DNA from: Prochlorococcus sp. scB245a_519A13 | GTDB taxonomy: Bacteria > Cyanobacteriota > Cyanobacteriia > PCC-6307 > Cyanobiaceae | Reading direction: 5' to 3' | NCBI GenBank assembly: GCA_000634415.1 | Contig: JFNH01000168.1 | Span: forward strand, 1 to 61,322 | Length of the DNA stretch: 61,322 nucleotides | In this document: piece after piece, positions 1 to 61,322 of the stretch | How the letters are laid out: each line of letters starts with the position of its first letter | Numbering within the stretch: the first letter of the stretch is position 1 | Made by a program: the position numbers and the translations under genes | Notes under the pieces: model-generated | What the model was told of the DNA's origin: nothing | The model's database searches: none | Seen by the model: only the letters and a program-made list of their open reading frames with translations

Positions 1-174
1 AGGCGAGGCAACCCAGATCCCTCCCTGTTTATCATTCTGGGATAGGAAATCTTTTTGAATAACTTCTAAAGAAGCCCACCACATTCTTCTGGATGTATCA
101 TCATCCACATATATGGTTTGAACTCCTTTAATTAAAAGCTCTTGAATTTTTTTTATAGTTATTTGTGATTTCAT
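1..174 (-). CDS. Partial gene, N-terminal 58 residues, function not recognised
   Basis: The start codon ATG lies at 174-172 and the gene runs off the left edge. Its first base is shared with the TGA stop of rodA (TGATG on the minus strand), so translation is probably coupled to rodA. The visible part begins MKSQITIKKIQELLIKG, continues with an acidic VDDDTSRRMWW stretch and ends IWVASP, with no signal peptide or membrane segment. A sensory histidine kinase with an N-terminal sensor domain is one possibility from a general impression of picocyanobacterial proteins, but no kinase motif is inside the window. Confidence 0.7.
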   Translation of the reverse strand, partial: MKSQITIKKIQELLIKGVQTIYVDDDTSRRMWWASLEVIQKDFLSQNDKQGGIWVASP

Positions 175-1442
175 CAACTTCTTAGTGATCTTGAACGTTT
201 CAATATAGATAAAACAAAGCCAATAGAAATAAAATTAGTCACCAATGACGTTCGGCCATAGCTCATAAAAGGAAGGGGAATTCCAGTAACAGGTCCTAAT
301 CCAATAGTCATAAATAAATTAATAATTATTTGGAATAAAAAAATTGAGGCTATTCCAATAACAATCAGAGATTCAAAGTTAGTCCTAGCAATTGTTGCAG
401 TATTAATAAGTTTTTTAATCAAAAAAAAGAACGAAAATAAAACTATTATGCAACCCACAAAACCTAATTCTTCCCCTAAAGCACTGAATATAAAATCAGT
501 ATGTTGTTCTGGTATAAATTGCAAATTAGTTAGATTACCTCGTAGTAAACCAGTCCCAAATAATCCTCCAGAACCAATTGCAATTTGACTCTGTATCAAA
601 TGATATCCACCACCCAAAGGATCTCTATTTGGATCTAAAAATAAAACTAATCTATCTTTTTGATATTCTTTTAAGCCATATTGCCACAAAATTGGTGTCA
701 ATTTTGCCACTAATAAATGGAAAGAAATAGCGATAGCAGAAAAAATAATTTTCTTTCTCGAAGATTTATAAGCAAGATATCCTATAAATGGAATCCAGAA
801 AATAAGAAGAGTTGATAGGGTCAAATATATTATAGAGGTGATAAGACAAAATACTAATATCAAAATCCACTCCAAGGGCATTTGCGACCAATAGAGCATA
901 ACACCTGTCAAAACAAGTAAAACTAAAGATGTACCTAAATCCGGCTGAAAGAAAACTAATAACCAAGGAATAACTACTACTAATAAAGGCAACACTAAAT
1001 CTCTTATTGTTAAAATATTTTTTTTGTCAAGTACTAAAGCAAGAGTAAATACAGTACTTAATTTAGCTACTTCTGAAGGCTGAAAAGAAAAGATGCCCAA
1101 GTTTAACCATCTTTGAGCTCCAGAAACTGATATCCCAAAAAAATAAATTAGTACTAAGGATATTAAAGTACACAAATAAAATGGGACCAAATAATTTCTA
1201 AATCTCTCTAACGGTATATAAGAAATAAAAAATGCTAAAAAATAACCTAAAAAACCAGTTAGGATATGACCTAAATAGTTCGATACTAAAAGATCGCCCT
1301 GAATACTTTTTATTAATAAACCCGAAATAATGACTAAAAACAGAGGAATTATAAGTAGTGGAGAAAATAAAAAACCTCTATTAAAGTTGTCTTTTTTTTG
1401 AAAAAATCCTCTGTTATTTAATAAAGAAATTCTCTTAAACAT
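174..1442 (-). CDS. rodA: Rod shape-determining protein RodA (SEDS peptidoglycan polymerase)
   Basis: SEDS-family polytopic membrane protein of 422 residues, expected to polymerise glycan strands for lateral wall growth together with a class B PBP. About ten hydrophobic segments are visible. Family motifs occur in order: GAQRWLNLG (about residue 109), FQPSEVAKL (121), FQPDLGTSL (166), IPEQHTDFIFSALGEELG (311) and a C-terminal PLPFMSYGRTSL. The start is taken as ATG 1442-1440; a TTG one codon upstream is possible but less likely. It follows mrp by 3 nt and overlaps the next gene by one base, so the three probably form one transcript. RodA is preferred over FtsW because mreBCD is also in the window and the length and motifs fit. 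Confidence 0.92.
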   Translation of the reverse strand: MFKRISLLNNRGFFQKKDNFNRGFLFSPLLIIPLFLVIISGLLIKSIQGDLLVSNYLGHILTGFLGYFLAFFISYIPLERFRNYLVPFYLCTLISLVLIYFFGISVSGAQRWLNLGIFSFQPSEVAKLSTVFTLALVLDKKNILTIRDLVLPLLVVVIPWLLVFFQPDLGTSLVLLVLTGVMLYWSQMPLEWILILVFCLITSIIYLTLSTLLIFWIPFIGYLAYKSSRKKIIFSAIAISFHLLVAKLTPILWQYGLKEYQKDRLVLFLDPNRDPLGGGYHLIQSQIAIGSGGLFGTGLLRGNLTNLQFIPEQHTDFIFSALGEELGFVGCIIVLFSFFFLIKKLINTATIARTNFESLIVIGIASIFLFQIIINLFMTIGLGPVTGIPLPFMSYGRTSLVTNFISIGFVLSILKRSRSLRS

Positions 1443-1445
1443 CAA

Positions 1446-2516
1446 TTAATTATTAACAAATTGATTCTTAATTAATTGAGCTAAATTACCAAAAACAACA
1501 GAACTTTCTTTATTGGGCTGGCTCACTGAGATTGGTACACCTTTATTACTATCATCAACGAGAGGGATTTCAATAGGAATTTGAGCTAATAATGGTAAGT
1601 CATTTTCTTTAGCTAATGTTTGTCCACCACCTTTACCAAAAATTTCATATTTTTTACCTGGCATATCTGGCGGAATAAATACTGACATATTTTCTACAAT
1701 CCCCAGTAAAGGTACTCCGAGTTGTTTAAACATTGCTAATCCCCTCCTTGCATCTTGCAAAGATACTTGTTGAGGAGTAGTAACAACTATAGCTCCAGAA
1801 ATAGGCACAGATTGAGAAAGGGATATTTGAGCGTCTCCCGTTCCTGGAGGCAAATCAATAACCAAAAAATCAAGATTATTCCATTCAACTTGGTACAAAA
1901 ATTGTCGGATAATACTATTAAGCATTGGTCCTCTCCATATAACTGGCTGACCTTCTTCAATGAGAAAACCCATTGATACCAATGAAATTCCATATTTATG
2001 TATTGGTATTAACCTTTGATCACTGCCACTGCCTTCCGTAACCTTTGGATTCTGTTCGGCAACCCCCATCATTGAGGGAGTATTAGGTCCATATATATCC
2101 GCATCCAGCAAACCAGTTTTTAAACCTAATTTAGCTAAAGAACAAGCGAGATTAACTGCAATGGTACTTTTCCCAACTCCACCTTTACCACTGCTAACAG
2201 CTATGATATGTCGAATTCCATCAATCTTCTGCAATTCAGGAGCATTACTTTGATTTTGAGATTCTGTTTTGGAAGGATTATTATCTATCTCAATTTGAAC
2301 ATCATCAATATCTTCAAAATCCAGTAGTACTTTTCTAACCTCTTGTACAATTCTATCTCTCTGAGAATTTGCAAACGAGGGTAATGATAATGTTACGATT
2401 ACTCTCGGTATAGTTACTCTTACATTTTTAATCCAAGCTAATTCAATTACATTTTTCTGTGATCCAGCATCTAGAACTTTTTGTAAAGCAAAATTCGCCT
2501 CTTCTATTGTGGTCAT
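1446..2516 (-). CDS. mrp: Mrp/ApbC-type P-loop ATPase, iron-sulfur carrier family
   Basis: Predicted cytosolic ATPase of 356 residues in the Mrp/NBP35 family, which assembles or delivers Fe-S clusters. Residues 1-80 look like the MIP18/DUF59 domain, followed by a linker and the MinD-like ATPase with the deviant Walker A SGKGGVGKST near residue 109 and a DLPPGTGDAQ switch. The region where many relatives carry a CxxC pair reads ENMSVFIPPDMPGKKYEIFG here, without cysteine, and only one Cys (in ACSLAKL) is visible in the protein. Cluster binding in the usual way is therefore uncertain, while the nucleotide-binding fold is clear. ATG start at 2516-2514. It is divergent from hemF across 158 nt. 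Confidence 0.93.
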   Translation of the reverse strand: MTTIEEANFALQKVLDAGSQKNVIELAWIKNVRVTIPRVIVTLSLPSFANSQRDRIVQEVRKVLLDFEDIDDVQIEIDNNPSKTESQNQSNAPELQKIDGIRHIIAVSSGKGGVGKSTIAVNLACSLAKLGLKTGLLDADIYGPNTPSMMGVAEQNPKVTEGSGSDQRLIPIHKYGISLVSMGFLIEEGQPVIWRGPMLNSIIRQFLYQVEWNNLDFLVIDLPPGTGDAQISLSQSVPISGAIVVTTPQQVSLQDARRGLAMFKQLGVPLLGIVENMSVFIPPDMPGKKYEIFGKGGGQTLAKENDLPLLAQIPIEIPLVDDSNKGVPISVSQPNKESSVVFGNLAQLIKNQFVNN

Positions 2517-2674
2517 TAAATTTTTAAATATTTTGACAAGGTAGTCGACTGTTTAAAAGATTAAGAACTATGTCGAACTATCAAATAATAGGCAATAAGG
2601 ACCCCCTAAGAGAAATTATAAAGAGAAACTTATAATTAACCAAAAAAATTTTTTCTTCAAGATTTACTAAATAC

Positions 2675-3702
2675 ATGTTGAAAGAGCCCCCAAAAAACTC
2701 GAGAGAAAAAACCAAAAATCTCTTATTAACTCTACAAGACAAAATTTGTTCAGGACTTGAAAATGTAGATGGCAAAGGAAAATTTACAGAAGAATCCTGG
2801 CTAAGAGACGAAGGTGGCGGTGGAAGATCAAGAGTGTTGAAAAATGGTTCTATTTTTGAGCAAGCAGGCGTAAATTTCTCAGAAGTACAGGGAAAAGAAT
2901 TACCTCAGTCTATAATCTCTCAAAGGCCCGAAGCAAAAGGTCATGAATGGTTTGCTACGGGAACTTCTATGGTGTTGCATCCTAAGAATCCTTATATTCC
3001 TACAGTCCATCTGAATTATCGATATTTCGAAGCTGGTCCTGTTTGGTGGTTTGGAGGAGGTGCAGACTTAACCGCTTTTATCCTTATCTTTCTGATGTGA
3101 GAAATTTTCATAACGAGCATAAAAAAGCTTGCGAGAAAGTTGATAAAGATTTGCATAAAGTTTTCAAACCATGGTGTGATGAATATTTCTTTTTGAAGCA
3201 TAGAAATGAATCTAGAGGCATAGGAGGTATTTTTTATGATTATCAAGATGGTTCAGGCAACATTTATAGAGGAAATAATCAAAATGGAGAGGCATCAAAA
3301 GCTTCGCAAAGTATTAGCAAATCTAATTTAAATTGGGATAATCTATTTGCTTTAGCAGAAAACTGTGGGCAGGCATTCCTACCTTCATATTTGCCCATTA
3401 TTGAAAACAGAGCTTCTCAAACATATTCATCGAAGGAAAGAGAATTCCAGCTATATCGAAGAGGTAGATATGTCGAATTCAATTTAGTTTGGGATAGAGG
3501 GACGATTTTTGGACTACAAACAAATGGGAGGACTGAATCTATATTAATGTCATTACCTCCTTTAGCTAGATGGGAATATGGATATAAAGCTAAAAAGGGT
3601 TCTCGGGAGGAATTTCTCACATCAATTTTCACAAAACCTCAAGATTGGATAAATGATAAAGAGTTAGAGAAATTCTGTGTAGAGAATAATATTTTTGATT
3701 AA
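2675..3702 (+). pseudogene. hemF: Oxygen-dependent coproporphyrinogen III oxidase, broken by a one-base frameshift
   Basis: HemF converts coproporphyrinogen III to protoporphyrinogen IX with O2 on the heme and chlorophyll pathway. The first part (2675 to about 3079) encodes the N-terminus through [30 protein letters not shown]-like family sequence and GGGADLT, then hits TGA at 3098-3100. The rest continues in the next frame with [15 protein letters not shown] through to FCVENNIFD and stop at 3702. Adding one T to the T run at 3076-3079 restores a 342-residue protein, a normal HemF length. The residue after ADLT reads Ala where the family has Pro. Everything else looks intact, so this is either a sequencing or assembly error or a very recent mutation. 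Confidence 0.88.
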
Positions 3703-3730
3703 AAATTATCTAATAAAATTTTAAAGTATC

Positions 3731-4289
3731 CTAAATAGGTGTTTTAAATAAAGAACCGTCACTTTTCAATTGAAGTTTTTCTCCAAGTTCATTTTCTAAA
3801 GAGATTAATTCATCCCTATGGGCTCTTAATCTCATGAAAGTTGTATCATTTTCATTTTCGTTAATCAATCGTAATTCAAATTTCTCCTCTCTTGCTGATT
3901 TCTTAAAATATACGATGCCTGACAAAGGACCACCAACTAGTCCTAAAAGAATAGGCCACCAACCTAATTCAGGATATATTTGAATAATCACTAATCCCAA
4001 AGCACAAGAACCAAAACCGCCAAGAAAACCTAAAAAAAATTGCTAAAAATTTACTAGAAACAACTTGTCCCTTAAATATTAAAATTCTTTGTTCAAAATC
4101 TCCTCCCGTTTGCTTCCAGCCCCTCAAATTAAGCCATTGACATAAATCATTCAAAACCTTAACTGGCTGTTGAGAAGATGAAATCTCAACGATGGTTGTT
4201 CTATCTTTACTAGAAGCCCTTAGAAAGAAGAATAATCCTATGGCCAAAAGAATTGTCAGTAATAATGTTGAATTTAAGGAATAGGACAT
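3731..4289 (-). pseudogene. Cofactor assembly of complex C subunit B-like protein (CCB2/CCB4 type), frameshifted
   Basis: Two overlapping reading frames join into one membrane protein. The upstream frame (4289 to about 4040) gives a first membrane helix (TLLLTILLAIGLFFFLRAS), a soluble stretch with LNLRGWKQTGGDFEQRILIF, then SKFLAIF. The downstream frame carries LGLVIIQIYPELGWWPILLG, a GGPLSGIVYF membrane segment and a charged tail ending SLFKTPI. Removing one A from the 8-A run at 4032-4039 (plus strand) fuses them into about 185 residues with FLGFLGGFGSCALG at the join. The match to cyanobacterial CCB2/CCB4-type proteins, which help attach heme ci to cytochrome b6, is from memory of the family and less certain than the frameshift itself. 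Confidence 0.7.
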
Positions 4290-4454
4290 TAAATAAATTT
4301 TTTCTAATAACTCGAGAATAAAAATTAAAATTACATAATATTATAATTTTTGAGATTTATTCTGTAAAATAATCTTATTGGATAAAAATTCTAAATTAAA
4401 TAAAATCTTAAATAATTTTCTAAGATCTTAAATTACTTTAAGCACTAATTAAAA

Positions 4455-5090
4455 ATGACTATTGAAAATAAAAATATTGATCTACTTTATAGCGATTTAA
4501 CAGCAGATTTATTCAATCTTTATAAAAACTCATCCTACCTAGCTATTGACACTGAAGCAATGGGATTAATTCATGGAAGAGATAGACTTTGTTTAGTACA
4601 AATATGTAATGAATTTGGTAAAACATCCTGTATAAAAATCGAACTTAATACCTCTTCTTCACCTCATTTAAAAACACTTCTTGAAGATGAAAAAATTACT
4701 AAAATATTTCACTATGCAAGATTTGATGTTGCAGCTCTAAAATGCAATCTTGAAATTAATACAAAAAATATTTTTTGTACTAAAATTGCCAGTAAATTGG
4801 CAAGAACTTATACAAATAAACACGGTTTAAAAGATTTAATCAATGAATTATTAGGCATAGAACTGGACAAAAGCTCGCAAAGTAGTGATTGGGGTAGCAA
4901 CGATGATTTAACAAAAGATCAATTAGAGTATGCAGCAAATGATGTTAGATATTTAATCGAAGCAATGCATAAATTAAAAGTTATCTTAGAGAGAGAGAAT
5001 AGATATGAATTAGCTCAAAAGTGTTTCGAAACAGTTTCTGTACATGCTGATTTAGACATACTAAAATTTTCAAATATATTTGAACATTAA
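4455..5090 (+). CDS. rnd: Ribonuclease D-type 3'-5' exoribonuclease
   Basis: DEDDy exonuclease of 211 residues, expected to trim 3' ends of tRNA precursors or other small RNAs using two metal ions. Catalytic residues are visible: D32 and E34 in AIDTEAMG, D91 in HYARFDVAAL, and Y159 with D163 in YAANDVRYL. It stops after the exonuclease domain; the C-terminal HRDC domains of E. coli RNase D are absent, as is common in short cyanobacterial versions. The gene starts at ATG 4455 after a 165-nt AT-rich gap and ends 3 nt from the convergent gene on the other strand. Confidence 0.92.
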   Translation: MTIENKNIDLLYSDLTADLFNLYKNSSYLAIDTEAMGLIHGRDRLCLVQICNEFGKTSCIKIELNTSSSPHLKTLLEDEKITKIFHYARFDVAALKCNLEINTKNIFCTKIASKLARTYTNKHGLKDLINELLGIELDKSSQSSDWGSNDDLTKDQLEYAANDVRYLIEAMHKLKVILERENRYELAQKCFETVSVHADLDILKFSNIFEH

Positions 5091-5093
5091 GAA

Positions 5094-5360
5094 TCAATCT
5101 TCAGTTAAAAAATTATCTTCACCATCAAGAGTTTCCATAAGCTTATCAAGTATTCTTGAAGAACTTAATTTATTTCCATCATTTTTTTCACAAATTTTTA
5201 AGACATTTTGAGCAACTTGTATTTTTTCTTGAATAGTTTTCGAGCCTTCTTTTGCAATTTGAATTTCAACTTTCTTCTTAGCAGAAGATAAACTTATGCT
5301 CATATGTTTTGCAATCTCTGCACAAATTTTTAGATATTGCCGATCATTTATTGGATACAT
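5094..5360 (-). CDS. Small conserved-looking protein of unknown function
   Basis: A protein of 88 residues, hydrophilic and mostly helical in character (MYPINDRQYLKICAEIAKHMSISLS...), with an acidic C-terminus ending LDGEDNFLTED. No signal peptide, membrane helix or metal motif is visible. ATG start at 5360-5358. It is convergent with rnd and lies just downstream of the LpxB-like gene on the same strand, 35 nt away. I do not recognise a family. It is kept as a gene because it fills the space cleanly and has normal composition for the window. Confidence 0.65.
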   Translation of the reverse strand: MYPINDRQYLKICAEIAKHMSISLSSAKKKVEIQIAKEGSKTIQEKIQVAQNVLKICEKNDGNKLSSSRILDKLMETLDGEDNFLTED

Positions 5361-5395
5361 AAAAGAATTAAAAATTAATATGCTATTGCCATTTA

Positions 5396-6625
5396 CTAAG
5401 ATAACAAATGAAGGTTAATGGCATCTACGATTTTCTTACTTGCTCCAGATTCCCCCATTCTTTTTTTTCCAATTTTTGCTTGTTCTAATCTATCAACTTT
5501 TCTTTTCAAAAGTAAACTTAAACGTTTTAAAAGAATTTTTCTGTTTTTGCAGACTAAAACACTACCTCCCAATAATCTTGATTGCCTTTTTGCAAATGAT
5601 TTTGTAAATTGTGGTCCATGTCCCGGTAGAGAAAGAGATGGAATTCCAAGGCCAGCAATTTGCTCTGTAGCAGTTCCTGCATTAGACAAACCAACTTCTG
5701 CCATATTGGCCCATGCATTGAATTTACCTTTTCCAATCACTACATATTGATTTTTCTTTTTCCATACTGAATCTTCATCAATTAGAAATTTAACTTTACT
5801 CTGTTTTATAAAACCATATTTATTTAAATAACTGTGAATTTGAATCACATTCGCATTAATGCTCAAAGGCAAAAGTATTATCAAATTCTTTGATAAATCA
5901 AAATCTTGCAGACAAGCAAGAAAATTATTAAGATTTTTTAGAGCCTCAGGGTATCTACTTCCAACTAATAAAATAATTCTTTTAAAAGAAATAATATTTG
6001 ATATCTTCTCGTTTGTTGGATTTACAAAATCCATCATTGGATTACCAAAGTATTTTGCGTAAATATTTTTTCTATTCAAATTATTAGCTGTAATTGCATC
6101 TCTCATAATTAAATTTTTACATCTTGGAGATTTCATTAAAAACATTTCCCATGGATCCCATTCAGAACCTTTGAACTTATGATAAAAATCGCTTAAATCC
6201 CAACCTGGCCCACTACTCCAAGTAAAATCACTTTTTGGAGTTCCAATGAAACTAAATTCGCATTCTGAACTCCAAGCGAAAAGTAATGGCAAGAAATCTC
6301 CTACAGCGATAATTTTGCAGTTATGTTTTGACTTTTGTTTTACAAGTAGATAATTTCTTAAATTATCGATTAAAAAACCTGCAAACAAATCAAGCACAAA
6401 TCCCTTCAGACTTTGATTACTAAAACCTCCACTAGGCAGATCTTTTAAATGTCCTATTTTACGAAAATTCTTTGATTTTATGGAATTAAATACATCTCCA
6501 TTTCCTACTAACGGCAAAACTTCAATATTTTTATTTTTTATTTCTTTTAGTAATCTTTTTATTATTTCCGATGCTATTACATCTTCTCCATGACCATTGC
6601 ATATAAATAATAGAGAATGAGACAC
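5396..6625 (-). CDS. Lipid-A-disaccharide synthase-related protein (LpxB-like)
   Basis: About 409 residues resembling the cyanobacterial family annotated as lipid-A-disaccharide synthase related. It begins SHSLLFICNGHGEDVIASEI, includes VAVGDFLPLLFAW-type and FIGTPKSDFTWSSG segments, and has a C-terminal half with GNPMMDF, LLVGSRYPEAL and a nucleotide-sugar-binding style AEVGLSNAGTATEQIAGLGIPSLSLPGHGPQF stretch. The acceptor substrate is unknown. The open frame extends to 6814, but that part is the antisense of tRNA-Cys, so the start is placed after the tRNA. GTG at 6625-6623 is the best start, immediately before the conserved SHSLLFICNGHG. Confidence 0.8.
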   Translation of the reverse strand: MSHSLLFICNGHGEDVIASEIIKRLLKEIKNKNIEVLPLVGNGDVFNSIKSKNFRKIGHLKDLPSGGFSNQSLKGFVLDLFAGFLIDNLRNYLLVKQKSKHNCKIIAVGDFLPLLFAWSSECEFSFIGTPKSDFTWSSGPGWDLSDFYHKFKGSEWDPWEMFLMKSPRCKNLIMRDAITANNLNRKNIYAKYFGNPMMDFVNPTNEKISNIISFKRIILLVGSRYPEALKNLNNFLACLQDFDLSKNLIILLPLSINANVIQIHSYLNKYGFIKQSKVKFLIDEDSVWKKKNQYVVIGKGKFNAWANMAEVGLSNAGTATEQIAGLGIPSLSLPGHGPQFTKSFAKRQSRLLGGSVLVCKNRKILLKRLSLLLKRKVDRLEQAKIGKKRMGESGASKKIVDAINLHLLS

Positions 6626-6667
6626 CTTACTGTTAAGATCATAAAAAGGCTCAATAGAATCTTTTTC

Positions 6668-6738
6668 GGCGGCATGGCCAAGTGGTAAGGCAGAGGATTG
6701 CAAATCCTTTATCCCCAGTTCGAATCTGGGTGCCGCCT
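6668..6738 (+). tRNA. tRNA-Cys (GCA)
   Basis: Cloverleaf with acceptor stem GGCGGCA (6668-6674) pairing with TGCCGCC (6731-6737) and discriminator T at 6738. The anticodon loop TTGCAAA carries GCA at 6700-6702, specific for cysteine. The T arm is CCCAG-TTCGAAT-CTGGG. CCA is not encoded. The last 26 bases of this gene are repeated at 8663-8688, marking it as the integration target of the downstream element. Confidence 0.97.
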
Positions 6739-6739
6739 T
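6713..6739 (+). repeat. Left attachment-site repeat in the tRNA-Cys 3' end
   Basis: This 27-bp stretch covers the T arm and 3' acceptor strand of tRNA-Cys plus one base. It matches 8663-8689 at 26 of 27 positions; the only difference is G at 6718 versus A at 8668, leaving 21 identical bases in a row (6719-6739). The copies are exactly 1950 bp apart. A direct repeat of a tRNA 3' end flanking DNA is the classic footprint of site-specific integration by a tyrosine recombinase. Since this copy completes an intact tRNA, it is the tRNA-proximal end. Confidence 0.88.
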
Positions 6740-6826
6740 CTTTAAATTAGTAAATAATTTCGCTGAAAAGCGTTCCAAACACAAGAGATTATTGTAGCGA
6801 TTATTAATACTCAAGACGTTTAGAAA

Positions 6827-6847
6827 TGGGCGGTTAGTGGGCGGTTA
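6827..6847 (+). repeat. Left pair of TGGGCGGTTA direct repeats (putative recombinase arm sites)
   Basis: Two exact copies of TGGGCGGTTA occupy 6827-6836 and 6838-6847, starting 11 bp apart, about one helical turn. They lie 87 bp inside the left att repeat. The same tandem pair with the same spacing recurs at 8586-8606. These GC-rich 10-mers stand out in very AT-rich DNA. The paired, evenly phased layout near att sites suggests protein binding, most simply integrase arm-type sites. Confidence 0.8.
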
Positions 6848-6852
6848 ATTTG

Positions 6853-6867
6853 CTGATAAATTATCAG
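6853..6867. promoter_or_regulatory. Perfect 15-bp palindrome next to the left arm sites
   Basis: CTGATAA-A-TTATCAG is a perfect inverted repeat of 7-bp arms around one base, beginning 5 bp after the left TGGGCGGTTA pair. A second inverted repeat, AGGTT/AACCT with a 7-nt loop, follows at 6866-6882. It could be an operator for a regulator or excisionase-like protein, or a small RNA hairpin. No matching palindrome was found at the right end. Confidence 0.4.
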
Positions 6868-6898
6868 GTTTTTTTTGAACCTAGTTTTATTATCTCAT

Positions 6899-6908
6899 TT
6901 ACCGCCCA
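6899..6908 (-). repeat. Inverted arm-site copy at the left end (one mismatch)
   Basis: TTACCGCCCA on the plus strand is the reverse complement of TGGGCGGTAA, matching the repeat TGGGCGGTTA at 9 of 10 positions. It lies 51 bp inside the left tandem pair and faces it, mirroring the inverted copy at 8518-8527 at the other end of the element. Confidence 0.65.
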
Positions 6909-7044
6909 TAGGGAAAGTTTTCTCAATTTTTCCTTAAATCAATATTTGTCTGAAACTTTGAAACATTTGATCTGGATCATCATTTTTAATATTCAATGAT
7001 AATTTATAACCGATGCAAAATCGTAAAAACAAATTATTCTTTTA

Positions 7045-7074
7045 TTGGAAAAATCATTAAAGGTAAAATATAAT
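7045..7074 (+). promoter_or_regulatory. Candidate sigma-70-type promoter for the element cargo gene
   Basis: TTGGAA at 7045-7050 and TATAAT at 7069-7074 are separated by 18 bp and lie 27 nt upstream of the cargo ATG at 7102. This would give a leader of about 20 nt. In DNA this AT-rich a TATAAT match can occur by chance, so support is moderate. It would let the cargo be expressed from within the element. Confidence 0.45.
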
Positions 7075-7101
7075 TAATTTTTAACAATTTAAAAGTTAAA
7101 T

Positions 7102-8412
7102 ATGGATTATTTGGATAGTGAGTTAGAAGACGATATTGATGAAAATCTTTCGGAAGAAGATTTTATTGCCAGCATAGAACATCTCAATAAATGTTTTTTC
7201 GAACTAGATAAATCAGATTTTTCTAATCAAGACATAAAAAATTTAATTGAACAATTTGATGAATTACAGAATAAAGTTATTGAAACAAAGAATGATGGTG
7301 AATATAGAACTAAAGAATTAAGAGAACTTTTTAAAAACTTTATAAATTTTTGTGATGGTAGAGGGCATATTTCTAACATCATAAAATTAACCGCAGATGA
7401 AATAACTGATGAAGATTTTGATAATAGAGATATTAAATTTGTTGATGAAATAACTAATATTGTGCTTCAATTCGCTGGATTTTTGTATTTAAAAGACCTT
7501 CAAGGTTTAAATGAATATCCTCTACAACTTCTGAAACTACTTGAAAAACTATATTTTCTTTACTTTAAATCCTTTGGAATTAAAGGATCGATAGAGAATT
7601 TATTTGGTATTTATTATAATCTCTTTCACGGTAATCCTAATAAGATCAAATTACCAACAGAAATTGATTCAAACTCTAATCAAACCTTCAAATACGAACT
7701 AAAAGAAGGAGAGATGTTTGATGAAAATATAAATGGAAATTCTGCTTACTTTAATTTCCAGTTTAATAAATTAGAAAAAAAATATTTTCAAGAAGAATTC
7801 ACTTTTGATAGTTGGTTTATACAAGAATGTCGTGAAACTGTTGTTTCTATACCTATTGATCAAGAAAGATTTCCAACTCTAGCAAAAGCATATAGAACTA
7901 AATCTCCCAGTGATTTACCTCAGTATTGGGCAAATAATTATCAACAAGCAAAACAAAATTCTAGATACAATAATGTTCCAATTTTTGATGCAAATAAATA
8001 TTTTTTAATCTCAGATCAATATGAGGTTCTTTGGAATGAATGGAACAAACAATTTTTTGATTCTCACCAACAAAGACTTGATAAATTTTTTGAATTGTTA
8101 AATATAGCAACTGATGACGGATCAGAAACTGATGAAGAAAACTTTGATGAGGATTTACAAGAGGGATTTGTCTATCTTATTAGGAATCAAGATATCTACA
8201 AAATTGGCATTACAGAAAATCTATTAAATAGAATGTCTCAACTAGACCCAGATGAAATCATAGATACTATTAAGTGTTCTAATTTTAGGGAAGTTGAAAA
8301 GGATTTACATAGAGAATATAAAGATTACAGAATACCCCAAACTGAATATTTTCGATTAAGTGAAAAGCAAGTCTTAGAAGTTTCAAGAAAACTAAAATCA
8401 ATGGCAAAGTAA
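7102..8412 (+). CDS. Element cargo: 436-residue protein with GIY-YIG-like (T5orf172-type) C-terminus
   Basis: The only gene inside the tRNA-Cys element. Residues 1-60 are very acidic (start MDYLDSELEDDIDENLSEED), and residues to about 350 are a mostly helical region I do not recognise. Residues 354-436 resemble the T5orf172/MUG113 branch of the GIY-YIG nuclease superfamily: GFVYLI (GIY-like strand), YKIGIT (YIG-like strand), Arg377 in NLLNRM, a VEKDLHREYKDYRI helix with H403, and TEYFRL near the end. Family members occur in phages and in defence-related proteins, so nuclease activity is plausible but unproven. There is no signal peptide or membrane segment. ATG at 7102 sits behind a good -10 box without a clear Shine-Dalgarno. 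Codon use is as AT-rich as its neighbours. Confidence 0.82.
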   Translation: MDYLDSELEDDIDENLSEEDFIASIEHLNKCFFELDKSDFSNQDIKNLIEQFDELQNKVIETKNDGEYRTKELRELFKNFINFCDGRGHISNIIKLTADEITDEDFDNRDIKFVDEITNIVLQFAGFLYLKDLQGLNEYPLQLLKLLEKLYFLYFKSFGIKGSIENLFGIYYNLFHGNPNKIKLPTEIDSNSNQTFKYELKEGEMFDENINGNSAYFNFQFNKLEKKYFQEEFTFDSWFIQECRETVVSIPIDQERFPTLAKAYRTKSPSDLPQYWANNYQQAKQNSRYNNVPIFDANKYFLISDQYEVLWNEWNKQFFDSHQQRLDKFFELLNIATDDGSETDEENFDEDLQEGFVYLIRNQDIYKIGITENLLNRMSQLDPDEIIDTIKCSNFREVEKDLHREYKDYRIPQTEYFRLSEKQVLEVSRKLKSMAK

Positions 8413-8517
8413 TTATTTCTTTTAAAGCAAACTAAAGGTTTCTCATAATCACAAAATCCCTTAGGTCTCCACCCCCTTTCATTGAGTAAGGTAATTTTGA
8501 GATGCTTGTTTGTTTTA

Positions 8518-8527
8518 TTAACCGCCC
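8518..8527 (-). repeat. Inverted arm-site copy at the right end
   Basis: TTAACCGCCC is the reverse complement of GGGCGGTTAA, so the nine-base core GGGCGGTTA is exact. It lies 58 bp before the right tandem pair and points toward it, mirroring the copy at 6899-6908. Confidence 0.7.
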
Positions 8528-8585
8528 GAAATTCCTGACGTATAAGTTAATTAAGACCAGAAATTTGCCAAAAAAATAACCCTTA

Positions 8586-8606
8586 TGGGCGGTTACTGGG
8601 CGGTTA
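8586..8606 (+). repeat. Right pair of TGGGCGGTTA direct repeats (putative recombinase arm sites)
   Basis: Exact TGGGCGGTTA copies at 8586-8595 and 8597-8606, again starting 11 bp apart. Apart from the single spacer base (C here, G at the left), the 21 bases match 6827-6847. They end 56 bp before the right att repeat. The position relative to att and the inverted copy mirrors the left end. Confidence 0.8.
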
Positions 8607-8662
8607 GTTGTTAATTATTATTGCTGAAACTGTAGTTATAGTCTTGTTTTCTAGTATTCATA

Positions 8663-8689
8663 CCCCAATTCGAATCTGGGTGCCGCCTT
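8663..8689 (+). repeat. Right attachment-site repeat (fragment of tRNA-Cys 3' end)
   Basis: Copy of tRNA-Cys bases 6713-6739 with one change (A at 8668), which would break a T-stem pair. The sequence upstream shows no similarity to the rest of the tRNA, so this is a 3' fragment and not a second tRNA. It marks the distal end of the inserted element. Confidence 0.88.
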
Positions 8690-8897
8690 ATTTAATTTTT
8701 TTACGCATTTAATTATGAAGTTTTCTAAGAACTTCAATTGCAAATAAAAAGTATAAAGTTTCAATTACTTATTGATTAATAGAAAAATAATCTTTTCTTT
8801 ATTATTGATAAATAATACCTTATATCCATTGATAAAAAAACTACATGGATTTATTAATAATTTTCATCAGATTATTTATATAAAAATTTGAATTATT

Positions 8898-9065
8898 TTA
8901 GTAATCATTATCTGCTACACACATTCCTAAACATCTAACACCATTTGATGCAGTCCTTTTGCAATGATTACATAAAATGGGATCTTTCTCAGAAGTAAGG
9001 TTAATTTTTGAATTATTTTGGTCTTTGAAACTTATTAACTCTTCTGTTGAATCAATTAGAGTCAT
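8898..9065 (-). CDS. Small cysteine-rich protein with zinc-ribbon-like knuckles
   Basis: About 55 residues starting MTLIDSTEELISF and ending with CNHC and a CLGMC segment (LCNHCKRTASNGVRCLGMCVADNDY), four cysteines spaced like a small zinc-binding knuckle. The start is uncertain: ATG 9065-9063 gives a 14-nt overlap with the upstream gene, and ATG 9077-9075 (MIPRM) is also possible. It could instead be the C-terminus of the upstream gene separated by a frameshift, but no homopolymer run marks an obvious slip. Co-transcription with the 9052-9696 gene is likely. Confidence 0.6.
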   Translation of the reverse strand: MTLIDSTEELISFKDQNNSKINLTSEKDPILCNHCKRTASNGVRCLGMCVADNDY

Positions 9066-9696
9066 TCTTGGGATCATAACTTGAATTGATACTAACAACA
9101 AGTGAAGCATTTGTGTTGGAAGAGGGTATATCCATAATTTTTACAGTTTCTTTAGGCTCATCAATAACTTGATTTTCTTCAGTACTCTCATCTACAGCAC
9201 AAGCTTCAAGAGCCTCTCTAAGTAGTGAATCAAAAGTTGCTCCAGGCAATCTATGTCTAGCAACCTCAAGAAAAGTTCTCGGTAAGGATTCAGATGCAGC
9301 ATCTCGTAAAGCAGGATTATTCTTTCTATGTTCTTGTTCTTCTTCTATTGATTTAATAAACCTTAGTGTGACATCTCTTTTGGTTGAGGCTTTTATCAAC
9401 GTATCATTTTCAGGATTGCTAACTTTAGGCTCATTTTCAAGATCACTAAGTCTTTTTTCCAAACTATTTAAAACTTCATTAGCTTCTTTACTGATATGAG
9501 CTAATTGACCATCAGACAAATTAGGTAAATCAGCGACAAAAACTTTCCCATGATCCCTTAGTGTCAAGAAAGTTGGTCTAGGGCCTTGAGCCTGCCTACC
9601 AATTGATTCCGAATTATTACCTGTTGGTCTTTTTGGAGGTGTTGGGCCAGCTGAACTACGTCTACGTGTAATTCTTTGATTATTTGCAAAGGGCAT
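9052..9696 (-). CDS. Conserved-looking hypothetical protein, helical and charged
   Basis: A protein of 214 residues with a basic, Pro-rich N-terminus (MPFANNQRITRRRSS, then TPPKRPTG). A middle part, VFVADLPNLSDGQLAHISKEANEVLNSLEKRLSDLE, suggests a coiled helix, and the tail is low-complexity and acidic. No enzyme motif, membrane helix or signal peptide is visible. ATG start at 9696-9694. It overlaps the small Cys-rich gene downstream. A GC-rich palindrome lies 33 bp upstream. I do not recognise the family. Confidence 0.7.
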   Translation of the reverse strand: MPFANNQRITRRRSSAGPTPPKRPTGNNSESIGRQAQGPRPTFLTLRDHGKVFVADLPNLSDGQLAHISKEANEVLNSLEKRLSDLENEPKVSNPENDTLIKASTKRDVTLRFIKSIEEEQEHRKNNPALRDAASESLPRTFLEVARHRLPGATFDSLLREALEACAVDESTEENQVIDEPKETVKIMDIPSSNTNASLVVSINSSYDPKNDSN

Positions 9697-9728
9697 TGAA
9701 TAAAGGTTAAATCTTAATACTTAAACTT

Positions 9729-9742
9729 CCGATATAATTCGG
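9729..9742. promoter_or_regulatory. 14-bp inverted repeat upstream of the 9052-9696 gene
   Basis: CCGA-TATAAT-TCGG has perfect 4-bp GC-rich arms around a -10-like hexamer, in the intergenic space between the 9052-9696 gene and purM. Reading toward the minus-strand gene it lies 33-46 bp upstream of the start codon. It may be an operator overlapping a promoter, but one short palindrome is weak evidence. Confidence 0.3.
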
Positions 9743-9828
9743 CGGTAGTTTTATTATATTACACCTAACTTTTTCATTTGGGTATAAAAAATAATTTTTT
9801 AAAACTCAATTTAAAAAGATAAATAAAT

Positions 9829-10872
9829 TTAAGTTAAAATTTCTGGCAAAAATTTACTAATTGTTGATTCATTTTTTCGCACTATCTTTCCAATTTCCCA
9901 ACTATCTATGTCATTATCTTTGCAGATACTTAATATCGCATCCTTAAATTGTTTATCAATAATTAAACAAAATCCCACTCCAAGATTGAAAGTATTCCAA
10001 AAATCTTTTTCAGGAATAGATCCTTTATCTTTAAGGTATTGAAATAAAATAGGAATTTCCCAAGAACTAGTATTGATATAAGGAATATAATCAGAAGACA
10101 TACATCTTGGTAAATTTTCTGGAATTCCTCCTCCAGTAATATGAGACATTGCTTTAATTTCTATATTTTCAGATAAAATTTGATTAATCACATTATTGTA
10201 AATTTTTGTAGGTTTCAATAACTCATCATAAAAATTTAAATGATAAACTTTTTCAAATTCTTTATCTATTTGATTATTGTTTTGAATAATTTTTCTTACT
10301 AAACTAAAGCCGTTACTATGCACTCCATTACTTTTTAAAGCAATTATTAAGTCGTTTTCAGATACTTTTTTACCATTAATGAGCTTATCTTCATCAACTA
10401 TTCCAACACAAAATCCCGCAAGATCATACTTATTTTTTGAATAAAATCCAGGCATTTCAGCAGTCTCTCCACCGAGTAATGAACAGTTATTTTCTCCGCA
10501 GCCATGTGAAATTCCCTGAACAACCCTTAATAATTGTTTCTTATCAAGTTTACCAGTAGCAATATAATCTAGAAAAAATAAAGGTTTTGCCCCACTAGTA
10601 ATGATATCGTTCATGCACATAGCAACTAAATCAATACCAACCTCAAAGTGAAAGTTTTTAATTTGGGCTAATTCTAATTTTGTTCCAACACCATCAGTTC
10701 CTGAAACAAGAACTGGTTTTTTAAAACTATCTATAGGAATTCTAAACAAACCTCCGAACCCACCAATACCCTCAATCACATTAGATGTATGAGTTCCTTC
10801 AACTGCCTGTTTAATTTCGGACACAAATTCTCTCCCAGCTTCTATATCAACACCTGATGTTTTGTAATCCAT
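9829..10872 (-). CDS. purM: Phosphoribosylformylglycinamidine cyclo-ligase (AIR synthetase)
   Basis: PurM closes the imidazole ring in de novo purine synthesis (FGAM + ATP to AIR). The 347-residue length is typical. Diagnostic stretches are MDYKTSGVDIEAGREFV, VSGTDGVGTKLELA (56-69), VGIDLVAMCMNDI, LLGGETAEMPG and HITGGGIPENLPR. ATG start at 10872-10870. It is divergent from panC-cmk across 98 nt. Confidence 0.97.
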   Translation of the reverse strand: MDYKTSGVDIEAGREFVSEIKQAVEGTHTSNVIEGIGGFGGLFRIPIDSFKKPVLVSGTDGVGTKLELAQIKNFHFEVGIDLVAMCMNDIITSGAKPLFFLDYIATGKLDKKQLLRVVQGISHGCGENNCSLLGGETAEMPGFYSKNKYDLAGFCVGIVDEDKLINGKKVSENDLIIALKSNGVHSNGFSLVRKIIQNNNQIDKEFEKVYHLNFYDELLKPTKIYNNVINQILSENIEIKAMSHITGGGIPENLPRCMSSDYIPYINTSSWEIPILFQYLKDKGSIPEKDFWNTFNLGVGFCLIIDKQFKDAILSICKDNDIDSWEIGKIVRKNESTISKFLPEILT

Positions 10873-10970
10873 GAAATAAAAATGATAGACTTTCCCTATA
10901 TAGATATTCCTCCTAAGATTGCTTTTGTCCAGTAATTATTTATCAAATAGATTTATTTTTTAAAAAGAAA

Positions 10971-12503
10971 GTGAAGAAAGTAATCATAAGGAAAACTGAA
11001 GAAATAGAGAATTGGAGGAGAAATATAAATAGTGAAATTAACTTCATTCCAACAATGGGTAATCTTCATAATGGACATATAAAACTAATATCAACAGCAA
11101 AAAATGACAATTCTAATATTAATTTAGTAAGTATTTTCATTAATCCACTTCAATTTGATAACAAGTTAGATTTAGAGAATTACCCTAAAACAATTGATAA
11201 TGATATAAAAATCTCCTTTTCAAATGGCGCAGATGCCATCTTCATCCCAAGTAATGAAGATATATATCCACCTAATAATAAAAATATTAAATTCCTAAAA
11301 GCTCCAAAAGAATTATCTTGTGCATTATGTGGATTAAATCGAATTGGACATTTTGATGGCGTTTGTACAGTAGTTTATAGACTACTGAATCTCATTAAGC
11401 CAAAAAATCTTTATTTAGGAGAAAAAGATTGGCAACAACTTGTAATTTTAAAAAATCTTGTCAAAAGAAAAAAATTAAATGTTGCTATCAAATCTATTGC
11501 TACACAAAGAGATTTTGATGGGATTCCTTTAAGTTCACGAAATGTACATTTATCAATAAACGAAAGAAAATTGATTAGGTTTTTTTCAAGTGAGTTATTA
11601 GAGGCAAAAAAAACTTTTCAACAAGAAAAAAAGATAAATTTAAGCGAAATAATTAAAAAGCTATCAGCAAAAAAAATTTCAATTGAATATTTAGAACATT
11701 TACACCCTCATACACTCCAAAAAACAAGACTTGAGGATAATATTTCGTTACTTGCTGGTGCGATAAAATGTGGAGAGACAAGATTAATTGATCACGTTTT
11801 TTTAATGAAAAGAAGACCGATTATTGCAATTGATGGTCCTGCAGGATCAGGTAAAAGTACAGTAACAAAGTTAATAGCGAAGAAACTTAAACTTTTATAT
11901 TTAGATACTGGAGCAATGTATAGAGCATTAAGTTGGCTTATGATAAAAGAAAGTATTGATTTTAAAAAAGAAAAAAAATTACAGAACATTCTTAAAGATA
12001 TATCTATTGTTTTCAAGTCGAATAAAAATTCACATCAGGATGTTTTTATTAATAACTACTGTGTTACTGAAGAAATTAGATCTCAAGAGATAAGTTCCAT
12101 TGTTTCTAAAATTTCTTCAATTAAAGAAGTAAGAAAATTCTTAGTAGAAGAACAAAGAAAAATTGGAAAATCAGGCGGTCTTGTGGCTGAGGGAAGAGAT
12201 ATAGGAACTACTGTTTTTCCTAATGCAGAACTTAAAATATTTCTGACTGCTAGCATAGATGAAAGAGCAAAAAGGAGGAAATCTGACGAACAAAGTAAAG
12301 ACTCACAAGAAATAGATCTTGATACCTTAAAGGAACTTATAAAGAAAAGAGATTTTGAAGATTCCAATAGGGAAATTTCACCTCTAATAAAAGCTAATGA
12401 CGCAATAGAAATTATTACGGATAGATATTCAATTCATGAGGTAGTAGATAAAATTATTGATCTTTATAACGACAAGATTCCTAAAGAGATTGAGATCAAA
12501 TAA
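10971..12503 (+). CDS. panC/cmk: Bifunctional pantoate-beta-alanine ligase / cytidylate kinase
   Basis: A fusion of two enzymes, well known in cyanobacteria. Residues 1-280 are PanC, which makes pantothenate from pantoate and beta-alanine: FIPTMGNLHNGH carries the HxGH motif (33-36), with LGEKDWQQL and the PLSSRNVHL segment. Residues 283-510 are CMP/dCMP kinase, with P-loop GPAGSGKST from about residue 289, LYLDTGAMYRALSWL, AEGRDIGTTVFPNAELKIFLTA and a C-terminal D-rich helix. GTG start at 10971 precedes KKVIIRKTEE. It ends 2 nt from the convergent phosphatase gene. Confidence 0.96.
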   Translation: MKKVIIRKTEEIENWRRNINSEINFIPTMGNLHNGHIKLISTAKNDNSNINLVSIFINPLQFDNKLDLENYPKTIDNDIKISFSNGADAIFIPSNEDIYPPNNKNIKFLKAPKELSCALCGLNRIGHFDGVCTVVYRLLNLIKPKNLYLGEKDWQQLVILKNLVKRKKLNVAIKSIATQRDFDGIPLSSRNVHLSINERKLIRFFSSELLEAKKTFQQEKKINLSEIIKKLSAKKISIEYLEHLHPHTLQKTRLEDNISLLAGAIKCGETRLIDHVFLMKRRPIIAIDGPAGSGKSTVTKLIAKKLKLLYLDTGAMYRALSWLMIKESIDFKKEKKLQNILKDISIVFKSNKNSHQDVFINNYCVTEEIRSQEISSIVSKISSIKEVRKFLVEEQRKIGKSGGLVAEGRDIGTTVFPNAELKIFLTASIDERAKRRKSDEQSKDSQEIDLDTLKELIKKRDFEDSNREISPLIKANDAIEIITDRYSIHEVVDKIIDLYNDKIPKEIEIK

Positions 12504-12505
12504 AT

Positions 12506-12979
12506 TCAAGAAATACTTTCCAAAAAACCGTTTACAGAGTCTTCTAAAATATCAAGGACAAAATCGAAGCCCTCATCACCTCCAAAATATGGGTCAGGAA
12601 CTTCTTGCTCATTAAAAACTGATCTAAAATCTTGTATTTTTTTAATTGATGCAAAATCAGTTGAAGCTGTTCTATTTTTAAGATCTTGAATATTTCTAAA
12701 ATTTGAGTTATCCATCGCAATAATATAGTTAAATTCGTCAAAATCTTTGCTAGTAATTTGACGAGCCCTGCTTAAGATATTTATATCTCTTCTTTCTGCC
12801 GCAATTCTCATCCTGGAGTCAGCTTTTTTCCCAATATGCCAACTCCCAGTTCCTGCTGAATCTACAATAAAGCCATCTGTTAATCCTTTCTGCTTAAGTA
12901 GACTTATAAAAATAGCTTCTGCTGCAGGAGACCTACAAATATTTCCCAAACATACAAAAAGAACAGAAATTTTTTTCAT
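12506..12979 (-). CDS. Low molecular weight protein tyrosine phosphatase family protein
   Basis: Cytosolic phosphatase of 157 residues. The catalytic loop C-X5-R-S is C10-LGNIC-R16-S, and the general acid is D129 in VPDPYFGG. Tyr/Ser phosphatase activity is likely; arsenate reductase activity is also known in this fold. ATG start at 12979. It lies 32 nt downstream of pebB on the same strand, so it may be read from the bilin operon, although no functional link is evident. Confidence 0.92.
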   Translation of the reverse strand: MKKISVLFVCLGNICRSPAAEAIFISLLKQKGLTDGFIVDSAGTGSWHIGKKADSRMRIAAERRDINILSRARQITSKDFDEFNYIIAMDNSNFRNIQDLKNRTASTDFASIKKIQDFRSVFNEQEVPDPYFGGDEGFDFVLDILEDSVNGFLESIS

Positions 12980-13011
12980 ATGATTTCAAATTTCAATAAA
13001 TTATAAGACTT

Positions 13012-13773
13012 TTAAGTAGTAAATAAAACTTCTTTAATTAAAGATTCAGTAAATTCTTTACCAAACAAACTCGACAACATTGGCCTTGCTGGATCATTAT
13101 CTCTTCTATATTTCAAATAATTATTTTGACCATTTATTAATTCTTTTTGCATTTCCATGTTTGCTTCTTTGCTTTCGAAAAGAATTTCCAAATACAAATT
13201 AAGATATTCCCTAAATGATGTATAAAGCTGATTAGCAATTAAAAAATCACTTCTTTCTTCTTTTGGTAATTTTGACCAGATTACTCCTGGAGAAAAAAAT
13301 CTAGCCACATCACCAGACATTTTTTCAGCTAATGGGAGTGATGAATGACAACGAGTTTTAAGTTCTATCAATTTTTTTATTAATTTCTTACTATACTGAT
13401 TTTCTATTTTTAATGAAGGCTGAAAATCTAATACTAATAGATGACTATTAGGAAGAGTAACAAAATCCACTCCAAAAAATGGGACGTTGTAAATAGTATT
13501 AGGAATAATTAAAAAATTTAAAACAGAATAATTTGGACTATTAATACACACTGCTCTTGCGAATTTAATTCTTTTTTTATGAGATACACCCCAAGTAGAA
13601 AGATTCACATTTTTTTTTGATTTTTTTGAACCATAAGTTGAATCTTTATATGAATATTCCAAGGGTATTATTTTTTCTAAACAGTTATATTTAATTAAAT
13701 TATTAGTTAAATATTTTAGAAAATTATGCCATCTCCAATCTTGGCTATAAAAAATAGTATCTTGTATTAACAT
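13012..13773 (-). CDS. pebB: Phycoerythrobilin:ferredoxin oxidoreductase
   Basis: Ferredoxin-dependent bilin reductase of 253 residues, expected to turn 15,16-dihydrobiliverdin into phycoerythrobilin. Family features are [34 protein letters not shown] and the C-terminal [15 protein letters not shown]. It begins directly after pebA (TGA then ATG with no gap). Assignment as PebB rather than PebA rests on its place as the last gene of ho1-pebA-pebB and on the N-terminal [12 protein letters not shown]. Phycobilisome genes are not in the window, so here the product probably serves a residual phycoerythrin or a sensory role. Confidence 0.93.
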
Positions 13774-14484
13774 TCAATGAATAATCTCATTATTTAATGT
13801 GAAAAGGAATTTATTGATAAATTTATTTGTCCATTTTTCTCCAAAAAAAGATTTAAACAATTTATCTGCAGGGTCTTTTTCAAAACTGTACTTATCATAT
13901 TGAATTTGATTCATCTTTATTTCTTCTGCATTTAAAAATTGATTAACAGGATTGGATTTATAAATATTCAAATAATTATTTACAAATAAATGGAATATAT
14001 TATTTAAATCTCTATCAAGATTTAATTTATTTCCTCTACATATAATCACCCATGGTGAGAAATACTTTTTTGAATCATAAATATTCTTCATTTTATTGTT
14101 GTCAAATGCAGAATATTTTTTCTTAATACTACCTAAACTTGAACAATATTTTTCAAGATACTTGCCTTCTTGAATTAAAGGTTGATAATCAAGTATTGCT
14201 AATAACTTTTGAGAATTACCAAACCATAAAATATCAGCTCCTAAAATAGGTATTTCACTATCAAAATTTGGATAGGCGACCGTATTAAACACTTGCAGTT
14301 TTTTGCCACCATCTAATTTTGTTATTCGCCACTTTCTATATTCGGGAGACGAAAAAAGCCAATTTTTAATAAAATAATTTGAGTCTTCATTTTTATGTTC
14401 TTTGAATTCGCTAGATATTTGTACTTCATGACCATTTAATTCATCAATATTACTTTTAAGGAAATCAACTAATGAATCAAACAT
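13774..14484 (-). CDS. pebA: 15,16-dihydrobiliverdin:ferredoxin oxidoreductase
   Basis: PebA reduces biliverdin IXalpha to 15,16-dihydrobiliverdin, the first of two steps to phycoerythrobilin. The protein has 236 residues, with [49 protein letters not shown] and the C-terminal [15 protein letters not shown] segment parallel to PebB. Start ATG at 14484. It sits 6 nt after ho1 and directly before pebB, so the pathway order equals the gene order, and intermediate channelling between the two reductases is likely. Confidence 0.93.
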
Positions 14485-14490
14485 AAATTA

Positions 14491-15201
14491 TTAGGTCTCG
14501 GTGCTTCCTTTCCTTACTTTTTTTGTAATGTAATTAAATACAATCTTGCCTAAAACAGCAATCAAGTTACCTTCCAGCTCCTTAAACATCTTCATATTGT
14601 ATGTGAAAGCTTGATTAGCTTCATCAATTATTTGATCAGCAGTCTTTTGATTTATTGGAAGTTGATTCAAAGTAAGGGAATATTCTTCCTTGAACTTCTT
14701 TTCATCAGCAATTAATTCAAACTCATAAAAATTTAAACCATCATTCCCCTTTAAATTTAATGCTTTTTTTGCGATCCTTTTCAAAATTTGTCCCCCAGAT
14801 AAATCTCCTATATAGCGTGTGTAGTGGTGACCAACCAATAGCTCTGGTGAATTTTTTGCAACCTCTCGGATTCTTTGAACATATTCTTTTGCTGATTGAG
14901 AAATATTAATTTCATTCTTCCAGTTTTCACCAAAATAAAACTTAAGATCATTTACGAGAGTTTCTTTCCTGAATAATGATTTAAAACCTATAGGTTTTAT
15001 TACTGGATGTTCTTCATTGACCAGTCTTTCAATTTCTTCTTCCATAGCTTCATAAACAAAATATAAATCACTAATTAATTTTCTATAAGATTTTTTTTCA
15101 ACAACTCCTTTTAAAAAACAAGCCACGAAGCCAGTATTTTCAGCCATAGTGTGGGATTTTTTTGTCCCTTCTCTTAATTGTCCTGCGAGAGCGACTGCCA
15201 T
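14491..15201 (-). CDS. ho1: Heme oxygenase (biliverdin-producing)
   Basis: Heme oxygenase opens heme to biliverdin IXalpha with release of CO and Fe2+, using ferredoxin. 236 residues: proximal heme ligand H17 in REGTKKSHTMAE, a YFVYEAMEEEIERL helix, and distal helix GDLSGGQIL at 132-140. ATG start at 15201. It heads ho1-pebA-pebB and supplies their substrate. Confidence 0.96.
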   Translation of the reverse strand: MAVALAGQLREGTKKSHTMAENTGFVACFLKGVVEKKSYRKLISDLYFVYEAMEEEIERLVNEEHPVIKPIGFKSLFRKETLVNDLKFYFGENWKNEINISQSAKEYVQRIREVAKNSPELLVGHHYTRYIGDLSGGQILKRIAKKALNLKGNDGLNFYEFELIADEKKFKEEYSLTLNQLPINQKTADQIIDEANQAFTYNMKMFKELEGNLIAVLGKIVFNYITKKVRKGSTET

Positions 15202-15258
15202 ATATTTTGAATTATTTTCGTAAGTGTATTTAATCTACAAGAAAAATACATAAAACAG

Positions 15259-15690
15259 CTAATTTTTGTTACCAGCAGATGTTGTAGAGAATAACTTATA
15301 AAGTTCTTTGCAAACCAAAAAAAGGTTATCTTTTTGTTCCTTTTGCGGTAGATGAGTTCCAGTCATTTCCCAATTACCGATGGTAGCTACTCTCCATCTC
15401 TCGGATGGAACAATCATACCTCGCATTATTATTCCCAACAATTTCGGGACTCTATCATTATTATCATTTTCAATTCTTAATTGTAAAAGTATTGCTCTAC
15501 ATTCCATCAGGGGACTCCACCCAGGAAAATGAAACGCAAAATCAATAGTATCTTTCATGGATTCATTATTTAAATTGTCCCAGGGACTAAAGTTCACACT
15601 TGCATCTGGAAAATATTTTCGAAACAAAGATGCAGTAGAAGCAATTTTATTAGCTATTTCAACATTACTTACGTTTGAACTCGCGTTCAT
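15259..15690 (-). CDS. Hypothetical protein upstream of heme oxygenase
   Basis: A soluble-looking protein of 143 residues (MNASSNVSNVEIANKIAS...), with a Trp-rich centre, SVNFSPWDNLNNESMKDT then FHFPGWSPLMECRAILLQLR, followed by LGIIMRGMIVPSERWRVATIGNW. No signal peptide, membrane helix or catalytic motif is recognised. It is 57 nt upstream of ho1 on the same strand and may share its transcript. Start ATG at 15690. Confidence 0.75.
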   Translation of the reverse strand: MNASSNVSNVEIANKIASTASLFRKYFPDASVNFSPWDNLNNESMKDTIDFAFHFPGWSPLMECRAILLQLRIENDNNDRVPKLLGIIMRGMIVPSERWRVATIGNWEMTGTHLPQKEQKDNLFLVCKELYKLFSTTSAGNKN

Positions 15691-15861
15691 AAAAATTTGA
15701 CTATATTTTTGAAAATGACATAATTTGCATTAACTTGCTTATTAAATACTTTTTCTTTTAATAAAGATGTTGAAATGCTGATCAATAAAGTACTCTCTAT
15801 TCACATTTGAATAATAAATTTCTAGGTTTTAAAGAAAATAACTCATCTCAAATTACAATAC

Positions 15862-15914
15862 GAGGAACATCAATGAGTTATCTTTTATTAATTCAATGCT
15901 ATGCCAAATTTTGA
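15862..15914 (+). CDS. Possible 13-codon leader ORF overlapping the icd start
   Basis: A GAGGA motif at 15862-15866, a good Shine-Dalgarno in a genome where these are rare, lies 6 nt before ATG 15873. That ATG opens MSYLLLIQCYAKF and stops with TGA at 15912-15914, 14 nt inside icd in another frame. Terminating ribosomes could restart at the icd ATG (15901). Alternatively the GAGGA is chance. Coordinates include the ribosome binding site. Confidence 0.35.
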
Positions 15915-17325
15915 AAAATTAACTTTACCTAATGAAGGCGAAATAATAACTTTTAATGAAGGCAAACCTAATGTTCCTAATAATCCAATTGTCCCATTTA
16001 TTAGGGGTGATGGTACTGGAGTTGATATTTGGCCTGCTACTCAAATCGTTCTTGATTCAGCGATTAAAAAAAGCTATGGAGATGAAAGAAAAATAAATTG
16101 GTTTAAAGTCTATGCAGGTGATGAAGCTTGTGAACTTTATGGAACATATAACTATCTACCTAAAGATACTATTGAAGCAATCAAACACTTTGGTGTAGCC
16201 ATCAAAGGTCCTTTAACGACTCCTATCGGTGGAGGTATTAGATCTCTTAATGTTGCATTAAGGCAAATCTTTGATTTATATAGCTGTGTTAGACCATGCA
16301 AATATTATTCAGGAACTCCAAGCCCTCATAAAAATCCCCAAAATTTAGACGTTATTGTTTACAGAGAAAATACTGAGGATATCTACATGGGTATTGAATG
16401 GGAAGCCGAGGATAATAATTGTCTTGAATTAATTAATCACTTAAATAACGTTGTCATACCAAAAAGTAAAAATTTAAAAAATAGATCTATACCAAATGGA
16501 TCAGGTATTGGAATAAAACCGGTGAGTAAATCTGGCAGCCAAAGGCATATTAGAAAAGCTATTGAACATGCAAAGAGATTATCAGGAGATAAAAGGCATG
16601 TGACTCTTGTACATAAGGGTAATATTATGAAATATACAGAGGGTGCATTTAGGGATTGGGGATATGAATTAGCAGTAAATGAATTTAGAGAAGATTGCAT
16701 TACAGAAAGAGAAAGCTGGATTTTAGATAATATTCAGAAAAATCCAGAAATTACAATTGAAAATAATGCTCGAAAAATTGAACCAGGTTTTGACAAGCTT
16801 ACTAATAACAAAAAAGCATTCATTTGCGAAGAAATTAAAGAAGTTATTGCATCAATATCAAATTCCCACGGAGATGAAAAATGGAAAGAACTTATTCTTG
16901 TTGATGATCGGATAGCTGATAGTATATTTCAACAAATTCAAACTCGACCTCAAGAATATTCAATTCTTGCAACATTAAACCTTAATGGGGACTATGTTTC
17001 TGATGCAGCTGCTGCAATTGTAGGAGGCCTAGGTATGGCTCCCGGTGCAAATATTGGAGATAATGCAGCAATTTTCGAAGCTACGCACGGTACCGCTCCA
17101 AAACATGCAGGCTTAAACAAGATTAATCCAGGTTCAGTAATTCTTAGTGGTGTAATGATGCTTGAATATTTTGGTTGGGATGAAGCAGCTAACTTGATTA
17201 CTAACGGTTTAAGTAGAGCAATAGAGCAAAAAAAAGTCACCTATGATCTCGCACGCTTAATGGAACCAAAAGTTGAACCCTTATCCTGCAGCAGTTTTGC
17301 TGAAGAAATTATCTCAAATTTCTAA
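15901..17325 (+). CDS. icd: NADP-dependent isocitrate dehydrogenase
   Basis: Oxidative decarboxylation of isocitrate to 2-oxoglutarate, the carbon skeleton for ammonium assimilation in cyanobacteria. The protein has 474 residues. It shows VPFIRGDGTGVDIWP, the substrate loop SLNVALRQIFDLYSCVRP, YRENTEDIYMGIEW, LVHKGNIMKYTEGAFRDWGYELA, the metal-site stretch NLNGDYVSDAAAAIVGG and ATHGTAPKHAG. It is somewhat longer than E. coli Icd because of an insert around residues 260-310, as in other cyanobacteria. Start ATG 15901; a short leader ORF overlaps it. It converges with the next gene 2 nt away. Confidence 0.97.
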   Translation: MPNFEKLTLPNEGEIITFNEGKPNVPNNPIVPFIRGDGTGVDIWPATQIVLDSAIKKSYGDERKINWFKVYAGDEACELYGTYNYLPKDTIEAIKHFGVAIKGPLTTPIGGGIRSLNVALRQIFDLYSCVRPCKYYSGTPSPHKNPQNLDVIVYRENTEDIYMGIEWEAEDNNCLELINHLNNVVIPKSKNLKNRSIPNGSGIGIKPVSKSGSQRHIRKAIEHAKRLSGDKRHVTLVHKGNIMKYTEGAFRDWGYELAVNEFREDCITERESWILDNIQKNPEITIENNARKIEPGFDKLTNNKKAFICEEIKEVIASISNSHGDEKWKELILVDDRIADSIFQQIQTRPQEYSILATLNLNGDYVSDAAAAIVGGLGMAPGANIGDNAAIFEATHGTAPKHAGLNKINPGSVILSGVMMLEYFGWDEAANLITNGLSRAIEQKKVTYDLARLMEPKVEPLSCSSFAEEIISNF

Positions 17326-17348
17326 TTTTAAAAATTAGTTTTATTTTC
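17322..17348 (+). terminator. Candidate terminator of icd
   Basis: CTAATTTT and AAAATTAG form an 8-bp inverted repeat around one base (17322-17338), followed by TTTTATTTT. It overlaps the end of icd and the stop of the convergent gene. The stem is nearly all A/T, so it is weak by usual rules. Confidence 0.4.
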
Positions 17349-18677
17349 AAAAACTTTCCATATATTAACCAGTGAATCTTTAGTGCCAATGTTTCCAGGA
17401 TGAGTAACAATGGGAAGTTTTTCGCCATTTTTTAGGTTGTAAGTCACCACTGAAATGCCTGTTAAAATCTGTCCTTCAAGATAAACATAATCTGCATTAA
17501 GTCCTTTACTAAGAATCAAATTTGTTGTTATTCCACCTTTTGAAATCAAATATCCTATTTCATACTTCAAATCTGCGACTAATTCAGCAATAAAACAAGC
17601 AAGTAAATTATAAAAATTAAATAGTTCAGAAGAATCTAAAGACATAAATTTTCTTGAAGTAAACAAAACAGGAGTTTTTCCTTTCTCAAAAGAAAATCTA
17701 ATTTCTTTCAAAAATTTATTTTTAAACAAATTCCTTCGCTTCTGATTATTATCTGATGAAGTAATTTTATAGAAATCAAAAACATCTAATTCAACTGGAT
17801 TGCAATTACTTATCTCCATTAAATTATTTAATTGTATTGTTGAGAGTTCTACATAAGATCCAACAATTATAAGTCCCGGAAGAAAACTGTTTTCTTCATT
17901 TCTTATTCTTAAATTAGAAAAAAATTTTTCACTCTGAGAGACACTTTTTTTATCAGAAATTGAACTTATAAAACTTGCTGCAGTTCGAAAAAGGAATTTT
18001 TTGTGTTTAATTAATTTTTTAATTACTAATGAAAATTTTTTTAGTTGAGAATAATTTTCTACATCTACAACTACATGTTTATTATTCTCCAAGTTCTTAA
18101 GTGTTTTAAAAACGATATTATTTTCCTCATCATTAAGAATTTCGATATCTGACAATAAAAGATTTTGAATATCTTCAAAATTTATTTGAGATTTACTCTG
18201 CTGAAATAAAAGATTCTTGACATTACTTGTCGCGTATCCAAAAATTTTATCTGTTGCAAAAATTGTTTGACTAATAGGAGTTTTATCAACAAAATGAGAT
18301 CCATTAATTGTTAATCTTTTACCCTCTATGAAAGCTGGAATATGAAAAGTAGCATCAAAAGGACCTAAACAACTATTTAAAGCAATTGGCTCTAGATAGT
18401 TATGTCCTCGAAGAGTAGAGTCTCCTCTACTTATAAAAATAATTTCTTCCTCATAGGATTGAGAAGCAATTATAGTCTTAAGATTTTTGCAAATTTCCTC
18501 TATTGTTAATTTCGCATCATTTTCCGATAGTGACCTTGTATTAGCCAAAATAAAAAATAAATTAGATTTAGATTCAAAACCTTTGACTAAAGTTGAGCAA
18601 TCCCACTTCAGCAGTAATAAGCAATCGTGAACAGTTTGAGAGCCTGTGGGATCATCATCTATGACGACAAATTTCAT
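17328..18677 (-). CDS. Four-carbon acid sugar kinase family protein (DUF1537, OtnK-like)
   Basis: 449 residues. The N-terminal IDDDPTGSQTVHD (residues 6-18) is the signature of the DUF1537/OtnK family, whose characterised members phosphorylate D-threonate, D-erythronate and similar acids with ATP. The stretch ISRGDSTLRGHNYLEP and the C-terminal GYLISKGGITTNLILSKGL and ILTGISVVTYN-like nucleotide-binding segment also fit. The usual partner genes (PdxA2-type dehydrogenase, aldolase, transporter) are not nearby. Start ATG 18677. The substrate in this organism cannot be told from sequence. Confidence 0.82.
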   Translation of the reverse strand: MKFVVIDDDPTGSQTVHDCLLLLKWDCSTLVKGFESKSNLFFILANTRSLSENDAKLTIEEICKNLKTIIASQSYEEEIIFISRGDSTLRGHNYLEPIALNSCLGPFDATFHIPAFIEGKRLTINGSHFVDKTPISQTIFATDKIFGYATSNVKNLLFQQSKSQINFEDIQNLLLSDIEILNDEENNIVFKTLKNLENNKHVVVDVENYSQLKKFSLVIKKLIKHKKFLFRTAASFISSISDKKSVSQSEKFFSNLRIRNEENSFLPGLIIVGSYVELSTIQLNNLMEISNCNPVELDVFDFYKITSSDNNQKRRNLFKNKFLKEIRFSFEKGKTPVLFTSRKFMSLDSSELFNFYNLLACFIAELVADLKYEIGYLISKGGITTNLILSKGLNADYVYLEGQILTGISVVTYNLKNGEKLPIVTHPGNIGTKDSLVNIWKVFENKTNF

Positions 18678-18690
18678 AAGTATTGCATAA

Positions 18691-19545
18691 TTACTTTAGA
18701 GATTTTATTTGTATTGAGGCATTTAACTTTTTTCTATCATTTGAAGGAATCATAATGCTTCTAAATCCATCAACAAAAGAATTTCGGGGACTAGTCCAAG
18801 GTTCGAGACATATCATTCTTCTTGGAGGATCACTCCAAATAACGCCTAAATCAAAAGGATATGGATGATTTAAAGTTAACTCTCTTTTAAAAATTTTATC
18901 TCGAAAGGAGCTTCTACCGGAAGTATACATAAGTAGATCAACTCCTAAATTAATTTTATTTAATTCATCCAAAGTATTACTAAGAGTATTTTTATCTTGA
19001 TCCTGACAATTAAGTGGATTATCAACAAACTCTAAATTTTTGAAATCTGAAATATTAAAATAAGGATGCAAACCAAAATTTATAGGCATAGCAGAGCCTG
19101 TTTTATTATGTATTGTAATTTCGAATTCTAAACAGTTAATTTTTAAGGTAACTTCTATTTTTAGTTCGAAATCGAAAGGATAATATTTTTTGGTTTTTTT
19201 GGATGCATTTAAAAATAAGCATAAAAATTTTTCATTTTCATTGAAGCAGTATTGCCATTGCAAATCCCTGGCGAAACCATGTTGTGGTAACTGCAAATAA
19301 CCATTTCCAAATACTGAACTAGGGGTATTGAGATTTCCACAAATTGGAAACAAGATTGGAATGCCTCCCCTAATACTTTTTGTTTTGTCCATAAATCTTT
19401 TTTCATCGAAATAAAGTATTTCATTACCATCCGACACCCAATTTGTAATAACGCCTCCTCTTTCAGGACAAAATTTAATGTAATTATTTTTATCTAATTG
19501 AAAGATAAAAATTCCTTTTTCCTTATTAGATAATTCAACTTTCAC
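18691..19545 (-). CDS. Aldose 1-epimerase / hexose-6-phosphate mutarotase family protein
   Basis: About 284 residues in the galactose mutarotase-like fold. Typical stretches are ERGGVITNWVSDGNEILYFD, RGGIPILFPICGN, LPQHGFARDLQW (likely catalytic His), FGLHPYFNI (second His) and CLEPWTSPRNSF (likely catalytic Glu). It resembles glucose-6-phosphate 1-epimerase type proteins more than secreted galactose mutarotases, and no signal peptide is seen. The start is placed at GTG 19545-19543 (VKVELSNKEKG), overlapping the upstream hydrolase by 11 nt; a TTG at 19569 would add eight residues. Confidence 0.85.
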   Translation of the reverse strand: MKVELSNKEKGIFIFQLDKNNYIKFCPERGGVITNWVSDGNEILYFDEKRFMDKTKSIRGGIPILFPICGNLNTPSSVFGNGYLQLPQHGFARDLQWQYCFNENEKFLCLFLNASKKTKKYYPFDFELKIEVTLKINCLEFEITIHNKTGSAMPINFGLHPYFNISDFKNLEFVDNPLNCQDQDKNTLSNTLDELNKINLGVDLLMYTSGRSSFRDKIFKRELTLNHPYPFDLGVIWSDPPRRMICLEPWTSPRNSFVDGFRSIMIPSNDRKKLNASIQIKSLK

Positions 19546-20455
19546 GATTATTAATTGATATAGAATCAACCCAATCCAAAATATGCTGATTAACTAATTC
19601 AGGTATCTCATCATGAGGACAATGTCCTGCATCAAGAATAATTTCTATTGTATTCTTTGGTGTAAATTTTTTATATAGATTTCTTTTTTTTGGAGTGTTC
19701 ATCCATGGATCTTTCCCTCCCCAAAGAAGTAATAATGGTGCATTTAGTTTTGCGAATAGTTCATCCAACGGCAATCCCTGAGGACCTGATGGGTTAAATA
19801 CACTTCTAAAAACATTAAAAGCTCCGAAATCTAGAGAAGGCTTCCTTATTGAATCAACTAAAAAATCATCAACATTTTTTTTATCAACATACACTTGATT
19901 CAAAGTTTTTTTAATATTTTTTGGATTTCTCATATTCTCAAAAATCAAACGTTGAAGAACAATATTTTTCAAAAATATCCCGGCAACTGTTTCAATTGAA
20001 GTTTGCAACATATTCTTTTTAATAGTTTTTTCTTCACTAAAGTATCCAGCGGCATTAAGTAAGATCACTCCTGCGTTTAGCTCATTTAATTCTGCACCAG
20101 CTGCTAATGCGGCATAACCACCTAATGAATTTCCAACAACAATTGTAGGTTTTTTTATTTTCTCTTTGACATAAGCGACAACCTGATCTTTCCATAAAGA
20201 TCCTGAATAGTCGACGTCTTGAGGCTTAGGACTTTTTCCAAAACCGAGTAAATCGATAGCATGGACTTCGTATTTTGTACTCAAAACAGGTATGTTAAAT
20301 CTCCAATGATCCGTAGAAGCACCAAAACCATGAATTAATAAAATTGCATATTCTTTTAAAGTTTGTTCAGGGTAAGCTGAAACAGTATATATTGGGTAAT
20401 TTAAAAAATTCCAGTCATAATTTACATCACCATCTATCAGAGCTGTTTTTTCCAT
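19535..20455 (-). CDS. Alpha/beta hydrolase family protein (copy 1)
   Basis: 306 residues with a full catalytic triad: nucleophile S110 in VVGNSLGGYAALAAG, Asp in LLWGGKDPWM and His in DAGHCPHDEIPE, plus an oxyanion LLIHGFGASTDHWRFN stretch. No signal peptide, so cytosolic or thylakoid-associated. Substrate unknown; close cyanobacterial and plant relatives include lipid or chlorophyll-ester hydrolases. A clear paralogue lies at 48021-48935. Start ATG 20455. Confidence 0.88.
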   Translation of the reverse strand: MEKTALIDGDVNYDWNFLNYPIYTVSAYPEQTLKEYAILLIHGFGASTDHWRFNIPVLSTKYEVHAIDLLGFGKSPKPQDVDYSGSLWKDQVVAYVKEKIKKPTIVVGNSLGGYAALAAGAELNELNAGVILLNAAGYFSEEKTIKKNMLQTSIETVAGIFLKNIVLQRLIFENMRNPKNIKKTLNQVYVDKKNVDDFLVDSIRKPSLDFGAFNVFRSVFNPSGPQGLPLDELFAKLNAPLLLLWGGKDPWMNTPKKRNLYKKFTPKNTIEIILDAGHCPHDEIPELVNQHILDWVDSISINNRES

Positions 20456-20498
20456 TTATTGAAAATTTTTTATTTACTTATTCTAATAAACTTATTTC

Positions 20499-21866
20499 TT
20501 AAAGAAGACCCACAGGATCAGCTGCAACATCATCTGAAATTTTATTGCCATCATTTGGGGGCTTATCTTTTAGGACAATTCTCAATAGAACAGGTGCAAG
20601 AAATGTAGTTCCAATAACCATTAATAAAATTGCTGCTTCAAGAGAAGGGGTTAACAACTTAGCGCTTGTTCCTAATCCAAGGAAAATCAAACCAACCTCT
20701 CCTCTAGGCATCATACCCAAACCTACTACTAATCTATTTGTAGGTTTATCACTTGAAAATACCCATCCTGCTGCAATTTTTCCAATAATTGCGACAACTA
20801 ATAAAAATCCTGCAACTACAAGAGCTGACCTACTTGTTGGATCAAGTGGATTGATAACTGATAAATCCATTCCAGCTCCAACTAATACAAAGAAAATAGT
20901 TGCGAATAAGGATACTAAAGGTAAAACGGATTGTTGAATTGCGTGATTATTTTTAGAACTACTAAGAATTAATCCAGCTGCAAAAGCACCTAAAGCTGCT
21001 TCTAATCCAATGGCTGTTGCCACGAAACAACACAATACAAGTATTACAAAAGAAGCTACCACTACGGCTCCAGGAGCCTTTAATCTATCTAATAACCAAT
21101 CAAAACCTGGAGCAGCTGTTCTACTTAATGCAATAGCAGCAATAACGAATACTACAGCTGCTGCAACTAATTTAACTATAGGAGCGATTTCTAATGTGCC
21201 TCCGGCAGCAAGGGCGACTACAACTGCCAGAATAACAATTCCTAAGATATCGTCTAACACAGCTGCACCAATAACTATCTGTCCTTCTCTAGTTTTTAAA
21301 TAACCCAACTCACCAAAAACACTTGCAGTAATTCCTATACTTGTTGCCGTCATAGATGCTCCAGCAAAAACTGCTGGAATAAGATCTACTTGGAAAATAA
21401 ACATTAATCCAAGAGTTCCAAAGGCAAACGGTAAAATTACACCTGCCATAGCAACAGTGAAAGCCTGAGCTCCGACAGCTACTAATTCCTCTAACTCACT
21501 TTCTAGTCCTGTTAAAAATAAAAGAGCATATAATCCCAGAGTTGCTACTGCTTGCAGGGATGGAAAACTTTCAAAATAAACATCAGGTACAGCTTCTGGA
21601 GGAATTGAAGCTAATGAGCTAATAACATTTACGAGTCCTTCATTTAATTCTGTTCCAGCGGAGGGCGGTATCAACAAATGGAATCCTGATGCCCCTATTA
21701 CGACCCCTGCAAGAAGCTCACCTACTATCGTCGGCAAACTTAATCTTACTAATACTTCTGCTAATGCTCTTGCAGCTAAAAATATCAATAGAAACCTTAT
21801 AACTCCTATCAACGTTTCAGCAACTTCTAAATCATGTGCACTTAATTCCGCAAGTAAAAAATACAT
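20499..21866 (-). CDS. Cation:proton antiporter, CPA2/NapA family
   Basis: Integral membrane protein of 455 residues with about twelve hydrophobic segments, predicted to exchange Na+ or K+ for H+. Family features are LPTIVGELLAGVVIGAS near the N-terminus, GASMTATSIGITASVFGELGYL, the paired acidic VLDDILGIVILA typical of electrogenic CPA2 carriers, and MMPRGEVGLIFLGLG late in the protein. It ends after the membrane domain without a TrkA-N (RCK) domain, unlike KefB/C. Start ATG 21866. It is divergent from glgP. Confidence 0.92.
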   Translation of the reverse strand: MYFLLAELSAHDLEVAETLIGVIRFLLIFLAARALAEVLVRLSLPTIVGELLAGVVIGASGFHLLIPPSAGTELNEGLVNVISSLASIPPEAVPDVYFESFPSLQAVATLGLYALLFLTGLESELEELVAVGAQAFTVAMAGVILPFAFGTLGLMFIFQVDLIPAVFAGASMTATSIGITASVFGELGYLKTREGQIVIGAAVLDDILGIVILAVVVALAAGGTLEIAPIVKLVAAAVVFVIAAIALSRTAAPGFDWLLDRLKAPGAVVVASFVILVLCCFVATAIGLEAALGAFAAGLILSSSKNNHAIQQSVLPLVSLFATIFFVLVGAGMDLSVINPLDPTSRSALVVAGFLLVVAIIGKIAAGWVFSSDKPTNRLVVGLGMMPRGEVGLIFLGLGTSAKLLTPSLEAAILLMVIGTTFLAPVLLRIVLKDKPPNDGNKISDDVAADPVGLL

Positions 21867-22002
21867 ATGAAATTAATTAAAAAATAAACTACCTAATTGG
21901 AAGATAGTTTATTGAGGGCCCACTTTAAGAAATATGTAAGAAAAAAGCAAAAATACTCAACAAGTGTGGATCTGAAGTTACAACAAAGAAATTTTCAAAA
22001 AA

Positions 22003-24567
22003 ATGGCTATCGTCTGTTATATGGCTAATCCAATGAATACCAACGAACCCTTTGACCTACGTTTGCCTACCCCAGGGTGCTACTTAGATCCTGAGAAAGC
22101 TGGAATGGATTCTGATGCTGTTTTTCAAGGAATGACAGCACATCTATTTTATACTCTTGGAAAGTTAGCTACTTCTGCAAGTCCTCACGACTTGTACATG
22201 GCTTTAAGTTACGCAGTTAAAGACAGGCTAATGACAAGATATTTAGCCAGCCAAGAAGTAATTAGAAAAAAACCACAAAAAACAGTCGCCTACTTATCAG
22301 CAGAATTTTTAATAGGCCCTCAATTAAGTAATAATCTTCTAAATTTAGGAATTACTAAAGAGGCAGAAGATGCTTTAAAAAGATTTGGTATTGAATCATT
22401 GTCAACAATTCTTGAAGTTGAAGAGGAGCCTGGACTAGGTAATGGTGGACTTGGCAGACTTGCAGCATGTTACATGGAATCATTAGCATCTCTACAAGTT
22501 CCAGCGGTAGGTTATGGTATCAGATATGAATTTGGTATATTCAATCAGTTAATTAGAGATGGCTGGCAAGTTGAAGTAACAGATAAATGGTTAAAAGGTG
22601 GATGGCCATGGGAACTCCCACAACCCGACGAGTCATGTTTTGTTGGTTTTGGAGGCAGAACTGAAAGTTATAGAGATGATAAAGGAAACTATAGATCAAG
22701 ATGGATTCCTTCAGAACATGCTATTGGAGTACCTCATGATGTTCCAGTTTTAGGATACAGAGTAAATACATGTGACCGATTAAGATTATGGAGGGCTGAT
22801 GCAACAGAAAGTTTTGACTTTTATGCATTCAATATTGGTGATTATTATGGTGCAGTCGAGGAAAAAGTTGCATCTGAAACTCTTTCAAAAGTTCTATATC
22901 CAAATGATGGAACTGACGAAGGTAGAAGATTAAGACTCAAACAACAACACTTTTTTGTAAGTTGTTCTCTTCAGGATATGTTGAGAAGCCTTGAAAAAAG
23001 ATCAATAGCAGTAACAGAATTTCCTAAGCATTGGACAGTCCAATTGAATGATACTCATCCTGCAATTGCAGTTGCAGAACTAATGAGACTTCTTATTGAC
23101 CAATATCAAATAGGTTGGGATAAAGCTTGGAACATAACAACCTCTTCAGTTGCTTATACCAACCACACATTATTACCAGAAGCTTTAGAAAAATGGGATT
23201 TAGGTTTATTTAATGATCTTCTTCCTCGTCATCTAGAAATTATTTATGAAATTAATTGGAGATTTCTACAACAATTGAGACTTCGTTATCCAGGTGATGA
23301 CAAGATCCTTCAAAAACTCTCAATAATTGATGAAGAAGGCTCCAAATCTGTTCGGATGGCCCATTTAGCTACAATTGGTGCACATCACATTAATGGTGTT
23401 GCAGCACTCCACTCAGATTTAATAAAAAGACAACTTCTGCCTGAATTCGCTGCTCTTTGGCCTGAAAAATTTACAAATGTAACTAATGGAGTCACTCCAA
23501 GGAGATGGGTAGCCCTATCTAATCCATCACTATCGAACCTTTTAGAAAAAGAAGTTGGTCCAAACTGGATAACAAATATGGAACTTCTTAAGAAGTTAGA
23601 AGAAAAAAAAGATGACGACAATTTTTTGCAGAAATTTGAGGAAACTAAATTAAATGGCAAAAGAAAATTAGCTAGCTTTATCCATTCAAAAACTGGAATA
23701 CTGGTGGATCCATCAAGTTTATTTGATGTTCAAGTAAAAAGAATTCATCAATATAAAAGACAACATTTAAACGCCCTACAAATTATTGCCCAATATTTAA
23801 GAATTAAAAATGGTACAAACAAGTATGAAGTCCCAAGAACAATAATATTCGGAGGTAAAGCTGCACCAGGTTACTTTATGGCAAAGCTGATGATTAGATT
23901 CATTAATGGTATTGCTGATGTAGTTAATTCTGATCCAGATATGGATGGTTTATTAAGAGTTGTTTTTCTACCAGACTATAACGTTAAACTTGGTGAAATA
24001 GTTTATCCCGCAACGGATCTGTCAGAACAAATTTCAACTGCTGGTAAAGAAGCATCTGGAACTGGAAATATGAAGTTTGCAATGAATGGAGCTTTAACGA
24101 TTGGAACCTTAGATGGAGCAAATGTGGAATTAAGAGATCTTGTGAAAAAAGAGAATTTCTTTCTTTTTGGTAAAACTGAAAGCGAAATTATGGAATTAAA
24201 AAATAATAACTACTCTCCCAAAACTTTTATTGATCAATCTCCAGAGCTCATAGAGGTTATACGTCTAATTGAAATTGGCCACTTTAGCAATGGAGATAAA
24301 GAATTATTTAAACCTTTATTAAATAGCCTTACAGGACATGACCCATTTTTTGTTATGGCTGACTTTGAAGATTATTTAAATAAACAGGATGTGGTCAGCG
24401 AATGCTGGAATAATAAAAAATCTTGGAATAAAATGGCATTATTAAATACTGCTAGATCGGGATACTTTTCTTCAGATAGATCTATTAGAGAGTACTGTAA
24501 GTCTATTTGGAAAGTATCTCCAATGCCTGTTGAAATTACTTGCGACGTAGAAGAATTAACTAATTAA
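22003..24567 (+). CDS. glgP: Glycogen phosphorylase
   Basis: PLP-dependent release of glucose-1-phosphate from glycogen, the dark-phase carbon mobilising enzyme. 854 residues: KTVAYLSAEFLIGPQL, EEEPGLGNGGLGRLAACYMESLAS, QLNDTHPAIAVAELMR, NVTNGVTPRRW, VKRIHQYKRQ, and EASGTGNMKFAMNGALTIGTLDGANVE with PLP lysine K691. The start is ATG 22003, but in-frame ATGs at 22021 and 22033 are close to the conserved part (PFDLRLPTPG) and could be used. Its 3' end overlaps the convergent gene by 8 nt. Confidence 0.97.
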   Translation: MAIVCYMANPMNTNEPFDLRLPTPGCYLDPEKAGMDSDAVFQGMTAHLFYTLGKLATSASPHDLYMALSYAVKDRLMTRYLASQEVIRKKPQKTVAYLSAEFLIGPQLSNNLLNLGITKEAEDALKRFGIESLSTILEVEEEPGLGNGGLGRLAACYMESLASLQVPAVGYGIRYEFGIFNQLIRDGWQVEVTDKWLKGGWPWELPQPDESCFVGFGGRTESYRDDKGNYRSRWIPSEHAIGVPHDVPVLGYRVNTCDRLRLWRADATESFDFYAFNIGDYYGAVEEKVASETLSKVLYPNDGTDEGRRLRLKQQHFFVSCSLQDMLRSLEKRSIAVTEFPKHWTVQLNDTHPAIAVAELMRLLIDQYQIGWDKAWNITTSSVAYTNHTLLPEALEKWDLGLFNDLLPRHLEIIYEINWRFLQQLRLRYPGDDKILQKLSIIDEEGSKSVRMAHLATIGAHHINGVAALHSDLIKRQLLPEFAALWPEKFTNVTNGVTPRRWVALSNPSLSNLLEKEVGPNWITNMELLKKLEEKKDDDNFLQKFEETKLNGKRKLASFIHSKTGILVDPSSLFDVQVKRIHQYKRQHLNALQIIAQYLRIKNGTNKYEVPRTIIFGGKAAPGYFMAKLMIRFINGIADVVNSDPDMDGLLRVVFLPDYNVKLGEIVYPATDLSEQISTAGKEASGTGNMKFAMNGALTIGTLDGANVELRDLVKKENFFLFGKTESEIMELKNNNYSPKTFIDQSPELIEVIRLIEIGHFSNGDKELFKPLLNSLTGHDPFFVMADFEDYLNKQDVVSECWNNKKSWNKMALLNTARSGYFSSDRSIREYCKSIWKVSPMPVEITCDVEELTN

Positions 24568-24575
24568 TATTCTTC
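24550..24575. terminator. Stem at the glgP / unknown gene convergent junction
   Basis: GAAGAAT at 24550-24556 and ATTCTTC at 24569-24575 can pair around a 12-nt AT loop exactly where the two convergent genes end. There is no long U-tract on either side, so a role as a terminator is only suggested. Confidence 0.3.
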
Positions 24576-25015
24576 TTATCTGGCGAATCTGGAGTTTGAT
24601 GAAATAGTCTATTCAAAATTAATCTATCTATATTTAATGGATCTGGAGCTAATTCATTTGCAATTTCTTTAATTTTTGCTTCAATATTGTTTGAAATCTT
24701 TGTATCAAATATTCTTTCCATTAATGCCTCAATTGAATATAAATAAGCATTAACACTTTCCAGTTCATCTAAAGATTCAGAAATTTCTGTATCAGAGATA
24801 TGTTTATCTTCTGGACTGATATCTTCATTTGATTCTCTTTCAGATAATTCTCTCTGCAATTTATCCGTAATCTTAGTACAAAGAGTTCTGAAAGATTGTA
24901 TGGATGCCCAATTCAATTCTTGTTGCTGCTTAAAAGTAGGAAATTCTCTAATAAGACGATCATGCTCTTTATAAAATTTCTGACAATCAGAGCACTGACA
25001 TGGTTGTTCAGTCAA
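24560..25015 (-). CDS. Hypothetical protein with N-terminal CxCxxC
   Basis: 151 residues beginning MTEQPCQCSDCQKFYKEHDRL. The CxCxxC close to the N-terminus may bind a metal. The rest is charged and helical (SESLDELESVNAYLYSIEALMERIF). No ATG fits: the only early start is TTG at 25015-25013, with an in-frame stop 18 nt upstream (25036-25034). The gene overlaps glgP by 8 nt at its end and follows the 25047-25379 gene by 31 nt. Family not recognised. Confidence 0.7.
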   Translation of the reverse strand: MTEQPCQCSDCQKFYKEHDRLIREFPTFKQQQELNWASIQSFRTLCTKITDKLQRELSERESNEDISPEDKHISDTEISESLDELESVNAYLYSIEALMERIFDTKISNNIEAKIKEIANELAPDPLNIDRLILNRLFHQTPDSPDKKNIN

Positions 25016-25046
25016 AAGAAAATATAGTTCTTTTTATATCATCTCA

Positions 25047-25379
25047 CTATTTGGGCAAAATTGTAGGGCCATCCAATAATTCGTCATTTTCATCGAGTGA
25101 ATCTGGACTATCTGGCAATGGTATCTCAATACTAGTAACCAAATTAATAACATCTCTTAATCTCATAGAATCAGCAAACCATCCCATTGCTTGCTCAGCG
25201 TCACCTCTTTTTTCAGCGTCGTTTGCTTGATCTTCGTGAGCTTCCGCCAAAAGAGCCAGCCAGCACAGGCATCGTGCTTGAACTATTGAAAGATCTAAAT
25301 CATTAGGTTGGGATTTAGAAATGCGTTCATGCTCTTGTTGAATTAAGAGCTTTAAACGCATATCATGCAACTTAGCCAT
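25047..25379 (-). CDS. Hypothetical protein, conserved-looking
   Basis: 110 residues, MAKLHDMRLKLLIQQEHERISKSQPNDLDL, then QARCLCWLALLAEAHEDQANDAEKRGD, which looks like a two-helix TPR-like region, and an acidic Pro-rich tail (SIEIPLPDSPDSLDEND). No membrane segment or catalytic motif. Start ATG 25379. It probably shares a transcript with the CxCxxC gene downstream. Family not recognised. Confidence 0.75.
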   Translation of the reverse strand: MAKLHDMRLKLLIQQEHERISKSQPNDLDLSIVQARCLCWLALLAEAHEDQANDAEKRGDAEQAMGWFADSMRLRDVINLVTSIEIPLPDSPDSLDENDELLDGPTILPK

Positions 25380-25457
25380 AAAAGATTTACTACTATCTAT
25401 ACGCTAGCTAGAGAGTAACAAGTTTGCACACATACTACATATAGTTTTTTATTTTTA

Positions 25458-25531
<74 letters not shown>

Positions 25532-25569
25532 AATAGATGATTTTTGGAGTATTAAGCACTATGCTAAAT

Positions 25570-25949
25570 GAAAGCAGGAGAGGTAATCGCAAGAAAGTTT
25601 TATTTTGTTTCCAAAATAAAACTTTCTTGAGGAAAGTCCGGGCTCCCACATGGTCAGGCTTGCTGGGTAATTCCCAGTGCGGGCAACCGTGAGGATAGTG
25701 CCACAGAAACATACCGCCTAATACTTTTTGTATGGCAAGGGTGCAAGGGTGTGGTAAGAGCGCACCAGCAACATTGAGAAGTGTTGGCTAGGTAAACCCC
25801 GGCTGGGAGCAAGGCTTAGTAGATTTATGACCATTAAACAATCTACTTTTAAGCGCCGCTTGAGACTGAGAAGTAATTCTAGTCCTAGATAGATGATTGC
25901 CCATCTTATTAATTAAGATGAACAGAACCCGGCTTATGACCTGCTTTCT
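25570..25949 (+). ncRNA. rnpB: RNase P RNA (bacterial type A)
   Basis: Catalytic RNA for 5' maturation of tRNAs. Conserved elements in order: paired ends AAAGCAGG/CCTGCTTT, GAGGAAAGTCCGGGCTCCC, GCACAGAAACATACCGCC-like CACAGAAACATACCGCC, GGTAAGAGCGCACCAGC, GGTAAACCCCGG, TAGATGATTGCCC and ACAGAACCCGGCTTATG. A -10-like TATGCT at 25560-25565 fits a 5' end near 25571. Ends are approximate. It lies between divergent tRNA-Arg and rnc. Confidence 0.95.
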
Positions 25950-25973
25950 AATTGTTGTGATTTTTCTAATCAG

Positions 25974-26723
25974 ATGACAAATATAATTAACGCAAAGAGA
26001 ATAGATGAAATAACTAATTTTTTAAAGTCTTTAAATATTAAATCAAAAAGATTTTCTGAAATAATTAGAACTAAAAATATTTCAATTATTCAAGATTTTA
26101 ATCAAGCATTTGTCCACTCCTCGGAGGACAAAATATTTAATTATGAAATACTAGAATTTTTCGGAGATGCAGTCCTCAGATTAGCGGCTTCTAATTTTAT
26201 TGAAAAAAAATATCCTCAAATGAGTGTAGGAGAAAGATCAGAACTAAGAGCACAAATTGTAAGTGATGAATGGTTAACCAAATTAGGGGAAAAAATTGAT
26301 ATAGAAAAATTAATAATTAAGGGACCTAAAGCTCTAGGTGATGAAAATTCAAAAAATACTATTATTGGTGAAGCGACAGAAGCTTTAATAGGTGCTGTTT
26401 ACAAGTGCTTTAATTCCACTCAGGAAGTAAATCTTTGGTTAGATGATATTTGGGAGGAAGATTCAGAAATATTTTTAAAAGCTCCTTATAAATTCAACTC
26501 TAAAACTGTATTGCAAGAATGGTGTCAAAGTAAAGGTTTTGATTTGCCAGTCTATAAAATAATTGAAGTCTCAAAGAAAAATGGGGACCCTAAAAGATTT
26601 TCTTGCGATATATTTATCGAAGGATGTAAAGAATCTTCTGCATTTGGCAAGTCCCATAAACAAGCAGAAACAAATGCAGCTAGAGTTTTGATAGAAAAAT
26701 TTATTAAGATAGGTAAAATCTAA
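25974..26723 (+). CDS. rnc: Ribonuclease III
   Basis: Double-strand-specific endoribonuclease for rRNA processing. 249 residues: RNase III signature NYEILEFFGDAVLRLAAS (about 58-75), ERSELRAQIVSDEWL, second acidic GEATEALIGAVY, then a C-terminal double-stranded RNA binding domain beginning FNSKTVLQEWCQSKGF and ending with AFGKSHKQAETNAARVLIEKF. Start ATG 25974, 25 nt after rnpB. Confidence 0.95.
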   Translation: MTNIINAKRIDEITNFLKSLNIKSKRFSEIIRTKNISIIQDFNQAFVHSSEDKIFNYEILEFFGDAVLRLAASNFIEKKYPQMSVGERSELRAQIVSDEWLTKLGEKIDIEKLIIKGPKALGDENSKNTIIGEATEALIGAVYKCFNSTQEVNLWLDDIWEEDSEIFLKAPYKFNSKTVLQEWCQSKGFDLPVYKIIEVSKKNGDPKRFSCDIFIEGCKESSAFGKSHKQAETNAARVLIEKFIKIGKI

Positions 26724-26726
26724 TTT

Positions 26727-26912
26727 TTATACTCTTTCTAGATTGGTTAGTTGAAACGTTATGAGTTTATCCCAATTACCTCCTTCAAACAGAACCGCTG
26801 CTCTTTTTTTTGTCACTCTTTGTACGAATCCCTTATATCCTTTATAGATTGAATTGATGTCTTTTACAACAACAAAAGATCCAGGGAGTATGGGTTTAGT
26901 AGATAATTCCAT
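26727..26912 (-). CDS. ndhS: NAD(P)H-quinone oxidoreductase subunit S
   Basis: A 61-residue SH3-like subunit of the photosynthetic NDH-1 complex, which docks reduced ferredoxin on the stromal/cytoplasmic side. The core [23 protein letters not shown] and [18 protein letters not shown] are the family hallmarks. The start ATG 26912-26910 ([11 protein letters not shown]) has AAGAGA upstream; a GTG at 26933 would add seven residues. It is convergent with rnc and divergent from rimM by 24 nt. Confidence 0.88.
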
Positions 26913-26936
26913 AAAACATTCTCTCTTATACACTAT

Positions 26937-27476
26937 ATGATAAATAAAAACGAATGGTTGACTGTTGGATTGATAACATCATGTCATGGAATTAATGGAC
27001 AGGTAAAGGTAAAATCTCTAACTGATTTTGAAGAAAGATTTTTAAAACCGGGAATTAGATGGTTGCAAAAAGAAAATAAACCGCCTTCAAAAATAGAACT
27101 TATATCTGGTTTCAAACAACCTGGCAAAGAAACCTTCATAGTTAAGTTCGAAGGAATAAATACAAGAAATCATGCAGAACAACTGAAAAAATTTAAAATT
27201 CTTGTAAAATCCGAAAAACTTCCCAAATTAAAAAAAGAAGAATTCCACTTATTAGAACTTTTAAATCTCGAGGTCAAGACTTTAGAAAATAATGAATTAA
27301 AAAAAATTGGGAAAGTTATCAATTTAGAAAATGAGAAAAATAATTTACTTGTTATTGAACTATTTAAAAATCAAAAAAAAGTTCTCATACCATTTGTTAA
27401 AGAAATAGTCCCATTAATAGATTTAAAAAATAATTTTCTAATCATCAATCCCCCAAATGGACTTTTAGAACTATAA
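26937..27476 (+). CDS. rimM: Ribosome maturation factor RimM
   Basis: 16S rRNA processing and 30S assembly factor that binds ribosomal protein S19. 179 residues: N-terminal [28 protein letters not shown] (RimM N domain), a Lys-rich middle, and the C-terminal PRC-barrel with [31 protein letters not shown]. Start ATG 26937. Confidence 0.94.
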
Positions 27477-27500
27477 ATTAAAAAATTTGTAAGAAATTAA

Positions 27501-29396
27501 TTATTCAACAGTTACACTTTTGGCTAAATTCCTTGGTTGATCCACGTCGAGACCCCTATGAGCTGCAATATGGTAACTCAATAATTGTAAAGGTAATATA
27601 TTAAGTAGAGGTGAAATCCATTCATTAGAAGAAGGAACTTTCATTAAATAATCAAAGATTTCAGTTCCATTACATTCAGGAGCAATTCCAATTAAATATG
27701 AATCTCTAGCTTTTGCTTCTTGAGCGTTACTAATAACTTTATCAAAAACCTCACCAGGTGAGGCAATAGAAATTACAGGTACTTTTTTATCTAACAAAGC
27801 TATTGGACCATGTTTCATTTCACCAGCAGGATATCCAGCTGCATGAATATAACTAATTTCTTTAAGTTTTAACGCGCCTTCAAGAGCAATAGGATAATTT
27901 ATTCCTCTTCCTAAAAAAATCACATCTTTAATATTAAAAAAGTCATGTGCTAGCTTTTCTGAAGATTTATTATGTTTATCTAAGAGATCTTCCAATAATG
28001 GCGGAAGTTTAATAAGTTCGTTTATTAATTTACCTATTTCATCAGAACTTTGATTGCCTTTGATTTGAGCAAATTTTATGGCTAATCCATAAAAAGAAAG
28101 TAATTGAGCAAAAAAAGTTTTTGTTGCTGCAACTCCAACTTCTATTCCCGCACAGATATCAATTATATTAAGGACCTGCCTTCCTATTGAACTCTCTTTT
28201 CTATTTGTTATTGCAATAAGATTGGGTTTAAATTTTTCATTTTCAATTGAAGATCGTCTTTTAATTTCCATATCGATAGCGGCAATTGTATCAGCAGTTT
28301 CTCCAGATTGAGTGACTCCAATAGTTAATGTATTTGGCAATAGGGGAGGTGGTGAATATCGAAATTCGCTTGCATAAAAGACATTTGTAGGGATACCTGA
28401 AAATTGTTCTAATAAAAAGCTGCCCACCATTGCAGCATGTTTACTTGTACCACAAGCAATAATTTCAATTCTTTCTATTGATTTAAAAAATTCCGTATCA
28501 AATGGATAGTTAATTTGATATTGACCATTATCTGAATTCTTAATTAAATAATTTTCCAACCAGTTTTTTGCAGTCTGTGGCTGATCAAATATCTCTTTCA
28601 ACATATAGTGTTTGAAATTCATCTTATCCATTATTTGCTCTGAGACTTTTAAAGAAACTGGATTTCTATATTGTCTCTCGTTGTTTGAGTCGTATATTTC
28701 AATTCCAAGCGGTGTTAACAAAGCTATTTCTTCATCCTCCATAGGCAAAATAATATTCGTAAAGTTTGCAATGGCTGGAGTATCACTTGCACAAATAAAT
28801 TCTCCTTCACCCAAACCAATAATCAAGGGGGCTTGTCTTCTTGCAACTACCAAAGAGTTTGGAGCACCAGACCATAAAACTGCTAAAGCATAAGAACCTT
28901 CTAAATCCGATAATACATTTCTCACAGCTACTAATAATGTTGACCCATTATTCTCAAGATTAAGTTTACTTAGTGTATTTAACTCTCTTTGAATTAGATG
29001 GGGAATTACCTCTGTATCTGTATCAGAATTAAATATAATTCCCTCTTCTTCTAATTTATTTTTTAAATCTTGGAAATTTTCAATAATACCATTTTGAACA
29101 ACGGCTATATTTCCTGAACTATCGGTATGAGGATGTGCATTTTTAAAATCAGGTTTTCCATGAGTTGCCCATCTGGTATGTCCTATACCCACTGTTCCAG
29201 GAAGATTATGATCATTAAGATTATTTTTTAAATTCTGTAATTTTCCTTCTGCTTTATTACAAGAAATAAAATTTGTATCAGGATTTATTATTGCAATACC
29301 TGCTGAATCATAACCTCTATATTCAAGTTTTTCTAAACCATTAATTAATAACGGTAAAGCTTTTTTATATCCAGTTACAGCAACTATTCCACACAT
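27501..29396 (-). CDS. glmS: Glutamine-fructose-6-phosphate aminotransferase (isomerizing)
   Basis: Makes glucosamine-6-phosphate for peptidoglycan and LPS. 631 residues: N-terminal glutaminase with Cys2 nucleophile (MCGIVAVTGY), YRGYDSAGIA, GHTRWATHGKP, then two SIS domains with ACGTSKHAAMVG, SQSGETADTIAAI, SYIHAAGYPAGEMKHGPIALLD and terminal DVDQPRNLAKSVTVE. Start ATG 29396; only about 80 nt separate it from psaC upstream. No glmS ribozyme signature was seen. Confidence 0.97.
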   Translation of the reverse strand: MCGIVAVTGYKKALPLLINGLEKLEYRGYDSAGIAIINPDTNFISCNKAEGKLQNLKNNLNDHNLPGTVGIGHTRWATHGKPDFKNAHPHTDSSGNIAVVQNGIIENFQDLKNKLEEEGIIFNSDTDTEVIPHLIQRELNTLSKLNLENNGSTLLVAVRNVLSDLEGSYALAVLWSGAPNSLVVARRQAPLIIGLGEGEFICASDTPAIANFTNIILPMEDEEIALLTPLGIEIYDSNNERQYRNPVSLKVSEQIMDKMNFKHYMLKEIFDQPQTAKNWLENYLIKNSDNGQYQINYPFDTEFFKSIERIEIIACGTSKHAAMVGSFLLEQFSGIPTNVFYASEFRYSPPPLLPNTLTIGVTQSGETADTIAAIDMEIKRRSSIENEKFKPNLIAITNRKESSIGRQVLNIIDICAGIEVGVAATKTFFAQLLSFYGLAIKFAQIKGNQSSDEIGKLINELIKLPPLLEDLLDKHNKSSEKLAHDFFNIKDVIFLGRGINYPIALEGALKLKEISYIHAAGYPAGEMKHGPIALLDKKVPVISIASPGEVFDKVISNAQEAKARDSYLIGIAPECNGTEIFDYLMKVPSSNEWISPLLNILPLQLLSYHIAAHRGLDVDQPRNLAKSVTVE

Positions 29397-29478
29397 ACAA
29401 ATTTTTTTTTCAATTATATTGAAATAAAATAGGTATTTACTAAAACATGGACTCTCTTAGAACTGCACTATAAAAAAT

Positions 29479-29766
<288 letters not shown>

Positions 29767-29857
29767 TTACAAAGAAATTAAAAAAATTAAGATATGCTTC
29801 ACTCTTGTTAACTCTAGGGCATAAAATCATATAGATAATTAGTAATTTCCATAAACT

Positions 29858-30097
29858 ATGTCACAAGAAATCCTCGAAAAAGTCTGTTCTATTGTTTCAG
29901 AACAATTAAGCGTTGAAGCAGGAGAAGTTAAATCAGATTCAAATTTCCAAAATGATTTAGGTGCTGATTCTCTAGATACTGTTGAATTAGTAATGGCTCT
30001 AGAAGAAGCATTTGATATTGAAATTCCTGATGAAGCAGCTGAAGGAATAGCAACTGTTGGCGATGCAGTAAAATTCATCGAAGAAAAAAAAGGTTAG
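29858..30097 (+). CDS. acpP: Acyl carrier protein
   Basis: A 79-residue acidic carrier of growing fatty acyl chains. The phosphopantetheine attachment site is S38 in [18 protein letters not shown], followed by the helix [22 protein letters not shown]. Start ATG 29858. It precedes fabF by 6 nt, the usual pairing. Confidence 0.98.
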
Positions 30098-30103
30098 TAT
30101 AGA

Positions 30104-31348
30104 ATGCCAAATTTCCATCGAGTAGTTATTACTGGTATCGGAGCTGTAACTCCAATTGGTAATAACATTGATGAATATTTAGTCGGTCTTCAAACAGGCA
30201 CTAATGGGGTTACCGATATTACTCTCTTTGATCCGGAACAACATCCATGCAAATTTGCTGCAGAAGTAAAAAATCTTCAATCTGAAAATTTTATTGAAGC
30301 TAAAGAATCCAAAAGATGGGATCGTTTTTCCCAGTTTGGAGTTATTGCGGCAAAACAAGCCTTTAATGACTCTGGACTCGAGATTACTGAAGCTAATGCA
30401 TCAAGAATTGGAGTGATTATTGGTTCTGGTGTTGGAGGCTTACTAACTATGGAAAGTCAAGCTCAAATATTGAGTCATAAAGGGCCTAAAAGAGTAAGTC
30501 CATTTACAGTCCCAATGATGATTCCAAACATGGCCACTGGATTGGCTGCAATAGCTTTGGGTGCAAAAGGACCAAGTTCCTCTATTTCCACCGCTTGCGC
30601 TGCCGGTTCAAATGCAATTGGTGATTCTTTTAGATTACTCCAACTTGGAAAAGCAGATGCGATGATCTGTGGGGGAGCAGAAGCAAGTATTACGCCTCTT
30701 GGAGTAGCTGGTTTTGCTAGTGCCAAAGCTCTTTCTTCAAGGAATGAAAGCCCTCAAACTGCTAGCAGACCTTTTGACGCAGAAAGAGATGGATTTGTTA
30801 TTGGAGAGGGATCTGGAATTCTTGTTTTAGAAACTTTAGAAAATGCACAAAAAAGGAATGCGAGAATTTATGCAGAAATAGTTGGTTATGGAACAACATG
30901 TGATGCTCATCACATAACTGCTCCATCTCCAGGCGGGATTGGAGGCGCAGAAGCTATCAAATTAGCAATTGAAGACGCTCGTCTTAGCCTTGAAAAAGTT
31001 GATTACATAAATGCTCATGGAACAAGTACATCAGCTAATGATAAAAATGAAACTTCTGCAATTAAATCTATTTTTAGAGACAGATCTTACCTCATTCCTG
31101 TAAGCTCTACTAAGTCGATGACAGGTCATCTCCTAGGAGGCTCAGGAGGTATAGAGGCTGTAGCTTGTATACTTTCTTTGACACATAATTTTATCCCTCC
31201 TACAATTAACTACGTCAATCGAGATCCTGAATGTGATCTTGATTATGTACCAAATAATGCAAGAGAAGCTCAAGTAGGAGTTGCTCTTTCTAATTCTTTC
31301 GGCTTTGGTGGTCACAATGTTTGTCTTGCTTTCAGCAAGATTAATTGA
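30104..31348 (+). CDS. fabF: 3-oxoacyl-[acyl-carrier-protein] synthase II
   Basis: Condensing enzyme for fatty acid elongation. 414 residues: [16 protein letters not shown] at the start, active-site C165 in [14 protein letters not shown], His in [16 protein letters not shown] and His in [21 protein letters not shown] near the end. Co-transcribed with acpP; transketolase follows 43 nt later. Confidence 0.97.
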
Positions 31349-31391
31349 AGGCAACCAATTCTGTATTTCCAACTTAACTTACTTTAAAACA

Positions 31392-33398
31392 ATGGTCGCT
31401 GCATCTGTTTCATTAGAATCACTTTGTGTAAATAGTATAAGAATGCTTGCTGTAGATGCAGTAAATAAATCTAATAGTGGACATCCTGGATTGCCTATGG
31501 GATGTGCCCCTATGGGTTATGCATTATGGCAAAACATACTTAATCACAATCCTAATAATCCAAAATGGTTCAATAGAGACCGTTTTGTATTATCAGCTGG
31601 TCATGGCTGTATGCTTTTATATTCCTTGCTTCATTTGACAGGATATAAATCAGTTTCCATAGAAGATATTAAAGAATTTAGGCAATGGGGATCAAAAACA
31701 CCTGGACATCCAGAAACATTCGAAACTGAAGGTGTTGAAGTTACGGCTGGGCCTCTTGGAGCCGGAATTTCAAATGCAGTTGGTTTAGCAATAGCTGAAA
31801 CACACTTAGCAGCTAAATTTAATAAGCCTGATTGCAATATCGTTGATCACTACACTTACGTAATAATGGGTGATGGATGTAATCAAGAAGGTATTGCATC
31901 AGAGGCCTGCTCATTAGCTGGTCATCTTAAGCTTGGAAAATTAATTGCACTCTACGACGATAATCAAATAACAATTGATGGGCGAACCGACGTTTCTTTT
32001 ACAGAAGATGTCTTAAAAAGATACGAAGCTTATGGATGGCATGTACAACACGTTGAAGATGGGAATCATGATGTTAAAGGAATCACTGAAGCTATCGAAA
32101 AAGCAAAATTAATTACAGATAAGCCTTCTATTATAAAAATTTCTACAACCATAGGTTATGGTTCTCCCAATAAATCAGATACTGCTGGAATTCATGGAGC
32201 AGCTGTTGGAGAAGAAGAAGCTGTATTAACTAGAGAGTTTCTAAATTGGGAATATGCTCCATTTGAAATACCGGATGAAGTATATACGCATTTCAGAAAA
32301 TCAATAAACAAAGGTGAAAATTTAGAGAAAGAATGGGATTCTAAATTTGAAGAATATCAAAAAAAATATCCGTCTGAAGGAGCCGAGTTAAAAAGAATGT
32401 TAGAGGGTAAATTACCTGAGAATTGGGACTCAGATCTCCCCTCTTATTCGCCTAATGATAAAGGGTTAGCCACCAGAAAGCATTCACAAATATGTTTGGG
32501 TGCTCTAGGTCCTAATCTACCTGAATTAATTGGCGGATCTGCAGATTTAACTCACTCTAATTACACAGATATAAAAGGAGAAACTGGATCATTCCAGCCA
32601 CATAGCCCTGAAAAAAGATATTTACATTTTGGTGTTCGAGAGCATGCAATGGCAGCTGTACTTAATGGTATTGCTTATCACAACAGTGGTCTTATCCCTT
32701 ATGGTGGAACCTTCCTTGTTTTCGCCGATTATATGAGAGGCTCAATGAGGCTTTCAGCACTAAGCGAATTAGGAGTAATCTATGTCTTAACTCACGATTC
32801 AATTGGTGTAGGAGAAGATGGCCCAACACATCAACCTATTGAAACTATCCCTTCTCTTCGTGCCATGCCTAATATGCTAGTTTTCAGACCTGGAGATGGG
32901 AATGAGACTAGTGGAGCTTATAAGCTTGCTATTCAAAATCGAAAAAGACCTTCTGCCCTTTGTTTAAGTAGACAAGGTATGCCTAATCAAGAAAATACTT
33001 CGATAGACAAAGTTGCTCTAGGAGGATATGTAGTTTCCGATTGTGCAGGTACACCAGATCTAATATTCATTGGTACTGGAAGCGAACTGAATCTTTGCAT
33101 TGAAGCAAGTAAGGAAATTTCAAGCTTAGGTAAAAAAATTAGAGTTGTTTCTATGCCTTGTGTAGAACTTTTTGAAGAGCAAGAAGAATCTTATAAAGAA
33201 AGTGTTTTACCTAGTAGTGTGAAAAAGAGAGTTGTAGTAGAAGCTGCCCATTCATTTGGATGGCATAAATATACAGGTTTTGAGGGGATTTGTATCACAA
33301 TGGATAGATTTGGTGCATCAGCTCCAGGTGGAGAATGTATGAAAAATTTTGGATTTACTGTCGAAAACGTAGTTAATAAAACGAAGGAGATTCTATAA
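31392..33398 (+). CDS. tktA: Transketolase
   Basis: TPP-dependent two-carbon transfer in the Calvin cycle and pentose phosphate path. 668 residues from ATG 31392 ([33 protein letters not shown]). The same frame is open further up to 31281, but that overlaps fabF and is not conserved-looking. Motifs: [16 protein letters not shown]-binding [13 protein letters not shown] to [58 protein letters not shown] and [10 protein letters not shown]. Confidence 0.97.
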
Positions 33399-33412
33399 CT
33401 ACTAATTGATAA

Positions 33413-34783
33413 CTACACTGAAGTATTGCATTCTTCAAGCTTATCTTTTAGCTGATCAAGAGATTCATCAGAAATCTTTGAATTCATTGGACAATGTTTA
33501 GGGCCACACATTGAGCAAAACTCCGCCTTTTTAAAGATTTCTTCAGGCAGTGTCTCATCATGGTACTGCTTTGCCCTTTCAGGATCTAATGAAAGTTCGA
33601 ATTGTTTGTTCCAATCAAAGTTATACCTTGCATGGCTAAGTTCATCATCTCGATCACGGGCGCCAGCTCTATGTCTTGCTATATCAGCAGCGTGAGCAGC
33701 TATTTTATAAGCAATTAAACCTTCTCTTACATCTTCTGCATTTGGTAGACCGAGATGTTCTTTCGGCGTTACATAACATAACATAGAAGTTCCATACCAC
33801 CCTGCCATCGCTGCACCAATAGCACTTGAAATATGGTCATAACCAGGGGATATATCGGTCACTAATGGACCAAGCACATAAAATGGGGCTTCTGAACATT
33901 CTTCCATTTGCTTTCTCACATTAAACTCAATTTGGTCCATGGGTACATGACCAGGACCCTCAACCATAACTTGAACATTATGTTCCCATGCTCTTCTAGT
34001 AAGCTCGCCTAAGGTCTTCAATTCAGCTAGCTGGGCATCATCAGAAGCATCATGCAAACATCCAGGCCTTAATGAGTCTCCTAAAGAAAAAGTACAATCA
34101 TATTTCTTGAAAATCTCACAGATATCATCAAACCTTGTATAGAGGGGATTTTGTTTAAAATGATGTAACATCCATTGGGCTAAAATACCTCCCCCTCTAC
34201 TGACAATTCCAGTAATTCTTCCTTTAACTTTTGGCAAATGCTCTATTAATAGACCAGCATGAATAGTTTGATAATCTACGCCCTGCTGGCAATGTTTTTC
34301 AATAATATGAAGAAAATCGTCTTCTGTTAATCTATCTATTGAACCATGAACACTTTCTAAAGCTTGATAAACAGGAACAGTTCCTATGGGTACAGGAGAT
34401 TCTTGAATAATTGCTTGTCGGACTTCATCTAAATTTACCCCTCCCGTAGAAAGATCCATCACCGTATCAGCACCATATTTAACAGCAAGTTTGAGCTTTT
34501 CTACTTCTTCATTGATATCACTTGCATTAGGGGAAGCACCTATATTGGCATTAACTTTGCATCTAGAAGCAATACCTATAGACATTGGCTCAAGATTCAA
34601 ATGATTAATATTAGCTGGAATAATTAATCTTCCTCTTGCCACCTCTTCCATTATTAAAGAAGAAGGAAGATTCTCTTTTTTAGCAACAAAATCCATTTCT
34701 TCCGTGATATATCCATTTCTCGCAAAGTTCATCTGAGTTACATTGTCTTTCCCAAGGCGAGGTTTAATCCAAGAACTTCTCAT
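33413..34783 (-). CDS. thiC: Phosphomethylpyrimidine synthase ThiC
   Basis: Radical SAM enzyme that rearranges AIR into the HMP-P moiety of thiamin. 456 residues. [18 protein letters not shown] and [30 protein letters not shown] are family stretches, and the C-terminal [11 protein letters not shown] is the unusual Cx2Cx4C cluster motif. Start ATG 34783 ([18 protein letters not shown]). A TPP riboswitch lies in its leader, so product thiamin pyrophosphate should repress it. Substrate AIR is made by PurM, also in this window. Confidence 0.97.
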
Positions 34784-34831
34784 AATTTCTTAATTTTTAA
34801 AAGTGCTATTACTAAAGTTTGATCAAATCTC

Positions 34832-34909
34832 AACTTCCCTGCATCGAAATTAATGATTCAGGTTCAAAGGGTATGATCTCAGCTAAGTTAAATTTCTTAG
34901 CACCCCTAG
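34832..34909 (-). promoter_or_regulatory. TPP (THI-element) riboswitch upstream of thiC
   Basis: On the minus strand the thiC leader reads ACTAGGGGTGCT, then GCTGAGATCATACCCTTTGAACCTGA, and ends GATGCAGGGAAGTT, the conserved order of the TPP aptamer (helices P2-P3, P4-P5, closing P1). It ends about 48 nt before the ATG. Thiamin pyrophosphate binding is expected to switch off thiC translation or transcription. Confidence 0.92.
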
Positions 34910-34980
34910 TATTTATCTTATTAATAGCTCTTTTCTAAAAATAAGTCATCTCATATTGCGTGAAAATAAATAAAATTGTT

Positions 34981-35196
34981 TTATTTATTTTTTTGATAAG
35001 ACTTTATCTTTTTTAAAATATTTTTTCTATCCAATTGTCTGCTTATACCCCTCTCCAAAATAATTACAATCCCCATTAAGCCAATAGGTAAATAAAAAAT
35101 CTTCTTGGAATTATCCCTAAATATTAATCCGATAGCAGATATAAAAATCATGAAAGGTGCTACAAAAGATAAAATATATCTTTTATTAATTTTCAT
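34981..35196 (-). CDS. Small membrane protein of unknown function
   Basis: 71 residues with two hydrophobic segments (ILSFVAPFMIFISAIGLIF and IFYLPIGLMGIVIILE) and a basic tail ending KKIKSYQKNK. Its ATG (35196-35194) overlaps the TGA of the M20 hydrolase as ATGA, so translation is probably coupled. Function not recognised. Confidence 0.75.
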   Translation of the reverse strand: MKINKRYILSFVAPFMIFISAIGLIFRDNSKKIFYLPIGLMGIVIILERGISRQLDRKNILKKIKSYQKNK

Positions 35197-36377
35197 TTAC
35201 CAATAGTATTAATTTTTTCATTGTTTAATTTTACTATGGATTCTGTTATAACTTTAATTCCAACAGCAATAGCTCTTTCATCCGGATCAAATTTAGAACT
35301 ATGAAGAGGAGCACATCCATTGGAACTAGAAACCCCAAGCCTAAACATAGCTCCAGGAATTTCATGTAAGAATTCAGCGAAATCCTCAGCTCCTAATGAT
35401 GGTTTTTGTAATTCGATTACATTTTTTTGACCCAAAACCTTAATTCCCGAATCTCTGAGGACTCTATTAATTTCAGGATTATTATTAACTGCCGGAGTGA
35501 TTTCTCTAAATCTTACTTTTGCTTCAGCGCCGCAACTATTAGCTAAAGAAGTGATATTTTCATTAAGCCAATTACCAATATTCGTAAATACTTTACGATT
35601 AGTGCATCTAACAGTACCAATTAAATTAACCTTTTCTGCGAGAACATTGAATGCATTACCGCCATTTATTTTCCCAAAAGTTATTACTACTGGATCTAGA
35701 GGGTCTAACTTCCGTGTTATTGATTCTTGAATTCCCGAGATAACTTTTGAGGCCGCCCAAATAGCATCAACTCCTTCATGAGGTCGAGCACCATGGCCTG
35801 ATTTTCCTTTAATCTCAACATTAAGTTCTCCGGCAGCTGCAGTTAAACTTCCCTCTTTAATGCCAATAGTCCCTACGGATAAATCGGGGTAGACATGAAC
35901 TCCCAAAATATGGGTTAAACCATTAGTTGCACCATCCTTAATCATCCATCTAGCTCCACTCGCAATTTCTTCAGCAGGCTGAAAAATTATCCGAGTCCCA
36001 AAATTTAGTTTTAAATCCTTAATAATTTTTGCGACACCCAATCCAATCGAAATATGCAAATCGTGACCACAGGCATGCATAACACCATCTACTTTTGAAG
36101 AAAAACTTAATTTAGTTTCCTCAAATATTGGTAAAGCATCCATATCCACTCTTAAACCTATAATACCTTTATCTAGAGGGCCAAAATCAGCTATAACTCC
36201 AGTCCTACCTATAGATTCTCTAACATTCCAACCAATATCTTTTAAAAAACCACTGATCAAGATCGCTGTTTGATTTTCAAGTCCACTTAATTCCGGATGT
36301 TCATGGATATGTCTTCTTAAGTTAATTAGTTCATCATTAAACGAATCAATTTTTTTATGTAACTGATCTCTATTCAT
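35193..36377 (-). CDS. M20 family amidohydrolase (hippurate / IAA-amino acid hydrolase-like)
   Basis: 394 residues with zinc-peptidase features: GVMHACGHDLHISIGLGVA (metal-binding Cys/His/Asp), IFQPAEEIASGARWMI (catalytic Glu pair), GVHVYPDLSVGTIG, and LHSSKFDPDERAI near the C-terminus (last metal His). A dimerisation domain lies between about 185 and 300. It would hydrolyse N-acyl amino acids; the true substrate is unknown. Start ATG 36377, 3 nt after the TPR gene and on the same strand. Confidence 0.9.
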   Translation of the reverse strand: MNRDQLHKKIDSFNDELINLRRHIHEHPELSGLENQTAILISGFLKDIGWNVRESIGRTGVIADFGPLDKGIIGLRVDMDALPIFEETKLSFSSKVDGVMHACGHDLHISIGLGVAKIIKDLKLNFGTRIIFQPAEEIASGARWMIKDGATNGLTHILGVHVYPDLSVGTIGIKEGSLTAAAGELNVEIKGKSGHGARPHEGVDAIWAASKVISGIQESITRKLDPLDPVVITFGKINGGNAFNVLAEKVNLIGTVRCTNRKVFTNIGNWLNENITSLANSCGAEAKVRFREITPAVNNNPEINRVLRDSGIKVLGQKNVIELQKPSLGAEDFAEFLHEIPGAMFRLGVSSSNGCAPLHSSKFDPDERAIAVGIKVITESIVKLNNEKINTIGK

Positions 36378-36380
36378 TAC

Positions 36381-37169
36381 TTATTTTAAATTGATAAAAT
36401 TCATTAAATCTTTAATTGGTTGAGGAGGCCATCTTCTTATTTTTTTTAACCATTCTTCATCACTATATCTAGGATCTAATTCAGTTACCGCTATCCAATT
36501 ACTCTCTGCTTTACCAGATTCACCATTAGACCAACTCAAAGCTGTTAAAGCTGCCCTAGCATCTGCAAAAGTTGGATACCGTCTAATTAACTTTATTAAT
36601 TCTTTTTCAGCTTCATCAATATTTCCCAACTGGAAATCTGCTAACGCCAAACTTGACCTAGCCATGGCAAATCCTGGATTATATAAAGCAGCTTTTGAGA
36701 ATAAATCTCTTGCTTTATCCCAATGGGATGTAGATCCTTCAACGTTAGCTAAATTATATAATGCAGAGAAATTTTCACTATCTAGAGAAATAACGAACAT
36801 ATAATCCTTTTTCGCTTGCGACCATAAACCCAAAGCTTCCTCAGCAATCCCCCTGTTAATGTAAGGATCTATTTCACTAGGATTCAAACTTATTGCCTTA
36901 TTTTGGTCATCTATTGATCCCTTAACATCTCCTACAACAAGTCTTACATTTCCTCTATTGCTAAAACCTGCAGCATCATCAGGATAAGAATCGAGATATT
37001 GATTCCATTCTTGTAAAGCGAGATTAAATTTTCCGCCTGAACTAAGATCTAGCGCATTTTTAAACAAATCCTCTCTCGAAGATAATGAATAGCATGGTGC
37101 AATATAAAAAATATTGAAAAAAATAAAAATTAATAAAAAACAAACCTTAACTTTTTTAAAAGTTATCAT
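36381..37169 (-). CDS. Exported TPR-repeat protein
   Basis: About 262 residues. The N-terminus [31 protein letters not shown] is a signal peptide, predicting a periplasmic or lumenal location. Several tetratricopeptide units follow ([83 protein letters not shown]). The start ATG 37169 overlaps ruvB by 14 nt; a TTG at 37181 is also open. TPR proteins bind protein partners, often in photosystem assembly in cyanobacteria, but no specific role is evident. Confidence 0.85.
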
Positions 37170-38214
37170 CTTTTGAATCAATGTACTTTTTTCCTATATC
37201 AGTAAGCAATCTTCCTCGAGGAGTTCTCGTGAGAAAACCAATTTTAATAAGATATGGCTCAACAACAAATTCTAACATTGAAGGATCATCGCCTAACCCA
37301 GATGCAATTGAATCAAGGCCAGTTGGAATATTATTGTTTTGGTTAAGAAAAGATAAATAGTGTCTATCTAAAGAATCCAATCCTTTTTCGTCTATTTGAT
37401 AAGAATTTAAAGCTTTTTTTATTAAATTCACTGAGATAGTATTAGTTTTCATAACAACTTGAGCATAATCTCTAACTCGTCTTAATAATCTTAAAGCAAT
37501 TCTTGGAGTCCCTCGAGATATTTTTGCCAAATCATAAGATGCTTTATCTTCTAAATTGAGGTTTATTAATCGGGAGAAATTAACAATAATTTGTTTTAAT
37601 TCATCACATGTATAGAATTCAATTTTCTGAGATATCCCAAATCTGTCTCTCAAAGGTGCACTTATTGAGGCTAATTTAGTTGTCGCGCCAATCAGAGTAA
37701 ACCTAGGAAGATTAATTGTTCTGCAACGGGCTCCTCTATTAGCTCCCATAGTTAAGTCAAGTCTAAAATCCTCCATTGCAGAATATAACAACTCTTCAGT
37801 TAACCTATTTAAGCGATGTATCTCATCGATAAATAAAACTTCACCTTCTTTTAATCCAAGAAGTAAACCTACAATATCTCTTGGCCTTTCAATTGCTGGT
37901 GCAGTCGCAATCCTACATTTTGTATTCAATTCGTGGGCTATCAAAAAAGCAAGAGTAGTCTTACCTAGACCAGGCTGACCATATAACAGAGTATGCTCCA
38001 AAGGTTCTTTTCTAATAATTGAAGCATCTATAGCTATTCTTAAAGAAGATTTAAGTTGTTCTTGGCCAATAAATTCTTTGAAATTAAGAGGCCTGGCTAA
38101 GTTCAAATTATTATTTCTCTTTTCTTCTGGAATATTTTTTGAATCAACTAGCCTAAGTTCTTTTTTACGAAAAGAAAAGTTATTATCGCCTATATTGGAA
38201 GAAATTATTGCCAT
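37156..38214 (-). CDS. ruvB: Holliday junction branch migration ATPase RuvB
   Basis: Hexameric AAA+ motor for branch migration with RuvA. 352 residues: [18 protein letters not shown], Walker [19 protein letters not shown], Walker [13 protein letters not shown], sensor [23 protein letters not shown], and C-terminal winged helix with [19 protein letters not shown]. Start ATG 38214; divergent from smpB by 52 nt. Confidence 0.97.
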
Positions 38215-38266
38215 AATGAAAGGTTAATTGCAATTGTTCTGAGTAGAAAGATTTTTTACAACTAAA

Positions 38267-38761
38267 ATGGCAAAAAATTCAAACAAAGTGAAAAAAAATA
38301 CTAATAAATCAAATAATTTTAAACTTCTAGCTGATAATAGATATGCAAAATTTCAATATGCAATATCTGAAACAATCGAAGCTGGAATTGAGCTTTTAGG
38401 GACTGAAGTAAAGTCCATTAGAAACGGAAAAGCAAATTTAAGAGATGGGTACTGTTCCTTTAGAGATGGTGAGATCTTATTATTGAATGTTCACATTTCA
38501 CCACATAAAAATGTGGGGTCTTTCTTTAATCATGATCCATTAAGAAATAGAAAGTTGCTACTTCATAAAAAAGAAATAATAAAAATGAAATCCAATACTG
38601 AAAAAAAAGGAATGACTATTGTTCCATTATCTCTTTATTTAAAAGGCTCATGGATAAAACTAACTCTTGGAGTTGGTAAAGGGAAAAAATTACATGACAA
38701 ACGTCAAGATGAAAAACAAAAAAGTATAAAAAAAGAAATCAACTCTGCACTAAAAAGATGA
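38267..38761 (+). CDS. smpB: SsrA-binding protein SmpB
   Basis: Binds tmRNA and delivers it to stalled ribosomes. 164 residues: [64 protein letters not shown], and the basic C-terminal [21 protein letters not shown] that folds into the decoding site. Start ATG 38267. The tmRNA gene itself is not in the window. Confidence 0.96.
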
Positions 38762-38785
38762 AATTATTATGCAGAAATATTACAA

Positions 38786-39034
38786 CTATGAATCTAAACT
38801 TACAGAACTTGGAGGTGGAGAAGGATCTGGATCTGCAATTAACATATGCTGTAAGACTGTTTCTGGCCTCTCACTATCTCTCCAGCGAATTTTATATGCA
38901 GGCATTTTTGTACCTCTACTTGTAGTTTGTTCTACCGGCTCAATAACCCATCCTCTTCTTGATCGGCCCTGAGGATTTCTTTTTACTACTGCATCCGCGT
39001 GTTTGAAACGGAAACCAACACGTTCACCACTCAT
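38786..39034 (-). CDS. Conserved-looking small hypothetical protein
   Basis: 82 residues, MSGERVGFRFKHADAVVKRNPQGRSRRGWVIEPVEQ, then KIRWRDSERPETVLQHMLI and a Pro/Ser tail. The basic, beta-rich first half looks like a small nucleic-acid-binding barrel, but that is a guess. GC content is higher than its surroundings, suggesting strong conservation. An overlapping plus-strand frame at 38769-38972 looks like a shadow. Start ATG 39034. Confidence 0.8.
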   Translation of the reverse strand: MSGERVGFRFKHADAVVKRNPQGRSRRGWVIEPVEQTTSRGTKMPAYKIRWRDSERPETVLQHMLIADPDPSPPPSSVSLDS

Positions 39035-39063
39035 TTAAAAAATTTCGTATTGGATTGATTTAT

Positions 39064-40602
39064 CTATTTTACTTCATTCAAGGGTAATTTTTCATTTTTT
39101 TTGGAAGTTATTTCTGGTTTTAACAATGGGAATGGGATTACATCTCTAATTGATGCGCTATCAGTAATTAGCATAATTAGCCTATCAATGCCTATACCTA
39201 ATCCTCCAGTAGGCGGCATACCAATCTCTAAAGCATTCAAGAAATCTTCATCTATACAGTGAGCCTCAAGATCTCCTTCGTCTCTAAGAGATTGCTGTAA
39301 TTGCATTCTTTCTCTTTGATCTACAGGATCTATCAACTCACTAAATGCATTTGCTAGCTCGCGTCCAACAATGAATAATTCAAATCTCTGAACCATTTCT
39401 TTATTATCAATATGAGGCCTAGCTAAAGGAGAAATTTCAATAGGATAATCAATAACAAAAGTGGGTTCTATAAGTTTTGATTCTACTTTTTGCTCGAAGA
39501 CCTCATTTAAAAGTCTTCCTATAGTATTGACTTTATTAGAGAAATCAACATTTATACTTTTAACGGCTTGTTTTGCTTTTTGAAAGTCTCCACCGAAAGA
39601 ATCAAAATCGATCCCTGTATATTTTTTGACAATATCTTGCATGGATATTCTTGTCCAAGGTTTAGAAAAGTCAATTTCTTTATTTTGATAATTTATAATT
39701 AAAGACCCGCATGCATCAGCTACAATTTCTTTTATCAATTCTTCTGTTAAATTCATCATATCAACATAGTCAGAATAAGCTTGATAAATCTCCACCGAGG
39801 TGAATTCTGGATTATGCCTCGTACTTATCCCCTCATTACGGAAGATTCTTCCCAATTCATATACTTTCTCAAATCCTCCAACAACCATTCTTTTTAAATG
39901 TAATTCTGTAGCTATTCTTAGATATAGGGGAATATCTAATGTATTGTGATGAGTTATAAATGGTCTTGCTTCAGCACCGCCAGCTTCAGATTGCAGAATT
40001 GGAGTCTCTATCTCTAAAAAATTTCTATTATCTAACCATTTTCTTATAAAACTTATACATTTTGCTCTTGTTTTAAATACATTTTTTGAGTGAGGATTGA
40101 CTATTAAATCTAAATAACGTTGTCTATATCTTTTCTCAATATCAGTCAAACCATGCCATTTATCAGGCAAAGGTTGTAATGATTTGGACAACATTTCCCA
40201 TTTTTCTACCTTAATAGAAAGCTCACCTTTATTTGTTTTTTTAATAGTTCCGTAGACACCTATCCAATCACCAATATCTACTATTTCCTTGATATCTTCA
40301 AAAGAAAGTAATTTTTGTTTTTCTAAATTTAAGTTAATGATCTGTTTATCTAAATAAAGCTGAATCTGACCATCTTGATCGCTTATCGTGAAAAAGGCAA
40401 TTTTACCCATTACCCTTTTTGCCATCACTCTTCCAGCAATAGAAACAGTGAAGTCTTCCTCTTGACCATTTTCTAAATAATCAAATTTTTGGATAAGAAA
40501 TTTTGTAGTATTTGAAACCTTAAAACTCTGCGCGTAAGAAGCAAAACCTTTACTGACGAGTGAATTAGCTTTTTGTAAGCGTGCTTCTTTTATTTCAGAC
40601 AA
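39064..40602 (-). CDS. lysS: Lysyl-tRNA synthetase, class II
   Basis: 512 residues: N-terminal OB-fold anticodon-binding domain ([31 protein letters not shown]), then class II core with motif 1 ([21 protein letters not shown]), motif 2 ([26 protein letters not shown]) and motif 3 ([12 protein letters not shown]). Charges tRNA-Lys. Start ATG 40602; 49 nt from rpaB. Confidence 0.97.
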
Positions 40603-40651
40603 AATTTATTTAATATATTTGTTTTATTTAATAAAATTATCAAACTATGGC

Positions 40652-41398
40652 TCAACTTGCCAAAGATGTTGCTGTTTCACCAACTCTCTGAGATGCGTAA
40701 CCGATTCCTCTAACAGTTAATATTAATTCTGGATTTCTTGGGTCTGGTTCTAATTTACCTCTTAATCTAGCTACATATACATCTACAACTCTTAAATCCG
40801 CTGCTCTGCGAGGAGGATAACCCCATAGCTGTTCCAAGATTTCGGCTCTAGGGACAACCTTTCCAGGCTCGTCAAACAATAATTCAAGGAGGCTAAATTC
40901 CGTATAAGTCAGGCTAATTCTATCTCCTGCTCTTGAAACTTGTCTGCGATTCGTGTCAACAACTAAACTTCCAAATTTCATAACTCCTTTGCCTGAAGGA
41001 ACTTCTTTAGTTTCCGTAACCGACACAGTTGGGCCCATTCTTCTCAAAATGGTAGCGATTCTAGCTTCTAACTCTTTTGGGCTAAATGGTTTAGATAAGT
41101 AATCATCAGCCCCCAAATCCAAACCTGCAACTCTCTCTGAAATAGCCTCTAGAGCTGTTAAGAATATTATTGGAACTACTGATTCAGCTCTAATTCTTCT
41201 GCAAACAGCAAATCCATCCATTTTTGGAAGCATAACATCAAGAACTATCAAATCTGGGGAATCCCTGTGAAAAGACTCAAGAGCTTCTTCGCCGTTAGTG
41301 GCTGAATAAACTTGATATCCTGCTAGTTGAAGCCTCGTAACTAATACCTTCAAGACTGCTGGTTCATCATCAACAACTAAAATTCTTGCTTTTGACAT
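40652..41398 (-). CDS. rpaB: OmpR-family response regulator RpaB
   Basis: 248 residues: receiver domain with DDEPAVLKVLV (acidic pocket D10, D11), phosphoacceptor D54 in LIVLDVMLPKMDG, conserved FLTALEA and LGADDYLSKPF, then a C-terminal winged helix (YTEFSLLELLFDEPGKVVPRAEILEQLWGYPPRRAADLRVVDVYVARLRGKLEPDP). In cyanobacteria RpaB binds HLR1 sites and governs high-light genes. Distinction from RpaA rests on the RRAADLRVVDVYVARLR recognition helix. Start ATG 41398. Confidence 0.93.
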   Translation of the reverse strand: MSKARILVVDDEPAVLKVLVTRLQLAGYQVYSATNGEEALESFHRDSPDLIVLDVMLPKMDGFAVCRRIRAESVVPIIFLTALEAISERVAGLDLGADDYLSKPFSPKELEARIATILRRMGPTVSVTETKEVPSGKGVMKFGSLVVDTNRRQVSRAGDRISLTYTEFSLLELLFDEPGKVVPRAEILEQLWGYPPRRAADLRVVDVYVARLRGKLEPDPRNPELILTVRGIGYASQRVGETATSLAS

Positions 41399-41477
41399 AG
41401 TTAAAAAAGATTTCTCGATATTTCAAAGCAAAGAACTATTGCATTGAATATTTATTCTAACAATTAAAAATATAACA

Positions 41478-41516
41478 TTACGAACCCTCAAAGAGATATT
41501 CTTAAGGTTTACGAAC
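41478..41516. promoter_or_regulatory. Direct repeats GTTCGTAA in the rpaB upstream region
   Basis: On the minus strand GTTCGTAA occurs at 41485-41478 and 41516-41509, 31 bp apart start to start (about three helical turns), 80 and 111 bp upstream of the rpaB ATG. The even phasing suggests a possible regulator site, perhaps autoregulation, but the match to the HLR1 consensus is poor. Confidence 0.3.
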
Positions 41517-41580
41517 ATTTTAAATGACTTGAAAATATATATCAATTTTTTCAAACACTTTGACCTCTTGGCAAAATTTA

Positions 41581-42099
41581 TTACTTTATTTTTCTTCTTG
41601 AAAATTTAAACATTCTTAAAAGTTGGGAGCAAACAAAGGGAGCAAAAAAACCTGTCAAAAAAACTTCGGCTAAGATATTTTTAACACTGGGAATCAACAT
41701 TAAAGAATTACTATCTGAAAAATTTCTAAACAAAATTTGTAAAAAATAAAGAGTCCCACATAAAAAACTTCCAAAAGAACAAATTAAACCATACCTAAAA
41801 TGTCCCAACAAAATATCATTATGTAATTTAATTCTCCCGAACAAAAATCCACAAAAAATTAAACCTGGTATTTGAGAAAAACTTTCATTTAAAGTTAGAG
41901 AATCTAAGATGAGACCTAAAAACAATCCGAATATTAATCCTTTGATTGATCCATTAATCATTGACCAAGGCAATAACCAAAATAATGGCCAATATGGCTG
42001 AACACCTAAAAATCCAAGCCAATTAGGGTGCCACAAAAAAATAATTGGGATAAAAATAAAGCTTATTATGGATAATTTTTTTATAAAAAATTTATTCAT
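41581..42099 (-). CDS. mreD: Rod shape-determining protein MreD-like
   Basis: About 172 residues with five to six hydrophobic segments (IISFIFIPIIFLWH, WPLFWLLPWSMINGSIKGLIFGLFLGLILDSLTL, LIFCGFLFG). Poorly conserved in sequence, but its place after mreC and its membrane profile fit MreD, which anchors the rod complex. The start ATG 42099-42097 shares a base with the mreC TAA (TAATG); extension to 42129 lies inside mreC. Confidence 0.82.
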   Translation of the reverse strand: MNKFFIKKLSIISFIFIPIIFLWHPNWLGFLGVQPYWPLFWLLPWSMINGSIKGLIFGLFLGLILDSLTLNESFSQIPGLIFCGFLFGRIKLHNDILLGHFRYGLICSFGSFLCGTLYFLQILFRNFSDSNSLMLIPSVKNILAEVFLTGFFAPFVCSQLLRMFKFSRRKIK

Positions 42100-42848
42100 T
42101 AAATATTTATTTTCAAAATTTGCACCCAATCAATTACATGGGGTTTTGCTAAAAGTGAAATTTTTGCTGTTTTTTTTGATTTCAATGTTTCATCTATTGA
42201 TTGGACAATACCAATAGGGATATTTGGAGGTAATAACGTACTAGCAGGAGATGATGATACAAAATCTCCGACTTTAATATCAGCATCTTTTGAATATAGT
42301 ATTAGGCTAGGAAAATCATCTCCTAAACCGACTAGTAATCCATTGATTTGAATTCTATCCACCCAAACGCCTAACTTACTTTCTGGAGAAGTTATTAAAG
42401 TTACCGACGAAGTGAATAAAGAAGTATTCTTGACTCTTCCTAATAATCCACCCGGACCAATCACAATATTACCAATTTTTACTCCATCCTTTGAACCTTT
42501 GTTTAAAATAATCTGTCTCCACCAACTACCTGTTTTTCTCGAAATAACTGCAGCTGAAATAAGTTCATCATTAGATGATTCTTGAAGAGATAGGATTTTT
42601 CTCAATCTTATATTATCTTTTTTAAGAAGATTTAATTTTATTAAATATTCTTGGTCAATACTCTCAAGGACAACTTCTTTTTGAAATTGACCAGGCCAAA
42701 AAGGTTTTGAAATAAAATAATAAAAGTCTTTATAAAAAGCTCCTTTTGATATTCTTACAAAAACCAAAAATAAAAAAATTGCAAAAAATAGCCAATTTTT
42801 CTTTTTATGCCACCAACGACTAGTAGAAATTCGTCGGATACCTAACAT
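42099..42848 (-). CDS. mreC: Rod shape-determining protein MreC
   Basis: 249 residues: one N-terminal membrane helix (WLFFAIFLFLVFVRIS), a coiled-coil region (SIDQEYLIKLNLLKKDNIRLRKILSLQ), then the beta domain with NKGSKDGVKIGNIVIGPGGLLGRV and ILYSKDADIKVGDFV. Scaffold linking MreB to the periplasmic wall machinery, including RodA. Start ATG 42848, 4 nt after mreB. Confidence 0.92.
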   Translation of the reverse strand: MLGIRRISTSRWWHKKKNWLFFAIFLFLVFVRISKGAFYKDFYYFISKPFWPGQFQKEVVLESIDQEYLIKLNLLKKDNIRLRKILSLQESSNDELISAAVISRKTGSWWRQIILNKGSKDGVKIGNIVIGPGGLLGRVKNTSLFTSSVTLITSPESKLGVWVDRIQINGLLVGLGDDFPSLILYSKDADIKVGDFVSSSPASTLLPPNIPIGIVQSIDETLKSKKTAKISLLAKPHVIDWVQILKINI

Positions 42849-42852
42849 AACA

Positions 42853-43905
42853 TTAATCTCTTATGGCATTTCTTATAAATTCTGGAGTATCAACAACTCT
42901 TTTGAGTTTTTTAAAATCATCCAACACCTCTCCACAACCATTCACTACACAAAGCAGTGGGTTCTCTGCTATGTGAGTAAAAATTCCTGTTTCATCGCTC
43001 AATAAATCATTAATGCCTCTCACTAAAGCTCCACCACCTGCAAGCATAATCCCTCTATCAACTATGTCTGCAGCAAGTTCAGGAGGGGTTCTCTCTAAAG
43101 TTCTTTTTACAGCTTCGACTATTTTGCTAAGTGTTTCAGCCATGGCTTCTCTGATTTCTCCTGATGTCAAAGTGACTGACCTAGGTAGGCCAGATAAGAG
43201 ATGTAAACCTCTTACCTCTAAAGTAGTTTTATCAAAATCATCATCTGGAAATGCAGATCCAATTTTAATTTTGATATCTTCTGCAGTCCTCTCTCCAACA
43301 ACTAAATTGTGAACTTTTTTAAGATAGAGTGCAATTGACTCATTTATTTCATCGCCTGCTATTCGAACAGATTCACTCAAAACAGTTCCACCTAAACTTA
43401 ATACTGCAACCTCTGTAGTACCTCCACCAATATCAACAATCATTGTTCCAATTGGCTCAGTTACTGGTAATGATGCTCCTATTGCTGCTGCGACAGGTTC
43501 ATCAATTAAATGAACTTCTCTAGCTCCCGCTAATCCAGCTTCTCTTACTGCTCTTCGCTCAACACTCGTAACTCCACTTGGAATGCCAATCACTATCCTT
43601 GGAGCTACAATACCCTTGCCTTCATTACATTTTTGAATAAATGTTTTTATCATTTGTTCTGCAGCATCAAAATCTGCGATAACCCCATCTCTTAGTGGTC
43701 TTACGGCTCTTATATTGCCAGGAGTCCTTCCAAGCATTAACTTTGCTTCTTTACCAACAGCTAATGGAATCCCTTCTTCTAAATCCATTGCTACCACAGA
43801 AGGCTCTTGTAACACAACGCCTTTTCCTGATACGTGAATAAGAGTATTGGCCGTTCCTAAATCTATGCCAATATCTCGAGAAAATTTAAATCTGCTAAAA
43901 ATCAC
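42853..43905 (-). CDS. mreB: Rod shape-determining protein MreB (actin homologue)
   Basis: 350 residues: [27 protein letters not shown] (phosphate 1), [37 protein letters not shown] (phosphate 2) and [17 protein letters not shown] (adenosine motif). The start is GTG 43905-43903. First gene of mreBCD; divergent from ssb across 132 bp. Confidence 0.97.
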
Positions 43906-44037
43906 AATAAGAATTTCTTTTTATAAATAATATATCTATTTTTTGATAAGCTCTCGAAATTCTTTCGTTTAGTTATGAATAGCACGTAAAACTTTGAGCA
44001 GAATCTTGAAATATGAGTAGTAATAAAAAAAAAATTT

Positions 44038-44409
44038 ATGGAAATTAACACTATTAACCTTGTTGGCAGAGCAGGACGAGAGCCAGATGTCAGATATTTT
44101 GAATCAGGCAGTATCGTAGCGAATTTCACAATTGCAGTTAACAGGAGAAGCAGAGATGAAGAGCCAGATTGGTTTAATTTAGAAATATGGGGCAAGCAAG
44201 CACAAATAGCCGCAGATTATGTGAAAAAAGGATCATTAATTGGAATTACAGGAAGCTTTAAAATTGATAGTTGGAAAGATAAAAATACTGGAGAAGATAG
44301 ATATAAACCTGTTGTTAGGGTTGATAGATTAAACTTACTTGGATCACGAAAAGAATCTGATAATAACCAATATTCGAACAGCAATAATTCAAGTGAAATA
44401 CCTTTCTGA
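44038..44409 (+). CDS. ssb: Single-stranded DNA-binding protein
   Basis: 123 residues, one OB fold: MEINTINLVGRAGREPDVRYFESGSIVANFTIAVNRRS, DWFNLEIWGKQAQIAADYVKKGSLIGITGSFK, then a short Asn/Ser linker and a C-terminal tip ending SSEIPF, a variant of the partner-binding DDDIPF tail. Start ATG 44038. Confidence 0.94.
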   Translation: MEINTINLVGRAGREPDVRYFESGSIVANFTIAVNRRSRDEEPDWFNLEIWGKQAQIAADYVKKGSLIGITGSFKIDSWKDKNTGEDRYKPVVRVDRLNLLGSRKESDNNQYSNSNNSSEIPF

Positions 44410-44412
44410 GCT

Positions 44413-45066
44413 CTAATTTTTTTTCCAAAATCTCATAAGTATTTTGATAAAAAAGAATAAGATAATTAAGATTAAAATTGGCTTTACAACATATTTGATT
44501 TGATCTAAATAAGTTTCAATGATTTGATAGTTTTCTCCAAATAAATAACCTGAATAAGTGAGAAGTGCTACCCAAATCAAGCTGCCAAATGTAGTCCAAA
44601 GCAAAAATTTTCTTAATGGCATAAGTTCTATGCCAGCGGGAACTGAAATTAAAGTTCTTATGCCTGGTACTAATCGGCCCCAAAAAACTAAAGAAACCCC
44701 ATATTTATCAAACCACTTTTTACTTTTTTTTAGATCATTAGAAGATATCCCCAGATATTTTCCCTTTTTATCTAAAAAGTTTGAAATTTTTTTTTCATTT
44801 ACTAATCTACCTAAATAATACCAAGGCAATGATCCTAAAATGGTTCCAAGTAATCCCCAAAAAACTAAAATATAGAAATTTAATTTTTGTTGATAAACAA
44901 AAAAACCGCCTAATGGCATTATTATTTCCGACGGGATTGGGGGGATTATATTTTCTAAAAACATAGCCAAACAAATAGTAAGGTATGCAAATGTTGAATT
45001 TTTTTCAACTGCCAAACTGATGTAGTCAGGAATTGAAGTAAGAAAATTTACAAAAATTAAACTCAA
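44413..45066 (-). CDS. DedA family membrane protein
   Basis: 217 residues with about five hydrophobic segments. Family stretches are LENIIPPIPSEIIMPLGGFFVYQ near the N-terminus, WYYLGRLVNEKKI, and WGRLVPGIRTLISVPAGIELMPLRKFLLWTTFGSLIWVALLTYSGYLFGENY. DedA proteins are thought to act as lipid scramblases or transporters. Start ATG 45066; 2 nt from ahcY. Confidence 0.93.
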   Translation of the reverse strand: MSLIFVNFLTSIPDYISLAVEKNSTFAYLTICLAMFLENIIPPIPSEIIMPLGGFFVYQQKLNFYILVFWGLLGTILGSLPWYYLGRLVNEKKISNFLDKKGKYLGISSNDLKKSKKWFDKYGVSLVFWGRLVPGIRTLISVPAGIELMPLRKFLLWTTFGSLIWVALLTYSGYLFGENYQIIETYLDQIKYVVKPILILIILFFFIKILMRFWKKN

Positions 45067-45068
45067 TA

Positions 45069-46487
45069 TTAGTATCTATAAAGTTCTGATTTATAAGGTC
45101 CATCAATAGAGACATTAATATAATCTGCCTGTTCTTTAGTTAATTTTGTTAATTTTGCTCCTATTTTATCTAAATGTAATCTTGCTACCATTTCATCTAA
45201 GTGTTTTGGTAAAACATAAACTTGCTTCGCATATTGCTCTGACTTATTGAAAAGTTCGATTTGAGCTAATACTTGGTTAGTAAAAGAATTACTCATTACA
45301 AAGCTGGGGTGACCAGTAGCACAGCCTAAATTAACTAATCTACCTTCAGCTAAAAGAATAATTTTATTTCCACTAGGTAGTGTTATGTGATCAACTTGCG
45401 GCTTAATATTTTCCCATTGATAATTTTTTAATGAAGCTACGTCAATTTCATTATCGAAATGTCCAATATTACAAACTATGGCCTCATCCTTCATTTTGAG
45501 AAGATTTTCATGTGTTATTACCTGATAGTTACCCGTAGCCGTAACAAAAATATCTATATCTTTCACAACATCATCTAGCGTAACAACGCTAAAACCTTCC
45601 ATTGCTGCTTGAAGGGCACAAATTGGATCAACTTCAGCAACTTTTACAATTGCACCAAGTCCTCTTAGAGACTGGGCTGAACCTTTACCTACATCTCCAA
45701 AACCCATTACTAAAGCAACTTTCCCAGCAATCATCACATCGGTGGCACGCTTTATGCTGTCAACTAGAGATTCTCGACAGCCATATAAATTATCAAATTT
45801 GCTCTTAGTTACTGAATCATTAACGTTGATGGCAGGGAAAGGTAAAGCATTTTGCTTTTGCAGTTGATAAAGTCTTGCAACTCCAGTTGTCGTTTCTTCA
45901 GTTACGCCAATGATATTATTTTTAATTCTTGAATAGAAGTCACTATCATTTTCCAACTTAGACTTAATAGAATTGAATAAGGCAAGTTCTTCTTCATTAC
46001 CGGGATTATCTAAAACAGATAAATCTTTTTCTGCTTTACTACCGAGTATCAATAAACCAGTTGCATCTCCCCCATCATCAAGAATCATATTTGGAGAGTC
46101 TGAACCCCAATCAAGAATATAGTGGGTATATTGCCAATATTCATCAAGTGTCTCACCTTTTTTTGCGTATACAGAAATTCCTTGATCTGCGATAGCAGCA
46201 GCCGCATGATCTTGAGTTGAAAAAATATTGCATGAAGCCCATTTCACTTGTGCGCCAAGTTCAACAAGAGTTTCTATTAAGACTGCAGTCTGAATTGTCA
46301 TATGCAAACTTCCAGCTATTTTTGCACCTTTGAGTGGCTTTTCAGATTGAAATTTATCTCTAAGCGCCATGAGTCCAGGCATTTCCGTTTCAGCAATTTT
46401 AATTTCTTTACGACCGAAATCTGATAAGGAGATATCAGCAATTACGTAATTTGGTATAGAGGCTTTGACTGAATTAGCGATAACCAT
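45069..46487 (-). CDS. ahcY: Adenosylhomocysteinase
   Basis: Hydrolyses S-adenosylhomocysteine to adenosine and homocysteine, clearing the methylation by-product. 472 residues: [76 protein letters not shown] (NAD-binding), [21 protein letters not shown] and the C-terminal tail [10 protein letters not shown]. Start ATG 46487. It is divergent from tsaE by 51 nt; no SAH riboswitch is visible in that short gap. Confidence 0.97.
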
Positions 46488-46538
46488 ATCTTGTGAGTAA
46501 ATTTATTATTAAACTATAAATGATTTTTGTGAAATTTT

Positions 46539-46976
46539 GTGTTTGTTGAGAATTTAAAAGAGACTTTAAATTTAGGAAAAAAAGTCTCACATAAATTAAA
46601 TCCCCAATCAATTGTTTTATTAGAGGGTCCAATAGGAGCTGGGAAAACTTCATTTGTGCAAGGGATTGCTCAAGGCTTATCTATATCTGAAGACATTACA
46701 AGCCCTACATTTGCTTTATCACATCACTATAACTCCGGAAAAATTCCACTAATTCACCTTGATTTATACAGGTTAGACAATGTTTCTTCAGCAAAAGAAG
46801 TTTTTTTTTCAGAAGAAGAAGAGGCAATTCAAAGACAAGCTATTTTAGTTATCGAATGGCCAGAATTAATAGAACCAGTTATTGATAATTTCTGGAAAAT
46901 AAAAATTAGTTACGCAAAAAATCATGGAAGAAACTATGAAATAAGTGATCCCAAAAATTTATTAACCTTTTCATAA
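46539..46976 (+). CDS. tsaE: tRNA threonylcarbamoyladenosine biosynthesis ATPase TsaE
   Basis: 145 residues: P-loop LEGPIGAGKTSFVQGIAQGL, ITSPTFALSHHY and LIHLDLYRLD, typical of TsaE, which drives the TsaBDE complex making t6A37 in tRNA. GTG start at 46539; an upstream ATG at 46520 is out of frame. Its last 43 nt overlap the convergent sugar kinase gene. Confidence 0.92.
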   Translation: MFVENLKETLNLGKKVSHKLNPQSIVLLEGPIGAGKTSFVQGIAQGLSISEDITSPTFALSHHYNSGKIPLIHLDLYRLDNVSSAKEVFFSEEEEAIQRQAILVIEWPELIEPVIDNFWKIKISYAKNHGRNYEISDPKNLLTFS

Positions 46977-47932
46977 TATGGCTGTTGCTCGATGGCACCT
47001 TCACCAAGACAAGTTAATAATCCACAAACACCTGCGAACTTAATGCAATCTTCTATTTCTAGTTCATTTGAAGGATAGCCAGAAGTAATTAATTTTGAAA
47101 TTAAGCCAGCTAGAAAAGCATCGCCTGCGCCAGTTGTATCAACAATTTTTTGTGAAGTAGGAGTTTCGGTAATTCCCTGCAATCCATTGATATACCAGGC
47201 AATAGGGTTTTCCCCATCAGTTATAATTACATCTGGTCTATTAGACAATTGTTGAGAGATAAGCAAGGGATTTTCATACTCAAAAAACAAAGTTGCTTCT
47301 TCTCTTGCAAGTTTCAAAACATTTGCATGATTTAAAAATTTCTTGATTAAATTAACTCTCTCAGCCTTACTAAATTCTGATGAAAAACTTGAGTGATCCC
47401 AAAAGACCTCTCTCCAATTCAAATCAATAACTATTTTGACTTCAAATTTTTTAGCCTGTTCTAGAAGAAAAAAAATGGTCTCTGCTGATAACGGAGATGA
47501 TAATAAAATCGTTCCTGTAACCAAATATTTTGTTTCTAGAAAAGATTTTTCCAAATTTAAAATTTCTTTTTCGATTAATTTCTTACTAAGAACTTCGTCT
47601 GCAAAGCGTGAATGGGAACTTTCCTCAAAGCCTGAAAAAAAACGATCTCCAAATTGATCTCTATCTACATTAACCACACGAGTAGATGAATCATTATCTA
47701 ATTGCAAAAAATCCAAATTAACTTCCAATTCATAAAATTGCGTAATAAATTTTTTTCCATAATCATCATTTCCCAAACTTCCTATAAATGTTGAATCAAT
47801 TTTTAATTTTCTTAATGCACAAGCAACATTAGCTGGCGCACCACCCAAAAAATCTGTAAATCCCTGATTTGACTTATTTCTGATTCTGTCTATTAAAGCC
47901 TCACCAATACATATCACCTTTTTCTTTTTCAT
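46934..47932 (-). CDS. PfkB-family carbohydrate kinase, probably fructokinase
   Basis: 332 residues: VICIGEALIDRIRN, sugar-binding FLGGAPANVACALRKL, GSLGNDDYG, and C-terminal anion-hole IVDTTGAGDAFLAGLI with the catalytic Asp. Fructose is the likeliest substrate given the opening and general similarity to cyanobacterial fructokinases, but other PfkB sugars cannot be excluded. Start ATG 47932. Its 3' end runs under tsaE by 43 bp, a long antisense overlap for this window. Confidence 0.9.
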   Translation of the reverse strand: MKKKKVICIGEALIDRIRNKSNQGFTDFLGGAPANVACALRKLKIDSTFIGSLGNDDYGKKFITQFYELEVNLDFLQLDNDSSTRVVNVDRDQFGDRFFSGFEESSHSRFADEVLSKKLIEKEILNLEKSFLETKYLVTGTILLSSPLSAETIFFLLEQAKKFEVKIVIDLNWREVFWDHSSFSSEFSKAERVNLIKKFLNHANVLKLAREEATLFFEYENPLLISQQLSNRPDVIITDGENPIAWYINGLQGITETPTSQKIVDTTGAGDAFLAGLISKLITSGYPSNELEIEDCIKFAGVCGLLTCLGEGAIEQQPYYEKVNKFLGSLIS

Positions 47933-48020
47933 AAAATGAACGTTTTTCTTAATTAAGAATAATTTATTAAAAACGAATAATTATTTTTTGAATTAAAGTT
48001 TAATTAAAAGCAAATTCATA

Positions 48021-48935
48021 GTGTCCTTAAATAAATCTGAAACTTGGAAGTGGAAAGATTGGGAAATTTCTTGGTCTTTATCAAAAGAATCTATTTCTGA
48101 AAAAAATATTAAAATTTTATTAGTTCACGGATTTGGGGCATCAAAAAACCACTGGAGACATAATCAAGATTTTCTTGGTAAATTTTCAAACTGCTACGCA
48201 ATTGACCTATTAGGATTTGGAGAAAGCAGTCAGCCAAGTGCTTTATTAAAATACGAACCTTATATAGAAAACTCAATTAAGTATTCATTTGACCTATGGG
48301 GCAATCAAATATCAACATTTTGTAAAGAGGTAATCAAATCACCTGTGTACTTGGTAGGAAATTCAATTGGTGGTGTTATTGCATTGAAAACTGCTGAAAT
48401 CCTCAAAGAAAAATGTAAAGGTGTCATTTTGATTGATTGTGCACAAAGAACTATGGATGATAAACGTCTAAAAAAAAGTGATATATTAATGAATCTATTG
48501 AGACCTGTTCTTAAAACAATAGTCAGACAAAGAGTAATTAGCAATACGCTTTTTACAAGAGCTGCTAATCCAAAAGTTATAAAGAAAATACTTGAACAAG
48601 CTTACCCTTCAGGGAAAAATATCGATAAAGAATTGATTGAAATACTTTATCAACCATCTCAAAGGAAAAATTCTAAAGAAGCGTTTCGTGGTTTTATTAA
48701 CTTGTTTGATGACTATCTTGCTACTGATCTTTTCGATAAAGTTGATGCTCCAATCCAATTGATTTGGGGGGGAAAAGATCCTTGGGAATCTTTAAATGAA
48801 GCAAAAGAATGGAAGAAAAAATTCAGGAATATTAAAAGATTAGATATTATTAATGGGGCTGGTCATTGTCCTCATGATGAAGAACCTGAAAAAACAAATA
48901 TGTTAATAAATGAATTTATTCAAGAAACGAAATAA
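48021..48935 (+). CDS. Alpha/beta hydrolase family protein (copy 2)
   Basis: 304 residues, triad residues in VGNSIGGVIALK (S115), LIWGGKDPWE (Asp) and GAGHCPHDEEPE (His), with the oxyanion stretch LLVHGFGASKNHWRHN. It shares the blocks HGFGAS..HWR, AIDLLGFG.S, GNS.GG, WGGKDPW and GHCPHDE.PE with the hydrolase at 19535-20455, so the two are paralogues. GTG start at 48021. Its end overlaps the convergent sigma factor gene by 16 nt. Confidence 0.88.
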   Translation: MSLNKSETWKWKDWEISWSLSKESISEKNIKILLVHGFGASKNHWRHNQDFLGKFSNCYAIDLLGFGESSQPSALLKYEPYIENSIKYSFDLWGNQISTFCKEVIKSPVYLVGNSIGGVIALKTAEILKEKCKGVILIDCAQRTMDDKRLKKSDILMNLLRPVLKTIVRQRVISNTLFTRAANPKVIKKILEQAYPSGKNIDKELIEILYQPSQRKNSKEAFRGFINLFDDYLATDLFDKVDAPIQLIWGGKDPWESLNEAKEWKKKFRNIKRLDIINGAGHCPHDEEPEKTNMLINEFIQETK

Positions 48936-49954
48936 GCTTCTACATTATCACTAAGTCTTCTCAAGCCTCTTAATCCATCTCTTTCTAGGTTTCTTACTCG
49001 ATCCCTGCTTATTCCTAAAACCCTTCCTATACCTGTAAGGGACATTGGCTCATCACCATCCATTCCATATCTCATTCTTAAAACTCTACATTGCAGATCA
49101 GGCAATTGATGTAACAGAGAATGCAGATCACCCCTCATACAATCCATCTCTATTTGTTCGTCTGGCAAATCCTCGCCCCCTGCTAATAAATCTAATAAAA
49201 CAGTATCTTCACCATCACCAACTTTGGTTTCAAGACTAACTGGCTGTCCAGCTTTGCACATCAAATCTTTAACGTCATCTTCTGGAAGCTCTACGTATTT
49301 TGCAAGTTCACTTACAGTTGGAGTCCTAGACATTTCTTGGCTGAGCTCTCTTTGACCTTTTTTTAACTTATTCAACATTTCAGTAATGTGAATTGGTAGC
49401 CTTATTGCACGACTTTTTTCAGCTATTGCTCTTGTAATACCTTGTCTAATCCACCAGTATGCATATGTTGAAAACTTATAACCTCTGGCTGGATCAAATT
49501 TTTCAACTCCTCTGACCAATCCTATAGTTCCCTCCTGAATTAAATCTAAAAGTTCCATATTTCTTTTTGTATATTTTTTTGCAACGCTTACAACCAATCT
49601 TAAATTTGCTGCGACCATTCTTTCTTTAGCTCTCTGTCCAGCTCTCAATCTTTTTTTTATAATGGAGGCAGATAAATTTAATTTGATCGATAATTCATCA
49701 ATACTAGGTTTATCTCCTGTTAATTCAATAATTTCTAATTCTTTTCGTTCAACTTCCATATACTCTTGAACTTGTCTGCCTAGAGTAATTTCTTGTTCAT
49801 GAGATAGTAATGGAACTCTTCCTATATCCCTTAAGTAAGATCGAACAAGATCAACATCATTACTAGCTTTTATACTCGCGATTGACGATAGTTTATTATC
49901 ACTTATTGTTTCAGAAGACATGAAAGTTGAATGATGTTTTGTAAACAATACCAT
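48920..49954 (-). CDS. RNA polymerase sigma factor, sigma-70 family (RpoD-like, probably group 2)
   Basis: 344 residues: region 1.2 (DVDLVRSYLRDIGRVPLLSHEQEITLGRQVQ), region 2 with RLVVSVAKKYTKRNMELLDLIQEGTIGLVRGVEKFDPARGYKFSTYAYWWIRQGITRAI (includes -10 recognition and melting), region 3, and region 4 (LQCRVLRMRYGMDGDEPMSLTGIGRVLGISRDRVRNLERDGLRGLRRL). It lacks the long N-terminal 1.1 region of the principal sigma factor, so it is probably an alternative group 2 factor. Start at 49954 or the ATG at 49921 (MSSETISDNK). Confidence 0.92.
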   Translation of the reverse strand: MVLFTKHHSTFMSSETISDNKLSSIASIKASNDVDLVRSYLRDIGRVPLLSHEQEITLGRQVQEYMEVERKELEIIELTGDKPSIDELSIKLNLSASIIKKRLRAGQRAKERMVAANLRLVVSVAKKYTKRNMELLDLIQEGTIGLVRGVEKFDPARGYKFSTYAYWWIRQGITRAIAEKSRAIRLPIHITEMLNKLKKGQRELSQEMSRTPTVSELAKYVELPEDDVKDLMCKAGQPVSLETKVGDGEDTVLLDLLAGGEDLPDEQIEMDCMRGDLHSLLHQLPDLQCRVLRMRYGMDGDEPMSLTGIGRVLGISRDRVRNLERDGLRGLRRLSDNVEAYFVS

Positions 49955-50021
49955 TAAGAAATGTAAAGTTAAACAAAAAAATCCACATTTTTACAAAAAT
50001 GAGAATAAATACCTAGTTAAT

Positions 50022-51428
50022 TTAGGTCAATGATGAGTTTAAAAGCCATTTTGCTGTACTGAGATAAATAAATACACCAGCAATATCAGTGACAGTTGTA
50101 ATAAAAGGGGAAGACATTAAGGCTGGATCCAACTTCATTCTGTCAAACAACAAAGGGAGGATCGCTCCTGTTGTAGCAGCTAAAGTTGTTATGGATATTA
50201 AACTTATTCCCACCGCTGAAGCGATTAAAGGCCCTTCTCCTTGCCACCAAGCGAAGGGAAATACTACAAGCATCATGAAAACACCTAAAAGAGCGCCTGT
50301 AATTGCCTCCTTAACTACTGCCTTAATAGCACCCACAGACTTCAATTTTTGAGTACTTAAACCTCTAATGACAACAGTTGAGCTTTGAGCACCAACATTT
50401 CCCCCAGTACCAATAAGTAGTGGAATAAATGCAGCTAATAAGACTATTTCTTTTAATATTTCATCATTCATAGCAATAACCTTTGTTGTTAAACCATTTG
50501 CCAAAACCAAAATTAATAACCATAAAATTCTTCTACGAGCAATCGTAAACAAACTACTTTGGAAATAGTCATCTTCATCTCCCGGTTGTACTGCCCCTGC
50601 TGCGTAAATATCTCTTGTTGCTTCTTGTTCTATGACATCAATTAAATCATCAACAGTTACTATCCCAACCAGTCTTTTTTCTTTATCAACGACTGGTAGA
50701 GCTAAAAAATCGTATCTTTGTATTGCTCTAGCAACCTCTTCTTGATTGGTATTAGTAGATATATTAACTACATCTCTTGTCATAACGTCACCAATTGGCT
50801 TAGAGGGATCAGCAGTTACAAGATCTCTTAAAGAGAGAATACCAGTTAAGTGTCTTTCTTTATCTGTAACATATAAGCTATAAATAGTTTCAGTAAATGG
50901 TGCTCTTTTTCTAACTAAAGAAAGAGCATCAGCTGCTGTTTGCATCTCTTTAAGGTCTATAAATTCAGTTGTCATTAATCTTCCGGCAGTTTCAGGCTCA
51001 TATCCAAGTAATTCAGCTGTTACTCTCCTTTCACCAGGACTAAGAGCAGACAAAAATTTTCTTACAACTTTTGCAGGTAATTCATCAAAGAGTTGAACCC
51101 TATCATCAGGAGACATTTTTTCAACGATTTCCAAAACCTCTCCTGAACGAAGTCTTTCTAATAAAGTTTGCTGAACTACTGGATCTAAATATTCATAAAC
51201 CTCAATTGCTTCATTTTTCTTTAATAATCGAAATGCTAAAGCCTGCAATATTAGTGGAAGACTTCCAATAGCATCTGCAATATCAACAGGTTGGGAAGGC
51301 TCTAAAAGTAACTTTGCCTCATCATAATTTCCCGCGATGAGCAATTCTTCAAGTTGAGTAGTAATATTTTCTCTTGTACTTAAATCTGAAGATAACGATG
51401 TAACTGTTTCAAAATTATTTTCATTCAT
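50022..51428 (-). CDS. mgtE: Magnesium transporter MgtE
   Basis: 468 residues: superhelical N domain with repeated MSPDDRVQLFDELPAKVVRKFLSAL, a CBS pair (TETIYSLYVTDKERHLTGILSLRDLV to ALPVVDKEKRLVGIVTVDDLIDVIEQEATRDIYAAGA), then five membrane helices with PLLIGTGGNVGAQSSTVVIRGL and the ATTGAILPLLFDRMKLDPALMSSPFITTVTDIAG pore stretch. Start ATG 51428. No Mg2+ riboswitch is evident upstream. Confidence 0.95.
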   Translation of the reverse strand: MNENNFETVTSLSSDLSTRENITTQLEELLIAGNYDEAKLLLEPSQPVDIADAIGSLPLILQALAFRLLKKNEAIEVYEYLDPVVQQTLLERLRSGEVLEIVEKMSPDDRVQLFDELPAKVVRKFLSALSPGERRVTAELLGYEPETAGRLMTTEFIDLKEMQTAADALSLVRKRAPFTETIYSLYVTDKERHLTGILSLRDLVTADPSKPIGDVMTRDVVNISTNTNQEEVARAIQRYDFLALPVVDKEKRLVGIVTVDDLIDVIEQEATRDIYAAGAVQPGDEDDYFQSSLFTIARRRILWLLILVLANGLTTKVIAMNDEILKEIVLLAAFIPLLIGTGGNVGAQSSTVVIRGLSTQKLKSVGAIKAVVKEAITGALLGVFMMLVVFPFAWWQGEGPLIASAVGISLISITTLAATTGAILPLLFDRMKLDPALMSSPFITTVTDIAGVFIYLSTAKWLLNSSLT

Positions 51429-51471
51429 AAATATAATCCCTTATCAAAGTAACAACACCATTATATGGAAT

Positions 51472-51801
51472 CTAAGTAATTTTTCTACTTATCCAGTATC
51501 CGAAAAGCATTGTGAATAAATTTACGATAATGATTAAATTAAAAAAAATTATAAATTTTATCCAATCCCCTTGATTTAAAATTGTGTACAAAAAATATAT
51601 AAAACCGCTAAAAGATGTAAAGCAAGAAAAAAAACCACTCAATAAAATTTTTTCAGTTGAATAACTTAATCTTCTACTGATAAAAAAACCTACTAAAAAT
51701 GATCCAATTATTGAAATAAAAAAATTATTATTTATAGTTAACCTTAAAAAAGTAGCTAAGTAAGCAGCTAAAAGAATATAAATAAAATTATTTATTTTCA
51801 C
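51472..51801 (-). CDS. crcB: CrcB/Fluc-like fluoride channel subunit (first of two)
   Basis: 109 residues, four membrane segments: IIGSFLVGFFIS, LLSGFFSCFTSFSGFIYFLYTIL and LFTMLFGYWIS. It has the FxxF-like FTSFSGF but no Asn in the helix-2 position where most Fluc proteins carry one (IIGSF). It lies 1 nt after the partner gene, as expected for a heterodimeric pair. Start ATG 51801. Confidence 0.83.
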   Translation of the reverse strand: MKINNFIYILLAAYLATFLRLTINNNFFISIIGSFLVGFFISRRLSYSTEKILLSGFFSCFTSFSGFIYFLYTILNQGDWIKFIIFFNLIIIVNLFTMLFGYWISRKIT

Positions 51802-51802
51802 T

Positions 51803-52168
51803 TTAAAAAATATTAATAAGAAAATAACCTAAATAAAAGAACAGGAATGAAAAAATGATCACTTCAATATAGTGGAAAAATAATTTTAGAAATTTTCCCT
51901 TTTTAAATAGCTCAAATAATTGATATATAAAAGAAGAAAATGTACTAAAACATCCTAAAAAACCACTATAAAATAACACTAATATTTCGTTATTAGTAAA
52001 ATTTAGAGCTACTAAAATTCCTAATAAAAAAGATGATAAAAAATTTACTATTGAGGTATTTTGAATATCAAAACCTATACTTTTTTTGAAATTATTTTGT
52101 ATTAAAATTCTCAATATTAATCCAAAAGTACTGCCGAGTAAAATTATATTTATTGAACTAAAATTCAA
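51803..52168 (-). CDS. crcB: CrcB/Fluc-like fluoride channel subunit (second of two)
   Basis: 121 residues, four membrane segments, with VNFLSSFLLGILV (Asn typical of Fluc pores) and GFLGCFSTFSSFIYQLFEL. Together with the 51472-51801 product it probably forms a heterodimeric fluoride exporter. Start ATG 52168. No fluoride (crcB) riboswitch is visible; the upstream gene ends 3 nt away. Confidence 0.85.
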   Translation of the reverse strand: MNFSSINIILLGSTFGLILRILIQNNFKKSIGFDIQNTSIVNFLSSFLLGILVALNFTNNEILVLFYSGFLGCFSTFSSFIYQLFELFKKGKFLKLFFHYIEVIIFSFLFFYLGYFLINIF

Positions 52169-52171
52169 AAT

Positions 52172-54483
<2,312 letters not shown>

Positions 54484-54616
54484 TTAGTCTTTTAAAATGG
54501 TATTTTTAAAAGGTCTTTTATTAAACTTACTACCGCAATAAGATAAAGGCTCGAAGTCAATGAAAAATTTAATCACTTTAATTATATAGCTAATATTTTT
54601 TTCTTCAGAAATTCAT

Positions 54617-55516
54617 ATGTCTTCGTATCTACCTCATGTAATTATTTTAATTGGGCCTACTGCAAGTGGTAAAACAGAACTAGCTATTGAAATTGCAGAA
54701 CATTTTAAAACTCATATACATAATATCGATTCAAGGCAAATTTATAAGTCCATGGATATTGGAACAGCAAAGCCATCCAAAATACAACAAAAAAAAATAA
54801 AGCATTTTTTAATAGATATTGAGGAACCAATCAATCCCATTAACGTAAAGCAATTTCAAGAAATTGCTCAAAAATCTATTCAAGGAGAAATTAAACAAAA
54901 TTATTTACCTTTTCTTGTTGGAGGAAGTGGGTTGTATATGAATTCAATAACAAAAGGATTTTTTGTACCAGATGTCCCTCCTCAAAATAATTTCAGAAGA
55001 CAATTAGAAGAACTTGGTCAGGAAAAATGTTGGGACCTGTTAAAAAATTGTGATCCATTATCAACAAAAAAAATCAATTTTGCTGACCAAATTAGAACAA
55101 TAAGAGCTTTAGAAGTCTTTTATGTAACAGGAAAACCTTTATCAACTCTAAAAGTTCAAAACCCGCCTAACTGGAAAATCCTAGAGCTTGGATTGGATAG
55201 AAATAATTTAAAAGAAAGAATTTTTCAAAGAACAAAAAACATGTTTTTATCCGGAATTATTGAGGAGACAAACCACCTTATCTCTAAATACGGATTTGAT
55301 TTACCAATACTAGAAACTATTGGTTATCGAGAAGCTAGGGATGTTTTAAATAATCGTTCAACAATTGACAAAGCGATTGAGTTGACTGCGGCCAAAACAA
55401 TCCAATTTGCTAAAAGACAAAAAACTTGGTTTCGTAATAAAAATAATCCTCTTTGGCTTAATAACAAAAACCTTCTAAAAGATGCAATAATTAAAATAGA
55501 GTCTTTTTTAAGCTAA
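54617..55516 (+). CDS. miaA: tRNA dimethylallyltransferase MiaA
   Basis: 299 residues: P-loop [74 protein letters not shown] and C-terminal [15 protein letters not shown]. Adds the isopentenyl group to A37 of tRNAs reading U-initial codons. Start ATG 54617. Confidence 0.96.
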
Positions 55517-55569
55517 CTTTATAAAAATAGATTTTGTTCATCATCCAATCAATTTATTTAATTAACTGA

Positions 55570-56142
55570 ATGCCCCCACGCCCACGCTTTGACCGACGAG
55601 CTCCAGTTAGAGAGCTACCAAATATAAATGAAAGAATAAAATACCCTCAATTGAGAGTCGTTGATTCAGATGGAAAACAACTAGGGGTCATAGATAGATT
55701 AAAAGCATTAGAAATAGCATCTCAACGAGAACTTGATTTAGTTTTGGTAAGCGAGAAAGCAAATCCTCCGGTTTGTAGAATCATGGACTACGGTAAATAT
55801 AAATTTGAACAAGAAAAGAAAGCTAAAGAAGCAAGAAAAAAATCTCATCAAACAGAAGTTAAAGAAGTAAAAATGAGGTATAAGATCGACAAGCATGATT
55901 ATGATGTTCGAATTGGTCAAGCTACTAAATTTCTAAAATCGGGAGATAAGGTAAAATGCACTGTAATTTTTAGGGGAAGAGAAATTCAACACTCAAATTT
56001 AGCTGAGACACTTCTTTTAAAAATGGCTAATGATTTAGAAGAGCAATCAGAAGTTCAACAAAAACCAAAAAGAGAAGGGAGAAACATGATTATGTTTTTA
56101 AGCCCTCGCAAAACACCTCTCATTAAAAAAGATGATGCGTAA
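55570..56142 (+). CDS. infC: Translation initiation factor IF-3
   Basis: 190 residues: N-terminal [30 protein letters not shown], basic linker [37 protein letters not shown]-domain [22 protein letters not shown]. Checks the start codon and dissociates 70S. Start ATG 55570 (an extra [17 protein letters not shown] tail precedes the common core). Confidence 0.96.
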
Positions 56143-56219
56143 TAAATTATTATCAAAAAATATGACGAATGTTAAAGTGTCACTATATCAAAAATTAAAT
56201 TAGTCAGGATTTTTCTAAA

Positions 56220-57206
56220 GTGAGATTCCATATTCAACAAGATAGTGATATCCCGGCATCTACTCAACTAAATAATCAAATTTGTTTCGCAATTGCAGCA
56301 AGACATTATCCTCCAGGCCACAGACTGCCTAGTACTAGGCAACTTGCAATGCAGACTGGACTCCATCGGAACACTATAAGCAAAGTTTACAGACAACTGG
56401 AATTAGATGGAGTTGTTGAAGCAATAGCTGGATCAGGTATTTATGTAAGAGATAATCTTACTAAAAGAGAATTTACAAAATCACTTTATTCAAAAGATAA
56501 AATTAGTAAGGCACCTGATCAAGAAGCAAAGAAGGTAATTGACAACTTAATAAGTCTTGGATTCACTTTACAAGAGACGAGAGAGCTATTGAACAATGAA
56601 ATTGATTGGCGTATTAAGTGCGGATCAAGAATCATAGTGAGCACTCCTAGAGAAGATATTGGAGCATCTATGTTAATAGCAGAAGACCTTTCTACAACAA
56701 TTAATGTACCAGTAGAAGTTGTTCCTATGGAAGAATTAGAAAAAGTTTTGAGTAATTCAAATAATGGTACGATTGTCACAAGCAGATATTTTTTACAGCC
56801 TCTAGAAAAAGTTGCCAAGCAACATGGAGTTCGCGCTATTGCAGTTGACTTGAGTGATTTTCAAAAGGAATTAAAAATTCTTAAGGAATTAAATGCTGGC
56901 AGTTGTGTAGGTATTGTTAGCATAAGTCCTGGTTTATTAAGGGCTGCAGAAGTCATTATACATAGTATGCGTGGTAGTGAATTAATGCTTATGACGGCAA
57001 TCTCAGACAATAACGGTAGATTACTCGCACTTTTAAAGGCTTCAAACCATATAGTGTGTGATGGACCGAGTTTATCAGTTGTAGAAAACACATTGTTAAA
57101 AAATCGTTCTCAGTTGATGAGATTACCTCAAATAATATGTGCAAAAAATTATTTAAGTATCGAAACTTTAAATCAATTAAAAAAAGAAATAGGGGTTATT
57201 AATTAA
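56220..57206 (+). CDS. GntR-family transcriptional regulator with unidentified effector domain
   Basis: 328 residues with a GTG start. Residues 1-75 are a GntR winged helix (QIDSDIPASTQL-like opening, then YPPGHRLPSTRQLAMQTGLHRNTISKVYRQLELDGVVEAIAGSGIYV). After residue about 100 comes a domain of two similar alpha/beta halves (RIIVSTPREDIGASMLIAEDLSTTINVPVEVVPM, CVGIVSISPGLLRAAEVIIHS) without the PLP-fold of MocR types or the FadR/UTRA folds I can recall. Its ligand is unknown. Position 3 nt before cysE suggests a common transcript or control of serine/cysteine metabolism. Confidence 0.85.
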   Translation: MRFHIQQDSDIPASTQLNNQICFAIAARHYPPGHRLPSTRQLAMQTGLHRNTISKVYRQLELDGVVEAIAGSGIYVRDNLTKREFTKSLYSKDKISKAPDQEAKKVIDNLISLGFTLQETRELLNNEIDWRIKCGSRIIVSTPREDIGASMLIAEDLSTTINVPVEVVPMEELEKVLSNSNNGTIVTSRYFLQPLEKVAKQHGVRAIAVDLSDFQKELKILKELNAGSCVGIVSISPGLLRAAEVIIHSMRGSELMLMTAISDNNGRLLALLKASNHIVCDGPSLSVVENTLLKNRSQLMRLPQIICAKNYLSIETLNQLKKEIGVIN

Positions 57207-57209
57207 ACC

Positions 57210-57947
57210 ATGGTATTAAAAACTTTTAAATCAGACATAGAAATTATCAGAGAGAGAGATCCCGCCGCAAGAGGAATCTTAGAGATATTTCTTTGCTACC
57301 CTGGCTTTCAATCAATAGTTATACATAGATTTACACATAAATTATGGCAATTAAAGATTCCTTTGATTCCCCGCTTACTCAGTCATCTTAATAGGCTAGC
57401 AACAGGTATTGAAATCCATCCTGGGGCAAAAATTGGTAAAAGGGTTTTCATAGACCATGGAATGGGCGTTGTAATTGGTGAAACTGCTGAGATAGGAAAT
57501 AACTGCTTGCTCTATCAAGGAGTGACATTAGGAGGTACTGGTAAAAGCCATGGCAAAAGACACCCCACCTTAATGGAAAATGTTGTAGTGGGAGCGGGCG
57601 CAAAAGTTCTTGGATCCATCACGGTAGGATCTAATACCCGTATTGGTGCTGGCTCAGTAGTTGTTCGAAATGTAGAGGGGAACAGTACTGTGGTCGGAGT
57701 TCCTGGCAGGGTAGTGCATCAAAGTGGTGTCAAAGTAAATCCTTTAGCTCACTCCGCATTACCAGATGCAGAAGCTAATGTGATAAAAAATCTAATGGAT
57801 AGGATAGACTCTCTTGAAAATGAAATTCTTAAATTACAAAAAACTCTACAATGTATAGCTAGCTCAGAATCTATTGACGTTTCTAAACTCGGTGATTCTC
57901 AAAATCTTAAGGATAAAGAAATTTTTGAATTCCTTGGAGATGATTAA
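57210..57947 (+). CDS. cysE: Serine O-acetyltransferase
   Basis: 245 residues: N-terminal DPAARGILEIFLCYPGFQSIVIHRFTHKLW, then left-handed beta-helix hexapeptide repeats with GIEIHPGAKIGKRVFIDHGMGVVIGETAEIGNNCLLYQGVTLGGTGKSHGKRHPT (catalytic His and Asp) and VGVPGRVVHQSG. The first step of cysteine synthesis; CysE is typically feedback inhibited by cysteine. Start ATG 57210, right after the GntR gene. Confidence 0.96.
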   Translation: MVLKTFKSDIEIIRERDPAARGILEIFLCYPGFQSIVIHRFTHKLWQLKIPLIPRLLSHLNRLATGIEIHPGAKIGKRVFIDHGMGVVIGETAEIGNNCLLYQGVTLGGTGKSHGKRHPTLMENVVVGAGAKVLGSITVGSNTRIGAGSVVVRNVEGNSTVVGVPGRVVHQSGVKVNPLAHSALPDAEANVIKNLMDRIDSLENEILKLQKTLQCIASSESIDVSKLGDSQNLKDKEIFEFLGDD

Positions 57948-57966
57948 ATATTAATTTAATTTTTTT
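57944..57966 (+). terminator. Candidate terminator of cysE
   Basis: TTAAAT and ATTTAA (57944-57949 and 57954-57959) form a 6-bp AT stem around ATTA, followed by seven T. It overlaps the cysE stop codon and the end of convergent secA. The stem is all A/T, so strength is doubtful. Confidence 0.4.
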
Positions 57967-60787
57967 CATTAACGTCAATTTTAGGTTGAAACATGAACAT
58001 TGAATAAATAACATTTCGTCTCATGTTAGTCATCATTTCGAGAAACATGTCATATCCTTCGTTTTTATATTCGATTAGTGGATCTTTTTGACCATAGCCT
58101 CTCAATCCGACTGATTCCCTCAAGGAATCCATGGCTTGAAGATGTTCTCGCCATAAATTATCGATTTGCTGCAAAATGAAAAATCTTTCAGCTTCTCTCA
58201 TTAATCCTGGACGAATCTTTTCTATTTGTGATTCCTTTAAATCATAAGCAATACGCAACTGCTCTTGAAAATAGTTTTTTAATTCTTCTATTGATAGTAA
58301 ATTAATATCATCAGATTTAAGATCATCTAATAAATAAACAAATTCTTTGACTTTAGAAATTAATTGATCAATATTCCATTCTTCAGGAGGAAGATCAGGA
58401 TTAATATAAGCATCTACAATTTCAATCATTGTCCTTTCTCCATATCCCATTACTTGTCTTTTTAAATCAATTCCTTTCAATACTCTTAGTCTTTCGCCAT
58501 AAACTGCTTTTCTTTGATTGTTCATGACCTCGTCGTATTCAAAAACTTGTTTTCTAATATCGTAATAGTAGGTTTCAACTTTCTTTTGAGCACCTTCTAG
58601 AGACCTAGTAAGCATTCCTGACTCAATAGGCATATCTTCATCAACCCTAAAAGCATTCATTAGATTTGCTACTCTATCACCTCCAAAAATCCTTAATAAA
58701 TTATCATCTAAAGATAAAAAGAATCTTGTACTTCCAAGATCACCTTGTCTTCCCGCTCTTCCTCTAAGTTGATTATCCACTCTTCTTGATTCATGTCTCT
58801 CAGTACCAATGACATGTAAACCGCCAGCTTCTCTAACTTTTTCTTCTTCATGAATCAAAACTTTTTCATATTCTTTTTTTACATCAGACAAAGATTCTCT
58901 CAAAAGTTTTATCGAATCATCATCAGTTGGTGCTTTTTCTGAAGCTGTAGCTATTCTGTCATCCAGTTCCAAGACAGAAAGTTGTCTATCTCCCCAATTT
59001 CTAACAAGTTCATCAGATAAAAAAGAGAGTTTCTTTTCAAGTTCTTCATCAAGCTTACAAGGGAAAAGACTAGTTGAAGAATTTGAAATGTTTTTTTTCA
59101 AATTTGTACCAGCTTTTTTAGAAAAACCGCCCTTAGATTTTGAACTTCTTTGTTTAGGAATTGGTGGCTTATGCTCATTATCAGGCTTGACTAACAAAGG
59201 AATTAAAATTTCTTTTAATTTAAGCCTCGCCATATAGTCACTATTACCGCCAAGAATTATATCTGTTCCCCTTCCAGCCATATTAGTCGCAATAGTAACA
59301 GCACCTGCTCTTCCTGCCTGAGCAACGATTTCTGCCTCACGTTCAACGTTCTCTGGCTTAGCGTTTAACAAATTATGAGGGATTTTTTCTTCAGATAAAA
59401 GTGAACTTAATAATTCACTTTTTTCAACACTTGTCGTACCAACTAAAACAGGTCTACCTTCTCTATGAATTTGTGCCGTTTCTTTGGCAACGGCTTTCCA
59501 TTTACCAATCTCTGTCTTAAATACTTGATCAGACCAATCTTGCCTCTTTCTAATTTGATTTGTAGGTATGACTGTTGATTCTAATTTATAAGTTTTTTCA
59601 AATTCAACCTCCTCAGTTTTTGCAGTACCCGTCATTCCAGCTAAACCAGGATATAAAAGGAAAAAATTCTGATAAGTTATGGATGCTAATGTTTGAGTCT
59701 CAGGCTGAATTTTAAGATTCTCTTTTGCTTCTATTGCCTGATGTTGTCCATCACTCCAACGTCTGCCTGGCATTACCCTACCAGTAAATTCATCAACTAT
59801 GACGGCCTCATCGTTCTTAATAATATAATTAACATCTTTAATAAATAATTCTTTAGCTTTTAAAGCGTTAGTTATGTAATGCGCCCAAGGATCTTGAGGA
59901 TTATATAAATCATTAACTCCCAAATAATCTTCACATTTTGCAAAACCCTGATCAGTTAATATACAACTTCTCTGTTTTTCATCAACTTCATAATCCCCTT
60001 CTGGATCAATACCATCTTTACTTAATTCTTTTGCTTTGACCAATACCAGAGATAATTCTGCAGCTTTTTGATATTTTTCTTGTGGTCTTTCAACTTGGCC
60101 AGAAATGATTAGAGGCGTTCTGGCTTCATCAATTAATATTGAATCAACCTCATCAATTACGCAGTAATTAAATTTTCTTTGAACTACCTCATTGATATCG
60201 GTAGCCATATTATCTCTTAAATAATCAAATCCCAATTCTGAATTTGTGGCATAAGTTATATCACAATCATAATTTTTCTTCCTCTCAACTGGATTCATAT
60301 CTTGCTGAATCAAACCAACGGATAAACCTAAAAAACGATGAACTTGTCCCATCCACTCTGCATCTCTTCTAGCTAAATAATCATTTACAGTAACAACATG
60401 AACACCTTTTCCGGTAAGAGCATTTAAATAACAAGGTAATGTTGCGACAAGAGTTTTTCCCTCTCCAGTCTTCATCTCAGCAATTTGACACTCATTTAAA
60501 ACTATCCCTCCTATTAACTGCACATCAAAATGTCTCATATCAAGAACACGTTTACTGCCTTCTCTTACTATTGCAAAGGCTTTAGGAAGAAATTCTTCTA
60601 GGAGTTCTTTTTGTTTTTTAAAATCTAATTCTGATGAAATCTTTGATTTAAGATTTTGAGTTTCTTTTCTAAGCTCATCATCAGTCAATTGAGAAATTTC
60701 TTCTTCTAAAAAATTTATCTCTTCAACTATTGGTTGATATCGCTTTAACTTTCGTGTATTCGGATCTCCCAACAAAAGTTTTAGCAT
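57956..60787 (-). CDS. secA: Preprotein translocase ATPase SecA
   Basis: 943 residues: Walker A region [56 protein letters not shown] (Walker B), preprotein crosslinking and VVIPTN, HSD and second nucleotide domain with [12 protein letters not shown] and the arginine finger stretch [13 protein letters not shown]. An insert of about 60-70 basic residues near 545-600 ([20 protein letters not shown]) is seen in cyanobacterial SecA. No C-terminal zinc-binding Cys/His tail (ends [14 protein letters not shown]). Start ATG 60787. Confidence 0.97.
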
Positions 60788-60961
60788 AAGTCAAAGCCCT
60801 TAAAAAGTTAATTTTATTACAAACATTATAAGTTAGTGCGTTACAACAGAATGAAGAAAACTATTATCTCTTTATTTTACATAAACGATCGATTAAGGTA
60901 TTTAGATTGAAGTCACAAAAATAACCTAACTGACATCACTTTTTCCAAAATCTTTTTAATA

Positions 60962-61322
60962 ATGAAAGAAATATCTCTAATCAAACATGCCAAAGGAGCT
61001 TTAGGGTTAAGAATTTTTGGATTAGGTCCTAATCTTAAACCTACAAATGGATTAATTAAGCTACAAAAATTACTAGATACCAATGCTTTCTGGGCAAAAA
61101 ATAGAACAATTAGTGATCTAAAAAAATGTCTTGCTAAAAGTGATGTCGTAATAAGTATTTGGGTTGGTAAGGAAATAGTTGGTTTTGGTAGAGCTTTAAC
61201 CGATGGGATTTATCGTGGAGTGCTTTGGGATATTGTTATAGATCAAAATCATCAAGGCAAAGGTTTTGGCACATTAATTGTAAAAAATCTTTTATCTTCT
61301 AAAAGAATTAAAAGTACAAAAA
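60962..61322 (+). CDS. GNAT family acetyltransferase, 5' part
   Basis: The reading frame from ATG 60962 stays open to the right edge (120 codons). It begins MKEISLIKHAKGALGLRIF and contains ISIWVGKEIVGFGRALTDGIYRGVLWDIVIDQNHQGKGFGTLIVKNLL. The D-I-V-I then Q-G-K-G-F-G acetyl-CoA pyrophosphate loop marks the GNAT fold. Substrate unknown; the C-terminus lies outside the window. It is divergent from secA across 174 nt. Confidence 0.85.
   Translation, partial: MKEISLIKHAKGALGLRIFGLGPNLKPTNGLIKLQKLLDTNAFWAKNRTISDLKKCLAKSDVVISIWVGKEIVGFGRALTDGIYRGVLWDIVIDQNHQGKGFGTLIVKNLLSSKRIKSTK

Follow-up and report, generated by a model that had tools for sequence, protein, structure and literature searches.

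The insert at tRNA-Cys

The window, a 61,322-nt stretch of a Prochlorococcus sp. scB245a_519A13 contig (JFNH01000168.1, assembly GCA_000634415.1), contains an insert of 1950 bp with one long gene inside, set between an intact tRNA-Cys (GCA) gene and a second copy of that gene's 3' end (Table 1). The direct repeat that bounds the insert extends over 36 nt (6713–6748 and 8663–8698; 92% identity, spacing 1950 bp). Its first 27 bases (6713–6739 vs 8663–8689) differ by a single mismatch, CCCCAG vs CCCCAA, and include a 19-base core of the tRNA 3' end that recurs 1950 bp away. With up to three mismatches allowed, the window contains two occurrences of TTCGAATCTGGGTGCCGCCTT, where 100 shuffles give an expectation of 0.00. 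The sequence-only reading had reported this near-identical repeat (26 of 27 bases) beside an intact tRNA, and both alignment and ARAGORN confirm it. The motif TTCGAAT (6719–6725), flanked on either side by one half of the T-stem inverted repeat, is likely to be the 7-bp overlap.

Towards each end of the insert lies a pair of 10-bp direct repeats of the form TGGGCGGTTA-N-TGGGCGGTTA, with a period of 11 bp. These arms, together with single inverted copies, are what had been described from the sequence as structured, GC-richer repeats at both ends. At one mismatch or less the arm 10-mer occurs six times in the window, always within the element (0.95 expected), and at three mismatches or less no further copy of the pair was found in the host's own 1.15-Mb assembly.

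Table 1. Features of the tRNA-Cys locus, in window coordinates.
Feature	Position	Strand	Evidence
tRNA-Cys (GCA), intact; 3' part is attL	6668..6738	+	ARAGORN, repeat
attL core TTCGAATCTGGGTGCCGCC, T loop to near tRNA 3' end	6719..6737	+	direct repeat
Left arm pair TGGGCGGTTAGTGGGCGGTTA, 10-bp direct repeat, period 11; starts 90 bp inside core	6827..6847	+	
Inverted single arm copy, one mismatch; L+162 (L+160 in helper element)	6899..6908	-	
Cargo gene, 436 aa; C-terminal T5orf172/MUG113 (GIY-YIG superfamily) domain, aa 355–431	7102..8412	+	
Inverted single arm copy, one mismatch; R-150, offset identical in helper element	8519..8528	-	
Right arm pair TGGGCGGTTACTGGGCGGTTA, starts 83 bp inside core	8586..8606	+	
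attR: element-derived half site CCCCAA plus core TTCGAATCTGGGTGCCGCC (8669–8687)	8663..8687	+	direct repeat
Right host flank; directly 3' of tRNA-Cys end in empty-site genomes	8688..9051	.	alignment
Conserved neighbour gene, 214 aa; right anchor of survey	9052..9696	-	

No recombinase, replication or capsid domain was detected in the 436-aa cargo protein, in keeping with the earlier description of a one-gene insert that lacks such functions. The full-length protein has no match in the other genomes of the genus set (1/266, its own genome); some match to its C-terminal domain is present in 207 of the 266. Because the exact element and its cargo occur in one genome only, the case for mobility of this exact element rests on its relatives. 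The protein has an orphan N-terminal part followed by a GIY-YIG-type nuclease domain, and its most likely role is that of a passenger serving either the host or the element; it may perhaps act in anti-phage defence, a suggestion to which we attach little weight.

Occupied and empty sites across the genus

A tRNA-Cys match was obtained in 205 genomes, 176 of which were counted; the 29 others are G053, G257 and a further 27 left out by listing order and short contigs. G053, G257 and one contig of G021 have no full tRNA-Cys at the locus, and these loci are excluded from the 176. Over half of the counted loci (92/176) are empty-like, and since 16 of these bear a short trace of a left end, 76 are clean. 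When the flanks of the window element are joined, 82 of the 92 empty-like loci align with them across the predicted junction; the alignments span 375 bp or more of the 435 bp, at up to 95.2% identity. At the level of sequence, integration was precise, the joined flanks reproducing the site of related genomes. A lack of empty-site alleles had been named beforehand as the outcome that would count against the element; the opposite was found, and the claim of a very small, site-specifically integrated element without a recombinase is backed by these sites.

A copy of the tRNA 3' end is present in 34 of the 176 genomes, with a recombinase in only three of them (elements of 7.1–9.5 kb). The remaining 31 genomes contain 33 recombinase-less elements of 190–2618 bp with varied cargo. 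Several attR cores are weak, with three mismatches in 6 of 36. Tandem arrays occur in G003, G024 and G021, and an extra left end lies beyond attR at 9 of the 34 loci. An arm pair at L+80..105 was found at 26 of the 34 loci with attR vs none of the 92 empty-like loci, with 1/34 and 0/34 in control windows; the same test found no pair at the other 8 attR loci. By sequence, the small elements form a genus-wide population with several families of arm sequence.

Comparable structures exist at tRNA-Phe, where 3'-end copies lie 0.8–1.5 kb away at 5 of 20 hand-chosen sites, and where the integrase relatives of G182, G134 and G137 are located. One of the 20 tRNA-Phe regions, that of G250, has its neighbour shifted by about 1 kb and contains an arm pair, with no 3'-end copy detected at four mismatches or less. 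Counts of tRNA-Phe matches had been tried as a quick proxy and were rejected: at E near 2e-4, second and third matches proved too frequent for 3'-end copies (the surplus probably represents other tRNAs); the 20 regions were read instead.

Integrase-bearing sister elements

The 7.1-kb element of G086 encodes a tyrosine recombinase and has the same ends as the window element (80% identity over 172 bp at the left, 87% over 151 bp at the right), with the offsets of direct and inverted repeats equal to within 2 bp. BLAST pairs two of the end families with an integrase element, at the left as well as the right end: family A with that of G086 and family B with that of G158; no helper was identified for families D and F, with arms TGGTCGGCAAG and TGGACAGCAAG. 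The G086 integrase has no match in Pfam, and its structure was therefore predicted. The AF2 model of the 462-aa protein (pLDDT 82.7, pTM 0.53) retrieved Tn1549 Int as the top Foldseek match (E 4e-5), followed by XerH and lambda Int at E 2e-3; a VIA comparison with lambda Int gave Z 15.0 and 9.6–10.1 A over 320–328 residues, the alignments covering mostly residues 107–450 of the G086 protein. The predicted fold is thus that of a tyrosine recombinase, and the N-terminal part of the protein is taken for a putative arm-binding domain on the basis of its strand-strand-strand-helix order. A search of four integrases against PHROGs returned nothing significant (best E 0.018). Each of the three tRNA-Cys integrase elements (G086, G158, G238) encodes a protein of the Pfam Resolvase family, and Pfam recognised no conjugation gene among their 30 proteins (10 each, many of them without any match).

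Relatives of the G086 integrase are present in 8 of the 266 genomes. None was found in the window's own assembly (67% complete), nor in the 31 genomes that contain small elements only, many of whose assemblies are incomplete; a helper was therefore not seen to be co-resident. The proposal that the insert borrows its recombinase from elsewhere accordingly stands in part: an element that shares its ends and carries a recombinase does exist, while the movement in trans itself is what we infer.

Scatter and horizontal spread

On a tree of the host flank with 31 occupied and 81 empty leaves, element presence requires 26 changes, close to the 27.5 +- 1.8 obtained on shuffling. The tree was built with FastTree from a single 1.8-kb flank; its occupied class includes the three integrase elements, and its empty class some of the 16 traces. 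As judged from this flank, the presence of the elements is scattered.

Alignable ends were available for 108 pairs of elements in all. In 31 of these the identity of the better end is above that of the coding flank of the two hosts; the margin is greater than 5 points in 18, and some of these clear cases are based on alignments of 40–60 bp. In the other 77 pairs no alignable end exceeds the flank, so that recent transfer is visible in a minority only. An earlier, hand-chosen set of 29 pairs, 25 of them comparable, had at least one end more alike than the flank in 12 and none in 13. Individual cases range from G059 vs G060 (elements 97.7% alike, host coding flank 88.1%) and G020 vs G104 (right ends 96.0%, host flank 73.0%) to G003 vs G108, with ends at 82–83% and a host flank at 96.7%. 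Some horizontal spread is evident from these comparisons. In addition, Poly_export elements of 1782–1800 bp occur in four genomes, in a common clade with 62 empty-like loci that requires four changes. The Poly_export cargo gene is under purifying selection (dN/dS 0.24–0.49; 15 pairs, six elements).

Proposed mode of movement

We consider it probable that the insert is a non-autonomous, site-specific cassette mobilised in trans by the integrase of a larger sister element. A tyrosine recombinase supplied by an element of the G086 type would bind the paired 10-bp arms at both ends together with the core in the T-stem and T-loop of the tRNA; the cassette would be excised as a circle and, in another cell, joined into the 3' end of tRNA-Cys, the 19-bp core rebuilding the tRNA at each integration. 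Arm binding by the integrase, mobilisation in trans, passage through a circle and a vehicle that carries it between cells are steps that we infer. As to the last, the suggestion that packaging too might be borrowed from elsewhere, as in phage satellites of the PICI/PICMI type that a helper phage packages, drew no match in viral contigs or phage records: IMG/VR contigs yielded no true relative of the exact arm pair, the G086 integrase or the cargo, in protein scans that reach close relatives only, and 50,697 phage records yielded no match to the helper or cargo proteins.

The main rival is that integrase elements lost their integrase and most of their genes in place, leaving inert remnants that are inherited vertically or lost. 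Decay is common, as a left end survives at 42 of the 43 loci where an insert lacks a recognisable attR and short left-end traces persist at 16 of the 92 empty-like loci; the smallest elements, G003_2 (190 bp) and G059 (196 bp), look as if a left and a right end had been fused at the arm repeat, and no co-resident helper was seen. Yet all 33 integrase-less elements retain both copies of the tRNA end around differing cargo (they were chosen for attR, so this retention is not a rate), and the left arm pair is kept at 26 of the 34 attR loci. Very similar Poly_export structures also recur in four separate hosts amid 62 empty-like loci, with a cargo under purifying selection. The G059/G060 similarity indicates that either the small form or a parent has spread, the parent in that case leaving similar ends on two occasions. 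We regard in-place decay as an unlikely account of the insert.

Far less probable is a minimal tycheposon, as which the insert had first been read. Tycheposons share with it the genus Prochlorococcus, a tRNA target and cargo, and are known to carry tyrosine recombinases (PMC10872708, PMC10187409). However, recombinases with matching ends fit the tRNA-Phe/tRNA-Cys family, which is reported to be distinct from tycheposon integrases (PMC10187409), and 1.95 kb is well below the 4–200 kb given for tycheposons (PMC10872708); tycheposon membership is not supported. Vertically inherited core DNA, or a chance repeat, can be dismissed almost entirely, given 0.00 expected chance matches, precise empty sites and a full-length cargo in 1 of 266 genomes.

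Relation to known elements

The nearest described relative of the proposed trans-mobilised cassette is the picocyanobacterial element of Flamholz, Biller and Kelly (PMC10187409), whose integrase serves elements at tRNA-Cys and tRNA-Phe and whose mobilisation mechanism is stated there as not yet known. The G086 integrase fits that family, compared by description only, in its target, its small serine recombinase (resolvase) neighbour and its lack of a recognised family match. The window element shares the tRNA-Cys target, and its ends with the integrase-bearing G086 element; in contrast to the published element, which is defined by its integrase, it encodes none. Integrase-less versions, attachment cores and arm repeats do not appear in the accessible part of that report.

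CIMEs, described as decayed ICEs or IMEs that move in cis with a conjugative partner (PMC5704250), likewise keep attL and attR, lack integration genes and stand in tandem with related elements, whereas the tRNA-Cys elements are 0.2–2.6 kb long, no conjugation gene was recognised by Pfam among the 30 scanned proteins of the integrase elements and helpers were not seen co-resident. MITEs (about 300 nt, without protein genes, bounded by the terminal inverted repeats of a transposase element and moved by a transposase) and CALINs, which use attC sites (PMC11389934), are also hitchers recognised through DNA motifs by an enzyme made elsewhere. The window element differs in its direct arm pairs, its tRNA core, which with the lambda-like arms implies a tRNA-site tyrosine integrase, and its one protein gene.

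Beyond the single insert, we lean towards a two-tier system in picocyanobacteria of the ocean, in which a rare integrase element would be accompanied by tandem-stacked cassettes of 0.2–2.6 kb, moved in trans and defined only by the tRNA core and family-specific arm repeats. Cassettes are about ten times commoner than integrase elements at tRNA-Cys in our survey (33 vs 3). Such a system would work as integron cassettes do, except that its cassettes would dock at a tRNA 3' end and be admitted by their lambda-like arms.

Implications

Since 31 of the 34 attR loci lack an integrase, integrase-based searches miss most elements at the tRNA-Cys locus. The mechanism of the published integrase element becomes directly testable now that a core, arm repeats and pairs of helper and passenger have been described. 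Prochlorococcus genomes are streamlined, yet gene content differs between cells; a population of single-gene cassettes, docking at a tRNA and spared the cost of a recombinase, would account for part of this variation, and the two-tier system, if true, would deliver single genes to streamlined genomes.

Insertion at the tRNA-Cys gene

Within the window, a 19-base stretch (TTCGAATCTGGGTGCCGCC) running from the T loop of tRNA-Cys to near its 3′ end has a second copy exactly 1950 bp away, where none is expected by chance, and the sequence-only reading was right to see a repeat-bounded insert here. That reading also called for an empty site in relatives: the window's tRNA and right flank, joined in silico, were alignable across the junction to 82 of 92 empty-like loci, with 375 or more of the 435 bp aligned and a best identity of 95.2%. 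Insertion here is both precise and polymorphic. The half site left of the right core has one base changed (CCCCAA rather than the CCCCAG of tRNA-Cys); it is more diverged in many other elements, where identity to the tRNA begins at TTCGAAT. Because TTCGAAT is a 7-base loop flanked by both halves of the T-stem inverted repeat, strand exchange across a 7-bp overlap at this position would be the natural reading, given what is established for tyrosine recombinases.

Features of the tRNA-Cys element in the window
Feature	Position	Description
tRNA-Cys	6668-6738	intact
Left arm pair	6827-6847	10-bp direct repeats, 11-bp period, TGGGCGGTTA
Single inverted arm copies	6899-6908 and 8519-8528	
Right arm pair	8586-8606	10-bp direct repeats, 11-bp period, TGGGCGGTTA
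Right core copy	8669-8687	19 bases, as in the tRNA 3′ part

Paired direct repeats about 60-110 bp to either side of the core presumably resemble the arm-type sites of lambda-like integrases. No further copy of the arm pair was found elsewhere in the window's own assembly (1.15 Mb, 67% complete, 222 contigs). Among 266 genus genomes, nine carry the pair at up to two mismatches. One is that of the window itself; in seven (G003, G071, G079, G086, G087, G098, G113) it lies inside the tRNA-Cys locus, and in G021 on a contig that also bears a core copy and the conserved neighbour gene.

A population of integrase-less elements

A search for tRNA-Cys in the 266 genomes gave 205 matches, and a locus was counted in 176. 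A copy of the tRNA 3′ end (attR) precedes the neighbour gene in 34 of these, which amount to 36 elements since G003 and G024 each carry two. Three elements encode an integrase (7131, 9458 and 9508 bp); the other 33 do not, and span 190-2618 bp. The second element of G003 (L074, 190 bp) and that of G059 (L197, 196 bp) have no cargo and resemble a left end joined to a right end at the arm repeat. The remaining loci are 92 empty-like, 43 with inserts lacking a recognizable attR and seven running off a contig end; an element-like left end starts the insert in 42/43 and 6/7 of the latter two classes, and a short left-end trace occurs in 16 of the 92 empty-like loci.

Arm pairs (nine of 10 bases matching, period 11, 80-105 bp inward from the left core) were present in 26/34 attR loci, 13/43 inserts without attR, 6/7 contig-end loci and 0/92 empty-like loci. 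Two control windows gave 1/34 and 0/34 attR loci, and zero in the remaining classes. By our own grouping, the arm sequences fall into the families TGGGCGGTTA/TGGGCGGTAA, GGATGGTAAG, TGGACGGTAA, TGGTCGGCAA, TGGTAGGAAA, TGGACAGCAA and GGTAGGTGAG.

Shared ends with integrase elements

For families TGGGCGGTTA/TGGGCGGTAA and GGATGGTAAG, both ends match an integrase element by BLAST (in G086 and G158, respectively). The G238 integrase element resembles G103 in motif and, weakly, in its right end (71% over 91 bp), and L278, a named integrase locus, has arms like the TGGTAGGAAA family by motif only; for two arm families no helper was identified.

The G086 sequence is identical to Prochlorococcus AG-436-O11. 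Its 7.1-kb element occupies the same tRNA-Cys and shares the window element's ends (80% across 172 bp on the left and 87% across 151 bp on the right), with direct repeats at L+89/100 and R-83/72 (offsets inward from the left and right cores; L+90/101 and R-83/72 in the window) and inverted repeats at L+160 and R-150 (window L+162 and R-150). Beside its right end is encoded a 462-aa protein with no Pfam match, and further inside a GIY-YIG protein and a serine resolvase. The 462-aa protein is a predicted tyrosine recombinase. Aligned with five relatives, it shows invariant columns that include R285, R393 and Y431, which we take to be catalytic, as we do the lysine of the expected loop, kept in most relatives and lost in the G053 protein. 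This choice of catalytic residues also draws on PMC10187409. The predicted structure (pLDDT 82.7, pTM 0.53) has the Tn1549 integrase as its top Foldseek match (E 4e-5; three chains at E ≤0.001), and VIA structure comparison gave Z 15.4 against a S. aureus integrase domain and 15.0 against lambda integrase, the latter aligned at 9.6-10.1 Å across 320-328 residues. TM-scores of these matches were modest (0.2-0.35 by query, 0.35-0.60 by target), as expected if the domains are placed differently.

These shared ends lend good support to the earlier proposal of a borrowed recombinase, and, judging from sequence, integrase-less elements are likely mobile in trans.

Relation to described elements and a second site

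PMC10187409 reports a family of integrases in Prochlorococcus and Synechococcus that adjoins tRNA-Phe or tRNA-Cys, often has a small serine recombinase nearby, is separate from tycheposon and VEIME integrases, and is mobilized by a mechanism given there as unknown. On that account the tycheposon label first suggested for the window element is not supported. The published elements and the helpers described here are alike in tRNA target and resolvase, the latter present in all three integrase elements at tRNA-Cys. Helper relatives occur in named Prochlorococcus and Synechococcus genomes; in 14 of 19, no more than 350 bp separates the integrase from a tRNA-Cys or tRNA-Phe core, and an arm pair stands between the two in 11 of those 14. 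In an open-licence library that does not include the tycheposon study (Cell 2023), we found no published description of the integrase-less population, the cores or the arm repeats. PMC10187409 mentions 'cryptic elements' from that study, and these could overlap with this population.

Integrase relatives in G182, G134 and G137 adjoin tRNA-Phe. Among 20 tRNA-Phe regions that we picked, five have a 3′-end copy 0.8-1.5 kb off, with arm pairs on both sides in G108, G264 and G102, on one side in G110 and on neither in G100; no integrase relative was found in these five genomes. The two-tier pattern of integrase elements and small arm-bearing inserts is repeated at tRNA-Phe, e.g. at L244 (G182), L262 (G108) and L259 (G264).

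Spread and rearrangement

On a host-flank tree (31 occupied and 81 empty leaves), occupancy required 26 changes against 27.5 ± 1.8 for shuffled labels; element presence therefore tracks the host tree no more closely than chance would. An end was alignable in 108 element pairs, all of which were compared: the better end exceeded the host coding flank in identity in 31 pairs, with a margin above 5 points in 18 (some of these from 40-60-bp alignments), and did not in 77. Clear cases are G059/G060 (97.7% versus flank 88.1%), G020/G104 (96.0% across 200 bp at the right end versus 73.0%) and G072/G060 (93.7% across 189 bp at the left end versus 85.3%); G072/G179 right ends are 98.8% identical, but the flank could be compared across just 128 bp. 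Some elements have mixed-family ends (G250, G117), and an extra left end lies beyond attR in 9/34 loci, as tandem integration and deletion would produce. At L080 in G086, a second left end, resembling another arm family, abuts the integrase element outside attR (the same as L271:9690-9775); it is a tandem remnant.

Cargo

The window cargo (7102-8412) is a T5orf172 protein, whose match to the candidate defence model PDC-S57 is confined to the C-terminal domain. The best relative of this C-terminal part (63%; L248, G182:C15) lies about 1.5 kb from tRNA-Asn. Beside the integrase of the G238 element is encoded a 428-aa protein (L091:11899-13182) whose match to DruA, from the Druantia defence system, stays below threshold (E 0.0065). 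A domain scan of nine cargo proteins further returned TPR proteins, a hydrolase-like protein and a DUF805-like protein just below its cut-off; the remainder had sub-threshold zinc-ribbon matches or none. Several small tRNA-Cys elements have as their main cargo a Poly_export gene (L077:2884-4134 in G050, and relatives), with dN/dS of 0.24-0.49 among six elements. Its relatives are also found away from tRNA-Cys in many genomes; these small cassettes may therefore feed surface-polysaccharide variation.
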